Shown here: positions 1 through 64,000 of the stretch, piece by piece | Position numbering within the stretch: position 1 is the first letter of the stretch | Layout of the letters: each line of letters opens with the position of its first letter | Source of the DNA: Hellea balneolensis DSM 19091 | Lineage (GTDB): Bacteria; Pseudomonadota; Alphaproteobacteria; Caulobacterales; Maricaulaceae | NCBI RefSeq assembly: GCF_000428525.1 | Contig: NZ_AUAC01000002.1 | Span: 124,001 to 188,000, forward strand | Length of the DNA stretch: 64,000 nt | Reading direction: 5' to 3' | Notes under the pieces: generated by a model | What the model was told of the DNA's origin: nothing | Databases searched by the model: none | Seen by the model: the letters and a program-made list of their open reading frames with translations, nothing else | Position numbers and translations under genes: made by a program

Positions 1-324
1 CCGACTGATTGGGGCATAAGTCTTCCTGATTTGCGTTCTCGCTTGACGAACACCCCTGTTATTACGCTCCAAGAACATGATGATGAAATATTAGAACCCA
101 TTATTCGCAAGCTTTTTGAAGATAAGGGTCGAGTCGTATCCCAAGACTTAATCACATATCTGCTGAAATATCATGAGCGTAGCGTTTCTGCTCAGCGTGA
201 TCTCGTCAAGGCATTAGAGGCCGCAGCGCAACGTCAAAAAGCTGACATCACCAAAGCTTTCGCGGCCAAATACCTAAAGAGGCGATCAGAACGGGACTTG
301 TTTACCGTCCCAGGCGAAGAGTGA
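1..324 (+). CDS. hdaA: HdaA-like DnaA regulatory protein, 3' part only
   Basis: The reading frame is open from the first base, so the gene starts outside the window. The visible 107 residues begin with PTDWGISLPDLRSRL, the end of an AAA+ domain of the DnaA/Hda type. A helical lid follows, containing the segment SVSAQRDLVKALEAAA. The protein stops soon after and has no room for the DnaA DNA-binding domain IV, which fits Hda/HdaA rather than DnaA. In Caulobacter, HdaA with the beta clamp promotes ATP hydrolysis by DnaA after initiation. The 3' end overlaps the convergent SDR gene by 39 bases. Confidence 0.8.
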   Translation, partial: PTDWGISLPDLRSRLTNTPVITLQEHDDEILEPIIRKLFEDKGRVVSQDLITYLLKYHERSVSAQRDLVKALEAAAQRQKADITKAFAAKYLKRRSERDLFTVPGEE

Positions 325-1032
325 CCCACTATCTTTTGGTTCAATCTGTTCAATCACCTCTAGGAGTTTCTCAGCGCTATATTCAGGCGTGAATAATTTA
401 CCCTCGGGGACATTGCTTTGGAAGGGTTTTGAGAGGCCCGTATCAACTGTACCGGGATGCAGTCCAATAATAACGGTCTCTTTAAAGCGGCGGCCAAATT
501 CTATTGAAAGCGTTTTCAAAATCATATTCAATGCGGCTTTTGAAGCGCGGTAAGCATACCAACCTCCAATGCGATTATCAGAAATAGACCCAACTCTGGC
601 AGATAATGCCGCCAAAACAGCCTTACCGTCACGACGCATCAGGGGAAGAAAGTGTTTCGCTGTAACTGCAGGGCCAAAGGTGTTGACAATAAAACTCTGA
701 TTAAACGCCTCTAATGACATGGCGCGCATGTTTTTCTCTGGCGCAATGCCCTGTCCTTGCAAAAGACCTGTTGCTATGATGCATAGATCAAATACACCCG
801 TTTCACGCAAAGCTTCCGCTGCCGCCTCGATGCTCGTTTCATCTGTAAAATCAAATGTGAGGTTGGCCACTTTAGGTGAGGGATGACTTTGCCCTTGGCG
901 GGAAAGCGCATAAATTTGGCTAACCTGCTCTGAAGCTGCAAGCTTTTCTACAAAGGCTGCGCCAATGCCGCCGGTCGAGCCGACAATAACGACTCTTAAA
1001 TTAGTTCCCATGGAGGGCAAAAGTTTTGTCAT
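286..1032 (-). CDS. SDR family NAD(P)-dependent oxidoreductase
   Basis: This 248-residue classical short-chain dehydrogenase has an N-terminal dinucleotide-binding glycine motif ([10 protein letters not shown], about residues 18-27) and the catalytic YxxxK as YRASK near residue 160. The substrate is not recognisable; the overall look is like the CsgA/C-factor group. The start at 1032 has an AGAGG ribosome-binding site about 8 bases upstream and overlaps the stop of the upstream DUF2256 gene by ATGA, so the two are probably co-translated. It is divergent from a photolyase gene, and SDR, DUF2256 and FeS-photolyase look like one cassette, so a role linked to DNA-damage response or light is possible but only inferred. 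Confidence 0.85.
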
Positions 1033-1166
1033 GATTTCGACCTCTTACACTTTTGAGAACAATAACGAACTTCGTCCCAAACTTTTTCCCATTTCTTACG
1101 CCAGGAGAATGGACGCCCGCATGTAGCACAGTCTTTTTGAGGAAGATGAAGTTTTTTATGAGCCAT
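1029..1166 (-). CDS. DUF2256 small protein
   Basis: A 45-residue ORF starting [20 protein letters not shown] and ending [12 protein letters not shown]. It has two cysteine pairs (CATC and CSQKC) that could bind a metal, and a central tryptophan/lysine-rich segment ([10 protein letters not shown]). This pattern matches the DUF2256 family, whose genes are often found beside cryptochrome/photolyase-like genes; its function is unknown. The stop TGA overlaps the ATG of the SDR gene. The start lies 44 bases from the divergent photolyase start, so the leader must be very short. Confidence 0.85.
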
Positions 1167-1210
1167 ATTTAATATACGCATCAAATGCGGGACTCGTGCG
1201 TATAATAATT

Positions 1211-2758
1211 ATGTCAAAAATACTTATACCAATATTCGCCGACCAGCTCTCTCACGGCCTTGCTCCCTTAGAGATTAGCTCGCCTGAAGACTGTATCATT
1301 TTGATGATGGAAGTGAGAGGTGAGGCGGATACTGTGCCGCATCACCGTAAAAAACTTATCTTTCTGTTTTCGGCCATGCGCCATTTTGCTGACGAGCTGA
1401 AAGAGCGGGGGTGGTCAGTTGATTATATTGCTTTGAATGATGTTGAAAACACTGGGAACTTCACCTCTGAAATCAAGCGCGCGATGTCACGTCACGATAT
1501 CGAGCAAATCCGTCTTTGCGAACCTTCGGAATATCGTGTCCTCGAAACAGTAAAAAGTTGGCAAGAAGAACTCTCGATTCCCACAACGATAATGCCGGAT
1601 CACCGTTTCATTGCGGATCATGATGAATTTGAGACTTGGGCAGAGGGCCGCAAACAATATCGGATGGAGTTTTTCTATCGCGAAATGCGCCGTAAAACGA
1701 ATTTACTTATGGAGGGGGATAAGCCTGAAGGGGGTAAATGGAATTATGATTCGGAGAATCGTAAGCCAGCGAAGGGCGACCTCTTCATGCCCAAACCGCT
1801 AAAGTTTAAGCCTGATTCGATAACACAAGACGTTATCAATATGGTGGAGACAGAATTTCCCAACCGCTTTGGCGCTACAGACGACTTCTTTTTTGCTGTC
1901 ACTCGAGATGGTGCAAAAGAGGCCTTGGCTTATTTTATCAAAAATGTCCTTCCTCGCTTCGGTGATTACCAAGATGCGATGCTAACCGGCGAACCATTTC
2001 TCTATCATTCACTCCTCTCAATGTATCTGAATGCAGGATTGTTGGGCCCCCTTGAAATATGTGAAGTCGTAGAGACAGCCTATAAAGACGGCAAAGCTCC
2101 GCTCAATGCTGCGGAAGGCTATATTCGCCAAATTATCGGTTGGCGAGAATATGTGCGCGGAATTTACTGGCTCAAGATGCCAGATTATGTTGAGGAAAAT
2201 GCGCTTGGAGCTACACGTGATTTACCAGAGTTTTACTGGACTGGCGAGACGGATATGCAGTGCCTGTCACAAGCCATAGGTCAAACCAAGGAGCATGCCT
2301 ATGCGCATCATATTCAACGGTTAATGATAACGGGTAATTTTGCGTTATTGATAGGTGTGGATCCTAAGCAACTCCATGAATGGTACTTGGCGGTTTATAT
2401 CGATGCCTTTGAATGGGTTGAGCTCCCTAACACATTGGGCATGAGCCAGTTTGGCGATGGCGGATTACTAGGCTCAAAACCTTACGCGAGCAGCGGCGCT
2501 TATATTAACCGCATGAGTAATTACTGCAGTTCCTGTAAATACAGTGTCAAAGAACGCGTCGGAGAGAAGGCCTGTCCGTTTAACAGCCTTTATTGGCACT
2601 TTATTGCCCGCAATGAAGAGGCTTTGGCCAAGAATAACAGGATGGCGATGCCTTATCGAAATCTCGCAAAAATGGACCAAGAAAAACGGGAGGCCCTCAT
2701 AACTCAAGCCGATACATTTTTAGATAATCTCATGCCTACAGAAGGAACTTACTTTTAA
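1211..2758 (+). CDS. Cryptochrome/photolyase family protein, iron-sulfur bacterial type (FeS-BCP, PhrB-like)
   Basis: A 515-residue flavoprotein of the bacterial (6-4) photolyase/cryptochrome group. The N-terminal Rossmann-like antenna domain begins MSKILIPIFADQLS. The C-terminal FAD domain contains the segments GYIRQIIGWREYVRG and FEWVELPNTLGMSQFGDGG. Four cysteines, at about 351, 439, 442 and 455 (YCSSC, then EKACPF), have the same spacing as the [4Fe-4S] ligands of Agrobacterium PhrB (350, 438, 441, 454, recalled from the literature). Likely role: light-driven repair of (6-4) photoproducts. The ATG at 1211 was preferred to a GTG at 1196 because MSKILIPIF is the natural domain start. A TATAAT at 1201-1206 sits just before it, so the mRNA may be almost leaderless. 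Confidence 0.92.
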   Translation: MSKILIPIFADQLSHGLAPLEISSPEDCIILMMEVRGEADTVPHHRKKLIFLFSAMRHFADELKERGWSVDYIALNDVENTGNFTSEIKRAMSRHDIEQIRLCEPSEYRVLETVKSWQEELSIPTTIMPDHRFIADHDEFETWAEGRKQYRMEFFYREMRRKTNLLMEGDKPEGGKWNYDSENRKPAKGDLFMPKPLKFKPDSITQDVINMVETEFPNRFGATDDFFFAVTRDGAKEALAYFIKNVLPRFGDYQDAMLTGEPFLYHSLLSMYLNAGLLGPLEICEVVETAYKDGKAPLNAAEGYIRQIIGWREYVRGIYWLKMPDYVEENALGATRDLPEFYWTGETDMQCLSQAIGQTKEHAYAHHIQRLMITGNFALLIGVDPKQLHEWYLAVYIDAFEWVELPNTLGMSQFGDGGLLGSKPYASSGAYINRMSNYCSSCKYSVKERVGEKACPFNSLYWHFIARNEEALAKNNRMAMPYRNLAKMDQEKREALITQADTFLDNLMPTEGTYF

Positions 2759-2777
2759 TGTATCAAATATTTGCGGC

Positions 2778-3428
2778 CTAAAACGGGCAGGGCGATTCAA
2801 ATTCCACCCAGTCACCACCTGTAGGCTTTCTCAACTTTAGCTTATGCGCATGAAGCTGTAACCGAGGTGCGGATGCAAACGCCTCTTCATGAGCATATAA
2901 TCTGTCACCTAAGATGGGGTGACCCAATGCGAGCATATGAACTCGAAGTTGATGTGACCGGCCAGTTTTCGGGAAAAGAGCGACATATGTTGACGTCTTT
3001 TCTCGCTCAAGAATTTTCCATTGAGTTAAAGAGGCTTTCCCGCGTTCGTGACATACCATTTGCTTTGGACGGTTAGGCCAGTCTGTTATTAAGGGTAAGT
3101 CTATCTGGCCCGTATCTTTATCAATCTGCCCCCAAACACGAGATAGATATGTCTTTTCCGTCATACGTTTTTCAAATTGAAGGCCTACATGACGCTGTGC
3201 ATTAGCATTTCGGGCGAAAACCATCACGCCCGATGTCGCCATGTCCAGGCGATGAATCGTGAGGGCTTCAGGAAAATCGATGCGTAGGCGCGCTTCCAAA
3301 CAATCGGGTTCTGTTTTCCCAGGGACACTTAAAAGGCCGCTTGGCTTTTCGACGATTATGAGTTCATTATCTGTATAGATATAGGAGAGGGGGTGTGTCG
3401 GCGGCGCGTAAACGAATTCCCGTTTCAT
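2778..3428 (-). CDS. rluA: RluA family RNA pseudouridine synthase
   Basis: A 216-residue protein with the RluA-family catalytic motif HRLDMATSG, whose Asp attacks uridine, at about residues 59-67. The C-terminal RSHQLRVHMLALGHPILGD motif is also typical. There is no N-terminal S4 domain, and the length equals that of E. coli RluA (219 residues), which modifies 23S rRNA U746 and tRNA U32. The start at 3428 overlaps the stop of rnd by ATGA, so rnd-rluA form a coupled pair. Assignment to RluA rather than another short RluA-family member rests on length and absence of S4. Confidence 0.85.
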   Translation of the reverse strand: MKREFVYAPPTHPLSYIYTDNELIIVEKPSGLLSVPGKTEPDCLEARLRIDFPEALTIHRLDMATSGVMVFARNANAQRHVGLQFEKRMTEKTYLSRVWGQIDKDTGQIDLPLITDWPNRPKQMVCHERGKASLTQWKILEREKTSTYVALFPKTGRSHQLRVHMLALGHPILGDRLYAHEEAFASAPRLQLHAHKLKLRKPTGGDWVEFESPCPF

Positions 3429-4582
3429 TCGTCTAAATCTGTCGCAACGACTTTGCGTCCTTCAAGGCGTAGGGCAATTTTACCGGATAAGAGCTTAAGA
3501 GCATCATCGCCAAAAATCTCTTTGCGCCAACCTTTCAGAGCCGCCACATCGGCTTTATCGCCAAAAGCGGCCAGTTTTTCAATGTCCGCATTATTAGCAA
3601 CCATGCGCGGCGCAATATCGACATATTCAGTTCGCAAACGCAGTAGCGTCTTAAGCATTTCAATAGTTGGCCCAAGGTTAGGCGGCATGTGCTGAACCTT
3701 GGGAAGTTTGGGTGCATAATCATCTGCATTAGCTATGGCGGCATTAAGCGACTCGACTAAGTCTTTAGCAGAACGTGATTTTTCAAACCCGCGCGGAATG
3801 CCCCGAAGACGGCCCAAAGCAGCTATATCTTTGGGCTTTTGCTGAGCCAGATCATACATGGCATCATCCTTTAGCACGCGGCGACGCGGAATATCTTTCT
3901 CTATCGCTTGACGCTCCCGCCAAGCCGCGGCAGCCTTCAAAGCGGCGAGGTAATGCTTTTTGGGATTGCGAACTTTAAGGCGCTCCCATGCGTTCTCAGG
4001 TTCAAATGTGTAGAGCTTTTCTTCCATTTGAGGCGCCATCTCTTCGAGCACCCATGACATACGGCCTTTTTCCTCAAGCTCAGCGACAAGGTCAGGATAT
4101 AAATCCCGCAAATGCGTTACGTCAGCGATGGCATATTTAAGCTGTTTCTCAGACAGAGGTCGCCGAGACCAATCGGTGAAACGGGCGCCTTTATCCAGAT
4201 TAATATCCAGCCTGCCTTTGACGAGCGCACCGTAGCCCGTGGAGTCGCCAAAGCCCAATGCCATAGCCGCTATCTGGGTATCGAAAATATTGGCCGGAAC
4301 CGCGCCGCACATTTGATAGAATATTTCCATATCCTGACGCGCTGCATGCAAGACTTTTATAATGGCTTCATCCATCAATAGAGCATTGAAAGGAGATAAA
4401 TCTAAACCCTCTGCCAGCGGATCAATAATGACTTCATCGTCTTCTGTCGCGGCCTGTATCAAGCATAATATCGAGTAGAATGTGCTCTCTCGCATGAACT
4501 CTGTATCAACACACATAAAGGGTTTTTCAGCGGCGCGTTCGCAAAAAGCGTTAAGGGCATCCTGAGTCGTGATAACATTCAT
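3425..4582 (-). CDS. rnd: Ribonuclease D
   Basis: A 385-residue 3'-5' exoribonuclease of the DEDDy group that trims tRNA 3' ends. Exo motif I is VDTEFMRE (Asp26, Glu28), motif II is in AARQDMEIF, and motif III is YAIADVTHLRDLY. HRDC-like helical segments follow (around residues 200-290 and again near the C-terminus). The length matches the family. It is translationally coupled to the downstream rluA. Confidence 0.93.
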   Translation of the reverse strand: MNVITTQDALNAFCERAAEKPFMCVDTEFMRESTFYSILCLIQAATEDDEVIIDPLAEGLDLSPFNALLMDEAIIKVLHAARQDMEIFYQMCGAVPANIFDTQIAAMALGFGDSTGYGALVKGRLDINLDKGARFTDWSRRPLSEKQLKYAIADVTHLRDLYPDLVAELEEKGRMSWVLEEMAPQMEEKLYTFEPENAWERLKVRNPKKHYLAALKAAAAWRERQAIEKDIPRRRVLKDDAMYDLAQQKPKDIAALGRLRGIPRGFEKSRSAKDLVESLNAAIANADDYAPKLPKVQHMPPNLGPTIEMLKTLLRLRTEYVDIAPRMVANNADIEKLAAFGDKADVAALKGWRKEIFGDDALKLLSGKIALRLEGRKVVATDLDE

Positions 4583-4631
4583 GGCCGCGCCCTAGCAGGA
4601 CGTAAGGCGCGGCGCAATTGTTTCGATTGAT

Positions 4632-5363
4632 TTAGCCCACCCCATGCATACCAAAGACGTCATCCAATAACTCAAGCGTCGAAGCCCAAGCGCGGCGCTC
4701 GCTATCGGCATTATGCTTTAACGTTCCGTCGCCGCTATCTGCGCCAGGCACCATAAAGGCATGAGTCGTTTGGCCGTAAGCATGGAGCTGCCAATCACAT
4801 TTTGCAGCTGCGAGTTCTTCTCCTAGAGCGGTGACATGCGCTGGCGGCGCCATGGGGTCGTCCCACCCATGCGCGACAAGCACTTTGGCTTTGATTTTTT
4901 TCTTAGGTAAATCAGGCGCATCGAGCAAACCGTGAAAGCTAATAGCGGCTTTCAGGTCCATGCCAGAACGTGCGGCATCCAACGTACATAATCCGCCAAA
5001 ACAAAAACCCATCATTGCCATATGTGTCTCGTCAACTTCGGGAAGGGCTTTCGCGGCTTTTACACCAGCTTTGATGCGTTTAAGCAATTTTGCGCGATCA
5101 TCTTTGAGTGGCATCATCATAGCTTGCTTGTCTTCAACCGTTTCGGGCAGGGCACCATCTCCGTAATTATCAAGGCAAAAGCCAACATAACCCTGTGCTG
5201 CCATTTGAATGGCTTTATCTTCGGCAAAGCTGTCCATGCCGCTCCATGCATGGTTCACGATAACGCAGGGCTTTGCGTCAGCAAAAGACTCATCCCACGC
5301 CATAAAGCCAATACATTTCTGTTTTCCGTCCATATATTCGACAGGTTTTGTAATGATAGACAT
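4632..5363 (-). CDS. Dienelactone hydrolase family protein
   Basis: A 243-residue alpha/beta-hydrolase. The nucleophile elbow is GFCFGG, with a cysteine nucleophile as in dienelactone hydrolases; the acid is in AHGWDDP and the histidine in TTHAF, completing a Cys-Asp-His triad. No signal peptide, so cytoplasmic. The substrate is unknown. An ATG at 5363 has a strong GGAGG site about 8 bases upstream; the longer frame from a TTG at 5378 would put that Shine-Dalgarno inside the coding sequence, so the ATG is preferred. It is divergent from the LysM lipoprotein gene. Confidence 0.85.
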   Translation of the reverse strand: MSIITKPVEYMDGKQKCIGFMAWDESFADAKPCVIVNHAWSGMDSFAEDKAIQMAAQGYVGFCLDNYGDGALPETVEDKQAMMMPLKDDRAKLLKRIKAGVKAAKALPEVDETHMAMMGFCFGGLCTLDAARSGMDLKAAISFHGLLDAPDLPKKKIKAKVLVAHGWDDPMAPPAHVTALGEELAAAKCDWQLHAYGQTTHAFMVPGADSGDGTLKHNADSERRAWASTLELLDDVFGMHGVG

Positions 5364-5422
5364 AGTTGCCTCCTCCAAGAATTTTGATTTTGTTTTAGCG
5401 AGCGCTCTTTACAGGTCAAGTA

Positions 5423-5461
5423 AAGCTGAGCGTCTTTTGCAGTGATGATGCGACTCAGCTT
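5423..5461. repeat. Inverted repeat in divergent promoter region
   Basis: AAGCTGAG at 5423-5430 is mirrored exactly by CTCAGCTT at 5454-5461. A further CG/CG pairing lies inside after a one-base bulge, with about 18 bases between the arms. It lies between the divergent dienelactone hydrolase and LysM lipoprotein genes, 60 bases before the latter. It could be an operator or an mRNA hairpin; nothing in the sequence decides which. Confidence 0.4.
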
Positions 5462-5522
5462 GTTAAGGGAATATTAGCCATATTTGAGTGTAATATGTGC
5501 TCAGCTGCCATGAGGTCCTAAA

Positions 5523-6500
5523 ATGTTGTCTCGTATTACTCTAATTACATCCATATCCGTTATTGCTTTAGGCGCTTGCGCGACACAGCAGGAAAACCCG
5601 TTTTACAAATATTCATCCAAATATGAGGGAGCGGCCCCGATTACAATGGCGCAAGGTTCTCAATATGGCTCAACTCCGCAAACTGTACAGGTTGCGCAGC
5701 CCTCACAAGACATACAAAGTGTTCAAGCGGTGCCTCAGCAATACCAGACATCAGATGTCATCTATCAACAAACAACTTATAACGCATCGCAACAAGCCGC
5801 CTATACGCGCGTAAATCCTGAATGCTTGAAGAAAGAGCAAAACCACGAACTAATAGGGGCCGGTGTTGGCGGCACAATCGGGGCTATCGCCGGTAAAAAG
5901 GTCATCGGCGGCACAAAGGGGACGGCTATAGGGGCCGCTTTGGGCGGCGCTGCAGGCTATGGCATAGGGGATAAGACTGTGAATTGTGACCCTGAGCCTT
6001 ATGTTATGCTGCAGCCCACGCCGACTGTTGCGCAGGCCTATGTATCTCCGACTGACACAGAATTTAAGACCATAACGAGCGAGGGCACCCCGGGCTATCA
6101 GGTCATACAGGCGCAAAATTCATCGCAGTCCATGTCAATTTCCGAAGCTATGTCCTCATCTCACCCGGCCTATGCCGGCTTACAAGCTTCAACCGGTGCA
6201 GCTCCAGCTGTGCAGCCTGAATCTTATCATCAACAGGCAGGCTTAGCCCTGCCAGTCAGCTATGATTATTCAAATAACACGATATCCGCTTTTACTGAGA
6301 CCACTCTGGGACAGACTGAGACACGTTTGCTTGCAGGTGCAACCTCAGGCACGCACTTCGTCAAACAAGGTGATACTGTTTATTCATTATCACGTCGCCT
6401 CTGTGTGGGTGTAGATGAAATCCAATCGCTAAATCGCCTTGATACGGGATACGGAATTCGCATTGGAGAAACGCTTCAATTGCCGCCCTCGCGTTGCTAA
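5523..6500 (+). CDS. LysM-domain lipoprotein with glycine zipper
   Basis: A 325-residue predicted lipoprotein. The signal peptide ends in the lipobox LGAC, giving Cys19 as the lipidated residue. A Gln-rich linker follows, then a Gly/Ala-rich glycine-zipper segment at about residues 112-152 (GAGVGGTIGAIAG and repeats), like outer-membrane 17 kDa-antigen proteins. A C-terminal LysM peptidoglycan-binding domain runs from about 276 (FVKQGDTVYSLSRR to RIGETLQLP). It probably links the outer membrane and cell wall. The start ATG has a GAGG site 7 bases upstream. It resembles NlpD/Pal-like architecture without a peptidase domain. Confidence 0.85.
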   Translation: MLSRITLITSISVIALGACATQQENPFYKYSSKYEGAAPITMAQGSQYGSTPQTVQVAQPSQDIQSVQAVPQQYQTSDVIYQQTTYNASQQAAYTRVNPECLKKEQNHELIGAGVGGTIGAIAGKKVIGGTKGTAIGAALGGAAGYGIGDKTVNCDPEPYVMLQPTPTVAQAYVSPTDTEFKTITSEGTPGYQVIQAQNSSQSMSISEAMSSSHPAYAGLQASTGAAPAVQPESYHQQAGLALPVSYDYSNNTISAFTETTLGQTETRLLAGATSGTHFVKQGDTVYSLSRRLCVGVDEIQSLNRLDTGYGIRIGETLQLPPSRC

Positions 6501-6614
6501 ATTTATTGTCCGCGCATTAGAATAAAGAACGTGCGCTCGATGAGAATCTCGGCTATTCTGTTATTTCATTCGTATCCGAATTAAATAATTTATATGCATA
6601 GCAATAGGGTTTAC

Positions 6615-8027
6615 ATGAGAAATCGTTCAGCAAAAATTCTGGCCACTGTCGGGCCAGCGAGTTCCGCGCCCGATACGCTTCGCCTTTTACATGATGTTGG
6701 CGTTGATGCCTTTCGCCTGAACTTTTCTCATGGATCGCACGAAGATCATGCACGTTCCGTGACATCTATTCGCCAAGTTGAGAAAGAGACCGGCAATGCC
6801 ATTACGATAGTCGCTGACATGCAGGGACCTAAACTACGTTGCGGAGAGTTTGAAAAGGGTGAGATTGGGTTGCGCTACGGCGAAACGGTAGACATCATCC
6901 GGAGTGATAAGAAAGGCAAAGATGGCCTAATCTGCATGCCGCATCCTGAACTTATGGCGGCTATGGAGCCCGGGCACACGCTTAAATTTGACGATGGTAA
7001 GCTGATGGTGACCATCACGGCCAATGACGGCAAACGTATGAAGGCCCGCGTGGACGTTCCGGGTATTTTAAAAAATAAGAAAGGCATCAATGTCATCGGG
7101 GCGGTACTGCCTATGTCAGCGATGACGGAAAAAGACCGTGTGGATATGGCTTTTGCCCTTACGCAGGACGTGGATTACATCGCGCTTTCATTCGTTCAGA
7201 CAGCGCAAGACGTCATAGATGCGCGCGAAATTATCGGCGACAAAGCACAAATCATTGTGAAAATCGAAAAACCATCTGCAATAGAGTTTTTGGATGATAT
7301 TTTGGAACATGCAGATGCAGCTATGGTCGCGCGCGGGGATTTGGGCGTTGAGCTTCCGCTTGAAACTGTACCCGTGGTACAGCGCCAAATTATTCGCAAG
7401 GCCCGCGCTTTAGGAAAGCCCGTCATTGTGGCAACACACATGCTCGAATCTATGATTGATGCACCGACCCCCACACGCGCAGAAGCATCAGATGTTGCAA
7501 CCGCTATCTATCAAGGCGCGGATGCCGTTATGCTCTCGGCTGAAACGGCGGTCGGACGTCATCCAGCAACCGCCGTTGCCATTATGGACCGTATTATCGG
7601 AGCTGCCGAGTCAGATCCGGAGTTTTGGAAATATTTCAAGCAGATCGATTTACCTTATGAGGCCACTCCCGAAGATGCCATTTCGCAATCTGTTCGCGGC
7701 ATAGCAGAGACGTTAAACTGTAAAGCGGTTTTGGGATATACACTCACAGGTTCAACAGTGCAGCGCATTTCACGCGAACGTCCGCCTTGCAGAATTGTTT
7801 GCCTGACACCGCGCCAGAGCACGGCTAGCCGTCTTGCGCTAAGTTGGGGCGTCATGCCGATTGTCATGAAAGACCCTGTAAATTTTGATGACATGCTCGG
7901 CAGTGTTCAAGACGTCGCGACAACACGCGTTGGCTTAAAACCGGGTGATAAAATCATGATCAGTGCGGGAATTCCCTTTGGCCGTCCGGGCACAACAAAT
8001 ACGCTTAAAATCAGCACTATTGAATAG
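6615..8027 (+). CDS. pyk: Pyruvate kinase
   Basis: A 470-residue glycolytic enzyme converting phosphoenolpyruvate and ADP to pyruvate and ATP. Motifs: RLNFSHGSHEDH near the N-terminus, the active-site strand IIVKIEKPSA with its catalytic Lys, VARGDLGVELP, and MLESMIDAPTPTRAEASDV for the metal and phosphate sites. The C-terminal domain is complete. The ATG at 6615 (MRNRSAKILATVGPASS) was chosen over 6594 because it has an AGGG site about 6 bases upstream and matches the usual family N-terminus. Confidence 0.96.
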   Translation: MRNRSAKILATVGPASSAPDTLRLLHDVGVDAFRLNFSHGSHEDHARSVTSIRQVEKETGNAITIVADMQGPKLRCGEFEKGEIGLRYGETVDIIRSDKKGKDGLICMPHPELMAAMEPGHTLKFDDGKLMVTITANDGKRMKARVDVPGILKNKKGINVIGAVLPMSAMTEKDRVDMAFALTQDVDYIALSFVQTAQDVIDAREIIGDKAQIIVKIEKPSAIEFLDDILEHADAAMVARGDLGVELPLETVPVVQRQIIRKARALGKPVIVATHMLESMIDAPTPTRAEASDVATAIYQGADAVMLSAETAVGRHPATAVAIMDRIIGAAESDPEFWKYFKQIDLPYEATPEDAISQSVRGIAETLNCKAVLGYTLTGSTVQRISRERPPCRIVCLTPRQSTASRLALSWGVMPIVMKDPVNFDDMLGSVQDVATTRVGLKPGDKIMISAGIPFGRPGTTNTLKISTIE

Positions 8028-8030
8028 CTA

Positions 8031-8050
8031 TACCCCCGTAATTGGGGGTT
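8031..8050 (+). terminator. Hairpin after pyk
   Basis: ACCCCC (8032-8037) pairs with GGGGGT (8044-8049) around a six-base loop, 4 bases after the pyk stop. No U-tract follows, so it is at best a weak intrinsic terminator. It could instead stabilise the 3' end of pyk mRNA or act before lipA, which starts 34 bases later. Confidence 0.45.
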
Positions 8051-8083
8051 GCTATAGTGTAGCGAAACGCCCATTTTAATCCC

Positions 8084-9049
8084 ATGACTGTTCTTATTGA
8101 TATCAATAAAAAACCGAGGCCCGATAAAAGACCGCGCCATCCGGAAAAAGCCAATCGCCCGGACACGGAAGTTCTGCGCAAGCCGTCTTGGATTCGCGTC
8201 AAAGCGCCGACCTCAAAGGGCTATGCTGAGACCCGCAAAATCGTCAAGGATAAAGGCCTCGTCACTGTCTGCGAAGAAGCGGCCTGTCCAAACATTGGTG
8301 AGTGTTGGGAAAAATCTCACGCGACCTTTATGATCTTAGGCGAAGTCTGCACCAGAGCTTGCGCTTTTTGCAATGTTTCCACCGGGTTACCGCAAGCTGT
8401 TGATACAGATGAGCCGAGAAAAATCGGCGAAGCCGTTAAAGAAATGAAACTGCAACACGTGGTTATCACATCTGTTGACCGCGATGATCTGTCTGATGGG
8501 GGCGCGCAACATTTTGTTGATGTGATAAACGCTATCCGTAGCGCCTCCCCAAAGACGACTATTGAGATACTGACGCCTGATTTCCTTCGTAAAGACGGCG
8601 CGACGGAAACCGTTATTGATGCACGTCCTGATGTCTTTAATCATAACCTCGAAACTGTGCCGCGTCTCTATTTGAAGATACGCCCTGGTGCGCGCTATTT
8701 CCATTCTTTGCGGCTTCTTGAAAAAGTTAAACAGCGCGACCCGAGCCAGTTTACAAAATCTGGACTCATGGTGGGCCTCGGCGAAACCAAAGAGGAAGTG
8801 ATGCAGGTCATGGATGATATGCGCTCAGCAGGTATCGATTTTCTGACAATCGGCCAATACTTACAGCCCACAAGAAAACATGCGCCAGTCGATCGCTTTG
8901 TGACGCCAGAGGAATTCAAGGCTTACGAAACCATTGCCAAAGCCAAAGGGTTCCTGCTCGTTTCAGCCAGTCCTTTGACGCGCTCATCCTATCACGCCGA
9001 TAGCGACTTTGCGAAACTGCAAGCGGCCCGCAAGGCAGCCCACGCCTAA
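8084..9049 (+). CDS. lipA: Lipoyl synthase
   Basis: A 321-residue radical SAM enzyme that inserts sulfur into protein-bound octanoyl groups. The auxiliary-cluster cysteines are in [13 protein letters not shown] (about residues 65-77) and the radical SAM CxxxCxxC is CTRACAFC (about 89-96). The C-terminal RSSYHAD segment carries the conserved Ser that ligates the auxiliary cluster. The stop overlaps the start of the COQ10-like gene (TAATG). Confidence 0.96.
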
Positions 9050-9549
9050 TGCCCACCGCCAGCTTTACACGCCATATTTGCCATGACGCGGATGAGCTTC
9101 TGGAAATGGTAGCAAATGTCGAAGACTACCCGACATTCATCAACCTAATTTCTGCACTGCGCATCACCAAGAAAATCAGTGAGACGGACTTCGAAGCCGA
9201 AGCCATTGTCGCCTATAAAATGATACGCGAGAGCTTTAAATCGCTCATCCATATTGAGCGCGACAAAAAGTTTATCCGCGTTACCAAAGCCGAGAAAGGC
9301 GGAGCGGTTAAAACACTAGAAAATACATGGAAATTTCATCCGCTTTCAGATGGCACTACAGCCGTAGAGTTTTTTGTCGATGTCAGCCTTAAAGCCTTTC
9401 CTCTAAATATGCTCATTCGCGACAAAATGGACAAAGCCAGCGATGTCATCATGGATGCCTTCACAGCCAGAGCTAAGCAAATCTGCAAGCCCGTAAAGAG
9501 TGACGGACTTGATTTAACCGCAGAATATAAGAGACTAGGCTTAGTTTAA
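9049..9549 (+). CDS. COQ10/RatA family START-like (SRPBCC) protein
   Basis: A 166-residue single-domain protein with the N-terminal signature of the COQ10/RatA family (VANVEDYPTFINLISALRI) and a SRPBCC lipid-binding fold pattern to the C-terminus. In mitochondria, COQ10 binds ubiquinone and helps its delivery; the bacterial relatives are annotated both as ubiquinone-binding proteins and, in E. coli, as RatA. An alphaproteobacterial lipA-adjacent copy is more likely the quinone-related form, which is inference. It overlaps lipA by one base. Confidence 0.85.
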   Translation: MPTASFTRHICHDADELLEMVANVEDYPTFINLISALRITKKISETDFEAEAIVAYKMIRESFKSLIHIERDKKFIRVTKAEKGGAVKTLENTWKFHPLSDGTTAVEFFVDVSLKAFPLNMLIRDKMDKASDVIMDAFTARAKQICKPVKSDGLDLTAEYKRLGLV

Positions 9550-9671
9550 GCAAAAAGACAAATATTCCATCGAGTGGGGTACACTGCGAACACCTAAAAA
9601 CGGCCGTTCGCCTTTCCCTTCAATTCAGTTGGCGGTAGAGATTTTCAAACGAATTTCTATCGGGTGGGTTA

Positions 9672-10685
9672 ATGCGGCCAGACAACAAAGCTTTTAAAAT
9701 TTGCTCTGTAGTAATCAAAGTCGGTGGACTTGGATATGTCTGCATCCTTGGCTTAGTACTCATATCCAATTTTTCTGTCTTTAGCCCAAACTGGCCTTTT
9801 GGGCTGTTTGCCAGTTTTTCCTCTTTTTTAATCGTCATGCTGCCCTTTGTTATTGGATCTCTCTTCATGGTGTGGCGAAGAGTTGTACCTCTCGTGGCTA
9901 TTTTTGCTATTGGCGCCCTCTATCCATTTTTTACATTCGACAAGATGGTGAAGCCTTCTGTCCAAGACTGTACGACTGTTGACTGCGTAACCATTGTGGC
10001 TGCCAATCTCCGTCACAATAAAAATGCACTAATACGATTGGCTAGAACGGAAGCCAAAGATGCTGACATTTTGATTATCACCGAATTTCCCTACGCAGCT
10101 ACATCGGAACAATTGTTGTCATTGTTTCCTATGGATGGTGATGCACAAATTGGCCTCGTTACAGATGTAAATTTACAGCTCGGTAGCCGTATCGCAGTAA
10201 TATCAAGAAAACCATTAGATGATATCCAGCTACAAATAGAGAGTTTCCCAACCTCCGGTGTACGGCCCCGCGGCATTCTGAAATTTGATTACACAACAAC
10301 GAAGGGTAACGCAGTAAAATTTGCGGCTGTACACCCGCCTCCGCCAAAAGGCAGTGAAGAAACAACGGCTCGCGATGCTTATCTCAAAGCAGCAGGGCAA
10401 ACTTTCGATACAAAGGAAAATTTCGTTATGATTGGTGACTTCAACTTAACCCCTTGGGAACCGGGGTTTGAGACATTGCCCGGAAAACGCGCTGGTGATC
10501 CACGTTGGAGACGAACATGGAACGCACGTAATTTTATTGAGCGCTTATCTATCGATCATGCTCTTATTGGTGATGAAATAGGTCTTGTTGAAACAGGTGT
10601 TCTGCAGGATGTTGGTTCAGACCACTTTCCGATTCACCTCGTTATTTACGCTGAAGCCGATAAGGGACAAACTAATTCAAAATAG
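9672..10685 (+). CDS. Membrane-anchored endonuclease/exonuclease/phosphatase family protein
   Basis: A 337-residue protein. The first ~100 residues hold three hydrophobic segments (about 12-33, 39-60, 66-85). An EEP-superfamily domain follows, with VAANLRHN, IITEFP (catalytic Glu), IGDFNLTPWEP (Asp-Phe-Asn) and a terminal SDHFPI (Asp-His). All main metal and catalytic positions are present, so it is probably active as a phosphodiesterase or nuclease on the periplasmic or cytoplasmic face. The substrate cannot be read from the sequence. A GGGTGGG run precedes the ATG. Confidence 0.82.
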   Translation: MRPDNKAFKICSVVIKVGGLGYVCILGLVLISNFSVFSPNWPFGLFASFSSFLIVMLPFVIGSLFMVWRRVVPLVAIFAIGALYPFFTFDKMVKPSVQDCTTVDCVTIVAANLRHNKNALIRLARTEAKDADILIITEFPYAATSEQLLSLFPMDGDAQIGLVTDVNLQLGSRIAVISRKPLDDIQLQIESFPTSGVRPRGILKFDYTTTKGNAVKFAAVHPPPPKGSEETTARDAYLKAAGQTFDTKENFVMIGDFNLTPWEPGFETLPGKRAGDPRWRRTWNARNFIERLSIDHALIGDEIGLVETGVLQDVGSDHFPIHLVIYAEADKGQTNSK

Positions 10686-10704
10686 TACATGATTTAAGCG
10701 CCAT

Positions 10705-10745
10705 AAAATCATCCCAAATAACCCGCTAAATTAACTGATGATTTT
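10705..10745 (+). terminator. AT-rich inverted repeat after the EEP gene
   Basis: AAAATCATC (10705-10713) and GATGATTTT (10737-10745) are exact complements with a 23-base spacer, 20 bases after the EEP stop codon. It could end transcription of that gene weakly, but the stem is AT-rich and the loop long. Confidence 0.3.
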
Positions 10746-10901
10746 GAGGAGTAATAAACTTCAATCCTTGTCTAAATTTACTAAAATCATAAGCTTGACT
10801 GACTTTAAAAATACTCAATCCTCGTGTCCGTCAAGCTATGCTAAACTGCGTTCGTTCCTCCTTTTTGGACAGGCAATCGCGTAAGTTTGTTGGTAGGGGG
10901 A

Positions 10902-11048
10902 CGGTGAGGCTCAGCGCCGCGAAATACGCGCGCGGAAAGCTGGCCTCGGCGTAAGTCACTTGAGACGCCGCCGATAAAATCACCGCCGCAGGGTTAGTGC
11001 CTTGTGTTTATTATCTTAAGAAGGTGCCTCAAGGCATCGACCCTGCGG
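10902..11048. ncRNA. Candidate structured RNA, unassigned
   Basis: The 451 bases between the convergent EEP and cinA genes (10686-11136) hold no plausible gene, but the middle is GC-rich and highly foldable. Hairpin A: GAGGC 10906-10910 with GCCTC 10943-10947, AGC 10913-10915 with GCT 10939-10941, and CCGCG 10917-10921 with CGCGG 10931-10935. Hairpin B: CGGCGT 10947-10952 with ACGCCG 10965-10970. Both are enclosed by CGGT 10902-10905 with ACCG 10982-10985. Hairpin C: CCGCAGGGT 10986-10994 with ACCCTGCGG 11040-11048, plus GTGCCTTG 10997-11004 with CAAGGCAT 11030-11037. It does not show the hallmarks of RNase P RNA, tmRNA, SRP RNA or a riboswitch known to me. The strand is undecided; a weak TATGCT -10-like element lies at 10837-10842 on the plus strand. 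Confidence 0.5.
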
Positions 11049-11136
11049 ACGTCCATTTAATTGGGCGCGAGGTAAATGTTGGCTTTCATTTAAAAAAGGC
11101 CGAGTCAAACCGCAGGATAGCTGTATCTATATGACC

Positions 11137-11661
11137 TTAAGATGCAGCCTTAACCAATGCTCTAAGCGCCTCATAACAGGTTACATCTCTGACTTTATTT
11201 CGTCCAATATCCCCAAAGCGGTGCAGCTTCGTTGTGACATCAATTTTGCCGTCAACTTTAACCGCCAGACCCATCCAGACTGTCCCAACGGGTTTGTCTC
11301 CGCTTCCCCCGCCGGGGCCAGCAATGCCCGTCACGGAGACTGCCATATCGACATTAAGCGCCTCAATCGCGCCCAAAGCCATCGCGCGGGCCACTTCGCG
11401 GCTTACTGCGCCATATTTACTAATCATGCCGGCGGGAACATTAAGGAGCTTGTTTTTGATCTTATTATCATAGGCAATGATACCGCCCTTAAACGGCTTA
11501 GAAGATCCCGCAATAGAGGTTATGGCTGCACCGATAAGACCGCCCGTGCAGCTCTCGGCGGTCGCAATTGTGATGTTCTTTGCGGACGTTGCATCAATAA
11601 GCGCTTGGGCTTGAGTAAATATATCTTTGAGCGATATTTTGGGATAGGTGCTTTGGGTCAT
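11137..11661 (-). CDS. cinA: CinA family protein (nicotinamide-nucleotide amidase domain)
   Basis: A 174-residue stand-alone C-terminal CinA domain, the PncC-type NMN deamidase of NAD salvage. Typical segments are TAESCTGGLIGAAIT (about 33-47) with the nucleophilic Ser, SREVARAMALGA, and SVTGIAGPGGGSGDKPVGTV (about 110-129). There is no N-terminal molybdopterin-binding-like domain, as in the short alphaproteobacterial versions. The ATG at 11661 overlaps the ispDF stop by ATGA, so it is translationally coupled to ispDF. Confidence 0.9.
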   Translation of the reverse strand: MTQSTYPKISLKDIFTQAQALIDATSAKNITIATAESCTGGLIGAAITSIAGSSKPFKGGIIAYDNKIKNKLLNVPAGMISKYGAVSREVARAMALGAIEALNVDMAVSVTGIAGPGGGSGDKPVGTVWMGLAVKVDGKIDVTTKLHRFGDIGRNKVRDVTCYEALRALVKAAS

Positions 11662-12806
11662 TCTGGGAGCTTTATTGTTGCGCTGGCTTGGGCTGCCATA
11701 CCCTCACTACGGCCCGTAAAACCGAGCTTTTCGGTTGTTGTGGCTTTGACGGAAACACGCGTGGGAGGAATACCGCAAAGCTCAGCCACTTTTTCGCGCA
11801 TAGCATCTCGGTGGGGTTTGATTTTAGGTTTTTCACAAATGAGCGTGATGTCCACATGTTGAAGCTGTCCGCCGCGTTCTTGAATTTTATCAATCGCAAA
11901 GAGGAGAAATTTATCGGAACTCGCACCTTTCCATTTGGGATCAGAAGGCGGGAAATGATCGCCAATATCACCAAAGGCCAAAGCCCCTAAAATAGCATCA
12001 GTTAAAGCATGGAGACCAACATCAGCATCAGAATGGCCCAAAAGAGTGAAGCCGCATTTAATCGGAACGCCGCACAGCCACAACGTATCGCCATCGGTGA
12101 AACGGTGAACATCAAAACCTGTTCCTGTCGCAATATAAGAGGCGGGTGTGTCTTTCATAAGCATGGCCTCAGCTTTGGCAAAATCTTCTGGATAAGTCAC
12201 TTTGAAATTACGTTCTTCACCGTCAGTAAAACCAATTGTGATATTGGCATTATAGGCTACCGCAATGTCGTCAGTAAAATTATCATTAGGGCTAATAATT
12301 TCGAAAGCTCTAAGAATTTCTTTGTAATGAAAACCTTGGGGTGTTTGCACGCGCAATATTTGGTCGCGGTCAATATCATCACCTTCCCAAGATTTGCATG
12401 AATCAACTATCGGTAATGTAGGGGCTACAGCAGGAAGATCAGCCAACATGTTAATTACATCTGAAATGACCTTTTTAGATACAAAGGGCCGAGCGCCATC
12501 ATGAATAAGGACAAGGTCGGGAGGGTTGTCAGCAAGGGCCACAAGGCCTGCTTTTACGGAAGCCGTGCGTGTCGCTCCGCCCGTCACGGTTCTGATATTA
12601 TCATGGCCCGTTATAATGTCCGCAATATGAGGTTCGCCCTCTGCCACGACGATGACAGTTTCTGAAATATCGGGGTGAGCCAAGGTCGCATTCACAGTGC
12701 GTTTCAGAACAGGAATTCCGCCAATTGGGCGGTATTGCTTGGGGATATCGCCGCCAATTCGTGCACCTTTTCCTGCAGCGACTATTATTTGTGCAATATG
12801 TGTCAA
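11658..12806 (-). CDS. ispDF: Bifunctional IspD/IspF (MEP cytidylyltransferase / MECDP synthase)
   Basis: A 382-residue fusion of two steps of the non-mevalonate isoprenoid pathway, which supplies precursors for the carotenoids made by the crt genes nearby. The IspD half (about 1-225) has IIVAAGKGARIGGDIPKQY and LIHDGARPF. The IspF half (about 226-382) has GTGFDVHRF with metal-binding Asp/His and LGHSDADVGLHALTDAILGA. A TTG at 12806 (TTG ACA CAT ATT) was chosen: it has an AAAAGG site and sits exactly where IspD proteins begin. The frame extends upstream to 12899, but that part overlaps dusB and has no family resemblance. Confidence 0.93.
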   Translation of the reverse strand: MTHIAQIIVAAGKGARIGGDIPKQYRPIGGIPVLKRTVNATLAHPDISETVIVVAEGEPHIADIITGHDNIRTVTGGATRTASVKAGLVALADNPPDLVLIHDGARPFVSKKVISDVINMLADLPAVAPTLPIVDSCKSWEGDDIDRDQILRVQTPQGFHYKEILRAFEIISPNDNFTDDIAVAYNANITIGFTDGEERNFKVTYPEDFAKAEAMLMKDTPASYIATGTGFDVHRFTDGDTLWLCGVPIKCGFTLLGHSDADVGLHALTDAILGALAFGDIGDHFPPSDPKWKGASSDKFLLFAIDKIQERGGQLQHVDITLICEKPKIKPHRDAMREKVAELCGIPPTRVSVKATTTEKLGFTGRSEGMAAQASATIKLPE

Positions 12807-12869
12807 TTTAAGCCTTTTAAAAACGATGAAATATTGTGCATTAAGGCCAAGACCTCTAAAGGATACAGC

Positions 12870-13868
12870 ATGAACCGTATGCCCAAAATCGGCAAGCATG
12901 AATTGAGATCCCGGGTCTTGGTCGCGCCCATGTCCGGCTTAACAGACCTACCGTTTAGGCGCGTCTTGCAACAGTTCAAACCGGGCTTAGTCGTCTCAGA
13001 AATGGTGGCCAGTGAGTTTCTGGCTAAAGGCAAAGCGGATATTGTTGCCAAAGCCTCCGGCAAAGGCGAGATCGAACCGCTTGTGATACAGCTTGTCGGA
13101 CGTGAAGCGAAATGGATGGCTGAGGGCGCGAAACTTTCAGAAGAGGCTGGAGCCAAGATCATAGACATCAATATGGGCTGCCCGGCGCGAAAGGTAACGG
13201 CAGGCCTTTCGGGGTCTGCACTCATGCGTAACCTTGACCACGCACTTGAGCTTATAGAGGCCACTGTCAACGCGGTCGAAGTTCCCGTCACATTAAAAAT
13301 GCGGCTTGGATGGGACTTTGATTGCTTAAATGCGCCCGAACTTGCCAGCCGCGCCGAAGCGGCGGGTGTTCAGATGGTTGTTGTGCATGGCCGCACGCGT
13401 AATCAATTTTATACAGGAGAGGCGGATTGGAAGGCTGTTAAGGCTACGAAAGATGCGGTCAGTGTTCCCGTTTTCGTCAATGGGGATATCCATACACCCC
13501 AGGATGCTTTGGAGGCCTTAGAGCAGTCAGGGGCGGATGGCGTAATGTTAGGACGGAGCCTCATTGGGGCGCCGTGGAATCTTCGGGATATCATTACAGC
13601 TGTTGACGGACTGCCGTTACAAAATCAATTGCCCAATGCTGAAAAGGGGCGCATTGCAATATCGCATTACCGCGATCTGATTGACTTTTACGGCGAAGGA
13701 AAAGGCATTAGGATCGCTCGCAAACATTTGGCGGGTTATGTCGAACACTTAAACCTTCCCGAAGAAGCGGAATTGCGGTCTCAAATTTGTAGGTCCTTTG
13801 ATCCGAATGAAGTTATCGGGATACTTGACCGGCTTTACGGCGTGACCAAAAGTGAGAGAGCCGCATGA
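12870..13868 (+). CDS. dusB: tRNA-dihydrouridine synthase B
   Basis: A 332-residue FMN-dependent enzyme that reduces uridine in the tRNA D-loop. APMSGLTDLPFRR opens the TIM barrel, INMGCPARKVT carries the catalytic Cys, and VHGRTRNQFYTGEADW and GVMLGRSLIGAPW are FMN-site segments. The start at 12870 has AAAGGA 6 bases upstream; the open frame back to 12675 overlaps ispDF and was rejected. It is the first gene of the dusB(nifR3)-ntrBC operon arrangement classical for Alphaproteobacteria. Its stop overlaps ntrB (ATGA). Confidence 0.95.
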   Translation: MNRMPKIGKHELRSRVLVAPMSGLTDLPFRRVLQQFKPGLVVSEMVASEFLAKGKADIVAKASGKGEIEPLVIQLVGREAKWMAEGAKLSEEAGAKIIDINMGCPARKVTAGLSGSALMRNLDHALELIEATVNAVEVPVTLKMRLGWDFDCLNAPELASRAEAAGVQMVVVHGRTRNQFYTGEADWKAVKATKDAVSVPVFVNGDIHTPQDALEALEQSGADGVMLGRSLIGAPWNLRDIITAVDGLPLQNQLPNAEKGRIAISHYRDLIDFYGEGKGIRIARKHLAGYVEHLNLPEEAELRSQICRSFDPNEVIGILDRLYGVTKSERAA

Positions 13869-14932
13869 CCGAACATGCCGATATGATTCCGCCGTTAATA
13901 GAAGAGTGGCCGTTTCCATTACTCTTAATTGAGCCGCAAACTGAGGAAATTATATGGGCTAATCAGGCTTTTCAGGAATGGCTTGGGAAATCATTGCGCC
14001 ATTTGAAAGATAAGAGACCTTGGGATATTTTCTCAGTGGATGATGATGTGTCCAGGATTATTTCCAAATGCGCGAATGATGCTGCGCCTTTTACCATGCG
14101 AGATTGCCCGATTACGCGCGGAGAGCAGGAAGAAGAGTATGCTCATTTCACAGCTTATCCAACAGCATCAGGCATAGGCTTGAGCATATGGTTGGCCGGA
14201 CCGCAGCCCCAAAGCGCGAAAGTCGGGGGTCAGCTTGTCTCCGGCATGGGACGATTAATAGCGCATGAGCTTAAGAACCCTCTAGCCGGCATTAAGGGGG
14301 CGGCTCAGCTCTTACGAGATGATGTAGCCAGTGAAGAGGGACAAAGCCTCATCGATCTAATCGGATCTGAGATCGACCGCATTCGGCGCTTGGCAGATCG
14401 CATGGAAACGCTGGGAGATCAGGACCCCGAAAATTCCGACAGGGTCAATATCCATGAAATTCTGAGGCGCGCGCGCAGGGTCATACAATCCGCAAACCCG
14501 TCTTTGGTTTTTACCGAACGCTATGATCCGTCATTACCCCATGCCAAAGGGGATGCTGATACGTTGATGCAAGCTATGCTGAATCTTATCAAGAATGCAG
14601 CTGAAGCCGTGTCAACTTCTGAAGAGCCTAGCGAAATAATTTTAGAGACACGCTTTAGAAGCGGCGTCACTGCGCGGGGCTCATCAGCTCATGAGGCGCA
14701 ACATTTACCGATTGAAATTCGTATTATCGATAACGGTCCGGGTATCGCTGATCATGTCACGGATCAGATCTTTCAACCCTTTGTGTCTACAAAGCCAGAA
14801 GGGCAAGGGCTGGGACTTGCGCTCGTATCAAAAGTCGCAGCGGCACATGGCGGGCTGGTCGAAGTTAAATCAAGGCCCGGCAAAACTAAATTCTCTCTTC
14901 TTTTACCGACCCCTAATGAGGATATCTCATGA
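13865..14932 (+). CDS. ntrB: Nitrogen regulation sensor kinase NtrB
   Basis: A 355-residue soluble histidine kinase. An N-terminal PAS domain (about 10-110, with ILWANQ-like IIWANQAFQEWL) is followed by a HisKA domain with the phosphorylated His134 in AHELKNPLAG. The HATPase_c domain has N box NLIKNAAEA, G1 DNGPGI, F box FVSTKPEGQ and G2 GQGLGLAL. It should phosphorylate NtrC in response to nitrogen status through PII. There are no membrane segments. The stop overlaps ntrC by ATGA. Confidence 0.95.
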   Translation: MTEHADMIPPLIEEWPFPLLLIEPQTEEIIWANQAFQEWLGKSLRHLKDKRPWDIFSVDDDVSRIISKCANDAAPFTMRDCPITRGEQEEEYAHFTAYPTASGIGLSIWLAGPQPQSAKVGGQLVSGMGRLIAHELKNPLAGIKGAAQLLRDDVASEEGQSLIDLIGSEIDRIRRLADRMETLGDQDPENSDRVNIHEILRRARRVIQSANPSLVFTERYDPSLPHAKGDADTLMQAMLNLIKNAAEAVSTSEEPSEIILETRFRSGVTARGSSAHEAQHLPIEIRIIDNGPGIADHVTDQIFQPFVSTKPEGQGLGLALVSKVAAAHGGLVEVKSRPGKTKFSLLLPTPNEDIS

Positions 14933-16245
14933 AATACGAAGTACTACTCGCTGATGATGATGACAGTGTTCGCTTAGTTTTATCCAAAGCCCTGACTCGT
15001 GCGGGCCATTCGGTGAAAGCCACGGATAATGCCGATACTTTGGTTAAATGGGCCAAAGCCGGGCAGGGTGATATTGTCCTCACAGATGTTATGATGGGCG
15101 GACGCGAAGTCTTTCAAAGTTTGCCTGAACTAAGTGAAGCCCGTCCAAACATGCCGGTCATCATTATCAGTGCCAATAATACTGTAAATACAGCTCTTAA
15201 AGCCGGAACTCATAAAGTTTTTGAGTATGTACCAAAACCTTTTGACTTAGAGGATGTGACCCAAGCCGTCTCGAGGGCAGGACTCTCTGTGAATCCCAAG
15301 CGAAATAAGGTAAGCTCTGAATTGGGTAAACTCCCTATGATTGGACGCAGCGCGGCAATGCAGCCGGTGTACCGCGCAGTCTCTCGATTTGCTTCGGGGG
15401 ATTTACCCGTGCTTATTCAAGGTGCTGTTGGGACGGGTAAGGATCTTGTTGCCAGATTACTCCATGATGGCGGCCCTCGCAAAGACCGTCCTTTCTTCAG
15501 AGAAACGGATTTTGAAAATACGTCTCTGACCCTCCAAAAAGTCAATGGGGGAGATATCTATATTGACGAAATTTCCGAGCTCACGCCAAAACAGCAAGAG
15601 AGACTGCTTGCTGTCATGACAGAGGCGGAGAGTATTCCTCAAAGTGTGAGGCCACGCTTGCTATCCGCAACGCGTAAAGATCTACGCCGCATGGCAGCAG
15701 AGGGAAAGTTTCGGGATGATCTTCTATACCGTATAAATGTTGCGGAAATTCGCATTCCGCCATTATCCGCACGTGACAAAGACACATATGAGCTTGCGGA
15801 AACATTTTTGTCTCAGACTTCACAAAATAATAATAGACGTTTTGAAACTGAGGCACTGGATATTCTGCATCGTCATAAATGGAGCGGGAATGTTCGCGAG
15901 CTAGAGAATTTGGTGCGGCGTTTAGCGGTGCTCTATTCTGATGATGTGATAACAGCCGAAATGGTTTTGCAGGAGTTCTCCAAGGATATCTTGTCGGAGA
16001 ATAGTGGTGAAGACGATAAGAAACTTGAAACACAGCTCGAGGAGGCTTGCGGAAGGTTGCTGAATACATCTCGCGGTGAAAGCGGATTGGATACACCTTA
16101 TAATACTGCTCTGGGTTGGGTCGAAAAACCTCTTATTATCCAAGCTTTGCGTCTCACCGGAGGTAATCGTGCTAAAGCCGCAGATCATCTTGGCATTCAT
16201 AGAAACACCCTTCGAACTCGACTGAAACTGCTGAACATATCTTAA
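14929..16245 (+). CDS. ntrC: NtrC-type response regulator lacking the GAFTGA loop
   Basis: A 438-residue regulator. The receiver domain (1-120) has phosphoacceptor Asp53 in LTDVMM and Lys103 in VPKPF. The AAA+ domain has Walker A GAVGTGKD (Lys171), Walker B DIYIDE (Asp203), and the sensor/R-finger region FRDDLLYRINV. The C-terminal Fis-type helix-turn-helix is GGNRAKAADHLGIHRNTLR. Only 32 residues separate the Walker A Lys from the Walker B Asp, against about 60 in canonical NtrC: the GAFTGA sigma-54 contact loop and flanking helices are missing. The family name is safe, but sigma-54 activation is unlikely; Rhodobacter capsulatus NtrC is a known GAFTGA-less, sigma-54-independent example. Confidence 0.9.
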   Translation: MKYEVLLADDDDSVRLVLSKALTRAGHSVKATDNADTLVKWAKAGQGDIVLTDVMMGGREVFQSLPELSEARPNMPVIIISANNTVNTALKAGTHKVFEYVPKPFDLEDVTQAVSRAGLSVNPKRNKVSSELGKLPMIGRSAAMQPVYRAVSRFASGDLPVLIQGAVGTGKDLVARLLHDGGPRKDRPFFRETDFENTSLTLQKVNGGDIYIDEISELTPKQQERLLAVMTEAESIPQSVRPRLLSATRKDLRRMAAEGKFRDDLLYRINVAEIRIPPLSARDKDTYELAETFLSQTSQNNNRRFETEALDILHRHKWSGNVRELENLVRRLAVLYSDDVITAEMVLQEFSKDILSENSGEDDKKLETQLEEACGRLLNTSRGESGLDTPYNTALGWVEKPLIIQALRLTGGNRAKAADHLGIHRNTLRTRLKLLNIS

Positions 16246-16333
16246 TGTCTATTATCGCCATATGTGTTGATTTTTTGCAACAGTGAGATAAAGAAGTAAC
16301 AGTTTGCGCAACTGCGCGTTACAGCTTTATTTT

Positions 16334-18598
16334 ATGAACCAACAGCCGGTCATTTCCAAAGACTCAGCAGTAAGTCTCACAAAACTGCGGGATGCACCAA
16401 AAATAGCGCGTTCTGCCTTATTTGGAATCCTTTTTGTTACCGCCATTTTATTATTAGTTGTGGGCACATTATACGCGCTCTCAGGAGACGCTGAGCAAAC
16501 AAGCCGAGCTTATCCTATCCTTTTATTCAACCTGGCCTTTATTATTCTCTTGGGAATTTACTTAGGTGTTAGGGTCTGGAGAGGTCTATTTGCTAAACGC
16601 CGGCGGCAATCTGCACCTTTGTTACACAGAAGATTTGTGACAATTTTTAGCCTGGCGGCTCTCACCCCTGCGATTGTCGTGGGAGCTTTTTCGACCTCAC
16701 TTATCAGTCAAAATATAAACGACTTATTCGGTGATAATGTCCGATCAAATATGGCTTCTGCGCGCGAAATCCTTGATGGTTATGTTCAGCAAGAATTTAC
16801 AGAACTCGCAACTGACGCTAGAGCGGTTCAGAATGAACTCAACAGGCGGCCGAATAAGATAAATACAAGGATATCTTACACAGCTGAGCTTCAAATTATG
16901 TCGCGAGTGAGAGAACTCGATGCCGTTTATGTTATGCGCAAAGACGGATATATTTTTAGCCGTGTTGAGAACCCAATTGCACCAATATTTGAAATCCCAT
17001 TTACGGCTGTTTTTGAAGGCATGAATCCAGGCGAAATCGCATTCATTCAACGTGACGACATCGACTACCTTATCGCGCTAACCCGATTGCAAGCTTATGA
17101 AGAAGACATTTATCTATATGTTGGTAGAGTGCTACGATCTAACAATAGGGTCTTATCCAGCCTTTCCGGTATTGCGAATGCTACGCAAGCCATAGATAAC
17201 TTCAATGCGGATCAGGCTTTGATGAGCCGTATATTTTTCCTGACCTTTATAGAAACAGCATTACTCATTCTTTTTGCGGCTGTTTGGTTAGGACTGCTTT
17301 TAGCCAACAGAATAATTGAACCTTTGGGGCGCTTGATCACTGCGTCCGAGCGCGTCAGAAGCGGCGATATGTCAGCGCGTGTCGATGTGAAAGGTGACTG
17401 GGGCGAAATGTCGGACTTAGGTAGCGCCTTTAACCGCATGACACGACAACTTAATTCTCAGCGTGACGAGTTGGTAAAAGAACATGACATTTCCGAACAA
17501 CGCCGCCAATTTTCAGAGGCTGTACTCTCGGGGGTGAGGGCAGGAGTAATCGGCTTAACTCAAAGCGGGCGGATTACCCTTATGAATGAGTCTGCGGAGA
17601 TCCTACTTGGCTCAGGTGATGGGGCGATGTTGGGTTATCCTCTTGAAGATGTACTTCCCGAGTTCATGCCCGCATTTAACATTGCACGTGAAGCTATAAA
17701 GGGCACGGCAGAAGACCAAGTCAATTTTGATACTGAGACAGGTATCCGGAATTTTGACCTGCGTGTCTCTGCTTATAAAGGCGCCCGCAAAGATACGGGA
17801 TGGGTGATGACATTTGATGACATGACCCGTTTGGTGACTGCGCAAAGGCATTCAGCTTGGCGCGAGGTTGCTAGAAGAATTGCGCATGAAATTAAAAATC
17901 CGCTAACACCTATTCAGCTTTCAGCGGAACGTTTACTTCGAAAATACTCTAAGGAAATTAAAACAGATCCGGACGTTTTTCAGAACTGCACTCAAACAAT
18001 AATACGCCAGGTCGGATCTCTTGAGCAGATGGTGAATGAATTTTCCGCGTTCGCGCGAATGCCAACTCCTAATTTTGAACCGTCCGATATTAAAGTCTTG
18101 GTACAAGACGTATTATTTGCCCAAGGTGTATCTTTTCCCGAAATTGAATTTGATTTCGATGATGAAACGACCGGGCCACTTATAGCCAGTTGCGATGAGC
18201 GGCTCATAACTCAAGCGCTTACCAATCTTTATAAAAATTCAGGTGAGTCGATTGTGCGCAGGATTGATGCTTCAGGGGATGATGAACTAGTAGGATACGT
18301 GAAAACAACGATAACCACTGCAGATGAGTTTATAAAATTACGAATAAGCGATAATGGCATGGGTTGGCCTTTCCCCGACAAAGAACGTTTGCTTGAACCT
18401 TATGTTACAACACGCGAGAGCGGTACAGGACTTGGTCTTGCGATCGTCATGCGGATTGCAGAGGATCATGGTGGAACACTTAGATTGTTTGATCACGAAG
18501 ATAAAAGCTCCGGGGCTGTGATCGAATTTATGTTGCCCAAAGGCAGTGTAAATGCCTTGAACACAATCACTGAAACTACAGCGAAGAAGACAGGATAA
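16334..18598 (+). CDS. ntrY: Nitrogen regulation sensor kinase NtrY
   Basis: A 754-residue membrane histidine kinase. Transmembrane segments lie near residues 30-50, 62-82 and 105-125, then a ~160-residue extracytoplasmic region, another membrane segment near 305-325, a HAMP domain (NRIIEPLGRLITASERVRSG), a PAS domain, HisKA with RRIAHEIKNPLTPIQLSAER, and HATPase_c with NLYKNSGES, DNGMGW and GTGLGLAI. In relatives it senses redox or nitrogen-related signals and phosphorylates NtrX. No clear Shine-Dalgarno precedes the ATG at 16334; a TTG at 16304 is an alternative start. Confidence 0.93.
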   Translation: MNQQPVISKDSAVSLTKLRDAPKIARSALFGILFVTAILLLVVGTLYALSGDAEQTSRAYPILLFNLAFIILLGIYLGVRVWRGLFAKRRRQSAPLLHRRFVTIFSLAALTPAIVVGAFSTSLISQNINDLFGDNVRSNMASAREILDGYVQQEFTELATDARAVQNELNRRPNKINTRISYTAELQIMSRVRELDAVYVMRKDGYIFSRVENPIAPIFEIPFTAVFEGMNPGEIAFIQRDDIDYLIALTRLQAYEEDIYLYVGRVLRSNNRVLSSLSGIANATQAIDNFNADQALMSRIFFLTFIETALLILFAAVWLGLLLANRIIEPLGRLITASERVRSGDMSARVDVKGDWGEMSDLGSAFNRMTRQLNSQRDELVKEHDISEQRRQFSEAVLSGVRAGVIGLTQSGRITLMNESAEILLGSGDGAMLGYPLEDVLPEFMPAFNIAREAIKGTAEDQVNFDTETGIRNFDLRVSAYKGARKDTGWVMTFDDMTRLVTAQRHSAWREVARRIAHEIKNPLTPIQLSAERLLRKYSKEIKTDPDVFQNCTQTIIRQVGSLEQMVNEFSAFARMPTPNFEPSDIKVLVQDVLFAQGVSFPEIEFDFDDETTGPLIASCDERLITQALTNLYKNSGESIVRRIDASGDDELVGYVKTTITTADEFIKLRISDNGMGWPFPDKERLLEPYVTTRESGTGLGLAIVMRIAEDHGGTLRLFDHEDKSSGAVIEFMLPKGSVNALNTITETTAKKTG

Positions 18599-18602
18599 TA
18601 TC

Positions 18603-19985
18603 ATGAAATATGACGTTTTAATTGTCGAAGATGAAGATGATATCCGCGAGATGATTGGCGGTATCTTGCAAGATGAAGGATATGAAACACGACTTGCAGC
18701 AACAAGTGAAGAAGCTTTGGCGGAAGTAAAATTTCGCAAACCCTCCCTGATCATTCTCGACGTTTGGCTGAAAGGAAGTTCAATGGATGGCATTGAGCTC
18801 TTAGATAAATTCAAGTCAACGCACACAGAGCTTCCGGTTATAATTATAAGTGGACATGGCACCGTTGAAACTGCTGTCTCAGCTATTCGCAAGGGGGCAT
18901 ATGATTATATCGTTAAACCTTTTAAGGCAGATAAGCTTTTAGTGACCGCAAGCCGCGCCCTTGAAAATGCCAGGTTGCGCCGCGAAAACGCTGAGCTAAA
19001 AGGCAAAGCGCCTTCTGATACAGAACTTGTCGGCACGTCTCCTCAAATTATACAGCTAAGGCAAAAAATTACCAAAATTGCAGCCACCAATAGCCGCGTA
19101 TTGATTTCAGGCCCTTCAGGTTCGGGTAAAGAACTGATAGCGAGAATGTTGCATGGACATTCTTCACGTTCAAAAGGTCCTTTCAAAGCTGTAAATGCGG
19201 CATCTATGGTACCAGAGCGCGTTGAAGAGGAGCTTTTTGGCGCTGAAGATGATGAGGGTCATGCCACGACAGTCGGCTTATTGGAACGGGCCCATAACGG
19301 GACGCTTTATCTGGATGAAGTCGCTGACATGCCCATGGAAACACAAGGGAAGCTATTACGGCTCTTGGTTGAACAGCGCTTCAGGCGCTTGGGCGGCAAG
19401 GATGATGTTCAGGTTGATGTTCGCGTTATAACCTCGAGCTCACGCGACCTTGCTCAAGATGTGGAGCATGGCCGCTTCAGGGAAGATTTGTATCACCGCT
19501 TAAATGTCATGCCGTTAGACGCGACACCCTTAAGCGAAAGGCGCGAGGATATTCCGGCTCTTGTTGAACATTTTATTGCGCAGCTCGCATCATCTACAGG
19601 ATTACCGTCACGGCAAATTGGAGAAGATGCAATGGCAGCCTTACAAGCTCATGATTGGCCCGGTAACGTAAGGCAACTTAGAAATAATGTTGAACGGCTT
19701 TTAATTTTAGCAACTGGAGAGCCATCACAGCCCATTACGCTGGCGACATTACCGCCGGAAGTTTCCGTCGTGAGAACATCGCAAGGCGCAAATGAAAATG
19801 AGAAAATTATTGCCATGCCGCTCAGAGACGCGCGTGAACATTTTGAACGTGAATATCTACAGGCTCAAATAGACAGATTTGGAGGCAATATCTCCCGTAC
19901 GGCTAGCTTTGTCGGAATGGAGCGTTCGGCCTTGCATCGAAAACTCAAATCTCTAGGATTAGGCGCAAATGGCCGTGATGTTTAA
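18603..19985 (+). CDS. ntrX: NtrX response regulator
   Basis: A 460-residue response regulator. The receiver is at the N-terminus (IVEDEDDIREMIGG, phosphoacceptor in LIILDVWLKGSSMDG, Lys in YIVKPF). The AAA+ domain has Walker A GPSGSGKE and Walker B GTLYLDEV. A Fis-type HTH at the C-terminus contains GGNISRTASFVGMERSALHR. The stretch after EELFG reads AEDDEGHATTVGLLERA, with no GAFTGA, as reported for several alphaproteobacterial NtrX proteins, so it probably acts without sigma-54. It follows ntrY by 4 bases. Confidence 0.94.
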   Translation: MKYDVLIVEDEDDIREMIGGILQDEGYETRLAATSEEALAEVKFRKPSLIILDVWLKGSSMDGIELLDKFKSTHTELPVIIISGHGTVETAVSAIRKGAYDYIVKPFKADKLLVTASRALENARLRRENAELKGKAPSDTELVGTSPQIIQLRQKITKIAATNSRVLISGPSGSGKELIARMLHGHSSRSKGPFKAVNAASMVPERVEEELFGAEDDEGHATTVGLLERAHNGTLYLDEVADMPMETQGKLLRLLVEQRFRRLGGKDDVQVDVRVITSSSRDLAQDVEHGRFREDLYHRLNVMPLDATPLSERREDIPALVEHFIAQLASSTGLPSRQIGEDAMAALQAHDWPGNVRQLRNNVERLLILATGEPSQPITLATLPPEVSVVRTSQGANENEKIIAMPLRDAREHFEREYLQAQIDRFGGNISRTASFVGMERSALHRKLKSLGLGANGRDV

Positions 19986-20012
19986 TCACCGCTAGAGCGA
20001 GGGTTTAGATAG

Positions 20013-21386
20013 ATGAGAGTTATCATATGCGGCGCGGGGCGCGTGGGCTATGGCCTCGCAGCTCGGTTGGCGGCAGAGAACAACACAGTCACCGTTGTTG
20101 ATTTATCGCCCGAACTTATTCGCCAAATCACCACTGATCTCGATGTCCGCGGCGTTGTCGGTCACGGTTCTCATCCTGAAGTCTTAAAACGAGCAGGCGT
20201 CGAAAGTGCCGATATGGTTATCGCTGTAACTTATTCTGACGAAGTAAATATGATAGCTTGCCAGGTGGCTCATTCCTTGTTTGATGTTCCGACCAAAGTC
20301 GCAAGGGTGAGGGCGCAAAGCTATTTAGAAAATGAGTATAATGATCTCTATAGCCGCGAGAACATGCCAATCGATATAATCATTTCGCCTGAAATTGAAA
20401 TCGGGCGCGCCATTCTGCGCCGTTTAAACACTCCAGGGGCTTTCAACGTCGTTAGCTTTGGTGAGGGTCGCCTTCAATTATTAGGCGTAAAAATCAATGA
20501 AGATTGTCCAATCGTTGACACACCGATAAAACAAATTTCAGATCTGTTCCCCAGTCTACATTCTGCCATAGTTGGGATTAAACGGGGAGATGAAATATTC
20601 GCGCCATTGTCTGATGATCCTTTAAATGTCGGCGACGAGACTTACTTTATTACGCAATCTGCTCATTCTACGCGGCTTTTAGAAATTCTTGGCGCCAGAG
20701 ACGATAAAGCTCGGCATGTTGTGATCATTGGCGGCGGAAATATCGGCTCATTCGTGGCGAAAGAGCTAGAATCTATTTCTGGAATGCGGGTGCGCATTAT
20801 TGAAAGAAATAAAGAACAGGCAGAAATCGCAGCAGAAACTTTAAAGCGGACTGTGATCTTAAATGGCGATGCCATGGATGCAAGCATTCAAGAAGAAGCG
20901 GGCGTTGCTAATGCTGAGATGGTTATTTGTCTGACCAATGATGATAAAACTAATATTCTTTCGGCTGTATTAGCCAAAAAACTCGGGGCTAGTCATACGA
21001 TTAGCCTTATCAATGAAGTTTCCATGCAGGACATGCAGTCTGAATTAGGGATTGATATGATTATTGACCCTCGTGCCAGTACAATTTCCTCGATATTACG
21101 ACATGTTAGGCGCGGGCGAATTTTGGATGTATATTCCCTAGAGCAAGGACGTGCAGAGGTTATGGAAGGCGCCGTTTTGGAAACATCACCGTTAGCCGGA
21201 AAAACCCTGCAAGAGGCAGGAATTATTGATGGCGTTTCAATCGGCGCAATTTTGCGTGAGGCCAGCGTTTTATTCCCAACCCCCGATACAATTGTCAAAG
21301 CAGGCGACCATGTTGTTCTATTTGCTGAAAAATCTGCGATGAAGGGTATTGAACAAATGTTCCGCGTCAGCTCGGATTATTTCTAG
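20013..21386 (+). CDS. trkA: Trk system potassium uptake regulatory protein TrkA
   Basis: A 457-residue peripheral membrane protein made of two RCK units. The first begins MRVIICGAGRVGYGLAARLA and the second VIIGGGNIGSFVAKEL near residue 233; both are NAD(H)-binding Rossmann folds. Each is followed by an RCK-C domain, the second ending DHVVLFAEKSAMKGIEQMF. It gates the TrkH channel encoded next. In Alphaproteobacteria trkA often lies between ntrX and hfq, as here. Confidence 0.95.
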   Translation: MRVIICGAGRVGYGLAARLAAENNTVTVVDLSPELIRQITTDLDVRGVVGHGSHPEVLKRAGVESADMVIAVTYSDEVNMIACQVAHSLFDVPTKVARVRAQSYLENEYNDLYSRENMPIDIIISPEIEIGRAILRRLNTPGAFNVVSFGEGRLQLLGVKINEDCPIVDTPIKQISDLFPSLHSAIVGIKRGDEIFAPLSDDPLNVGDETYFITQSAHSTRLLEILGARDDKARHVVIIGGGNIGSFVAKELESISGMRVRIIERNKEQAEIAAETLKRTVILNGDAMDASIQEEAGVANAEMVICLTNDDKTNILSAVLAKKLGASHTISLINEVSMQDMQSELGIDMIIDPRASTISSILRHVRRGRILDVYSLEQGRAEVMEGAVLETSPLAGKTLQEAGIIDGVSIGAILREASVLFPTPDTIVKAGDHVVLFAEKSAMKGIEQMFRVSSDYF

Positions 21387-21394
21387 GCCGCTTA

Positions 21395-22834
21395 ATGGCT
21401 ATTACGCGGATAATTTTATGGTTGGGGAACACATTTGTTCTCTGTGCAATGCTATTGGCAGTAACAGCCCTTTTCGCTGCGATAATGCTCGAAGCCTTAC
21501 CCGCAGTTCACTTCGCTGCGATCGCTGCAGCTGTTGGAATATTAGGGGTTTTACTGATAGCAACCACTTTTAACACGCCCGCAAGAGAGACAAATGCGGA
21601 TGCCCTTATTTTCCTTTTATCGTTTTGGATTACTGTTCCAGGTATCGCTGCACTGCCATATCTTTCATTGGGAGTGTCAGAAAGTTTAAGCTCCGCTTAT
21701 TTTGAAGCAGCTTCGGCCTTTACAACGACGGGTGCCAGCGCTTTAGACGTCGATGATTTGCCAAGAGCTTTATTATTTTGGCGAGCTCTCTTACAGGGTT
21801 TTGGTGGTGTTTGCGTTGCCACATTCGCCGTGGTAATTTTGGCGGCCTTAAATCTTGCGGGCACGGGCATTCACCGATCTTTACTTTTTACGCTTAAGAA
21901 AGGCGAGCTCTTTGAGAGGCTCATTGGTATTGGTAGGGTTATAGCCGGTATTTACATCTTTTTGGCCTGCATCTGCTTTATAGCTATGGTCATAACTGGA
22001 ACTCCTACTTTCGAAGCCCTAACGCTTTCACTCAGTGCCATCAGCACAGGTGGGTTGACGCCGCGTAGCGGAGCGCTTGCAAATTATGTGGGACCCATCA
22101 GCGCTGTTGTGTTGGGAATTTTCTGTATGCTCGGCGCTATGAATATTGCCATAATCTGGGATGTTCTGAGATTGAGGCGTTTGCGCAACATCACTATTTT
22201 ACTAGGAAATTATGAGCATCGGGGTCTTTTTGTTATCATCGGTCTGCTGTGTTTATTTGGTATTATTTATGTAGGGGCCTCTCATGCTTTCACTGTTATT
22301 GTTGAGAGCATATATTTCGTCAGTACGGCGGGGTTTGATTATAATGTGATTGGGTTGGAAATGTTGCCGCCAGTCGTCTTGATCGCCGTGGCCCTGATTG
22401 GCGGCTCAGCTTTGTCCACAGCTGGCGGGGTAAAAATTATTCGTATGCTCCTGCTTTTCAGGCATCTGGCCACGGATATGAGCCGCTTGACCCATCCGTC
22501 GCGGGTTGTTCCTGTTTCATTTAAAGGTCAACATATTCCTGACAGGGCTTTCCTGTCGATCTGGATGTATTTTTTCGGATATACCTTAGTCTTCGGGCTA
22601 GGGGTACTAGCTCTCGGCGCAACAGGGCTTGTTTTTGAGGATGCTGTGGTGACGGGGGCTGCGTCTTTGAGTAATATGGGACCTTTATTATCCTATGTAT
22701 TGCCGGAAAGCAGCGTGACTTACGCGCAATTTACAGACGTGCAGAAACTTGTCTCAGCCATATTCATGTTGATTGGCCGTGTTGAGGTTCTGGCCGTCCT
22801 TATTTTGTTCACGCCGTCCTTTTGGAGACAATAA
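21395..22834 (+). CDS. trkH: Trk potassium uptake channel TrkH
   Basis: A 479-residue integral membrane protein with about ten to twelve hydrophobic segments and four imperfect selectivity-filter repeats: SAFTTTGASAL, LSAISTGGLTPRSGAL, FVSTAGFDYNV and GAASLSNMGPLL. It forms the K+ pathway with TrkA. It starts 8 bases after trkA and is certainly in the same transcript. Confidence 0.93.
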   Translation: MAITRIILWLGNTFVLCAMLLAVTALFAAIMLEALPAVHFAAIAAAVGILGVLLIATTFNTPARETNADALIFLLSFWITVPGIAALPYLSLGVSESLSSAYFEAASAFTTTGASALDVDDLPRALLFWRALLQGFGGVCVATFAVVILAALNLAGTGIHRSLLFTLKKGELFERLIGIGRVIAGIYIFLACICFIAMVITGTPTFEALTLSLSAISTGGLTPRSGALANYVGPISAVVLGIFCMLGAMNIAIIWDVLRLRRLRNITILLGNYEHRGLFVIIGLLCLFGIIYVGASHAFTVIVESIYFVSTAGFDYNVIGLEMLPPVVLIAVALIGGSALSTAGGVKIIRMLLLFRHLATDMSRLTHPSRVVPVSFKGQHIPDRAFLSIWMYFFGYTLVFGLGVLALGATGLVFEDAVVTGAASLSNMGPLLSYVLPESSVTYAQFTDVQKLVSAIFMLIGRVEVLAVLILFTPSFWRQ

Positions 22835-22888
22835 AGTGTCAGCCTAGGTTAATACTGCTAAATCTAGTCTTTTCTATGATTTATGCAC

Positions 22889-22917
22889 TTGCACGAAGGC
22901 CCAAGCCCTATCTATGT
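22889..22917 (+). promoter_or_regulatory. Possible sigma-70 promoter before hfq
   Basis: TTGCAC at 22889-22894 and CTATGT at 22912-22917 are separated by 17 bases, in the 139-base gap between trkH and hfq. The -35 is good and the -10 is weak. It would give an mRNA leader of about 50 bases before hfq. Confidence 0.3.
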
Positions 22918-22973
22918 AAGCGTGTGGTTGTGACCAACGAGTCGCGTAAAAGTACTATAAAAGGACGAATACA

Positions 22974-23219
22974 ATGCCTGCTGATAAAAAACAAAACCTC
23001 CAAGATACATTCCTCAATTCTGTACGGAAAACGAAAACACCGCTCACTATTTTTCTCGTCAACGGCGTAAAGCTTCAAGGTGTCGTGACATGGTTTGATA
23101 ATTTTTGCGTTCTTCTGCGCCGCGACGGCCAGATTCAACTTGTTTACAAGCACGCAATTTCAACAATTATGCCTTCAGGACCTGTTTCAATGTTTGATGC
23201 GGAAAAAGATGAAGATTAA
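22974..23219 (+). CDS. hfq: RNA chaperone Hfq
   Basis: An 81-residue Sm-like protein. Sm1 motif: [20 protein letters not shown] with a conserved [11 protein letters not shown]. Sm2 motif: [11 protein letters not shown], containing the Y-K-H signature of the proximal RNA-binding face. It pairs small RNAs with mRNAs. AAGGAC lies 7 bases before the ATG. The neighbour hflX follows after 6 bases, the usual hfq-hflX order. Confidence 0.97.
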
Positions 23220-23225
23220 ACGTCT

Positions 23226-24539
23226 ATGATTAAACGAGACACGCCCGTAGAAAAAGCGCTTGTCCTCCACCCCCGTTTTCCCAATGTACGGGCCAGTGAT
23301 GCTGATTATGATCTGGAAGAGGCCGTTGGCCTAGCAGAGGCGCTTGGCGTGGAAACCATGGCCTCGCGTATTATACCAATACGTGACCTTAAAGTGTCTA
23401 ATTTTTTCGGCTCAGGACAAATTGAAGACATTGGGGCTGAACTTAAAGCGCATGAGGCCAGCGTTGTAATTGTTAACGGGGTGCTGTCTCCGGTCCAGCA
23501 ACGTAACCTCGAACGGATATGGAAAGCCAAAGTCATCGATAGGACCGGCTTGATACTCGAAATTTTCGGGCTTAGAGCAGCAACCAAAGAAGGTAAGCTT
23601 CAAGTCGAGCTTGCACGACAAGGTTATGAGCGCTCACGGCTTGTACGCACATGGACTCACTTGGAACGTCAACGAGGCGGAACTGGCGGCCTCGCAGGGC
23701 CCGGCGAAACTCAGATTGAGAGTGACCGACGTGTTTTAAATGATAAAATGACCAAGCTTAAAAGAGAGCTTGAACAAGTTCGGCGCACACGAGGATTGCA
23801 GCGTCAAAAGCGCAAACGTGCGCCGGAACGTGTTGTCGCACTTGTCGGTTACACCAATGCCGGAAAGTCAACGCTATTTAATCTTCTCACGGAAGGGGGC
23901 GTGTTTGCAAAAGACATGCTCTTTGCGACACTCGATACAACGCACCGTATTTTGACGCTTCCGAGCGGGCAATCCGCCGTATTGTCAGATACGGTAGGAT
24001 TTATTTCCGATCTTCCCACAGATCTCATTACGGCTTTCAGAGCGACACTTGAAGAAGTCAAAGAGGCGGATTTACTTATCCATGTTAGAGATATATCCGA
24101 TCCTCTCACGGAACGCCGCCGCGAGGAGGTAATGCAGGTTCTGGATCAGATAAATGCCGGTCCCGAACATAATCAAGACATTATTGAAGTTTGGAACAAG
24201 GTTGATCTGCTCGGCGATGTCCAATTAGACTCTATTTCAGAACGTTCTGAAGCATCACAAGAGTTAGAAGATATGATTCCCGCTTATCCTGTGAGCTGCC
24301 ATAAGAAAACCGGCTTAGATGTATTGCAAAGCGGGATCGAAGCCATGCTGACTAAAAGTGATGAGATTATAAGCGTAGAAATCCCGCCCCAAAAATATGA
24401 CGTGCGGGCTTGGCTTCACAAAAACGGTTATGTGATTAGCGAAAAAACCCGCCGTAACGGAAATTGTGAAATGGATGTGCGCTTATCAGAATCCGATGCA
24501 GGGAAACTTAGAGCCAGACATAGCGAGCTCGTGACTTAG
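23226..24539 (+). CDS. hflX: GTPase HflX
   Basis: A 437-residue ribosome-associated GTPase that splits stalled 70S ribosomes. The N-terminal HflX domain includes GSGQIEDIG and QVELARQGYERSRLVR, then GGLAGPGETQIESDRR. The G domain starts near 200 with G1 GYTNAGKST, G3 DTVGF and G4 NKVD. The 3' end overlaps the convergent mazG by 4 bases. Confidence 0.95.
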   Translation: MIKRDTPVEKALVLHPRFPNVRASDADYDLEEAVGLAEALGVETMASRIIPIRDLKVSNFFGSGQIEDIGAELKAHEASVVIVNGVLSPVQQRNLERIWKAKVIDRTGLILEIFGLRAATKEGKLQVELARQGYERSRLVRTWTHLERQRGGTGGLAGPGETQIESDRRVLNDKMTKLKRELEQVRRTRGLQRQKRKRAPERVVALVGYTNAGKSTLFNLLTEGGVFAKDMLFATLDTTHRILTLPSGQSAVLSDTVGFISDLPTDLITAFRATLEEVKEADLLIHVRDISDPLTERRREEVMQVLDQINAGPEHNQDIIEVWNKVDLLGDVQLDSISERSEASQELEDMIPAYPVSCHKKTGLDVLQSGIEAMLTKSDEIISVEIPPQKYDVRAWLHKNGYVISEKTRRNGNCEMDVRLSESDAGKLRARHSELVT

Positions 24540-25327
24540 ACCTTTTTCGCGGCTTGCCAGAGCGTTTCCATCTCGTCTAATGACATATCATTGACGTTTT
24601 TCTGATGCGCCTTTGCTTCCGTTTCAATAAATTTAAAGCGCATTGTAAATTTCGAATTTGTCCGGCGCAAAGCAAGCTCAGGGTCCACATCAAGTTTGCG
24701 GGCGAGGTTTGTGACGGCAAATAATAAATCGCCAATTTCATCCTCAATAGCATCGTGATCTTTTGACATGGCAGCGTCGGCAACTTCTTGGGATTCTTCA
24801 ATTATTTTATCTATGACGCCGTCAAGATTAGGCCAGTCAAAGCCAACACGGGCAGCTCTTTTTTGTAGTTTGGCGGCGCGCATCAATTCAGGTAGGGCAA
24901 GCGGAACATCATCAAGTATGCTGGAATGCCCTTTGGCATCTCGCTCAGCCGCTTTGGTGTCTTCCCAGGAAACAGTTTGTTCTTGCGCTGTACGATCATC
25001 GGTAAATTCAAAGACATGGGGGTGGCGGTCAACCATCTTGCGCGTCAGGTCATCGCAAACATCATCAAAGTCAAAATCTGCGACCTCACTCGAAATCTTT
25101 GTTTGGAATATGACTTGGAATAACAAATCACCAAGTTCTTCACGTAATGACACCATATCCTTGCGGTCAATAGCCTCGGAGACTTCGTAGGCTTCCTCAA
25201 TCGTGTAAGGCGCTATTGTTTCAAATGTCTGTTCAGCATCCCAAGGACAGCCCACACGCAGCTTATCCATAAGCGTTTTTAAGCGTTCAATTGGGGTTGT
25301 GCCCAAGAATGTAATGTCCGTCGTCAC
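24536..25327 (-). CDS. mazG: Nucleoside triphosphate pyrophosphohydrolase MazG
   Basis: A 263-residue protein with two MazG domains. Each carries the EExxE..D metal-binding pattern: REELGDLLFQVIFQ near residue 63 and the later EDEIGDLLFAVTNL near 197. WDAEQTFETIAPYTIEEAYE is the typical N-terminal signature. It hydrolyses NTPs to NMPs and may limit (p)ppGpp or oxidised nucleotides. The start is GTG at 25327, overlapping the ccmD stop as GTGA, so it is coupled to the ccm genes. Confidence 0.93.
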   Translation of the reverse strand: MTTDITFLGTTPIERLKTLMDKLRVGCPWDAEQTFETIAPYTIEEAYEVSEAIDRKDMVSLREELGDLLFQVIFQTKISSEVADFDFDDVCDDLTRKMVDRHPHVFEFTDDRTAQEQTVSWEDTKAAERDAKGHSSILDDVPLALPELMRAAKLQKRAARVGFDWPNLDGVIDKIIEESQEVADAAMSKDHDAIEDEIGDLLFAVTNLARKLDVDPELALRRTNSKFTMRFKFIETEAKAHQKNVNDMSLDEMETLWQAAKKV

Positions 25328-25431
25328 TGCTTAGGACTCCGAAGAGCGTGGATAACCAACCCACCTAATACTAGCGCACTAACGCCATAACATGCCCATA
25401 TATAGATAGCATTTTTCCCAAAATCGAGCAT
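25324..25431 (-). CDS. ccmD: Heme exporter protein CcmD
   Basis: A 35-residue ORF beginning MLDFGKNAIYIWACYG, with one hydrophobic segment (about residues 8-28) and a short basic tail HALRSPKQ. The YIWxxYG pattern and position directly after ccmC identify it as CcmD, the small membrane subunit that helps CcmABC release holo-CcmE. The ATG overlaps the ccmC stop (TAATG), and its stop overlaps the mazG GTG. Confidence 0.88.
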   Translation of the reverse strand: MLDFGKNAIYIWACYGVSALVLGGLVIHALRSPKQ

Positions 25432-26171
25432 TAGAAAGTCTCTATCGTGGCTTGAGCTGCGGGCGCTTTTTGATCCCTTGCTTTTCGGCTTCTAATAATA
25501 TCGGCTTCAATACCCCGTAATGAAAGCCACCCAAATAAAAAGCTATAAGCCGCGACCATCATCATGAGAGGCCAGAGAATTTCAGGCGGCATTCCAGGCG
25601 CTCCTGGGGTCGAGAGACTTGCAGGCTGATGTAAGGTGTTCCACCAATCCACAGAGAACTTAATAATAGGAATATTTATGAAGCCAACCATGGCCAGAAT
25701 TGCGGCAAGTCGGGCTGCCTTTTTCCGCTCGGGAATAACTGACCAGATCGCCAGATAGCTAACATAAATAAAAAATAAAATCAGAACAGATGTCATGCGG
25801 CCATCCCATTGCCACCAAGTTCCCCAAGCGGGTTTCCCCCAAAGACTGCCTGTGATTAGCGCTAAAAATGTAAAAGCCGCGCCGGGCACAGCAAAGCTTT
25901 TTGCGGCGCTATCCGCCAAAGGGTGACGCCAAATGAAGCTTACAACACTGGCGATTGTCAGAGCCGTATACGCCATCATAGCACACCATGCAGCAGGGAC
26001 GTGGACATACATCATGCGAACCGCTTGGCCATGCTCTATGGCTGGAGGGCTTTTAATAAGGGCCAAATAAAGTCCCCATATCATCGTAAGGATTGTAAGA
26101 GCGCCAAAAACAGGTGTTGCTATTTTTGAAAACTTCAAAAACCGAATAGGATTTGCGAGATAATTTATCAT
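25431..26171 (-). CDS. ccmC: Heme transporter permease CcmC
   Basis: A 246-residue protein with six hydrophobic segments and the tryptophan-rich periplasmic heme-handling motif WGTWWQWDGRMTS (about 117-129). MYVHVPAAWCAMM and the His of WWNTLHQPAS supply the conserved heme-ligand histidines. It hands heme to CcmE during System I cytochrome c maturation. It lies 3 bases downstream of ccmB. Confidence 0.94.
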   Translation of the reverse strand: MINYLANPIRFLKFSKIATPVFGALTILTMIWGLYLALIKSPPAIEHGQAVRMMYVHVPAAWCAMMAYTALTIASVVSFIWRHPLADSAAKSFAVPGAAFTFLALITGSLWGKPAWGTWWQWDGRMTSVLILFFIYVSYLAIWSVIPERKKAARLAAILAMVGFINIPIIKFSVDWWNTLHQPASLSTPGAPGMPPEILWPLMMMVAAYSFLFGWLSLRGIEADIIRSRKARDQKAPAAQATIETF

Positions 26172-26174
26172 GTC

Positions 26175-26834
26175 CTATTCCAAATGAGCATTAAGCGCTG
26201 CAGCGGCTGCTGGAAGTCCTACAGCAATCGCGATTAAACTTAAACCAACAACTATGCGAAATTCTACCGCAGCAAAGCCGGAACTTTTATATCCTGCTAT
26301 AGCTTCAAGACCAAATATAAGTACGGGTATCAAGAAAGGTGTCGTAATCAGCACAATCAAGAAACCGCCTCCGCGGCGGCCCGCTAAAATAGCGCTGGAT
26401 AAGACCCCATAAGCAGCTAAGGCAGGTGTGGATAAAGCTAATGAGGCGAAGGTGGCTGTGACCACATTGGGAGCCATATCAAAGACAAGAGCCGCGAGCG
26501 GTGCAGCAAGCAGCAATGGCAAAATAGACACAAGACTAAAGCTTATGGCCTTCGCTGCGCATAGGCTAACAAAACTAGCATCTGAAATTTTGTATTGCGC
26601 TAAGTTTCCGTCTGAAAAGTCTTCTTGGAAAATGGCCAGAAATGACAGCATAGCCGAAAATATAACGGCAAGCCAAATGAGAGCCGGGGCGAGGGGGCGC
26701 ATAATATCAAGCGAGCCTCCTAAGGCAATTGCGCTGAGGGCTATAAAAACAGCGAAAAAAAACACGCCGTAGAGCCAAGCGCCTCCTGACCTCAGCGCTA
26801 ATCGGACATCACGCCTGACAATTGCCGAAATCAT
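26175..26834 (-). CDS. ccmB: Heme exporter permease CcmB
   Basis: A 219-residue membrane protein with six hydrophobic segments. It begins MISAIVRRDVRLALRSGGAW and has the cytoplasmic segment QEDFSDGNLAQYKISD found in CcmB proteins. It is the transmembrane partner of the CcmA ATPase. The start overlaps the ccmA stop by 4 bases. Confidence 0.92.
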   Translation of the reverse strand: MISAIVRRDVRLALRSGGAWLYGVFFFAVFIALSAIALGGSLDIMRPLAPALIWLAVIFSAMLSFLAIFQEDFSDGNLAQYKISDASFVSLCAAKAISFSLVSILPLLLAAPLAALVFDMAPNVVTATFASLALSTPALAAYGVLSSAILAGRRGGGFLIVLITTPFLIPVLIFGLEAIAGYKSSGFAAVEFRIVVGLSLIAIAVGLPAAAAALNAHLE

Positions 26835-27472
26835 GCTGCTGCTCTCAAGACAAGTTTGCGTGTATGGGCGCTAAGCTTTCGGGTTGTATCGTGCGAGGCA
26901 ATAACGGCGATTCCTCCGCGCTCTGCATGTCGGCTGATAAGCTCATCAATGAGCTGTGCGCCCGTTTTATCCATTGCCGCTGCAGGTTCATCCATTATCC
27001 ATATTGGTTTTTGGCTAATAATGAGCTTTGCAAGAGCGAGGCGGCGGTTTTGACCCGCTGACAGATCCCGCGTTGTTATTTTGGTAAAATCGGCTAAGCC
27101 GACAAAGTTCAAGGCTTCAGACACTAAATGTTTTGAATTATAAATATTCGCCCAAAATCCTAGATCTTCCTCAGTCAATAATGCCGCTTTCGCGTAGCTC
27201 TTATGAGGTTGATAAGCAATTATCCTTGAGGCTTGAACAGCTTTTCCATTTTCGTTCCAACTTACAGTTCCGTGATCCGGGCGTCTCAAACCCGACAGAG
27301 CTTCGAGTAATGTCGTCTTCCCAATTCCATTATCACCCTGAGTCCAGAGAACGTCGCCCGATGTGAGTTTAAAAGACAATTCTTCAATAAGAGATCTATC
27401 GCCTCTCGATAGTGCAAGAGACTCTGTTTCAAGCTGAACCTGATGTGTCATATGCGGGAAGAGGGACTTCAT
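26831..27472 (-). CDS. ccmA: Heme exporter ATP-binding protein CcmA
   Basis: A 213-residue ABC ATPase. Walker A GDNGIGKTT, signature LSAGQNRRLALAKL, and Walker B IWIMDEPAAAMD. It is a short, single-domain subunit and powers release of holo-CcmE from the CcmABCD complex. The start at 27472 is uncertain: an internal ATG at 27451 is equally plausible and neither has a strong ribosome-binding site. It is divergent from ccmE with a 94-base gap. Confidence 0.92.
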   Translation of the reverse strand: MKSLFPHMTHQVQLETESLALSRGDRSLIEELSFKLTSGDVLWTQGDNGIGKTTLLEALSGLRRPDHGTVSWNENGKAVQASRIIAYQPHKSYAKAALLTEEDLGFWANIYNSKHLVSEALNFVGLADFTKITTRDLSAGQNRRLALAKLIISQKPIWIMDEPAAAMDKTGAQLIDELISRHAERGGIAVIASHDTTRKLSAHTRKLVLRAAA

Positions 27473-27510
27473 TTCACTTATTTATCCTGTAACTGCGACA
27501 GCGTTATGCC

Positions 27511-27540
27511 TTGCACATTGACGCCTGTCACCCATATTAC
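27511..27540 (+). promoter_or_regulatory. Possible promoter for ccmE
   Basis: TTGCAC (27511-27516) and TATTAC (27535-27540) are 18 bases apart, 26 bases before the ccmE start in the gap shared with divergent ccmA. Confidence 0.35.
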
Positions 27541-27566
27541 ATTGCGACAGATCAAACGGAATTTTT

Positions 27567-28001
27567 ATGACGCCTCCACATCAAAGACGCCGTATCGGCC
27601 TTATCATTATATTTGGAAGCCTGCTCGCGATAGGAACGGCGTTACTCTTATCTGCGCTGAAAGAGAATACTCAATTTTTTTATAATCCTAGTGACGTGGT
27701 CGCTGAAGGATTTGTGCCGGACTCGACTACATTCAGAATCGGAGGGCTAGTTCAGGAGGGCACTGTAACCAAAGACGGAGCATTGAAAACTCAATTTCAG
27801 ATAAAAGATTTTGAACGCGATATGCGTAAACCTATGACGGTCAGTTATACGGGAGTATTGCCTGATTTGTTTCGAGAGGGGCAGGGTGTTGTCATTACAG
27901 GGTTTTTATCATCTCCCACATCTTTTGAGGCTGAAGAGGTTTTAGCTAAGCATGATGAAAATTATAAACCCGACATCAATTATGAATCAGAAAAAAGCTA
28001 A
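27567..28001 (+). CDS. ccmE: Cytochrome c maturation heme chaperone CcmE
   Basis: A 144-residue protein with an N-terminal membrane anchor (about residues 10-29) and a periplasmic beta-barrel domain. The segment VLAKHDENY near residue 130 contains the His that binds heme covalently and the Tyr that contributes to the site. It receives heme from CcmC and passes it to CcmF, which is not in this window. Confidence 0.95.
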   Translation: MTPPHQRRRIGLIIIFGSLLAIGTALLLSALKENTQFFYNPSDVVAEGFVPDSTTFRIGGLVQEGTVTKDGALKTQFQIKDFERDMRKPMTVSYTGVLPDLFREGQGVVITGFLSSPTSFEAEEVLAKHDENYKPDINYESEKS

Positions 28002-28044
28002 TCGGCGCTTTTGAATTAAATCGTTACCTTAGAATTTAGACGTT

Positions 28045-28105
28045 TAGATGGGAAGTTCAGCTGATGTGGGGCAACCTCACTGCCCATCTAACTGTCCAAG
28101 GACAG
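28045..28105. other. Paired hairpins in a convergent intergenic gap
   Basis: In the 205-base gap between ccmE and the convergent amidohydrolase, TAGATGGG (28045-28052) pairs with CCCATCTA (28083-28090). Inside it GTGGGG (28066-28071) pairs with CCTCAC (28075-28080) with one G-U. Immediately after, CTGTC (28092-28096) pairs with GACAG (28101-28105) around a CAAG tetraloop. No U-tract follows on either strand. It could be a bidirectional terminator or part of a small RNA. Confidence 0.4.
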
Positions 28106-28206
28106 AGTTTCAGATATATAGCCTTCTCTTAATAAAGATATGTGATTCACAGTTAATTTTGAATTTTATATCGAAATTAGCTTGAGCGCAGTCACAATTG
28201 ACAGAT

Positions 28207-29505
28207 TTATTCGACTTTGCTTTTGAAAACAGCGCCGCCTTTCATAACAAAATCCACGTGCTCTAACTCAGACACATCGCTTAGCGGGTTATTTTCAACT
28301 GCAATAATATCAGCCATCTTTCCGCTTTTCAAAGATCCAATTTGTGACTCCAAGCCAAACAATTTCGCATTATTTATCGTGGCTGTCTGTATCGCTTGTA
28401 GCGGGCTCATGCCCCATTTTACCATATAAGCAAGCTGCCGGCCATTATCACCATGGGGGTAAACACCTGCATCTGTGCCGTAAGCCATCTTGGCCCCAGC
28501 TTTAACGGCGGCCTGAAAACGTTCGCGCTGAATTTTTCCTACGGTGCGTTCTTTTGCGAGGCTTTCTTCCAAAATTCCGGCGGCTTCGCCCTCAGACAAA
28601 ATATAATCAGACACATAAACATCCATAGAAAGATACGTGCCATTAGCTTTGACAGCGCGTATGCCTGCATCTGAGATAAAGCTGCTATGTTCAACTGAAT
28701 CCACACCCGCTTCTATCGCCGTATTGATGCCCTCTTGGCCATGTGCATGAACCGCAACTTTCATGCCGAGCAGATGTGCTTCATCTACAATAGCTTTCAT
28801 TTCCTCAAAGGCGAATTGTTGAGCGCCAACTTTGGTGCCTTTGGACAAAACACCGCCCGTGCCACAAAACTTTATAACTTTAGCGCCGAATTTTTTATTC
28901 TCGCGAACTTTGGCGCGAACCGCCCATGGGCCATCTGCTACGCCGCCGGCTTTTCTGCGGTTTTCGAAAGGTAGTAAATTATTGTCGCAATGACCGCCTG
29001 TGATCCCTATGGAACGCCCCGCCGGAATAATTGTCGGCCCCGGAACATCTCCGTCCTCAATTGCTTCCATCAAGTCCACATCCGTGAATCCAGGCGCACC
29101 AACATTTCGCACAGTTGTAAAACCCGCCATCAAAGTCCGCTTGGCATTACGAACACCCGTAATAGCCGCGCGCGGCGTGGAGCGCGTTAGGCGTTTATAT
29201 CCGTGAACATTTGCATCACTGGTTAAGTGAACATGCGCATCCGTTAGTCCAGGAAGAACATACATGTTAGAAAGGTCTATGAAGTCTATATCTTCCTCCT
29301 CCATGTCTTCCATATCATTGAGCGTCAACACGTTACGAATAGTGTCTCCATCGATAATGATAAATCGGTCCTGCAGAAGTTTCCCGCTTTCCACATCCAA
29401 CATTTGCCCAGCGTGAATAATAGTTGTCTTGTCACTTGCGTCTTGGGCATAACCCGCTGTCACAGATGAAAGACTGATAAATCCGGCTAAGGCAATCTTG
29501 CGCAT
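28207..29505 (-). CDS. Secreted metal-dependent amidohydrolase
   Basis: A 432-residue protein with a cleavable signal peptide (MRKIALAGFISLSSVTAGYA, then QDAS). The amidohydrolase barrel has metal ligands in DAHVHLTSD, a carboxylated-Lys candidate in KVIKFCGTGG, His in VHAHGQEG and VEHSSF, and the terminal Asp in YGTDAGVYPHG. It resembles Xaa-Pro/imidazolonepropionase-like periplasmic dipeptidases; the substrate is unknown. The ATG at 29505 has AGGAG 7 bases upstream; the TTG at 29511 was rejected. Confidence 0.87.
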   Translation of the reverse strand: MRKIALAGFISLSSVTAGYAQDASDKTTIIHAGQMLDVESGKLLQDRFIIIDGDTIRNVLTLNDMEDMEEEDIDFIDLSNMYVLPGLTDAHVHLTSDANVHGYKRLTRSTPRAAITGVRNAKRTLMAGFTTVRNVGAPGFTDVDLMEAIEDGDVPGPTIIPAGRSIGITGGHCDNNLLPFENRRKAGGVADGPWAVRAKVRENKKFGAKVIKFCGTGGVLSKGTKVGAQQFAFEEMKAIVDEAHLLGMKVAVHAHGQEGINTAIEAGVDSVEHSSFISDAGIRAVKANGTYLSMDVYVSDYILSEGEAAGILEESLAKERTVGKIQRERFQAAVKAGAKMAYGTDAGVYPHGDNGRQLAYMVKWGMSPLQAIQTATINNAKLFGLESQIGSLKSGKMADIIAVENNPLSDVSELEHVDFVMKGGAVFKSKVE

Positions 29506-29586
29506 GGTCAACTCCTGTTTAGTTGTTTACAGGCTGTAGGTACGTAACTATCGGGGCACAAATAGATTCGCGCGAAAAGGTAAATT

Positions 29587-30801
29587 GTGAATGATATGCC
29601 CGATATTAAGGCTGATATGATCATTGTCGGGGCAGGGCTCTCAGGCTTAATAACGGCTTGGCGGTGTCTTGATGTCCATCCAGAATTGAACGTGATTGTT
29701 ATTGAGGCTTCTGACGTAGTGGGCGGTGACCATACATGGTCTTTTAATATGAGCGATATCCTTGAGCATCTACAAGATTGGATCAAACCGTTTATCGCCC
29801 ATCAATGGGACGATTATGATGTCAAATTCCCAAAGCGAAAGCGCAGACTTGAGATAACGTATTGCACCGGAAATAGCGATACATTGCGGGCTTGCGTTCA
29901 GCCCCATATTGAGAGCGGGCGCTTAAAGGTTATGTCGGGAACACAGGCCCTTGATGTTCAGCCGTATCATGTGGTTTTAGAAAACGAACAGCGCCTTAGC
30001 GCGAAATGTGTTTTGGATGCCCGCGGCTTCAAGCCAAATGACGATGTTGTTCTCGGATATCAGAAATTTGTCGGGCATGTGATTAGGACCCAACATCCCC
30101 ATGGTGTGAAGCGGCCAATAATTATGGACGCGACGGTTGAACAGCTAGGTGGTTACCGCTTTGTCTATTGTTTGCCTTACAGCGAAACTGAAATACTCGT
30201 CGAGGACACCTACTATACAGACGGATCTGAGCTTAAGAGCCAAGAGGTTGATGCGCGCCTCAAAGACTATATTCGCGATAGCCTTGGCGTAAAAAATTAT
30301 AGCATAACACGGCGTGAGATAGGCGTTCTTCCTATCACACTCGCAGTAGACGAGGCGTTTGGAACTGACGTTAGCGGCGAGAAGACGGAGCCTGCCAAGC
30401 TAGGGATGACGGGGGGCTACTACCATGCCGTTACGGGTTACAGTCTGCCCGAAGCTGTCAAAAGCGCGAATGTCGTCTGCGATATGATAGAAAAAAACAA
30501 ACCGGATTTTGGCGCCGCTGTCCTTCACGAAATGGCTTATCACCGCGTCGATCATTATCATGAGGAAAAGTTTCTGCGTTTACTAAATCGCATGTTATTT
30601 CGCGCGGCAAAACCGACTGAGCGTTACAAAGTCTTACAGCGGTTTTATGGTTTATCAGAAGGACTTATTGAGAGGTTCTATCGTAACCGCTTAACTAAAT
30701 TAGATAAGCTTAGAATTTTAATCGGAAAGCCGCCTGTTCCCGTATCAAACGCATTAAAAAATTTAAGTGAGAGCGCTTTTTTAGAGCGTGAACGCAAATA
30801 G
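29587..30801 (+). CDS. crtY: Lycopene beta-cyclase
   Basis: A 404-residue FAD/NAD-binding cyclase that closes both ends of lycopene to form beta-carotene. The dinucleotide motif is IIVGAGLSGLITAWR, then VLDARGFKP, ETEILVEDTYY and the C-terminal MTGGYYHAVTGYSLPEAV. GTG at 29587 was chosen: AAAAGG lies 6 bases before it, while the next ATG (29596) would be too far from that site. It is the first gene of crtY-crtI-DUF1993-crtB. Confidence 0.94.
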   Translation: MNDMPDIKADMIIVGAGLSGLITAWRCLDVHPELNVIVIEASDVVGGDHTWSFNMSDILEHLQDWIKPFIAHQWDDYDVKFPKRKRRLEITYCTGNSDTLRACVQPHIESGRLKVMSGTQALDVQPYHVVLENEQRLSAKCVLDARGFKPNDDVVLGYQKFVGHVIRTQHPHGVKRPIIMDATVEQLGGYRFVYCLPYSETEILVEDTYYTDGSELKSQEVDARLKDYIRDSLGVKNYSITRREIGVLPITLAVDEAFGTDVSGEKTEPAKLGMTGGYYHAVTGYSLPEAVKSANVVCDMIEKNKPDFGAAVLHEMAYHRVDHYHEEKFLRLLNRMLFRAAKPTERYKVLQRFYGLSEGLIERFYRNRLTKLDKLRILIGKPPVPVSNALKNLSESAFLERERK

Positions 30802-30812
30802 AAAGTATCCTC

Positions 30813-32387
30813 ATGACAGTTCGTCCTGAACCTTCAAAATTTGACCGTACTGATACACGGCCTACAGCTATTGTTGTTGGCGCAGGCTTTGGCGGTATTG
30901 CACTCGCCATTCGACTCCAATCTATGGGCTTTCAAACAACACTTCTGGATAATCGGGATAAGCCGGGCGGACGTGCCTATGTTTATGAGATTGACGGTTT
31001 TAAATTCGATGGCGGCCCGACGGTCATCACCGACCCTGACTGCCTTGAAGAACTTTTCACGCTCTCTGGACGCGAGATGAAAGACTATGTCGAACTATTA
31101 CCTGTGGATCCGTTTTATCGCCTGCAATGGGAGGACGGCGAAGTTCTGGACTATAATAACGACCAAGACTTCCTCGAAGAGCAAATTCGTAAACGTAATC
31201 CTGATGATGTTGAAGGGTATCGTAAATTCCTCGCTTATTCCCAAGACCTTTACAAAGAAGGCTATGAAAAGCTTGGGACAACGGCATTTCTAAAAATGAG
31301 CCAGATGTTCGCCGCCGCACCGCAGCTTATACGCTTACGTGCAGATCGCAGCGTCTATCAGCAAGTGTCAAAATATGTCAAAGATGAGAAAACGCGGCAG
31401 CTCTTATCATTCCAGTCTTTGCTTGTGGGAGGTAACCCCTTTGCGACAAGCGCGATTTATGCCCTCATTCACGCCCTAGAACGTAAAGGCGGCGTCTGGT
31501 TTGCCAAAGGCGGGACAGGCGCCTTAGTTCAAGGACTTATAAGTCTTTTCAAAGATATAGGCGGAGACCTTCGTCTTAATGCGGATGTTACCGACATCCA
31601 TACGGAAGGCGACCGCGTTAAGGGTGTGGAAACAGCTGACGGTTGGAAGATGAGTGCTGACTTGGTCGCCTCAAATGCGGATGTCGTGCATACTTACTCT
31701 CAGCTCTTACGCAATCATAAGCGGGGCAAGGCCTATGGAAAAGCACTGAAGAAAAAGCGTCATTCCATGTCGCTCTTTGTTATATATTTTGGTCTCAAAA
31801 CACCGACGCCAAAAGGCCTAAAGCACCACATCATCTTATTCGGTAAGCGTTACAAAGAATTGATAGCTGAGATATTTGGCAAAGGCGGTAAGCTTTCAGA
31901 TGACTTCTCCCTATATATGCATGCGCCATGTGTTACCGATAAGAGCATGGCACCCAAAGGGAAGTCGTCCTATTACGTGCTCGCACCCGTACCGCATTTG
32001 GGTCATGCGGATCTGGATTGGGATGAAATCGGCCCGGCTTACACACAGAAAATTCTCGATTATCTTGAGGAGCACGCCATTCCGGGATTAAATGATAATC
32101 TTGAAGTTTTACATACGCTTACACCGTTTGGCTTTCGCGATATTATGAACTCTCATTTGGGGAGTGCATTCTCGGTAGAGCCCATCCTAACGCAATCGGC
32201 TTGGTTCCGTCCGCACAACCGCGATGATGTTATCGGCAATATGTATATCACAGGTGCAGGTACCCACCCTGGCGCTGGTGTTCCCGGTGTTGTTGGCGCC
32301 GCAAAAGCGACGGCGGGTGTTATTGAAGGTGACTTTTCAGATGCATTGTCTAAACTGACATCCAAAGGCTGGCCCAGTAACGCCTAG
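30813..32387 (+). CDS. crtI: Phytoene desaturase (lycopene-forming)
   Basis: A 524-residue FAD enzyme of the CrtI type. The N-terminal motif is VVGAGFGGIALAIRL, then the conserved DKPGGRAYVYE and FDGGPTVITDP. The C-terminal CrtI signature is GAGTHPGAGVPGVVGAAKAT. It converts phytoene to lycopene in four desaturations and works at the membrane. It starts 11 bases after crtY. Confidence 0.96.
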   Translation: MTVRPEPSKFDRTDTRPTAIVVGAGFGGIALAIRLQSMGFQTTLLDNRDKPGGRAYVYEIDGFKFDGGPTVITDPDCLEELFTLSGREMKDYVELLPVDPFYRLQWEDGEVLDYNNDQDFLEEQIRKRNPDDVEGYRKFLAYSQDLYKEGYEKLGTTAFLKMSQMFAAAPQLIRLRADRSVYQQVSKYVKDEKTRQLLSFQSLLVGGNPFATSAIYALIHALERKGGVWFAKGGTGALVQGLISLFKDIGGDLRLNADVTDIHTEGDRVKGVETADGWKMSADLVASNADVVHTYSQLLRNHKRGKAYGKALKKKRHSMSLFVIYFGLKTPTPKGLKHHIILFGKRYKELIAEIFGKGGKLSDDFSLYMHAPCVTDKSMAPKGKSSYYVLAPVPHLGHADLDWDEIGPAYTQKILDYLEEHAIPGLNDNLEVLHTLTPFGFRDIMNSHLGSAFSVEPILTQSAWFRPHNRDDVIGNMYITGAGTHPGAGVPGVVGAAKATAGVIEGDFSDALSKLTSKGWPSNA

Positions 32388-32407
32388 GCCGACAACAGGA
32401 AATTACT

Positions 32408-32914
32408 ATGTCTCAACCTACTATGTCCAATGCAATGTCTGCCCTTCCGAATATGCTCGGCAATCTCGAACATGTGTTACGTAAAGCAGAAGCCAATGCG
32501 CAGGAGCGGTGTATCGACGCAGAGGTTATTTTGAACGCTCGCCTGGCGCCTGATATGTGGCCTCTTAAAAAACAGGTTCAAACTGTTGCAGAGCTCGCGA
32601 AAAATGCGCCTTACCGCGTTTCAGGTAAGGAGGCCCCTAATTATGAGGGGCATCCAGAGACGTTTGAAGAATGTTACGCCGTTTTGGCCAAAGCTAAATC
32701 AGACATAGCTAAAGTTCCTGCGGCAGATTTAGACGGAAAAGAGGCCCGCGAATTTTCTCTACAGATGGGGCCGCGTGAAATGGATTTCACAGGCATCAGC
32801 TATTTCTCTGGTTTTATTATTCCAAACACTTATTTCCATATGACGACAGTCTATAATATTCTTCGCCATAATGGCGTGCCGCTGGGTAAGTTTGATTTTT
32901 TTGGCGGAGCCTGA
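32408..32914 (+). CDS. DUF1993 family protein inside the carotenoid operon
   Basis: A 168-residue protein with the pattern of DUF1993, predicted to be a DinB-like helical bundle: DAEVILNARLAPDMWPLKKQ in the first half, FEECYAVLAKAK in the middle, and GFIIPNTYFHMTTVYNILRH then GVPLGKFDFFG at the end. The conserved His in the YFHMTTVYNILRHNG segment could bind metal. Function unknown. AGGAAA precedes the ATG and the gene follows crtI by 20 bases, so it is co-transcribed with crtI and perhaps crtB. Confidence 0.85.
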   Translation: MSQPTMSNAMSALPNMLGNLEHVLRKAEANAQERCIDAEVILNARLAPDMWPLKKQVQTVAELAKNAPYRVSGKEAPNYEGHPETFEECYAVLAKAKSDIAKVPAADLDGKEAREFSLQMGPREMDFTGISYFSGFIIPNTYFHMTTVYNILRHNGVPLGKFDFFGGA

Positions 32915-32916
32915 CC

Positions 32917-32972
32917 GTAATCGTTCCCGTGGAACGATTACAAGGCGACGCCGAAATCGCTAGCGATTTCGG
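32917..32972. repeat. Two adjacent perfect palindromes before crtB
   Basis: First: GTAATCGTTCC (32917-32927) and GGAACGATTAC (32931-32941), an 11-bp stem with loop CGT, starting 2 bases after the DUF1993 stop. Second: an uninterrupted 22-base palindrome at 32951-32972 with left half CCGAAATCGCT. They fill the 71-base gap before crtB, and crtB begins 13 bases after the second. The arrangement is like paired REP/BIME elements or an mRNA-processing site. No T-run follows, so it is not a typical terminator. Confidence 0.75.
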
Positions 32973-32985
32973 ATAGCACCAACTC

Positions 32986-33915
32986 ATGGATAAAATTACA
33001 CAATTCGCCCACGCCTCAATAAAAAAAGGCTCAAAATCCTTCGCGCTGGCCTCGCGCGTGCTTCCGCCGGAATTACGTGATGACGCCTCAATGCTTTACG
33101 CATGGTGCCGCTATTGCGATGATGTTATTGACGGCCAAGAAATGGGCCACGGCCAAATTGTAGATTATAAAATCGGGCAGGGCGAACGGTTAGAGCAGCT
33201 CCGAAAAGATACGACTAATGCTTTGGCGGGAGTGCCTACAGATAATCCTGTTTTCGAAGGGTTAGCCCGTGTTGTGAAAACACATCAGATTGATCACAAA
33301 CATCCTTTTGACCTACTCAAAGGATTTGAAATGGACGCGTCTGAACGTGTGTATAACTCTGTGGATGATATTCTGGACTATTCTTACCACGTGGCGGGTG
33401 TCGTTGGCGTGATGATGGCGAATATTATGGGCGTTAGGGATGACAAAACCCTCGATAGGGCCTGTGATTTGGGCCTCGCCTTTCAACTCACCAATATCGC
33501 GAGAGACGTGATTGATGACGCGCAAGCAGACAGAGTTTTTGTGCCGAAGGACCTGTTGATAAAACACAGAGCGCCGACCGAAGCGACAGAACTCGCTAGA
33601 CCAGAAAACTGGCCTGCCGCCCACAAAGCCGCTTGTGACCAATTGGATATAGCTGAGCAATATTACGCTAGCGCCAAAGTCGGCATCAAAGAACTCCCGT
33701 TTCGATGCGCTTGGGCAATTAGCGCGGCCCTAGCGGTGTATCGCGAAATTGGAGAGAGATTGAGAACAGGCGGCCCCAAAGCTTGGGAAGGCCGCGTGAG
33801 TGCGAGTAAGGGACGAAAGATAGCTTTGGCGTTAGGGGCAGTTAAGCCTACTGTAGGACGGAAACGCACGAGTATTACTGGCAGAGATGGGTTCTATGAG
33901 AGACCTATAAGTTAG
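32986..33915 (+). CDS. crtB: Phytoene synthase
   Basis: A 309-residue trans-isoprenyl diphosphate synthase, head-to-head type, which condenses two GGPP to phytoene. The two Asp-rich motifs are RYCDDVIDG (about 42-50) and RDVIDDAQADRVFVP (about 174-188), and LAFQLTNIARD precedes the second. The C-terminus is complete. The stop overlaps by 4 bases the stop of the convergent hypothetical gene. Confidence 0.95.
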   Translation: MDKITQFAHASIKKGSKSFALASRVLPPELRDDASMLYAWCRYCDDVIDGQEMGHGQIVDYKIGQGERLEQLRKDTTNALAGVPTDNPVFEGLARVVKTHQIDHKHPFDLLKGFEMDASERVYNSVDDILDYSYHVAGVVGVMMANIMGVRDDKTLDRACDLGLAFQLTNIARDVIDDAQADRVFVPKDLLIKHRAPTEATELARPENWPAAHKAACDQLDIAEQYYASAKVGIKELPFRCAWAISAALAVYREIGERLRTGGPKAWEGRVSASKGRKIALALGAVKPTVGRKRTSITGRDGFYERPIS

Positions 33916-34598
33916 AGGATATACCCTCGTTGGGCATTAAGGGCATATGTTTTCAAAGTATCTGAAAGCGGGCCATCCTGAATATGGGCATTTTGTATAT
34001 AACTCTGCAATTTTGGGCCATCTAAATATAATTGAGCATGCCCCAAGCCATGTAAAGCGCCTTCGACAACAGCAATGTTATTAGATAATGCACATTGCCC
34101 CATCACACCCAAGCATGCTTGCTGAATTTCAACTTGGCAGTTATAAGGAATACAAGCTACGTCCCAAAACATGTAACAAATTTCATTTAATTCGGAATTA
34201 GCTTTGTCCTTCGTCTTTTGCGAAATATGCCCAAGAATTGGCTCTGCATTCTTTTCAAACACATGTAGAATGAAACCAGAAAGGGCTTCGATTGTTTTAA
34301 CTCGTTTTTTTAAATCAAGCTGTGTGTTTTGAAAAATGAAACCTAAATCACTAAAACTGGGGTTAAAAATATAATACAATCCATTTGCCAATTGATAACA
34401 ATTATACTGTGATAAACATGAGTTGAAATCAGTGAAGGCAATATGAAGTATCTCAAGCGTTAGATTAGGGTCAGAATTTAGCTCTATCTCCGCGACAGAG
34501 TTCTCTGAATTTTGTTCGATATCAAAATATTGATTTGGCCCTAAAGAGCCATTGTTTCCAAAAATCATTTCAAAATATGATTCTTGATTAAAGATCAT
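33912..34598 (-). CDS. Hypothetical protein, AT-rich, behind accC
   Basis: I do not recognise this 228-residue protein. It is soluble, acidic in its first third (NQYFDIEQNSENSVAEIELN), has no signal peptide, and looks mostly helical in its second half; eight or so cysteines are scattered without a metal motif. Its DNA is clearly richer in A/T than the neighbours, with Asn/Ile/Tyr/Gln-rich codon use, suggesting acquisition. The ATG at 34598 overlaps the end of accC and uses the AGGGG formed by accC's last codons, so it is translated from the accBC transcript. An extended start at 34622 was rejected because it begins inside accC without a site. Confidence 0.7.
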   Translation of the reverse strand: MIFNQESYFEMIFGNNGSLGPNQYFDIEQNSENSVAEIELNSDPNLTLEILHIAFTDFNSCLSQYNCYQLANGLYYIFNPSFSDLGFIFQNTQLDLKKRVKTIEALSGFILHVFEKNAEPILGHISQKTKDKANSELNEICYMFWDVACIPYNCQVEIQQACLGVMGQCALSNNIAVVEGALHGLGHAQLYLDGPKLQSYIQNAHIQDGPLSDTLKTYALNAQRGYIL

Positions 34599-34600
34599 TT

Positions 34601-35959
34601 TTACCCCTGCTCCTCCAGCCATTTCTCAAGCCAATGAATATTGTAATCACCTTTTTGGAAGTCTTCATTATCGAGCAGGGCTTCGTGTAGCGGTATTGTC
34701 GTTTCAATGCCCGAAACTACCATTTCACCCAAAGCGCGGCGTAAGCGCAATAGGGCGCCCTCGCGGGTATTACCCCAAACAATGAGCTTGCCAATCAAGC
34801 TGTCATAATAAGGTGGGATGGAATAACCGCTATAAAGCGCACTATCGAGGCGCGTATTCATACCGCCTGGAGCGTGGAAATCGATAACTTTACCGGGCGA
34901 AGGAGCGAAAGTCTTCGGGTTCTCGGCATTGATACGGCATTCAATGGCATGGCCTTTAAATGTCACGTCTTTTTGGGTGTAATTTAACGGGAGGCCCGAA
35001 GCGACACGAATTTGCTCGCGTACTAAATCAATTCCTGTAATTTCTTCTGTCACAGGATGTTCGACCTGTAGGCGGGTGTTCATTTCAATAAAGAAAAACT
35101 CACCATTTTCATAAAGAAACTCAATAGTACCAGCGCCGCGATAGCCAATTTTCTTGACGGCTTTGGCAACGATATTACCAATCTTTGTGCGCTCCTTGGC
35201 AGTCAGACTCGGTGAGGGGGCTTCTTCTAGGACTTTCTGATTGCGGCGTTGTAGCGAGCAATCCCGCTCACCTAAATGCACGACATTGCAATGGGTGTCG
35301 GCAAGAACTTGTATTTCGATATGACGACCACCCGTCAGGTATCGCTCCAGATAGACTTCGCCATTACCAAAGGCCGCAATTGCTTCTTGCTGCGCTGCCG
35401 AGAGAGCTTCTTCGAGCTTATCCGGTGTTTCCGCGAGGCGCATACCGCGTCCGCCGCCGCCTGCCGCCGCTTTTACGAGAAGTGGAAAGCCGACCTTTTT
35501 GGCGACTTGTTTTGCTTCGGCATACGTATTTACAGAGCCATCTGAGCCCGGAACGACAGGAATACCTGCGGCCATGACGGTGTCTTTTGCTGAGATCTTA
35601 TCCCCCATGATACGGATATGCTCGGCAGTCGGACCTATAAAGGCCATGCCATGCGCTTCAACGATTTCAGCAAATCGCGCATTTTCCGATAGAAACCCAT
35701 AGCCAGGGTGAACCGCATCCGCACCTGTAATTTCGCAAGCAGAAATGATAGCTGGAATGTTGAGGTAACTTTCCGTGGCACTATTTGGGCCAATACAGAC
35801 GCTTTCATCCGCGAGCCTTACATGCATGGCATGACGGTCAGCCTCGGAATAAACAGCAACCGTATTTATCCCCATCTCTTTACAGGCACGGTGGATGCGA
35901 AGTGCAATCTCGCCGCGATTGGCAATGAGGATTTTTTTAAATTTTGTTGAGCCAGGCAT
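34601..35959 (-). CDS. accC: Biotin carboxylase, acetyl-CoA carboxylase subunit
   Basis: A 452-residue ATP-grasp enzyme that carboxylates biotin on AccB, the first step of fatty-acid synthesis. FKKILIANRGEIALRIHRAC starts the N-terminal domain, KAAAGGGGRGMR is the glycine-rich ATP loop, and the segments HLGERDCSLQRRNQKVLEEA and FIEMNTRLQVEHPVTE hold the bicarbonate and catalytic residues. It follows accB with a 3-base gap. Confidence 0.97.
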   Translation of the reverse strand: MPGSTKFKKILIANRGEIALRIHRACKEMGINTVAVYSEADRHAMHVRLADESVCIGPNSATESYLNIPAIISACEITGADAVHPGYGFLSENARFAEIVEAHGMAFIGPTAEHIRIMGDKISAKDTVMAAGIPVVPGSDGSVNTYAEAKQVAKKVGFPLLVKAAAGGGGRGMRLAETPDKLEEALSAAQQEAIAAFGNGEVYLERYLTGGRHIEIQVLADTHCNVVHLGERDCSLQRRNQKVLEEAPSPSLTAKERTKIGNIVAKAVKKIGYRGAGTIEFLYENGEFFFIEMNTRLQVEHPVTEEITGIDLVREQIRVASGLPLNYTQKDVTFKGHAIECRINAENPKTFAPSPGKVIDFHAPGGMNTRLDSALYSGYSIPPYYDSLIGKLIVWGNTREGALLRLRRALGEMVVSGIETTIPLHEALLDNEDFQKGDYNIHWLEKWLEEQG

Positions 35960-35962
35960 GTT

Positions 35963-36454
35963 TTAGGCGATAATAAAGAGAACTTCGCCGAATTCGACGG
36001 GTTGAGCATCTTCGACCAATATTTCTTCAATCTTGCCGGATTTTGTCGCCGTAATCGGGTTGAAGGTTTTCATGGCCTCAATCAAAACAATCGTATCGCC
36101 TTCTTTGACTTTGTCGCCGACTTTCACGAAGGCGTCCGCATCGGGTGAAGGCCGTGTATAGACCGTGCCAACCATAGGAGACTTCGCAGCCCCTGGATGC
36201 GCACTGGCATCGGCTTTAGTCGTGGGCGCGGCAACGGGTTGGCTTACACGCGCTGGGGCGCTCACTGCAGGCGCGAGTTGCGCCGGAGAGGGCGCCATGG
36301 CTTGAACAATTTGCCCTCCACCTTTGGCAACGCGTATTTTAAGGCTGCCTTTTTCCATTTCGATTTCCGTCAATCCAGTGTCATTCAGGATTTTGGCTAA
36401 TTCGCGCACAAGCTTGGTATCTGTACTTGCGGTTTTTTTAGGTGTGCTCGCCAT
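35963..36454 (-). CDS. accB: Biotin carboxyl carrier protein AccB
   Basis: A 163-residue protein with an N-terminal helical region, an Ala/Pro-rich linker (about 55-90, with APSPAQLAPAVSAPARV) and a C-terminal biotinyl domain. The biotinylation motif EAMKTFNPI lies near residue 126, with Lys as the acceptor. Partner of AccC; the carboxyltransferase genes accA/accD are not in this window. Confidence 0.96.
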   Translation of the reverse strand: MASTPKKTASTDTKLVRELAKILNDTGLTEIEMEKGSLKIRVAKGGGQIVQAMAPSPAQLAPAVSAPARVSQPVAAPTTKADASAHPGAAKSPMVGTVYTRPSPDADAFVKVGDKVKEGDTIVLIEAMKTFNPITATKSGKIEEILVEDAQPVEFGEVLFIIA

Positions 36455-36486
36455 GAAGTGTTCTCTCTTTTGTCCGAGTCAGTAAA

Positions 36487-36927
36487 TTATGTATTTAACA
36501 GCTTTATCGCGGCTTGCAGCCCCAATTCGTAGGAATTTGCGCCAAATCCGCTGATTGTGCCCGTAACGGCCTCAGCCACATAGGAGCGGCGACGAAAACT
36601 CTCGCGCTTAGCAGGTTGTGACAGGTGAATTTCAATCGCGGGTATATCCAGTGTCTTGAGCGCATCGTGTATTGCGACAGATGTATGCGTATAGGCAGCG
36701 GGGTTGATAATCACAGCGCTGGCCATTGTTCGGGCCTCTTGGATGATATCAACCAGTTCGCCTTCTACATTGGACTGCTTAAAGACAATATCAAAACCCA
36801 GGGCTTTGGCAGAGTTTCCACACGCTTTTTCAATGTCGGCCAAAGTATCGGCCCCATAAATTTCAGGCTCTCTGGTTCCTAGAAGATTCAGATTTGTACC
36901 ATTGATTATGTAAATGGGTTTTGTCAT
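36487..36927 (-). CDS. aroQ: Type II 3-dehydroquinate dehydratase
   Basis: A 146-residue shikimate-pathway enzyme. [18 protein letters not shown] contains the Asn and Arg near the active site with the catalytic Tyr at its end, then [17 protein letters not shown] and [15 protein letters not shown] with catalytic His. The ATG at 36927 has GAGGG upstream and matches the normal family N-terminus; the longer frame to 37002 overlaps thiS and was rejected. aroQ-accB-accC is a common alphaproteobacterial order. Confidence 0.94.
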
Positions 36928-37000
36928 TGAATCCCTCGTTTGACCCATGGTAACGGGGCAAGACTCAGGCGACAAGCCTCTATTTGATACGGAATTTTTC

Positions 37001-37204
37001 ATGAATTTGTTTATTAACGGCGAAGAACATCATGAATTGCCTGAACCCCTAACAGTGCATGGCCTTATCTTGCATCTTGGTTTGCCTGAGAAAAAAATTG
37101 CGATCGAACGTAACCGCGAAATTGTCTCAAAATCAACTTTCGAAACCACTGAGCTGTCAGATGGTGACAGATTGGAAATCATACATTTTATCGGAGGCGG
37201 CTAA
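37001..37204 (+). CDS. thiS: Sulfur carrier protein ThiS
   Basis: A 67-residue ubiquitin-like protein starting [13 protein letters not shown] and ending HFIGGG; the terminal Gly-Gly is adenylated and thiocarboxylated to deliver sulfur to the thiazole of thiamine. The ATG at 37001 fits the ThiS length; the frame upstream to 36947 is divergent-promoter DNA. The stop overlaps the thiG start (TAATG). No TPP riboswitch is visible in the 73-base leader region. Confidence 0.92.
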
Positions 37205-37977
37205 TGTCAGCTGATACACTTATCGTAGCGGGTCAAGAATTTTCCTCAAGGCTGATCATCGGCACAGGGAAGTATAAAGACTATGCTCAGAATGCTGCGG
37301 CACTTGAAGCTTCAGGTGCCGATATGGTCACCGTTGCTGTACGCCGCGTAAATATCAGCAAACCTGATGAACCGATGTTGATGGACTTTATTGATCCTAA
37401 AAAGTTTACTTATCTGCCAAATACCGCAGGGTGTTTTACGGGCGAAGATGCGGTGCGCACCTTACGCCTCGCCAAAGAAGCGGGCGGGTGGAATCTTGTG
37501 AAGCTCGAAGTACTATCCGACCCGAAACACCTCTATCCTGATATGGAAGAAACGCTTCGCGCGGCAGAGCTTTTGATTAAAGATGGTTTCGACGTAATGG
37601 TTTATTGCTCTGATGACCCTGTTTTCGCGCGTAAGCTGGAAGATATGGGCTGCTCTGCCATTATGCCGCTTGGCGCACCGATTGGTTCAGGTCTTGGCAT
37701 ACAGAATCCTGTCAATATCCGCCTTATTGTGGAGCAGACCAAGGTGCCGGTTATTGTTGATGCAGGTGTGGGCACAGCTTCAGATGCGACTGTGGCTATG
37801 GAACTTGGGTGTGACGGTGTACTAATGAATACAGCTATAGCTGAGGCTAAAGATCCCATCCTAATGGCGCGCGCGATGAAGCTCGCTGTTATTGCGGGAC
37901 GGGGGGCTTATCTGGCCGGACGTATGCCGCGCAAGAAATATGCGGACCCCAGTTCTCCGCTGGCGGGTTTGATTTAG
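37204..37977 (+). CDS. thiG: Thiazole synthase
   Basis: A 257-residue TIM-barrel enzyme. It starts [19 protein letters not shown], and the catalytic Lys that forms a Schiff base with DXP is in [31 protein letters not shown] and [10 protein letters not shown] are the phosphate-binding segments. Works with ThiS. The 3' end overlaps the convergent UDG gene by 4 bases. Confidence 0.96.
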
Positions 37978-38606
37978 GCATCTATAATAGATCGAACACG
38001 GCTCTTTAGCTCTGTAAGCTCTTCTGCAAACCAGCCATGGCGTTTAATCCATCCATTATTACGCCAACTTGGGTGCGGCATAGGCATGAGATCAGGCCCA
38101 TAATCCCGCCAATGCCGGACCGTTTCCGTCAGATTTTTCTGAGCGCGATCACCAAGATATTCTTTCACCGCGTACATGCCGACAAGCAGTGTGAGTTCCA
38201 CCTCTGTAAAGGCTTTGTTTAAAGATGCCTGCCAAAGAGGGGCGCATTCTTTGCGCGGCGGTAAGTCTCCGCCTTTATCGTCTTGTCCTGGGAAGCAAAA
38301 GCCCATGGGCGTGACTGCGAAGAGGTCTTCATTATAAAACTCGGTTTCAGTCACGCCTAACCAATCGCGCAATCGCGCCCCTGATGGATCAGTAAAGGGG
38401 CGACCGCTCGCATGAGCTAACGTACCGGGCGCCTGACCGATGATACGAATTTTAGAAAGGTGGTTGCCCTGCAATATAGGATTGGGCGTGACAGGTATTG
38501 GGCTTGCCGCCTTACTGCACACGTCACATTGGCGGATTTTAGCTTTTAAGTTCTCTATGATGGCTTGTGTTGAAATGATATTCTCCCAAGCGCTTAATAA
38601 ACGCAT
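37974..38606 (-). CDS. Uracil-DNA glycosylase family protein (iron-sulfur type)
   Basis: A 210-residue member of the UDG superfamily. Motif A is [20 protein letters not shown] (about 55-74) and the C-terminal motif is MPHPSWRN. Four cysteines at about 27, 30, 104 and 121 are placed much like the 4Fe-4S ligands of family-4-type enzymes. It probably removes uracil or another damaged base. The second UDG-family gene in this window (50042-50680) belongs to a different subgroup. It is divergent from kbl with a 49-base gap. Confidence 0.85.
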
Positions 38607-38655
38607 GATTTTTGATATTTAGGCGCGTATGGGTATTAAACGCAAAGGAAAAACT

Positions 38656-39858
38656 ATGAGCCTCTCTTTTTATTCAGACATCAACAATGAACTTACCGCT
38701 ATTGAGGAACAGGGTTTGTATAAACGCGAGCGATTGATCAGCAGTAAACAAGCGGCAGACATCATTGTCACTGAGAATGGCGAAACACGTGAGGTCATAA
38801 ATTTTTGTGCCAACAACTATTTAGGATTGGCTGACCACCCCGCTCTGATCAAGGCGTCAGAGCAAGCCGTGGAGCAGCACGGCTTTGGTATGGCCTCTGT
38901 GCGTTTCATTTGCGGAACGCAGGAACAGCATCGCGAGCTCGAACAAAAAATAGCGGATTGGCTCGGCTTTGAAGACAGTATTCTTTATGCGGCTTGCTTT
39001 GATGCCAATGGTGGGGTGTTTGAACCTTTATTGGGGCCTGAGGATGCGATTATATCTGATGCGCTTAACCACGCCTCTATCATTGACGGTATCCGCCTCT
39101 GCAAAGCCAAGCGCTACCGCTACAAGACGAGTGACATGGAAGATTTGGAAGCGCAGCTTAAGCAGGCTCGCGAAGATGGTGCGCGTCACATCATGATCGC
39201 AACTGATGGCGTGTTCTCTATGGACGGCACAATCGCTAAGCTTGATGATATAGTTGCGCTTAAAAAGACATATGATGCTTTGTTGATGGTTGATGATTGT
39301 CATTCAACTGGCTTTTTAGGAGAGGGCGGACGCGGAACAGCAGCCTTTTGCGGCGTAGAAGGTGATGTGGATATCCTCACAGGAACGTTGGGCAAAGCCT
39401 TGGGCGGAGCTATGGGCGGTTTCACCTGTGCGCGTCAATCTGTTGTCGATATGCTTCGTCAACGCTCACGGCCATATCTTTTTTCTAATAGTCTTGCGCC
39501 TTCTTTGGTTGGCGCGAGTTTGAAAGCTATTGACCTCGCCATGGAGGGAGACGCCCTGCGTAAGCAAATATTTGCCAATGCCAAACAGTTCAGAGACGGT
39601 ATGACAGCTGCTGGGTTTACGATTCCTGACGGTGAACATCCTATTATTCCTGTTATGCTAGGAGACGCTGTAATTGCACAAAAGATGGCTGCAAAGCTCT
39701 TGGATGAAGGAATTTACGTTATTGGGTTCTTCTTTCCAGTCGTGCCTAAAGGTAAAGCGCGTATTCGTACACAAATGAGCGCGGCCCATACATCAGAACA
39801 TATAGACAAAGCGATTGCGGCCTTCGTTAAGGTAGGTAAAGAATTGGGCGTGATATGA
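38656..39858 (+). CDS. kbl: Glycine C-acetyltransferase (2-amino-3-ketobutyrate CoA ligase)
   Basis: A 400-residue PLP enzyme that splits 2-amino-3-ketobutyrate with CoA into glycine and acetyl-CoA, the second step of threonine catabolism. [13 protein letters not shown] starts the core, [12 protein letters not shown] holds cofactor-binding Asp/His, and [13 protein letters not shown] carries the PLP Lys. The ATG at 38656 has AAAGGA about 7 bases upstream and matches the E. coli length (398). It overlaps tdh by ATGA. Confidence 0.95.
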
Positions 39859-40901
39859 CCAAGACAATGAAAGCCCTCGTAAAAGCCAAAGCTGAAAAAG
39901 GTCTCTGGTTACAAGATGTGGCTGTTCCTGAAATTGCGCCTGATGAAGTGCTGATCAAAATTGAACGCACGGCGATTTGCGGCACGGATATGCATATTTA
40001 TCGCTGGGATGAATGGGCGCAGAAAACCGTCCCTCTTGGCCTTGTCGTAGGTCATGAATATGGCGGAACCGTCGCGGCCATAGGCTCAACTGTTCGCCGC
40101 GTGAAAGTCGGAGACCGTGTAACAGGAGAGGGGCATGTTGTCGGAACGCGCTCTCGAAACGCTCGCGCCGGGAAATTTCATTTAGATCCTGATACGAAGG
40201 GCATTGGGGTAAACCTACCCGGCGCTTTCGCACAGTATCTTGCGCTGCCCGAGTTTAATGTCATTCCCCTGAAAGAAGACTTCCCACTAGAAATCGCGTC
40301 TATCATGGATCCTCTGGGCAATGCTGTTCACACAGCTCTAGCTTTCGATTTGGTGGGGGAAGATGTGTTAATAACAGGCGCAGGGCCGATAGGTATTATG
40401 GCTGCAGCGGTTGCGGAAAAATCTGGCGCACGGCGTGTTGTCCTCACGGATATCAATAAGTGGCGTTTGGACTTCGCCAAGAAACTGACGAGCCGCACAA
40501 GAATGATCAATACGATGGAAGAAGATCTTCGCGGCGTGATGACAGAAATTGGTATGAGAGAGGGCTTTGATGTCGGTCTTGAAATGAGCGGCGCAGAGCC
40601 CGCATTCAATCAAATGCTGGACGTCATGTTAATGGGCGGAAATATTGCAATGCTTGGTATTCCGTCTAAACCATTTCCCGTAGATTTTGGGAAGCTTGTC
40701 GGCAAAGCGCTCACCCTGAAAGGCATTTATGGCCGCCAAATGTATGAAACCTGGTACAAAATGTTAGCCCTTCTTGATAGCGGCCTGGATATGTCTCCCA
40801 TGATTACCCACCATTTTGCCGCGCGTGATTTTCAAGAGGCTTTTGATCTCATGGAAACCGGGAAAAGTGGTAAGGTGATACTCGATTGGACACAGATATG
40901 A
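39855..40901 (+). CDS. tdh: L-threonine 3-dehydrogenase, structural-zinc cysteines lost
   Basis: A 348-residue medium-chain dehydrogenase oxidising threonine to 2-amino-3-ketobutyrate. The catalytic-zinc residues are present (Cys42 in ICGTDMH, His67-Glu68 in VGHEYGG) and the NAD site is [19 protein letters not shown]. The lobe that in E. coli Tdh carries four structural-zinc cysteines reads [20 protein letters not shown] then DPDT: the cysteine positions are Gly97, Ser100, Ala103 and Asp111. It is coupled to kbl before it and to the nitroreductase after it by ATGA overlaps. Confidence 0.93.
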
Positions 40902-41572
40902 GTGCTGATTATGTCCCTCTGCAAGGGTATGAAACCCTGAGCGTAGAGGATATGAAGGCTCGTGCTGAGAAAGTTTATGCGACTTTGCTTAAACGCCGAA
41001 CTATCAGGGATTTTTCGGACAAGGCTGTGCCTCGAGATATTATTGAGACCTGCATCAAAGCCGCGGGGACGGCACCAAGTGGAGCAAACCATCAGCCATG
41101 GCATTTCGTAGCGATTTCAGACCCCGATACTAAACGGAAAATTCGTATCGCGGCTGAAGCGGAAGAAGCTGAATTCTACGGCGGGAAAGCTCCCGACGAA
41201 TGGCTTGACGCTCTTGCGCCTTTGGGGACGGATGCTAGCAAACCTTTTCTGGAAACAGCGCCTTGGTTGGTAGCCGTTTTTGCGCAAAGAAAAGGCGGAG
41301 AAAAGACCGGGCAGAGTAAGAAAAATTACTATATTACCGAATCAGTGGGCCTGGCGACAGGCATGTTTATTACGGCCCTACACAGTGCTGGCCTCGGGAC
41401 ACTCACTCACACGCCAGCCCCCATGGGCTTTTTGCGGGATATTTGTGAGCGGCCTAAAGATGAAAAACCATTTGTACTCATGGTCGTGGGCTATCCGGCT
41501 GATACCGCGCAAGTGCCTAAACATGCGCTGATAAAGAAGAGTTTGGACGAAATTTCTACATTCAAGACTTAA
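40898..41572 (+). CDS. Nitroreductase-fold flavoprotein, iodotyrosine deiodinase-like
   Basis: A 224-residue FMN protein. [13 protein letters not shown] binds FMN phosphate and [17 protein letters not shown] is the central motif. Glu90, Tyr94 and Lys115 match the active-site lid triad of human iodotyrosine deiodinase (E157, Y161, K182) with identical spacing (+4 and +21), and the following KPFLETAP parallels KEYLDTAP. The [18 protein letters not shown] segment is also alike. It is therefore likely to be a reductive dehalogenase-type or halotyrosine-binding member rather than a generic nitroreductase. ATG at 40898 overlaps the tdh stop. Confidence 0.82.
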
Positions 41573-41674
41573 AGAAGTTCCTATTTGAACAGTTTGGGTT
41601 ATGGCATCCCAATATACTTGCGCATTTTTCATTACAGGCGCATAGCCCAGTTTAAACTGAGAACACGGACTCAA

Positions 41675-42919
41675 ATGTCAGCAACCCCAAATATAAACAC
41701 GGTCGCAACATCAAAGCTACCAATGCCATTATGGGAATTTGTGTGCATGGTGGCGGCCCTCATGGCGCTCAATGCCTTTGCTATAGACATTATGTTACCG
41801 GCAATGGGCGTGATTGCGGATTATTATCAAGTCGAAGGCAATCAGCAGCAATGGCTGCTTTATAGCTATATGATTGGGTTTGGCGTGCCGCAGCTCTTTT
41901 TTGGGCCTATAACGGATCGATTTGGACGCAAAACTTTATTGCAGTTTTGTATAGGGGCCTATGTTGTTTTTGCATTTCTGTGCATGGCGACAACTTCATT
42001 TATGCTGTTGCTAACGGTGAGATTTTTACAAGGAATTTTTGCCTCTGGCATACGCGTGATAGCCGTCTCTATTGTGCGAGATCTTACGGCGGGGCGGGCA
42101 ATGGCCCGTATTATGTCTCTCGTTATGACAGTCTTTATGATTATTCCCATCATAGCCCCTGCGATCGGGCAAGGCGTTATGCTAATCGCGGGTTGGAAGT
42201 GGATGTTTGGCGTTCTGGGTGTGGCTGGTCTTATAATTTTACTTTGGGTGCAGGTCCGTCTGCCTGAAACACTTGAAGCCGAAAATCGTCAAGATTTAAG
42301 CGCAAAGAAAGCCCTGAATGGATTCGCTAATGTTCTAATGACGCGTGTTACTGTCGGTTATATGGCGGCAAGCGGAGTCATATTCGGAGCTCTTTTTGCA
42401 TTTATCGCATCAGCAGAGCAGATTTTCGAAGACACATTTCATGTCGGTGATCGCTTCGCGCTATGGTTCGCCATCATAGCGGGAACATTAGCTGTCGCAA
42501 ATTTCATAAATAGCCGTGTCGTTGAACATTATGGGATGCGCCGCATAAGCCATGGCGTCCTTATAGCTTTCACAATATTGGCGATATTAAACTATTTCGT
42601 TATGTCATTTGCAGGTGAAAAGCTAATTTACTTCATACCGTTATTTGCAATGACGTTCGGGTGTTTTGGGATGCTAGGCGCAAATTTTTCAGCCATTGCT
42701 ATGGAGCCCCAAGGCAAAATTGCAGGAACCGCCAGTGCGCTCTACGGATTTGCGACGACAACGGTCGCCAGCGGATTTGGCTATTTAGTCTCAAGCCGAT
42801 TTGACGGAACTGTCGCGCCAATATTGTTAGGCTTTGTAGGCTTAGGCGTCTTATCAATAAGCCTCGTCCTGATCACAGAACGAGGCCGATTATTCGAATT
42901 AGGAGAAGGTAAGGTTTAG
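41675..42919 (+). CDS. Bcr/CflA family MFS drug efflux transporter
   Basis: A 414-residue major facilitator with about twelve transmembrane segments. FAIDIMLPAMGVI is the first-helix motif of the Bcr/CflA/DHA1 group, and GPITDRFGRKTLL is the loop 2-3 MFS motif. RFLQGIFASGIRVIAVSIVRD is the typical helix 4 region. Likely a proton-coupled exporter of small drugs or metabolites. The ATG at 41675 was chosen; the frame to 41585 is not conserved in appearance and contains no membrane helix. Confidence 0.87.
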   Translation: MSATPNINTVATSKLPMPLWEFVCMVAALMALNAFAIDIMLPAMGVIADYYQVEGNQQQWLLYSYMIGFGVPQLFFGPITDRFGRKTLLQFCIGAYVVFAFLCMATTSFMLLLTVRFLQGIFASGIRVIAVSIVRDLTAGRAMARIMSLVMTVFMIIPIIAPAIGQGVMLIAGWKWMFGVLGVAGLIILLWVQVRLPETLEAENRQDLSAKKALNGFANVLMTRVTVGYMAASGVIFGALFAFIASAEQIFEDTFHVGDRFALWFAIIAGTLAVANFINSRVVEHYGMRRISHGVLIAFTILAILNYFVMSFAGEKLIYFIPLFAMTFGCFGMLGANFSAIAMEPQGKIAGTASALYGFATTTVASGFGYLVSSRFDGTVAPILLGFVGLGVLSISLVLITERGRLFELGEGKV

Positions 42920-42920
42920 C

Positions 42921-43727
42921 TCATTCCGCTTGGAGTTGTCTTATTGCCGTTTTTACATCCCGCGACATGTCTTCATCAAATGGCCGCATATATCGTAAAA
43001 TTCCGGGGGAGCCCGTTATAGGCGAGAGTAAAGTCCATATTTGTCCTAGATGAATACCAATGAGCTTATCCTCGCCATTTATATTTTGGGTCAGGGGAGA
43101 GCCTGATTGTCCCGGGATTGCATTGCAATCATGCGTGAAGAGAGAACGCGATTCTTTAGGCATAGGAATTTCGACAAGCGCTAGGCGGCAGTTTTGATTA
43201 TTTTGGGGAAGACCTCGCGCTTGGGCAAAAGAGATAACCGTATTATTAAGTAGTTCTGTATCAGAGACATAGCTTTCTAATTTGTAGCGTTTGATGTGAG
43301 AACCTTTTATTGCCTTAAACGAGATTAAAGCCCAATCTGTGTCCGTCCCGGCTTTGTAATTATTTGCATAAACACGTCCCTTTACCTGCCGATTGTTTCC
43401 ATGAAAGTCTTGAATAAAACAGTCTTTTCCGCCTTTAAGGCCATGACCAGTAACTATAGCAAAATCATCTTTTGGGTCCTTTAAAGATGGAGGTAAAGCC
43501 AATATTGAGCCCTTCGAGATTGAGACTTTTGTTTCGCTTATTTCGCAGCGCAAAAACACTGTATGGGTCGGAGTGGACTTTGTGATAACAAAATCCATAG
43601 GGGCGGGATTAGGCAATATCGTCGAGGCATTTGCGCATAATGGGATGGTAGGAATGGTCGCAATAGCGACCATTGTTTTTAATGCTAGATTTGCTCTGAG
43701 ATAAATTCGACTAAATCGTCTTTTCAT
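42921..43727 (-). CDS. Trypsin-like serine protease, secreted
   Basis: A 268-residue S1-family-like protease with an N-terminal signal peptide (hydrophobic 14-31, likely cleavage after ANA). A catalytic triad is visible: His95 in VTGHGLKGG, Asp131 in GTDTDWALISF, Ser208 in IPGQSGSPLTQ. Cysteine pairs could form disulfides. It should act in the periplasm or outside. It begins 17 bases inside the end of the acyl-CoA ligase gene, so it is probably expressed from the same transcript. No PDZ domain, so not DegP-like. Confidence 0.82.
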   Translation of the reverse strand: MKRRFSRIYLRANLALKTMVAIATIPTIPLCANASTILPNPAPMDFVITKSTPTHTVFLRCEISETKVSISKGSILALPPSLKDPKDDFAIVTGHGLKGGKDCFIQDFHGNNRQVKGRVYANNYKAGTDTDWALISFKAIKGSHIKRYKLESYVSDTELLNNTVISFAQARGLPQNNQNCRLALVEIPMPKESRSLFTHDCNAIPGQSGSPLTQNINGEDKLIGIHLGQIWTLLSPITGSPGILRYMRPFDEDMSRDVKTAIRQLQAE

Positions 43728-45336
43728 AGTGATCTTTATAGATAACCTTTAATTCACGCTTTAGGATTTTACCTGTCGCTCCCAAGGGCAGCTCGTCTTG
43801 GAATACAATCGCGTCTGGTAACCACCATTTGGCACATTTGGCGGTGATGCAGTCTTTGATTTCATCAAGGTCAGGCGTCTTACCAGGGACGGGCTGCACG
43901 ATGAGGAAGGGGCGCTCTTGCCATTTTTCGTGTCGAATACCGATACACGCCGCCATAGCTACGTCAGGGTGATCAGACGCCGCATTTTCAACATCAATTG
44001 AGCTGACCCATTCGCCGCCAGATTTAATCACGTCTTTAGAGCGGTCTGTAATTTCCATAAAGCCTGTGGGGTGAAGCTTACTCACATCACCTGTCGCGAA
44101 CCAACCATCATTTGTAAAAGCATCTGCCCCTGCACCTTTGAAATAGCCGCTAGCGACCCAAGGTCCTTTAACTTGCAGGTGCCCTTCAGCTTCGCCGTCT
44201 GCGGCGAGGACTTTACCTTCATCATCGACAATACGCATATCCACACCAAAGATACGGCGGCCCGCCATAAGCTTATCACTGACGGTTCCGTCATAATCAC
44301 TGAGATCCGTATCAGGGTGCGCGGCATAGGTTGAGCCGAGCGGAGAGGTCTCTGTCATGCCCCAACCTTGTTGCATCGGAATGCCGAGGTCTTGCTCATA
44401 AGCCCTCAAGAGAGATTCAGGAAGGGCAGAGCCGCCTACGAGAGCTTTCTTCACGGTCGGCAAGTCAATGCCATTTGCCTTGGCATGATTATAAATACCG
44501 AGCCATACCGTCGGAACGCCAGCCATAAGAGTCACTTTTTCCTGATTGATCATCTTGCACATATTAGGTCCATCCAAACCAGGACCCGGCATGACAAGCT
44601 TTGCGCCCACCATGGCGGCTGAGTAAACTAGCCCCCAAGCCGATACATGGAACATAGGCACAACGGCAAGAATAACATCACGTGAGCCTGCCCCAATAAC
44701 GTCATGGAAACTGCCGGCCATGGCATGCAAAATGGTAGAACGATGCGAGTATAGAACGCCTTTGGGGTCGCCCGTTGTTCCGGATGTATAACACAATGTA
44801 CAGGCTGTATTTTCATCAAAGCGTGGCCATGTGATCTGGTCAGACGCTTCTGCGATGAAGCTCTCATAATCCAAAACATCTGTTTTATACTCAGGAAGCC
44901 CAGCTTCATCAGTCAGGCAAATCCACTTTTCGACAGTCGGACACATGGCCGATACACCGTCTATGATTGGGCCGAATGTTGTGTCGAACATCAAGAAACT
45001 ATCTTCAGCGTGATTAACCATCCAGGCTATTTGCTCAGGCTTCAGACGCGGATTGATCGTATGCACAACCGCGCCGATTGATGATACCGCATAATAGATT
45101 TCAATATGACGATAATTATTCCAGGCTATTGTCGCAACACGGTCGCCCGTTTTAACGCCTGCCGCTAACAGAGCATTCGCAAGTTTACGTGTTCTGGCGG
45201 CGCAATCTGCCCAGCTATAGCGATGCTCCGTCATATCGGCGTTTAGTGTGTAAATTTCACGATTTCCGTGAACCGTCGCAGCGTGCTCGATCAAGTCACT
45301 GATCATTAGCTCTTGCTGCATCATTAAGCCCTGCAT
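43711..45336 (-). CDS. Fatty-acid--CoA ligase (AMP-binding)
   Basis: A 541-residue ANL-superfamily enzyme. P-loop [16 protein letters not shown] (about 180-195), GWGMTETSP, and the C-terminal [10 protein letters not shown] and [15 protein letters not shown] with the catalytic Lys. Closest in appearance to medium/long-chain FadD-like ligases of the FadD3/AlkK type, with full N- and C-domains. The ATG at 45336 has GGGAG about 6 bases upstream; the ATG at 45342 is too close to that site. Confidence 0.88.
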
Positions 45337-45423
45337 GGACATCTCCCAAAATAGTTATTTTTCTTGCCGCCTTTTTTCCATTGATTAGAGTAGTGGTCAA
45401 CGACCTTATGCAAAAAGTTTCAT

Positions 45424-46401
45424 ATGACCGCACTTCCAAACTTTCAAGACGTACAAATGGCGGCCGAGCGAATTGAAGGTCATGCCTATAAAACGGAGCT
45501 CCTCAGATCTGATGTCATCGACGTCATGACGGGCAAGTCAGTCTGGTTCAAGCCGGAATGCCTCCAAAAAGTTGGCGCGTTTAAATATCGCGGTGCCTTT
45601 AACCGTCTCTCAGCCATGAGCAAGAAAGAGAGAGAAAAGGGCGTCGTGGCTACGAGTTCCGGAAATCATGCGCAAGGGGTCTCGAGAGCTGCAAAGGAGC
45701 TTGGCATAGATGCCGTTATTATTATGCCGACGGATGCACCCGATGTTAAAACTGCGGGCGTCTTAAATGATGGAGCGACCATTATTTCATATGACCGCTT
45801 AACTGAGAGCCGTGAAGAAATTGCCCGTGAGATTTCAAAGCAGGAAGGGCGAATTATCGTACCGAGCTATGACGATCCGTATATCATTTCGGGGCAAGGC
45901 ACAGTAGGGCTAGAGATTGCAAGAAGCGGTATTTCATTTGATGCGCTCATAACCTGTATGGGCGGCGGCGGCCTCTGTGCTGGTATTAGTCTTTCTCTGG
46001 GTGAGCTTTCGCCGCGCACTAAAATTTATGGTGCGGAGCCACAATATTATAATGATCACCAAATGTCCTTTAACACAGGAAGCCGCGAGACCTTAAGCGA
46101 CATGCCGCCAACGCTTTGTGACGCGCTGATGACCCCGCAACCCGGCGCTCTTACGTGGCCCATAAACCGCCAATCGCTCTCCGGCGTCTTTGCTATATCC
46201 GACATGGATTGCTTGATGTCCATGGCCATCGCGAAAAAGGAACTGAATGTTCAGTTGGAACCTGGCGGAGCTGTCGCCATGGCGGCACTATTGACCGGAG
46301 CGCTATCTGAGATGAAAGATTTAAGTACTATTTGTATAATTCTTTCAGGCGGTAACGTGGACCCAAACATAGCACAGCGCGCGGATAAACTGTTAGACTA
46401 A
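45424..46401 (+). CDS. Threonine/serine dehydratase (PLP fold type II)
   Basis: A 325-residue PLP enzyme. The Schiff-base Lys is in GAFKYRGA, the substrate loop is SSGNHAQG, and the glycine-rich phosphate loop is MGGGGLCAG. There is no C-terminal ACT regulatory domain, so it is the catabolic or serine-racemase-like short form. It could make 2-oxobutyrate from threonine. Divergent from the acyl-CoA ligase with about 87 bases between. Confidence 0.87.
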   Translation: MTALPNFQDVQMAAERIEGHAYKTELLRSDVIDVMTGKSVWFKPECLQKVGAFKYRGAFNRLSAMSKKEREKGVVATSSGNHAQGVSRAAKELGIDAVIIMPTDAPDVKTAGVLNDGATIISYDRLTESREEIAREISKQEGRIIVPSYDDPYIISGQGTVGLEIARSGISFDALITCMGGGGLCAGISLSLGELSPRTKIYGAEPQYYNDHQMSFNTGSRETLSDMPPTLCDALMTPQPGALTWPINRQSLSGVFAISDMDCLMSMAIAKKELNVQLEPGGAVAMAALLTGALSEMKDLSTICIILSGGNVDPNIAQRADKLLD

Positions 46402-48467
46402 AACGCCCCTTGCGTTAAATCTTGATAGATCAAATTTTGGCTCTGATTACCGTTTCTTCTCGCACGGTACACTTGCATGTTTTCCATGACGCGCTGCACG
46501 TAATTACGTGTTTCTGAGAACGGTATCGACTCGACCCAATCTATCGGATCAATATCTCCGGTACGGGGGTCGCCATAAGTTTTTATCCAGGTTTTAGAAC
46601 GGTGGGGTCCGGCATTATAGGCTGCTGCTGCTAATATGTAGGACCCGTCAAACATATCGAGTAAATCGTGGATATGGAGGGCTCCTAATTTTGCACTGTA
46701 ATCACGGTCAGCCGTGAGTTTTGATACTGAATAGGGTATACGGTGCTTTCTAGCCGTGTATTTTGCCGTACTGTTTATCATCTGCATCATGCCGTAAGCT
46801 TTGGCACTACTGACCACGTTGAACTCGAATTCGCTCTCCTGCCGGGCAATTGCATAAACGAAAGGTATATCAAATTTACTGGGTAAGGACTCAATCTCCT
46901 CAATGATTGGATAGCCCGAATCCGTTAGCATAGATTGGAAGCGCGAGGCTTGCTTTGCCGCACGAAGGGAGGGGCGCATATATCCGTAATTTTTGGAGAG
47001 TTGTGAGAGCAAAGACAGCTCACGCTTTGCATTGAGAACATCGTCTAAATGAAACGCGAATTGCGTAAAAAACCGCTCTTCGCCTACTTCGCCTAATAGA
47101 TGCATCGCGCGAATGCGAGGGTCGGCTTCGAACGCTAATTTAATATCTGACGTGTCGGCTTCCATAGGCAAATTCACAGTTGCAAGACGGCCGCCAATCT
47201 TTTCCGCGGCGAGTTGTCCGTAATAGGTGTTCGTATAAGCCGAGGCTTCAGCATAATAAACTCGTGCATTTGGATCACTCAAAGCCTCAGCAGCGCGGGC
47301 TTGCCAATATGCGGCGCGGGACAATGACACGGATAAAGAGACACCATTTTTTAGCGTTTCAAAATGTTGTGCGGCTTTCCGCGGCTCCCCCAACTTCGTT
47401 AGGGCCAACCACCCGGCCGTGAATTCCGCTTCTGCAAAACCTGCACCTCTAGTCATCCCATGATTTGTCGAAAGTTGATAGGCTTCCTGATATTTCTTCT
47501 TTTCAATAGCCCAGCGGAGCATGATCCGCTTTTCCTTCCATATAACCTCGCGGCCCTTTGGATTTAGCGGGGGATTCACAATCTGCAAGTAAACAGGAAG
47601 GGCATAATCTTTCGTTTTTTTCCTGCGGCGCCATTTCGCGCGTTCATAAAGAAGCCCGGCTTCATCTCTATATTCTTGAGGAACAGACCTTATTGCTGCA
47701 TCCATACCCGAACGATTAGAGGCAGTCCGAATGCGGGCATTCATGAGTGCGCGTTGTTTTTTGCCCATGTGTGGGAGCAGAGCCTCGGCCTTGGCGTGGT
47801 GACGGCGTCCCTGCCAGATAAGATGATCAGCTCTAACGGCATGATCTTCTTTACTGAGTTTGCCGCGAAATTGTTTAAAAACAGTCTGTTGTCGTTTACG
47901 CGTGAGTTTTGACTCCCGCCATGCTGACTTGAGCCAGAGATCAGCAGTTTCTCTATTTCCTGTTCGATAATAAGCACGCGCTAGTGCGACACGGCCTTCA
48001 CCTGCAACGGGTTCAGTTTTCTGAAACCACTCAATTGTCTTTCGAGCCGAAATGGGGTCGTCAAAAAGTATAGCCTCCGCTTTGGCTTGAATTGCCGTCA
48101 TGCGCGGCCAATCATTTAAATCTTGAACAACATAGCTAATATCTTTGAATGAAACATTCGGGTTTCTGGCCGCTCTGACCCAACGCAACGTATCCTTGGC
48201 AACATTGTCATCAAGTTTCTTTATTTGCTGATCCAAATCGCTCCAGTGTCTTTTTTTTGCGGCCCTCAATCCTCTGCGGAACCGCTCAGCGTCTTTATCC
48301 GTTAGAAATTGTGACGCATTTGGCGGCTCAGGTTTAACGCGGGGCGTAGGCACCAAGGCCTCCGCCGCCGTTTGATAAGCTCCGAGACAGAGCATAAGGA
48401 TCACAGCGGCGAACGCTCTTAATCTGGCTGATATATTTTCAGCTGAGTTGAATCGGTTTAATTGCAT
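46398..48467 (-). CDS. Soluble lytic murein transglycosylase (Slt-like)
   Basis: A 689-residue periplasmic enzyme with a signal peptide (hydrophobic about 16-35, then TAAEA). A long alpha-superhelical region (about 60-500) precedes a C-terminal SLT domain with catalytic Glu in ARQESEFEFNV, followed by AYGMMQMINSTAKYTARK and AAAAYNAGPHRSKTWIKTYG. It cleaves glycan strands to 1,6-anhydromuropeptides. The length is about that of Slt70. The 3' end overlaps the convergent dehydratase gene by 4 bases. Confidence 0.92.
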   Translation of the reverse strand: MQLNRFNSAENISARLRAFAAVILMLCLGAYQTAAEALVPTPRVKPEPPNASQFLTDKDAERFRRGLRAAKKRHWSDLDQQIKKLDDNVAKDTLRWVRAARNPNVSFKDISYVVQDLNDWPRMTAIQAKAEAILFDDPISARKTIEWFQKTEPVAGEGRVALARAYYRTGNRETADLWLKSAWRESKLTRKRQQTVFKQFRGKLSKEDHAVRADHLIWQGRRHHAKAEALLPHMGKKQRALMNARIRTASNRSGMDAAIRSVPQEYRDEAGLLYERAKWRRRKKTKDYALPVYLQIVNPPLNPKGREVIWKEKRIMLRWAIEKKKYQEAYQLSTNHGMTRGAGFAEAEFTAGWLALTKLGEPRKAAQHFETLKNGVSLSVSLSRAAYWQARAAEALSDPNARVYYAEASAYTNTYYGQLAAEKIGGRLATVNLPMEADTSDIKLAFEADPRIRAMHLLGEVGEERFFTQFAFHLDDVLNAKRELSLLSQLSKNYGYMRPSLRAAKQASRFQSMLTDSGYPIIEEIESLPSKFDIPFVYAIARQESEFEFNVVSSAKAYGMMQMINSTAKYTARKHRIPYSVSKLTADRDYSAKLGALHIHDLLDMFDGSYILAAAAYNAGPHRSKTWIKTYGDPRTGDIDPIDWVESIPFSETRNYVQRVMENMQVYRARRNGNQSQNLIYQDLTQGAF

Positions 48468-48586
48468 AACTTTACACTAATCCGTGTCTTGCGCAGAGCA
48501 AGGAAAACACGCAAATAGAGCGCTAAAATAACACATAAGTAATACAAGACTCGCATGCCTTGCGATTTAGACTATGGAAGCGCATT

Positions 48587-49462
48587 ATGATTAAAGGTTC
48601 TATTACAGCTCTGCTGACTCCATTTAAAAATGGCATAGTGGATGAAACCGCTTTTCAAGATTTTATTGAGTGGCAAATTGAAAGTGGAACACATGGCTTA
48701 GTGCCCTGTGGTACGACGGGTGAGACAGCCACGCTTACAGATGCTGAGCACCGCCGCGTGATTGAACTTTGTGTCGAGGCTGCAAGCGGGCGCGTTCCTG
48801 TCATTGCAGGTGCAGGCTCAAATGAAACGCGCATGTCCATAGCTTATGCCCAAAAGGCCAAAGATGTCGGCGCGGATGCCGCGCTCGTCGTAACGCCCTA
48901 TTATAATAAGCCGAGCCAAGAAGGTATTTATCAGCACTTTAAAGCCATAGCCCAAGCCGTTGATATTCCGATTATTGTTTATAACATTCCAGGGCGTTCT
49001 GTCGTTGATATTAATAATGACACAATGGGACGCCTCGCAAAACTACCGACTGTGGTCGGCTGTAAAGATGCGACAGGAGACATTACGCGAGTTGCAGGTC
49101 TTATTGAGCGTTGCGGGGAAGGCTTTATTCAGCTCTCAGGTGATGATCCCTCGTCTTTGGGTCATGCCGCGCATGGAGGCAGGGGATGTATATCCGTAGG
49201 TTCTAACGTTGCACCGGCAATCTATGCAGAGTTTCATAATTTGATGATGGCAAAAGATTTCGTTGGCGCACAGGCAATTAATCAAAAACTGCACCGCCTT
49301 CACCAAGATTTGTTTATCGATCCAAGTCCGGCTCCTGCTAAATATGCTCTAAGCCTATTAGGTAAAATGGATACGCAAGTCAGGCTCCCCATCACGCTTT
49401 GCCGCGACGAGACAAAGGGTGCCGTTAAAGGCGCTATGATACAGGCAGGTGTAAAACTGTAA
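48587..49462 (+). CDS. dapA: 4-hydroxy-tetrahydrodipicolinate synthase
   Basis: A 291-residue TIM-barrel enzyme of lysine and diaminopimelate synthesis. [10 protein letters not shown] at the start, [10 protein letters not shown] with the catalytic Thr pair, [12 protein letters not shown] with Tyr, and GCKDATGDI with the Schiff-base Lys. ATG at 48587 gives the usual length (E. coli 292). Followed by smpB after 2 bases. Confidence 0.96.
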
Positions 49463-49464
49463 TT

Positions 49465-49941
49465 ATGGCCGCAAAAAAAGCAGATCCTAACAATAAGACA
49501 ATTGCAGAAAACCGGCGCGCTCGATTTGACTACAAGATCGAAGACACGTTTGAGGCCGGAATAGTCTTGGTCGGTACAGAAGTGAAAGCTCTTCGCCAAG
49601 GACAAGCCAATATCGCTGAAAGCTATGCCGCCATTGAGAATCAGGAACTAATGTTGATCAATGCCAATATTCCGATTTACGCACCCGCCAGCCAGTTCAA
49701 CCACTTGCCGACGCGACCTCGCAAACTCCTGCTCAAGCGCAAGCAAATCACCAAATTATGGAATGAAACGCAGCGCAAGGGCCGTACGATTGTGCCTTTG
49801 AAAATGTATTTCAACGATAAGGGCATGGCAAAACTGCTGATCGGCGTAGCGACAGGAAAAGACCAAAAAGATAAGCGCGACACCAAAAAAGACAGAGATT
49901 GGAAACGTGACAAGGCAAGACTAATGCGAGAGCGGGGCTAG
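49465..49941 (+). CDS. smpB: SsrA-binding protein SmpB
   Basis: A 158-residue OB-fold RNA-binding protein of trans-translation. [40 protein letters not shown] and the basic C-terminal tail ([19 protein letters not shown]) that enters the mRNA channel are typical. No tmRNA gene is recognised in the window. Confidence 0.96.
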
Positions 49942-50041
49942 AATCATGCCCGTTCACCACTGCGAAGGCAGGGGTAAGGACACAATTTAAGAAAATTCAT
50001 AACTTTAGCTCTAATACCTACTTTCATAAGGATAAGCGGAA

Positions 50042-50680
50042 TTATGAATCAATATATTTTCTCACATCCGCAAAGACCTTATAAAACATTTCTTCCGTCA
50101 GGCGTTTGGTATTTGTATTGTAACGCGAGCAGTGATAACTTGAATAAAGCCTCTTAGAATCTTGTAATTCATGTATTTTATGATGTCCAAATGGATAAGC
50201 GCTGAGCTTCAAGCCCATTGCGCGCACTGTATTATCATGGCTTATTTTACCAAGACAAAGTATTGCTTTCACTGTGTTTAAGCTCTCAATTTGATCAGTC
50301 AAAAAAGGTCTACAAGCCGCACATTCCGCGCCAACGGGCTTGTTTTGTGGCGGTACACAGCGAACGGCATTTGTAATCAACGCTCCATCCAAGGTGAGCC
50401 CGTCATCAGCCGTCCCGCCATAAGTCCCATTTGTGAACCCATACTCTTCTAATGCTGCATAAAGCAGATCGCCGGCCCAATCACCTGTAAATGGACGCCC
50501 TGTTTGATTGGCCCCGTGCATTCCGGGCGCCAGCCCCACGATCAAAAGCTTCGCCTTTGGGTCACCAAAACTTGGTACAGGTGCGTTATGATAGCTTGGC
50601 AGCTCTTTGCGCTTTTCAAGCAAGAAGTTACGCAAACGAGGACAACGATCACAATCGCGGTGAGGTTCCTGAAACGACAT
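50042..50680 (-). CDS. Uracil-DNA glycosylase, family 5-like (UdgB-type)
   Basis: A 212-residue UDG. Motif A is VGLAPGMHGANQTGRPFTGD (about 48-67), with no catalytic Asp/Asn at the usual place, as in family 5. NAVRCVPPQNKP and YHCSRYNTNTKRLT correspond to the UDGb-type segments (the His is present). Cysteines 10, 13, 108 and 120/123 can ligate a 4Fe-4S cluster. Removes uracil, and in this subgroup often hypoxanthine or xanthine. The ATG overlaps the NYN gene stop, so the two are coupled. Confidence 0.87.
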   Translation of the reverse strand: MSFQEPHRDCDRCPRLRNFLLEKRKELPSYHNAPVPSFGDPKAKLLIVGLAPGMHGANQTGRPFTGDWAGDLLYAALEEYGFTNGTYGGTADDGLTLDGALITNAVRCVPPQNKPVGAECAACRPFLTDQIESLNTVKAILCLGKISHDNTVRAMGLKLSAYPFGHHKIHELQDSKRLYSSYHCSRYNTNTKRLTEEMFYKVFADVRKYIDS

Positions 50681-51231
50681 TAATCTTCATCCTCATAATC
50701 TCTTTTGGGGCGTCCAAATAACTTATCCATATCCGCAATTTCTATAAAAGCATCTGCTTGACGGCGTAGCTCATCAGCCAGCATGGCAGGTTTTGATTTC
50801 ATCGTTGAAACCACTGTCACCCTGACACCCTGTCTTTGCAGCGCTTCTACCGCGACACGAAAATCTCCATCACCCGAAAACAGGATCAGATGGTCAATAT
50901 GCGGTGCAAGGCCGAGCATATCGACAATGATTTCAGCATCCATGTCCCCTTTGACACGGCGGCGACCATCACGATCAATCATAGATTTCGCGGGTTTGGT
51001 CGCGGCATGCCAACCATTATATTCAAGCCAATCAATTAGTGGCCGAATGGGGGAGTAATCATCATTTTCGATCAGAGCCGTATAATAATTAGCGCAAATA
51101 AGGCGGCCTTTACCCCTAAACAATTCCAATAATTTGCCATAATCAATGTCAAAATCGAGTGTTTTGGCTGTAGAATAGAGGTTTGCTCCATCTATAAATA
51201 AAGCTATGCGTTCGTCAGGGTAAAAAGCCAT
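50680..51231 (-). CDS. NYN domain protein (LabA/DUF88-like putative ribonuclease)
   Basis: A 183-residue PIN-like protein. LFIDGANLY (Asp14), GDMDAEIIVDMLG and LFSGDGDF provide the acidic metal-binding cluster of NYN nucleases. The tail is highly charged (RPKRDYEDED). Relatives are RNases or regulatory proteins such as LabA; the target is unknown. It is coupled to the downstream UDG gene (TAATG) and divergent from folK with a 25-base gap. Confidence 0.85.
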   Translation of the reverse strand: MAFYPDERIALFIDGANLYSTAKTLDFDIDYGKLLELFRGKGRLICANYYTALIENDDYSPIRPLIDWLEYNGWHAATKPAKSMIDRDGRRRVKGDMDAEIIVDMLGLAPHIDHLILFSGDGDFRVAVEALQRQGVRVTVVSTMKSKPAMLADELRRQADAFIEIADMDKLFGRPKRDYEDED

Positions 51232-51256
51232 TAAGCACCAATATAAAAGACTGAAA

Positions 51257-51763
51257 ATGAAGCCTATCTATATTGCGTTCGGAGCCAATCTGTCCAATCC
51301 CAAATTAACCTTTAAGGCAGCTATAAAAGCACTTGAGACACATAAGGTCAGTATCGTAAAAATATCTGGACTGTGGCAAAGCCCAGCTTGGCCTCCGGGC
51401 AGCAAGCAACCCGACTATATTAATGCCTGCGCTGAGGTCAGTTTCGAGGGAGAGGCGGGAGTACTGCTCAACATCCTTCATCAGGTCGAGGCCGATTTAG
51501 GACGCGTCAGGGCGGTCAAAAATGAGGCTCGCCCTCTAGATCTAGACTTGCTGGACTTTAGAGGCGAAATCCTTGGAGAGAAGGGTGGTATAGTAATTCC
51601 TCACCCCAGGATGCTTATACGTGGTTTTGTTCTTTTTCCTTTGGAAGAGATTGCGAAAGATTGGTGTGATCCTGTTAATGGCGTCAGCATAACACACTGG
51701 ATTTCAAGATTACCGCTTGAGGACGTAGAAGTGATGTCGTGGTTAGGTCATTTTGATTCGTAA
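51257..51763 (+). CDS. folK: HPPK, 2-amino-4-hydroxy-6-hydroxymethyldihydropteridine diphosphokinase
   Basis: A 168-residue folate-pathway enzyme. IAFGANLSNPKLTF, SGLWQSPAWPPGSKQPDYIN, and the signature RPLDLDLLDFRGEI with the two metal-binding Asp, then PHPRMLIRGFVLFPL. It is a stand-alone domain, not fused to FolP. Confidence 0.93.
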   Translation: MKPIYIAFGANLSNPKLTFKAAIKALETHKVSIVKISGLWQSPAWPPGSKQPDYINACAEVSFEGEAGVLLNILHQVEADLGRVRAVKNEARPLDLDLLDFRGEILGEKGGIVIPHPRMLIRGFVLFPLEEIAKDWCDPVNGVSITHWISRLPLEDVEVMSWLGHFDS

Positions 51764-51770
51764 ACCCTGC

Positions 51771-51799
51771 TTGCATCCTGTTCATAACCTGCCTATATA
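51771..51799 (+). promoter_or_regulatory. Sigma-70-type promoter for rpoZ
   Basis: TTGCAT (51771-51776) and TATATA (51794-51799) with an exact 17-base spacer, just after folK and 65 bases before the rpoZ start. This is the best-matched promoter in the window. Confidence 0.6.
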
Positions 51800-51863
51800 G
51801 CGGCTCGATTCAAGCCGCCTTATTTACGTGAATAGCGCGGCAATTTTATATTTGGAGTGCCCT

Positions 51864-52238
51864 ATGGCCCGCGTTACTGTTGAAGATTGCGTTGAAAAAG
51901 TCCCAAATCGTTTTGATTTAGTTCTGCTCGCATCTCACCGTTCCCGTAACATCTCTGCTGGTTCAGAGCTAACTGTTGACCGTGACAATGATAAAACACC
52001 AGTCGTCTCATTGCGAGAACTAGCTGAAGAGACCCTTGACTTGGGTGACCTTCGGGAAAGCCTGGTGTCGAATTTACAGCGCGTTATTACAGACGACGAC
52101 ATGCCTGAACCCGAAGAAGAGACACCAGTATTGGCTCTTGAGCACGGTGAAGCCAAGCCTCAGGCTGAGATGGATGAAAATGAATTGCTCCGGGCTCTGC
52201 AAAGTGACCGTGACAATGACAATTCAAGTCGTTTCTAA
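51864..52238 (+). CDS. rpoZ: RNA polymerase omega subunit
   Basis: A 124-residue subunit that helps RNA polymerase assembly and, with beta', can bind ppGpp in proteobacteria. It starts [20 protein letters not shown], with [11 protein letters not shown] as the second conserved segment, and has a longer acidic tail than E. coli omega. GGAG lies 7 bases before the ATG at 51864; the upstream frame from 51828 is leader. Next to rsh, the ppGpp enzyme, as is usual. Confidence 0.95.
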
Positions 52239-52261
52239 ACGATTCACCGCATAATAGTTCT

Positions 52262-52289
52262 AAAGGCCGCCTTTATCGCGGCCTTTTTT
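52262..52289 (+). terminator. Rho-independent terminator after rpoZ
   Basis: AAAGGCCGC (52262-52270) pairs with GCGGCCTTT (52278-52286) around the loop CTTTATC, and the descending arm merges into a run of six T. It lies 23 bases past the rpoZ stop and separates rpoZ from rsh, which then needs its own promoter or read-through. Confidence 0.9.
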
Positions 52290-52360
52290 GTGCCGGCTTT
52301 CGCAACTATGACCAGATTTTAGGGGTGGTTGCAGCGGCCTATTCTGCTTATATCTAAGAC

Positions 52361-54592
52361 GTGAATAAACACGCTGACATAAAAGTACCTTTACCGAAGC
52401 AGGGGCAAACATACCTTCGCCAATATGAATTGGTGGATATGGTCCGGGCTTATGATCCGTCCGTAGATGAAGCTCTGCTCAATAAAGCTTATATTTTTTC
52501 TATTAAAGCCCATGGTGAACAAATGCGCCATTCCGGCGATCCTTATTATGCTCACCCCATTGAAGTTGCCGGGATTTTGGCAGGATTACATCTTGATGTC
52601 GCAAGTATCTGCACGGCGCTCTTACATGATGTTTTAGAAGATACTGACGTGACCTATGATGAACTCGCAGATGAATTTACGCCAGAGATCGCGGAACTTG
52701 TCCGCGGCGTTACCAAGTTAGGCGCTGTGGAACTTTCGGCAAATGCCTCTAAAGAACGGGCTCAGGCTGAGAATTTCCAAAAATTTGTTCTAGCTATGAG
52801 CCGAGATGTCAGAGTGCTGCTCGTAAAAATGTGCGACAGGCTACATAATATGAGAACGCTGCAGTTTCATCCAAAGGCCGCTTCAAGAGAGCGTATTGCA
52901 AGAGAAACTCTAGAAATTTACGCGCCTCTCGCGCGGCGCGTTGGTGTTGACCGCATTTGCTCAGAGTTAGAAGATTTGTCGTTCAAGCACTTAAACCCGT
53001 CTGCATATGAGAGCATTACAAAGAGACTCGATACTTGGCGATCCGATCAAAAAGTTGCTATTTCAGAGATGTCGATAGCGCTCAGAGATCTGATGCAAGA
53101 AAAAGGGGTGACTGCGCGCATATATGGCCGGGAAAAACGCGCCTATGCCATATGGCGAAAATTACAGCGCCAAGGAATCAGTTTCGACGATGTCGCTGAC
53201 ATATTTGCATTCCGAATTATTTTAGATACGCCGCAAGAGTGCTATAATGTCTTAGGGTTGTTGCATCAAAAATATCGCTGCGTACCCGCTAGGTTTCGAG
53301 ACTTTATCTCAGTACCAAAGCCTAATGGTTATCAGTCGCTTCAAACAACGATTCTTTCTCCGGATAATCGCCGCGTAGAGTTGCAAATCCGAACGGAACG
53401 CATGGAAGATGTTGCGGAACGCGGTGTCGCAGCACATTGGGCCTATAAAGATAATAGCTATGCCTATGATCCTGATAGCGCCAAAGCGAGCGGCGGTGAT
53501 CCGCTTCGCCGTATTCGTCCGCTTGTCGAAATGATGGAACAAAGTGGCGATGCTGACGAGTTTCTAGAACATGCTAAACTTGAGATGTTCACGGACCAAG
53601 TCTTCACTTTTACACCAAAAGGGGATTTAATCGCCTTACCGCGCGGGGCTACACCACTGGATTTTGCCTATGCTGTTCACACAAAAGTAGGTGACACGTG
53701 CATTGGAGCTGTGATTAACGGCCGTGAAATTCCTCTCAGGACACAGCTAAAGAACGGCGATGTCGTCAAGATTATTCGCGGCGGTCAGGCCGAGGCACAG
53801 CCCGATTGGGAAAATATGGTGGCAACGGGTAAAGCGCGATCTGCATTACGCCGATTAACCCGCACAGGCGAGGCGGAAGAATTTAAACGTATTGGCCAAA
53901 TGCTGGCCGACCATGCATTTGCCCGTGAAGATAAGGATTTTAGCGAAAGTGCTCTTATTGATGCCCTAAAGCGCCTAAATTTTGATACTGTAGAACCACT
54001 TTACGAAGCTCTTGGCCGAGGTAATCTTTCCATCCAAAGCTTTATGAATGCTGTATTTCCGGGCCGGGAGAGTACAAAAACATTAGACGATTTTGTTAAT
54101 CGCGATCTTATTGATGACTCTACGGCAAAACTTTATGTGAAAGGTGATGGCCTTAGAGCCGGTGTTTCCATGCATCTCTCAAGCTGTTGCTCTCCAATAC
54201 CAGGCGACCGTATTGTGGGTTATCAATCCCAAGGCCGCGGCGTGGATATACATGCCATTGATTGTGAGGTTTTAGAAGGTCTAGAGGGTCAACAAGACAG
54301 ATGGCTTGATTTAGGTTGGCGCCGTGCTGCCGCGCAAACAGCTTCAACAGGACGTATCACGACGACCGTAGAACATGTTCCGGGTGCACTCGCAGATGTT
54401 ACAAAAATTGTTGGCGAGGCGGGCGGCAATCTAACCAATATTAAAACGCTCAAACGCAGCCCGTCCTTTTTTGATATGATTATGGATATCGAAGTCTCTG
54501 ACAATCGACACCTTATACAAATTGTTGCAGCTTTGCGCGCTAGCGCCTATGTCGTGGCCGCTAAACGCACACGGGCTGAGTCAGCCAAATAA
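52361..54592 (+). CDS. rsh: Bifunctional (p)ppGpp synthetase/hydrolase, Rsh (RelA/SpoT)
   Basis: A 743-residue stringent-response enzyme. The HD hydrolase domain (about 45-200) has His65 in YYAHPIEV, His89-Asp90 in LLHDVLEDTD and DRLHNMRTL, so hydrolysis should work. The synthetase domain (about 235-365) has YGREKRAYAIWRKLQRQG, DVADIFAFRI and ELQIRTERMEDVAERG. The TGS domain is at about 410-470 and the ACT domain at the C-terminus. The usually invariant YQSLHT reads YQSLQT (Gln328). The start is GTG at 52361. Alphaproteobacteria normally carry this single long RSH. Confidence 0.94.
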   Translation: MNKHADIKVPLPKQGQTYLRQYELVDMVRAYDPSVDEALLNKAYIFSIKAHGEQMRHSGDPYYAHPIEVAGILAGLHLDVASICTALLHDVLEDTDVTYDELADEFTPEIAELVRGVTKLGAVELSANASKERAQAENFQKFVLAMSRDVRVLLVKMCDRLHNMRTLQFHPKAASRERIARETLEIYAPLARRVGVDRICSELEDLSFKHLNPSAYESITKRLDTWRSDQKVAISEMSIALRDLMQEKGVTARIYGREKRAYAIWRKLQRQGISFDDVADIFAFRIILDTPQECYNVLGLLHQKYRCVPARFRDFISVPKPNGYQSLQTTILSPDNRRVELQIRTERMEDVAERGVAAHWAYKDNSYAYDPDSAKASGGDPLRRIRPLVEMMEQSGDADEFLEHAKLEMFTDQVFTFTPKGDLIALPRGATPLDFAYAVHTKVGDTCIGAVINGREIPLRTQLKNGDVVKIIRGGQAEAQPDWENMVATGKARSALRRLTRTGEAEEFKRIGQMLADHAFAREDKDFSESALIDALKRLNFDTVEPLYEALGRGNLSIQSFMNAVFPGRESTKTLDDFVNRDLIDDSTAKLYVKGDGLRAGVSMHLSSCCSPIPGDRIVGYQSQGRGVDIHAIDCEVLEGLEGQQDRWLDLGWRRAAAQTASTGRITTTVEHVPGALADVTKIVGEAGGNLTNIKTLKRSPSFFDMIMDIEVSDNRHLIQIVAALRASAYVVAAKRTRAESAK

Positions 54593-54606
54593 TATAGGAC
54601 TTTGGA

Positions 54607-55191
54607 ATGAATACTGATCACGTGTTGGATGTCTTCCGCGAAGCGGGAGCTTTATTAGAAGGACACTTTATACTCTCCTCTGGACGGCGGAGTTCTGTAT
54701 TTCTACAGAAGGCCCTTATTTTTAAGAACCCCGTTTTGACATCAAAACTTTGCAAAGCCTTGGCAGAGAAAGTTAAAACAACATTAGATATTCAGCCGGA
54801 TATCATTGTCGCCCCTGCAATGGGCGGCGTTATTCCCGGATATGAAACAGCGCGCCATATGGGTTTAGAATCGCTTTTTGTGGAACGCGAGGACGGGGAG
54901 TTCTGCCTTCGCCGCGGATTTTCCTTAGAACCCGGACAGAAAGTGCTGATGGTCGAAGATATCGTGACTACAGGTCTGTCATCCAGAGAATGCATCGCGG
55001 CGATGAATAAAACAGGCGCTACAGTCATTGCGGGAGCCTGTATTTTTGACAGATCTAACGGGTCGGCAGATATTGGTGTTCCTTTGGTCAGCCTCGCATC
55101 GCGTAAATTTCCGGATTATGATCCTCACGATTTACCAGCCGAGCTACAGAATATTCCCGCTATCAAACCGGGTAGCCGAGGGCTTAAGTGA
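54607..55191 (+). CDS. pyrE: Orotate phosphoribosyltransferase
   Basis: A 194-residue pyrimidine-synthesis enzyme. [20 protein letters not shown] near the start, and the PRPP motif [16 protein letters not shown] (about 117-132). [15 protein letters not shown] is the flexible catalytic loop. Its stop overlaps the pdxJ start (TGATG). Confidence 0.94.
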
Positions 55192-55949
55192 TGCAAAAGC
55201 CGCTACCCCGGCTAGGGGTAAATATCGATCATATCGCCACCGTGCGCAATGCAAGGGGAGGTGAGCATCCCGACCCCGTGGCAGGGGCTTGGGCCGCAAT
55301 ACAGGCCGGAGCCGACGGTATTACAGCTCATCTACGGGAAGATCGACGGCACATGCGCGATGATGATATGGAAAGGCTTCAGAAGCTTTGCGAGAGCGAA
55401 AACATACCGCTCAATATGGAAATGGCCGCCACTGAAGAAATGCTTGATATTGCGCTTAAACTGAAACCAAAGGCCGTATGTATAGTTCCCGAACGCCGTG
55501 AGGAGCGCACAACTGAAGGCGGCCTTGACGTCGCCGGCCAACATAACCGTCTTGTTCCGATCATAGCGGCGTTAAATGAAAATGGTTCACGAGTTTCACT
55601 TTTTATAGAAGCTGCGGCGCATCAAATTGAGGTTGCGGCAAAAACTGATGCCAAAGTTGTTGAATTTCATACGGGTGCTTACGCTCATGCCTTAGAGGAT
55701 GGCGATCAAGACAAGGCGGATAAAATTTTAAAAGCTCTTCAAGAGGGGGCCCATCAGGCCGATAAACTCGGGCTTGAGGTTCATTTCGGACATGGGCTTA
55801 CTTTTGATAATGTCGGCCCAATTGCGGCTATCCCTGAAGGGATGGAGCTTAACATTGGACATTTCATAATCGGTGAAGCAATTTTTATGGGGCTCGAGCC
55901 TGCAATAAAAGAGATGCATCGACTCGCAACACAGGCTAGATACGGCTAA
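55191..55949 (+). CDS. pdxJ: Pyridoxine 5'-phosphate synthase
   Basis: A 252-residue TIM-barrel enzyme making PNP from DXP and 1-amino-acetone 3-phosphate. LGVNIDHIATVRNARGGEHP at the N-terminus, ITAHLREDRRHM with catalytic His/Arg, and NIGHFIIGEAIFMGL at the phosphate site. ATG at 55191 preferred to GTG at 55188; both overlap the pyrE stop. The stop overlaps acpS (TAATG). Confidence 0.95.
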   Translation: MQKPLPRLGVNIDHIATVRNARGGEHPDPVAGAWAAIQAGADGITAHLREDRRHMRDDDMERLQKLCESENIPLNMEMAATEEMLDIALKLKPKAVCIVPERREERTTEGGLDVAGQHNRLVPIIAALNENGSRVSLFIEAAAHQIEVAAKTDAKVVEFHTGAYAHALEDGDQDKADKILKALQEGAHQADKLGLEVHFGHGLTFDNVGPIAAIPEGMELNIGHFIIGEAIFMGLEPAIKEMHRLATQARYG

Positions 55950-56347
55950 TGATATTAGGCATCGGAACAGATATTTGCGACATAAGCCGCATAGAAAAAT
56001 CCATTGATAAATTTGGACAGCGTTTCATTGACAAGACTTTCACGCAAAATGAACAGGATTATTGCGAAAGCAAATCCGGCAAAGCATCATATTACGCCAA
56101 GCGATTTGCAGCCAAAGAAGCTGTAGCAAAAGCCTTGGCGACATCATCTTCAGGGGCTCTGTCTTGGCTTGATGTGGAAGTTAAAAATGATCCTTCAGGG
56201 CGGCCGCAGGCCCTATTATATCGCGGAGCACAAGATCGCCTCGAAGCAAAAACTCCAAATGGTTATAAGGCTTACGTGCATCTTAGCTTATCCGATGATC
56301 ATCCCTATGCTGTTGCCTATGCAATGATTGAAGCACGGTCAGATTAG
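55949..56347 (+). CDS. acpS: Holo-[acyl-carrier-protein] synthase
   Basis: A 132-residue phosphopantetheinyl transferase. ILGIGTDICDISRIEKSI contains the metal-binding Asp8, and YAKRFAAKEAVAKAL the catalytic Glu/Lys. Short AcpS type that activates ACP of fatty-acid synthesis. Confidence 0.95.
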   Translation: MILGIGTDICDISRIEKSIDKFGQRFIDKTFTQNEQDYCESKSGKASYYAKRFAAKEAVAKALATSSSGALSWLDVEVKNDPSGRPQALLYRGAQDRLEAKTPNGYKAYVHLSLSDDHPYAVAYAMIEARSD

Positions 56348-56349
56348 TC

Positions 56350-57111
56350 ATGGCTAAAAACAAAAAAGCTAAAAAACCGGCTAACCCGGTGCTGGAAACG
56401 CTTAGCACTGTAATTTGGGCTTTAGGCATTGCCATTGTATTGCGCACATTTCTTTTTCAACCTTTCCATATTCCCTCAGGGTCAATGCTGCCAGGACTCA
56501 TGAAGGGCGATTATATTATTACGACAAAATATTCTCTGGGTTACGGTAAATACGCTGCCGCGCCGCTTCCTTTTCCGGTGAAGAAAGGACGGCTTTTTGA
56601 ACGCGAGCCAAACCGCGGTGATGTCATTGTTTTTAGGCCAGAAGGAGACGATAAAAACTTTATCAAACGCCTCGTTGGGCTACCAGGTGATCAATTACAG
56701 GTTCAAAAAGGGCGATTGTTTGTAAATGGAGAAGCTATCAAAACTGAACTTATCGGAGAAGAAACTTACAGTAATCAATTTGGTAAGGACAGTATCGCAG
56801 AAGCTTGGCGTGAAACATTTGGCACTGAAAATGGACATATCGTTTTTGATACTCAAAAGAATAACCCGCTCGATAATACATCCGTTTTTACAGTGCCATC
56901 AAACCATTACTTTATGATGGGTGATAATCGTGACAATTCATTCGATAGCCGGGTACCTGTGATAAAAGGTGGGGCTGGATTTATTCCGACTGAAAACCTC
57001 ATGGGCAAAGCAGAATTTGTTCTGCTATCAGTCGATGATGATTTCGCGCTGTTTAAACCTTGGACGTGGGCGAACATGCGAGGCGACCGCTTTTTCAAGG
57101 GTATCAAATGA
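56350..57111 (+). CDS. lepB: Signal peptidase I
   Basis: A 253-residue membrane protease with one N-terminal transmembrane segment (about 16-36). The catalytic dyad is Ser45 in HIPSGSMLPGL and Lys106 in NFIKRLVGLPGD. GDNRDNSFDSR is box E. It removes signal peptides, including those of the secreted proteins here. The stop overlaps rnc (ATGA). Confidence 0.96.
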   Translation: MAKNKKAKKPANPVLETLSTVIWALGIAIVLRTFLFQPFHIPSGSMLPGLMKGDYIITTKYSLGYGKYAAAPLPFPVKKGRLFEREPNRGDVIVFRPEGDDKNFIKRLVGLPGDQLQVQKGRLFVNGEAIKTELIGEETYSNQFGKDSIAEAWRETFGTENGHIVFDTQKNNPLDNTSVFTVPSNHYFMMGDNRDNSFDSRVPVIKGGAGFIPTENLMGKAEFVLLSVDDDFALFKPWTWANMRGDRFFKGIK

Positions 57112-57797
57112 AGCCCGAATATCGCAGATTAAGTGTGCTTGAAAACCGTATGGGCTACGTGTTTAAAGATAAAGAACTTGCCCTTCGAGCTTTAACACAT
57201 AGTTCCTTTGGGGATGGCCGCCGGAAAACACCAGATTATGAGAGGCTTGAATTTTTGGGCGACAGAGTTCTTGGCCTTATGACAGCTGAAAAGCTCTTTT
57301 TTCTAAGCACGGAAAAAGAGGGCACCTTGGCCCGCAGGCTTAATGCCCTTGTGAGGAAAGAAACATGCGCACGAATCTCGCAACGTATTGGAATAGGCGA
57401 GGCGTTACTTTTATCGCCTTCAGAAGAGCGGCAAGGTGGACGCGATAAGAACTCAATATTGGGCGATGCCTGTGAAGCTATCATAGGGGCTATATATATC
57501 GATGGCGGCTTTTCAGCTGCTCAGTCTTTTTACGATGTCCATTGGAAAGAGGATATAGAGGCCGTTACCCATAAATCCATGAAGGACCCTAAAACTGCTC
57601 TGCAAGAAAAAGCCTCAGTGGCAAATAAATGCTTACCTATATATACCACGCTTAACCGTACGGGACCGGACCACAAACCGCTATTTGTCATTCAAGTAGA
57701 GGTCGAAGGCGTGGGCCGCGCGACGGGTACAGGCAAGTCTAAAAAAGACGCCGAAAGATTTGCCGCAATACACCTATTAGAAGAGTGGCCGTCATGA
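57108..57797 (+). CDS. rnc: Ribonuclease III
   Basis: A 229-residue double-strand RNase. The signature ERLEFLGDRVLGL (about 43-55) and LGDACEAIIGAIYID carry the acidic metal ligands, with a dsRNA-binding domain in the last 70 residues (DPKTALQEKAS to SKKDAERFAAIHLLEEW). It processes rRNA precursors. ATG at 57108 overlaps the lepB stop and its own stop overlaps the era start (ATGA). Confidence 0.96.
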   Translation: MKPEYRRLSVLENRMGYVFKDKELALRALTHSSFGDGRRKTPDYERLEFLGDRVLGLMTAEKLFFLSTEKEGTLARRLNALVRKETCARISQRIGIGEALLLSPSEERQGGRDKNSILGDACEAIIGAIYIDGGFSAAQSFYDVHWKEDIEAVTHKSMKDPKTALQEKASVANKCLPIYTTLNRTGPDHKPLFVIQVEVEGVGRATGTGKSKKDAERFAAIHLLEEWPS

Positions 57798-58765
57798 GTT
57801 CTGCCCCCCAAACACGCGCAGGTTTTGCCGCCATTATCGGCGCACCTAATGCAGGCAAGTCAACGCTGACCAATGCCTTGGTCGGCGAAAAAGTCTCCAT
57901 TGTCACACACAAGGTTCAAACAACGCGCTTTCAGATACGCGGTATTGCCATGTTGCCACTTAAAAATGGGGCAGACGCCCAAGTCGTATTGGTTGATACG
58001 CCGGGCATATTCTCGGCCAAAGAGTCAGACCGATTGGCGAAATCCATGGTTCATGCCGCCTGGACAGGCGTTAATGAGTCGGAAGCGATTGTTCACGTCG
58101 TAGACGCCCCTGCCTATCATCGCCATAAAAATGGGGAAGGCACGTCTCAAGACCGCTTATCTGTTTCGGACACACAGAGAGTCTCTGAAGGCCTGAAAAA
58201 ACGAGAGCGTGGAAAAGTCTTTCTCGCGCTGAATAAAATCGACGAAATACCCCATGATGTTCTATTGGCACAAATTGCAGAATTTAGTGCATTAGATATC
58301 TATGAGGAAATCTTTATGATTTCTGCGCTGAATATGGATGGCGTGGATAAGCTTGCAGCAACGCTTGCAAATGCGATGCCTGAGGGGCCTTATCTGTACC
58401 CTGAAGATCAAGCGGCTGATATTCCCTCCCGCCTTATGGCCGCTGAAATTACGCGAGAAAAAATCTTCTTAAGACTACATGACGAGCTACCTTATGCTTC
58501 GACTGTTGAGACTGAAAAATGGAAGCAGCAAAAGAACGGCGACATCCGCATTGACCAAGTCATCTATGTTCGCCGTGATAGCCAAAAACCTATTGTATTA
58601 GGAAAAGGTGGAAAAACGATAAAAGATATTGGCGCGGCTGCAAGGCGAGACATGCAGGATTGGCTTGGCCGTAAGGTTCACCTATTTCTTTTCGTGAAAG
58701 TTCGCGATAACTGGCAAAATGATAAAGCACGCTATGCAGAAAGCGGGTTGGAATTTGATGTCTGA
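57794..58765 (+). CDS. era: GTPase Era
   Basis: A 323-residue ribosome-assembly GTPase. G1 GAPNAGKST, G3 DTPGIF, G4 NKID, then a C-terminal KH domain with PIVLGKGGKTIKDIGAAAR that binds the 3' end of 16S rRNA. ATG at 57794 overlaps the rnc stop; the stop overlaps recO (TGATG). Confidence 0.96.
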   Translation: MSSAPQTRAGFAAIIGAPNAGKSTLTNALVGEKVSIVTHKVQTTRFQIRGIAMLPLKNGADAQVVLVDTPGIFSAKESDRLAKSMVHAAWTGVNESEAIVHVVDAPAYHRHKNGEGTSQDRLSVSDTQRVSEGLKKRERGKVFLALNKIDEIPHDVLLAQIAEFSALDIYEEIFMISALNMDGVDKLAATLANAMPEGPYLYPEDQAADIPSRLMAAEITREKIFLRLHDELPYASTVETEKWKQQKNGDIRIDQVIYVRRDSQKPIVLGKGGKTIKDIGAAARRDMQDWLGRKVHLFLFVKVRDNWQNDKARYAESGLEFDV

Positions 58766-59496
58766 TGGAATGGGTGTCCGAAGGTTATATATTATCTGTT
58801 AGGAAACACGGCGAAACCTCTGCAATTATTGATGTTTTTACGCCTGATAAGGGGCGTCACCTGGGTTTGGTTCGGGGCGGAGTTAGCCGAAAGAGCCGTC
58901 CAGTTCTCCAACCTGGTAATAAAGTAAAACTTCAGTGGCGGGGTCGCTTGTCGGAACATTTGGGCAGCTTTACGGTTGAGCCGCTTTCTGCGCGCGCAGC
59001 AGAACTCATGGAAGACCGCTTGTCTTTGGCCGGTTTAAACGCGATGTGCGCCATTGCGAGAGAATGCCTACCGGAACGCGAGCCTCATCCCGAAGTCTAT
59101 GATGCCTTCCAGATCCTGCTCATGAACCTTCATGACCCAGATATCTGGCCGGCCCTTTATGTCCGTTGGGAAGCTGGTCTTTTAACAGCCATGGGATATG
59201 GGCTTGATCTGAAAAGCTGCGCCGCTACGGGGTCTAATGATAACCTTACCCATGTCTCTCCAAGGTCAGGGCGAGCCGTTAGCGCCAGTGCGGCCGAGCC
59301 ATATAAAGACAAATTATTGGTCCTTCCGCTTTTCTTGCAGGGACAGCCTTATGTAACACCAGAAGACGTTAAGGCTGGAATGGTCTTAACAGGATATTTT
59401 CTAGAAACCCGGGTGCAGTGGGGCGTGAATAAAACACTTCCCGATTCACGTGCGCGAATGATTGAACGGCTCAGTACAGAAGGCTATAGCCGCTAA
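58765..59496 (+). CDS. recO: DNA repair protein RecO
   Basis: A 243-residue recombination mediator of the RecFOR pathway. An OB-fold N-terminus (EGYILSVRKHGETSAIIDVF) and a helical C-terminal part with LLTAMGYGLDLKSCAATG and SPRSGRAVS, the alphaproteobacterial RecO pattern. The stop directly abuts that of the convergent amidohydrolase, with no spacer. Confidence 0.93.
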   Translation: MEWVSEGYILSVRKHGETSAIIDVFTPDKGRHLGLVRGGVSRKSRPVLQPGNKVKLQWRGRLSEHLGSFTVEPLSARAAELMEDRLSLAGLNAMCAIARECLPEREPHPEVYDAFQILLMNLHDPDIWPALYVRWEAGLLTAMGYGLDLKSCAATGSNDNLTHVSPRSGRAVSASAAEPYKDKLLVLPLFLQGQPYVTPEDVKAGMVLTGYFLETRVQWGVNKTLPDSRARMIERLSTEGYSR

Positions 59497-60768
59497 TTAG
59501 CGGTATTTATGAAGCCGCTTATCCTCCGAAGTCGGATTATACCTATCTCTCAAAGCTGTTTGTCGAGATTCCAGGCTTTGTCGCTCTCCGTTAATCAACA
59601 TATGTATTGGCGCAGACGTCACGTTAAGCGGGTCTCCGTCCCAGACGACAAGACTGGCATCATCACCATTAGAAATAGTTCCATTTTGTCCGAACCATTT
59701 GGCTGGTGTTGATGTGATTGCAGCAAACGCTTTGTTCCACTCCAGGCCGTTTCCGACAGCATTACCAGCGTGTTGCGCCAATGTCGCCGGACGTTGAATG
59801 CCCAAAGCAGAGGCATTGGTAATCGCATAATCTACACCTGCTTCGTCAAGAATGATAACATTATCGAGTCTGGCGCCTACAGATTCAAAACTGCTAGGCA
59901 AATTTTGATGAGGGTCAATCATCACTTTAATATCAGCCGCCGCAAGCTCATCTGCAATTTGCCAAGCCTCTACTGCGCCTAAAATGATAATATCGAGATT
60001 TTTAAAATCATCTTTAAGCGCAATAATATTCAGCATGTCCATCGCTCGGTTAGCCGATATCATAAGAGGCATTTGACCACGCGCCGCACCAACAAATGCA
60101 CTTGCATCTTGGCGAGAAAGAGCATCACCATCTTCCGGACCTGAATAGCGCCCTGGAAAGGCCAAAGCATCCTTGAGTGCCGAACGAAGTTGTTGAAGCG
60201 CTGCCGCCCGCGACCCGCCTGCACGCCGCGTTCCGCTCTCACCCAACTGTACAAATACAAAGGCACGGGGAGTCTCGACAGAGTCATAATCGCCGCTCAG
60301 GTTTATGACTGCGCCCGTTCCGCCAAAAATGCTATCACCCACCGCACTCGGAGAAATAACAGCATGAGTAACCCCCAAACGGCGCGTATTGGCCACAAAT
60401 ACCGCCTTTGGGTTAAAGCTGTCACTTGCAAGCTCACTCACGGATGTATGGGAGCCTTCGGAGCCCGTATCATTCGTGACGTCTTCTCCGCCAATATCCA
60501 TAAGTCCAAGCCGTGAAAATGGGGCGAACAATCCCGGGGTCACCCAGTTCCCATTCGCTTCAATAATTTCAGCGGTTTGCGGCGCAGAGAGACCGACACC
60601 CATTTGCGCAATTTTCCCGCCTCGAATGATGATGTCTGCATTCTCCATAGGATTCTGAGATGTATTCGTCACAAGCTTGGCGTTAGAGATGAAAAAATCT
60701 TGAGCGTTCGCAATGTTTACGGCTGATGAAAATAGCAGGGCGGCTGTAAGTGCTTTAAAGACTGTCAT
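59497..60768 (-). CDS. Secreted amidohydrolase-like protein, metal site degraded
   Basis: A 423-residue exported protein (signal peptide, cleavage near NIANAQD). It has the amidohydrolase composite fold (IIRGGKIAQMGVGL at the start and a GDDASLVVWDGDPL-type C-terminal beta-sandwich). The conserved HxH after VTPG is missing: the sequence reads VTPGLFAPFSRLGL. No clear replacement histidines are visible, so it is probably a non-catalytic or altered partner of the gene immediately upstream (60773-62128). ATG at 60768 has GGAGG about 8 bases upstream; the TTG at 60783 was rejected. Confidence 0.83.
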   Translation of the reverse strand: MTVFKALTAALLFSSAVNIANAQDFFISNAKLVTNTSQNPMENADIIIRGGKIAQMGVGLSAPQTAEIIEANGNWVTPGLFAPFSRLGLMDIGGEDVTNDTGSEGSHTSVSELASDSFNPKAVFVANTRRLGVTHAVISPSAVGDSIFGGTGAVINLSGDYDSVETPRAFVFVQLGESGTRRAGGSRAAALQQLRSALKDALAFPGRYSGPEDGDALSRQDASAFVGAARGQMPLMISANRAMDMLNIIALKDDFKNLDIIILGAVEAWQIADELAAADIKVMIDPHQNLPSSFESVGARLDNVIILDEAGVDYAITNASALGIQRPATLAQHAGNAVGNGLEWNKAFAAITSTPAKWFGQNGTISNGDDASLVVWDGDPLNVTSAPIHMLINGERQSLESRQTALRDRYNPTSEDKRLHKYR

Positions 60769-60772
60769 GATT

Positions 60773-62128
60773 TTATCCTCCAAACCCTAAGCGGAAGTCA
60801 CTTTTCGGCTTTAATCCGCTTTCTTTGTCAAACAGCAGAGCACCGTCCAAAAAGACTTTCTCGGGTCTTGCATATGTCGTGAAAGGATCCGCAGACCACA
60901 TCACGATATCAGCACGTTTTCCAACTTCTAAGGTTCCGGTCTCGTCTAAGATACCCAACGCTTTGGCAGGATTAGTGCTCAGCCATTTCCAAGCTTCTGC
61001 TTTTGAAATATTAAGGCCCGCCCGGTTTCCGTGAGCCCATGTTTTAGCCACTTCTTGATTGAGTCGCTGGATACCTTGCTCATCATCTGAATGAATCATG
61101 GCGCAAGCTCCTGCGGCGTGAACGAAGGGCACATTTTCTAAAATGCCGTCATAGCTTTCCATTTTGAAGCCATACCAATCCGCCCACATTGCGGCGCATG
61201 TATCATTTTCTTTAAGGTAGTCCCCAATTTTGTAAGCCTCTACAGCATGGTGAAACGTTGTAACCTTGTAATCAAACTCTTTTGCAAGATCGAGAATTTG
61301 CACCATTTCGTCGGCACGGTAGCAATGCATTTGAACAAGTATCTTTCCGTCCAGCACATCTGCTAAGGTTTCAAGTTGTAAGTCACGCTGAAAGTCATCA
61401 CCGGCATTGTCTCGCTTTTTCTTATAGGCTTGAGCTTTAATCCAGTTTTTCCGATAGCCGGCGACATTCCCCATTCTGGATCCTGGGCCACCCTTATTGC
61501 CATAGACGCGTTTAGGGTTCTCGCCGCAAGCCATTTTAAGCGTATAAGGCGCTTCGGGAAATTTCATTTCTTGGACGGTGCGCGCCGGGATGTTGCGAAG
61601 TGTCACGCCACGTCCGCCAAATAAATTTGCCGAGCCCGGAAGGATATGCAGGGTTGTTACGCCGCCTTGCAAGGCTTCATCAAAACCTGGATCTTGAGGC
61701 CAAACGCCATGCTCTGCATAGACTTCCGATGTGACCGGAGACGTCACTTCATTCCCATCACCATGTGCACTTACAGAAGGTGTAGGATAATTTCCAAGGT
61801 GGGAATGGATATCTATAATCCCCGGCGTGACATATTTTCCGCCGGCATCAATGGTCACGGCGGCTTCTAGATTCACATCCACTCCAATGGCTGTAATTTT
61901 ACCATCGGTCAGCAGGATCGAGCCACTCTCTATGTCTCGGCCTGTACCGTCAATAATATGAGCATTCGTAATTAAAGTCGTTTCCGATGGTTGCGGTGTA
62001 TATGTGCTGGCAAAAGCAGGGCCCTTTTCCTCCTTGGTTTGTGTCGTGGTTTCAGTTTTATCTCCGCATGCAGCGAGCAATGCGAAAGAGGTTGCGCCTA
62101 AGAGGGCCATGCGTAGTGTTTTTGTCAT
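60773..62128 (-). CDS. Lipoprotein amidohydrolase
   Basis: A 451-residue predicted lipoprotein (lipobox LAAC, Cys21) anchored in a membrane. The amidohydrolase metal ligands are present: DIHSHLGNYP (HxH), VQMHCYRADE, TTFHHAVEAYK, and the late Asp in MIHSDDEQ. Substrate unknown; peptides or cyclic amides are likely. It forms an operon with the downstream degenerate paralogue, 4 bases away, a tandem arrangement also seen in other proteobacteria as far as I recall. Confidence 0.87.
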   Translation of the reverse strand: MTKTLRMALLGATSFALLAACGDKTETTTQTKEEKGPAFASTYTPQPSETTLITNAHIIDGTGRDIESGSILLTDGKITAIGVDVNLEAAVTIDAGGKYVTPGIIDIHSHLGNYPTPSVSAHGDGNEVTSPVTSEVYAEHGVWPQDPGFDEALQGGVTTLHILPGSANLFGGRGVTLRNIPARTVQEMKFPEAPYTLKMACGENPKRVYGNKGGPGSRMGNVAGYRKNWIKAQAYKKKRDNAGDDFQRDLQLETLADVLDGKILVQMHCYRADEMVQILDLAKEFDYKVTTFHHAVEAYKIGDYLKENDTCAAMWADWYGFKMESYDGILENVPFVHAAGACAMIHSDDEQGIQRLNQEVAKTWAHGNRAGLNISKAEAWKWLSTNPAKALGILDETGTLEVGKRADIVMWSADPFTTYARPEKVFLDGALLFDKESGLKPKSDFRLGFGG

Positions 62129-62149
62129 GGCCGCAAATAATCACGGTTC

Positions 62150-62755
62150 TTAATTAGGCGCAAGATGAAAGCTTGCTTTAACCAAAAGTGCATCTGTTAA
62201 CAGTGCGTGATATTCCATACGAGAAATCTCTATAGCCCCCATGGTTCTCAAATGGTCTGTAATAAATTGCGTATCGAGCAGTATATAACCGCCTTGCAAG
62301 AGCCGCTCGACTAGATAGACGAGGGCAATTTTGCTGGCATTGGTGGCACGTGAAAACATACTTTCACCAAAGAATGCACCTCCGATAGAGACGCCGTATA
62401 GGCCGCCGACTAATATGTTATCTTGCCAGACTTCGACTGAATGGGCATTCCCCATATCGTGAAGGCGGCCATAAAGAAATTCGATACCGTCATTAATCCA
62501 TGTATTTTCTCTTCCGGGAGCCGCTTCGGCGCATTTTTCAATCACTTGCGGAAACGCCTTATCAAAAGTGACGCTAAAGGACATGTTTCGGATAAATTTC
62601 TTTAGAGACTTTGAAACGTGCAACTTATCGAGTGGAATTATACCGCGGTGGTCAGGGTCCAGTAAATATACGTTGGGGTCGTCCCGGTTGTCAGCCATCG
62701 GGAACACGCCGCGGCGATAGCAATCCAACAATTCCTCAGGCCCGAATTGCTTCAT
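62150..62755 (-). CDS. aat: Leucyl/phenylalanyl-tRNA--protein transferase
   Basis: A 201-residue N-degron enzyme that adds Leu or Phe to proteins with N-terminal Arg or Lys, for ClpAP. ELLDCYRRGVFPMAD is the N-terminal signature, NAHSVEVWQDNILVGGLYGV and FFGESMFSRATNASKIAL the core, and LDTQFITDHLRTMGAIEI the end. Typical length for the alphaproteobacterial form. The start overlaps crtZ by ATGA, an odd partner. Confidence 0.94.
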   Translation of the reverse strand: MKQFGPEELLDCYRRGVFPMADNRDDPNVYLLDPDHRGIIPLDKLHVSKSLKKFIRNMSFSVTFDKAFPQVIEKCAEAAPGRENTWINDGIEFLYGRLHDMGNAHSVEVWQDNILVGGLYGVSIGGAFFGESMFSRATNASKIALVYLVERLLQGGYILLDTQFITDHLRTMGAIEISRMEYHALLTDALLVKASFHLAPN

Positions 62756-63207
62756 TTAGACTTTAGCTCGGCTTTAAGTCTTTCCGGCGGTTCTGCGTAA
62801 AGAAACCCAAAGGACACAGCACCATCTCTTTCTGTCGTGTGGTGGTGCAGTCTATGGGCAAGGACGAGACGGAATAAATATCCCTTCTTAGGTGTGTAAT
62901 TAAAGGGCCAGCGTTGATGGACTAGGCCGTCATGCACAAAGGCGTAGAGAATTCCATAAAGTGTGAAGCCTAAGGCAACATACCAAAGAGGTTCCCACCA
63001 TAGCGAACCCGAAATAAACAATGCGGCGGCGATAATGCTAAAACAAACAGCATAGAGATCATTTTTCTCAAAATAACCTTTTGTATGAATATGGTGACTT
63101 TCATGCCAATTCCAGCCTCTGCCATGCATAAAGTATTTATGAAAATAGAGCGCGAAAACTTCCATGCCGACAATACTGGCGACAACTATCAGAATATTCG
63201 CAATCAT
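62752..63207 (-). CDS. crtZ: Beta-carotene 3-hydroxylase
   Basis: A 151-residue membrane di-iron hydroxylase. The histidine motifs are present: FHKYFMHG (HxxxxH), HESHH, HDGLVH and HRLHHH, set among hydrophobic helices. It converts beta-carotene to zeaxanthin and, with CrtW, gives astaxanthin-type pigments. ATG at 63207 overlaps the crtW stop; the longer frame from a TTG at 63240 runs into crtW. Confidence 0.93.
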   Translation of the reverse strand: MIANILIVVASIVGMEVFALYFHKYFMHGRGWNWHESHHIHTKGYFEKNDLYAVCFSIIAAALFISGSLWWEPLWYVALGFTLYGILYAFVHDGLVHQRWPFNYTPKKGYLFRLVLAHRLHHHTTERDGAVSFGFLYAEPPERLKAELKSK

Positions 63208-63923
63208 GAGCCAAACTTTCGGGCGGGTAATCGCCACCAAGGCTCATGTGGGTAGAGGTGATGTTCATGATGATACCCAAAATGAAAACAAGTCAAAAGT
63301 GACAGCCATTTCGGAAAATCATTCGTGCGCGCGTTGTGATGATCCGGGAAAGCCTCTGAATGGCGATGCGTAAGATAGGTTCCAAAATAGAAAAGCTGGA
63401 CCGAGGACAGAATAGCCGGAACCGCCCACATAATAATTGTGTTGAGATATGAGGCACCAAACACGAATATATAAGCCATCGTGAAGCCAACCAATATTAG
63501 GAATTGCCGCAATCCGAAATACTCTCTGAAAAACTTCAGATACCATGGCCAGAAAGAGTTAGGGTTATTTGCATTAAAGTCAGGGTCATCCACTGTGCCG
63601 GGATAATCATGATGGGCATGATGGGCGGTGCGCATATAGCTCCAATCAAAGCCCGCATAGACGAACATGATAGCCTTGCCTATCACAGCATTGGCTTTTT
63701 CATTATCCGGAACCAACGTGCCATGCATCGTGTCATGGGCGACTATAAACATTCCGGCATATAACCAGCATTGCACGGCTATAAGGACTATTGTTTGCCA
63801 AAACGGGGCGCTAAGAGAATGGAAAAAGACGCTATAGATATGCACAATAGCCCAACTGCCAACGACTAAAATTGCGTAAAGCAATCCAATCGCTAAGTTC
63901 GGTTTTGGTATCGTCTCTTCCAT
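63204..63923 (-). CDS. crtW: Beta-carotene ketolase
   Basis: A 239-residue membrane-bound di-iron enzyme adding 4-keto groups to beta-ionone rings. The histidine boxes are HDTMH, HHAHH, HRHSEAFPDHH and FHFGYHHEHHLYPHEPWW. Four hydrophobic segments. The ATG at 63923 overlaps the stop of the upstream gene (TGATG). With crtZ it makes the second carotenoid locus of the window. Confidence 0.94.
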   Translation of the reverse strand: MEETIPKPNLAIGLLYAILVVGSWAIVHIYSVFFHSLSAPFWQTIVLIAVQCWLYAGMFIVAHDTMHGTLVPDNEKANAVIGKAIMFVYAGFDWSYMRTAHHAHHDYPGTVDDPDFNANNPNSFWPWYLKFFREYFGLRQFLILVGFTMAYIFVFGASYLNTIIMWAVPAILSSVQLFYFGTYLTHRHSEAFPDHHNARTNDFPKWLSLLTCFHFGYHHEHHLYPHEPWWRLPARKFGS

Positions 63924-64000
63924 CAAACTCTCATCATACGGTGCGAAATCAAGGCTGCGAGTAACAATATCACAGCAGCCAGGCCAAATAAAATTCCCCA
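63923..64000 (-). CDS. 3' end of an unidentified membrane protein gene
   Basis: The minus-strand frame is open from the window edge to a TGA overlapping the crtW ATG. The visible 25 residues start WGILFGLAAVILLLAALIS and end HRMMRV: a hydrophobic segment with a short basic cytoplasmic tail, the likely C-terminus of a small membrane protein. The TGATG overlap suggests it is co-translated with crtW. Too little is visible to name it. Confidence 0.5.
   Translation of the reverse strand, partial: WGILFGLAAVILLLAALISHRMMRV

Follow-up and report, generated by a model that had tools for sequence, protein, structure and literature searches.

The window analysed here is a stretch of 64,000 nucleotides from Hellea balneolensis DSM 19091. 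As the first-pass annotation of this DNA described, it contains a gap of 451 bases (positions 10686-11136) between two converging genes, a plus-strand ORF ending at 10685 and the minus-strand cinA ORF (11137-11661). A predicted RNA gene of about 275 nt lies in this gap on the plus strand, from 10854 to about 11128, with both ends inferred from conservation. The covariance-model match covers 134854-135055 of the contig, equivalent to 10854-11055 of the window, and homology between near-identical paralogues in the same genome extends from -12/-17 to +277/+283 relative to the equivalent of position 10854. Upstream on the same strand is a predicted promoter (10817-10847), in which a -35-like box, AATCCTCG (10817-10824), is separated by 16 nt from a -10-like box, CTAAACT (10841-10847).

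The RNA begins with helix P1 (10856-10901, plus strand, like all features below), where TCCTCCT (10856-10862) pairs with AGGGGGA (10895-10901). A GGAC motif near the 5′ end (10867-10870) has its partner, GTCC (11051-11054), about 180 nt downstream; because GGAC sits within the P1 loop, this pairing forms a pseudoknot. Between the GGAC arm and the 3′ arm of P1 is a short hairpin, P2 (10873-10890), with a self-complementary loop core, CGCG (10878-10881), that is a candidate homodimer kissing loop. Helix P3 (10902-10985; CGGTGA/TCACCG) encloses the three-step hairpin P4 (10908-10945) and the CGGCGT hairpin P5 (10946-10974), and is followed by the long hairpin P6 (10986-11048; CCGCAGGGT...ACCCTGCGG). 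The 3′ domain (11055-11128) comprises a variable hairpin, a second hairpin (GGCTTTC...AAAAAAGGCC, about 11080-11102) and a conserved end, GCAGGATAGCTGTATCT. This domain is kept across Hellea copies of the RNA and differs from genus to genus.

Fold and covariation

The window copy alone folds to -112.7 kcal/mol, against a mean of -90.4 for dinucleotide shuffles (z = -4.36; none of 200 shuffles was as good), and energy folding of this single sequence yields P1, P3, P4, P5 and P6. RNAalifold recovered the helices from a MAFFT alignment of 14 copies, in four rows of which an inserted 5′ hairpin had been removed by hand so that P1 aligns, and it found the GGAC/GTCC pairing unprompted. Across copies, the long-range pairing is GGAC/GTCC in 101, GGGC/GCCC in four and a GU variant in a few more.

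Covariation in relatives had been proposed as a check on the RNA, and we assessed it in 30 copies aligned to the covariance model. Standard pairs occupied 95.5% of the cells, 33 of the 46 pairs had compensatory changes on both sides, and none of 500 shuffles scored as high on any measure, while sliding the partner arm by one to three columns reduced pairing to 36-42%; these figures lean towards the model, because the alignment was fitted to it. Seven of the nine pairs in the base helix of P6 changed on both sides, with 97.4% of cells paired, and GU pairs are tolerated in the helices. P1 is absent from the covariance model, so the evidence for it is independent. This helix, next to the RNA start, exists in 59 distinct versions among 70 anchored copies, and pairing is stronger between native arms than between swapped ones (mean 7.7 versus 5.6); the scripted parses of P1 and P2 behind such figures were imperfect and missed the anchors in a few copies.

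The first-pass annotation had proposed an unassigned structured RNA with four hairpins or helices, corresponding to P3, P4, P5 and P6. All four are present with compensatory changes, including double changes in P3, P4 and P5, and the RNA itself is borne out by covariation across several genera; its repeats, promoter, P1 and pseudoknot had been missed. A further suggestion, that CCTGCGG (11042-11048) could alternatively pair with CCGCAGG (11110-11116) to give two mutually exclusive folds, did not hold. This pairing is a coincidence of the window copy, and the second fold cannot form in sister copies because the P6 arm has changed with the 3′ element unchanged. For example, the copy at C1:1187826 has P6 arms CTGCGGGAG/CTCCCGCAG and still has CCGCAGGAG as its 3′ element. 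The many compensatory changes imply long-term selection on the RNA, and we regard the RNA class, its fold and its promoter as well supported.

Copies, promoters and genomic sites

The gene is not a single-copy RNA tied to its convergent gap: the Hellea genome has 24 dispersed copies, this one included, in all gene orientations. A DNA search of the genome identified 16 similar places, which, the window's own apart, are 70-93% identical, each with unrelated flanks. The count of 24 comes from a covariance model built from the Hellea copies and then widened to other genera, which found 54, 26, 41, 49, 9, 11 and 9 copies in seven relatives. Two Hellea contigs end within RNA copies (G000:C4:1-252 and C6:167270-167447) with an exact overlap of 105 bases. 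The repeat thus broke the assembly at two contig ends, and the number of copies given here could be slightly in error.

We next determined how widespread the RNA is. The covariance model matched 34 of 137 genomes, in six of the 19 genera, of one bacterial family, and none of 384 other genomes in a sample of the class. In a phylum sample of 398 other genomes, the sole match (G720) was a partial hairpin of 22 bits that we take to be chance. Because the filters were stricter in the large searches, these may have overlooked weak relatives outside the family. The named matches of an exact-motif search were all Hellea genomes, a genus that NCBI places in the Robiginitomaculaceae, Maricaulales. No similar sequence was found in plasmid or phage records, and viral contigs contained no exact match to the P2 motif. 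A search of largely open-access journal papers found no report of such a family in Hellea or the Hyphomonadaceae.

The promoter boxes recur with the RNA. The pattern AATCCTYG-N16/17-YTANNNT has nine matches in the 3.2-Mb genome (zero for the reversed control), eight of which are directly upstream of RNA copies; the ninth sits in an apparent protein-coding region and was dismissed as chance. Copies, including those in other genera, share a -35-like ATCC(C/T)(C/T) that lies some 17 nt from a TATA-like -10. From these patterns, each main-type copy is predicted to have its own promoter, of a class nearly private to the RNA family. The spacers between the boxes differ among copies whose RNAs are 98-100% identical, suggesting that the boxes are kept by selection and the promoters maintained separately. 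In one genome (G009, L073-L082), an extra 5′ hairpin (CATCGGGAAACTATCCTCGATG-like) separates the promoter from P1 and the boxes lie further upstream; as they precede the hairpin, the promoter follows the transcript start.

Other upstream features are specific to certain genomes. Many copies in G061 (L188-L207) have an inverted repeat, AACCTGTG-N8-CACAGGTT, around the -10 region (-25 to -1), with matching changes in some copies (AACCCGTG/CACGGGTT). The ATCCCC boxes of G121 (L208-L221), at about -57 and -35, are direct repeats about 22 bp apart, and Hellea has a second AATCCTTG about 50-57 bp upstream (about 10764-10771 in the window). The repeated boxes in G121 and Hellea suggest a shared activator. 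Two copies (L185 and L186) are without the usual -35 box. A divergent Hellea subtype (L020-L022; C5:162620, C3:176573 and C1:897612 of G000) has a different, TTGACA-like upstream region, a common unit of 565 nt and a longer 3′ domain; one of its copies is directly upstream of rpsA, and a copy in G199 (L226) also adjoins rpsA.

The copies lie between genes, in no consistent orientation relative to those genes. No neighbouring protein was common to the 15 loci compared in this genome or to 89 loci in eight genomes, and no transposase was found as a common neighbour. Inverted termini were not apparent in the aligned copies, nor was a common flank. Downstream of the RNA, two copies in G017 (L172 and L173) share a duplicated 814-bp segment (97%) that encodes a 161-aa protein, and in G141 (L106 and L111) another short repeat, GATGGCGAGTTGGA..AAAGGCGTG, recurs after several of the copies.

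In a phylogenetic tree, the copies group mostly by genome. In most near-identical pairs the shared sequence begins close to the start of the RNA and extends 240-400 nt from there. Together, these pairs and the clustering by genome suggest concerted evolution via gene conversion and duplication. Most sites are not shared between species. The cinA-flanking gap, whose comparison among relatives had also been proposed, contains a copy in one relative (G003), which also shares the site at C2:391541, and in no other relative tested. Some RNA sites are old, with turnover elsewhere. We found no precise empty sites, and the orthologous regions are rearranged.

The self-complementary loop and its interpretation

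The loop of P2 opens, above a short stem, with a tetranucleotide core. This core is a palindrome in 41 of the 44 distinct P2 versions, against 13.4 on average and at most 24 in 2000 column shuffles. Palindromes of six bases occur in 30 of the 44 (shuffle mean 4.8, maximum 13). Two exceptions are a copy with one inserted base (C6:22656) and a short degenerate copy (G017 L176); the third (L200), whose loop reads AGCGCT, was apparently misparsed. Eight core types were found (CGCG, ACGT, GATC, GTAC, GGCC, AGCT, GCGC and TATA), and G061 by itself has at least five. The type switches at least 34 times on a tree computed from the RNA with P1 and P2 left out, and some of these switches are probably exchanges of the 5′ domain between paralogues instead of independent substitutions. 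The stem of P2 pairs better with its own than with a swapped partner by a modest margin (mean 4.1 versus 3.3).

The sequence of the loop varies while its self-complementarity is kept, as expected of a site that has to pair with another copy of the same molecule; a site for a protein or substrate would usually be fixed in sequence. A loop covarying as a palindrome is the signature of a symmetric kissing loop, seen here in eight types, and an extensive covarying fold with long-range pairing, a trait of homo-oligomeric ornate RNAs, is also present. For the OLE and GOLLD RNAs, palindrome-switching loops (GGCC, GAUC and AGCU in OLE) supported symmetric kissing loops, and cryo-EM shows the contact (PMC12286853). 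The same argument applied here suggests, by analogy, that the RNA likely homodimerises through the P2 loop. A core of four nucleotides is by itself short for stable kissing, and OLE has further contacts besides its kissing loop.

Our preferred reading, which we consider probable, is that the gene in the gap belongs to a dispersed multigene family whose product is an ornate RNA, high in copy number, that forms homo-oligomers by way of its P2 loop. Each RNA would be transcribed from its own promoter, and molecules with the same core would pair by a symmetric kissing loop into homodimers or larger RNA assemblies that may be the working form of the RNA. Different palindromes in one genome would provide separate pairing specificities. 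More tentatively, and with somewhat less than even confidence, we propose that paralogues with different cores form separate homotypic assemblies, making up a per-genome repertoire and an RNA pairing code selected for self-complementarity. Past assembly, the RNA might serve as a scaffold, form a particle or capture a ligand or protein.

Several other readings were weighed against homo-oligomerisation. The structured RNA could itself be a selfish RNA-based or non-autonomous mobile unit whose fold serves mobility, like an ORF-less intron, an omega-RNA relic or a MITE-like repeat with machinery encoded elsewhere. The 9-54 dispersed copies with few orthologous sites between species would fit such an element, as would the presence of the cinA-side copy in a single tested relative and the near-identical copies whose homology often begins near the RNA start. 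Against this, promoters with differing spacers between conserved boxes seem to be maintained separately, the compensatory changes point to long-term selection on the RNA, and neither terminal inverted repeats, a common neighbour or transposase, a plasmid or phage match, nor an exact P2 motif in viral contigs was seen. We therefore think a mobile element unlikely. Still less probable is a DNA-level element, a recombination or protein-binding site in which the palindromes and inverted repeats work as DNA. Both can be such sites, and the copies are dispersed and intergenic, but a strand-specific promoter at a fixed place, the long-range GGAC/GTCC pairing and the acceptance of GU pairs in helices make this reading very hard to sustain.

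The palindromic loop could instead be bound, as RNA or as DNA, by a dimeric protein. In one version of this idea the copies form a family of small regulatory RNAs that target mRNAs or a protein, and the loop binds a dimeric RNA-binding protein and makes no RNA-RNA contact. Multicopy small RNA families are known and offer a precedent, and the shared promoter class suggests co-regulation. Yet the loop sequence is free to vary provided that it stays self-complementary, where a protein site would be expected to be fixed, and the size and pseudoknotted fold go beyond typical base-pairing small RNAs, so that we consider this improbable, more so than a mobile element though not as much as a DNA site.

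Comparison with known RNA classes

Rfam 15 includes OLE, GOLLD, ROOL, HEARO, tmRNA and SRP. The window had no Rfam match at the gathering score, in agreement with the earlier failure to place the RNA among RNase P RNA, tmRNA, 6S, SRP or a known riboswitch; the best sub-threshold match was a chance-level 19.9 bits to a microRNA model (gathering 100). The true RNase P RNA (RF00010) of this genome is elsewhere (C1:626220-626580, 292 bits), as is its only 6S-like match (RF00013; G000 C1:892264-892422), which at 40.9 bits is below the cut-off of 46.4, and a tRNA/tmRNA search of the window found none. An IscB/TnpB omega-RNA would have an RNA-guided nuclease ORF beside it, and comparing the neighbours of the copies with each other revealed no protein common to them.

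Qrr and LhrC are multicopy small RNAs of about 100 nt that have few copies and pair with mRNAs. The RNA described here resembles them in having several co-regulated paralogous genes per genome, and differs in its tens of copies and its large, pseudoknotted structure. HEARO and the omega-RNAs of IscB and TnpB elements are, likewise, structured RNAs dispersed in many copies; unlike them, our family has no protein common to the examined flanks, its own promoter in most copies and no Rfam match. REP and MITE sequences are also dispersed, intergenic repeats bearing hairpins, and they differ from the present RNA, which has a covarying fold, is predicted to be promoter-driven, has no apparent terminal inverted repeats in the aligned copies and is much larger than REPs.

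The RNA would represent a previously undescribed noncoding class whose gene number is unusually high among large structured RNAs of bacteria. With its dozens of copies and at least eight palindromes that can replace one another, the family makes the question of homo-oligomerisation in ornate RNAs directly testable and, if the reading is true, orthogonal self-pairing loops would be useful parts for RNA nanotechnology. Like OLE, GOLLD and ROOL, it is a long noncoding RNA with an intricate fold and a largely unknown function, and its loop switches among palindromes as that of OLE does (PMC12286853). Unlike these three, it is smaller (about 275-450 nt), has no Rfam match and, among the genomes searched, is confined to a single family of Alphaproteobacteria, where it occurs in 9-54 dispersed copies per genome (eight genomes) with at least eight palindrome types, several of them within one genome. 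Its kinship to the known classes is thus by mechanism, as a putative ornate, self-assembling RNA, and not by family membership.
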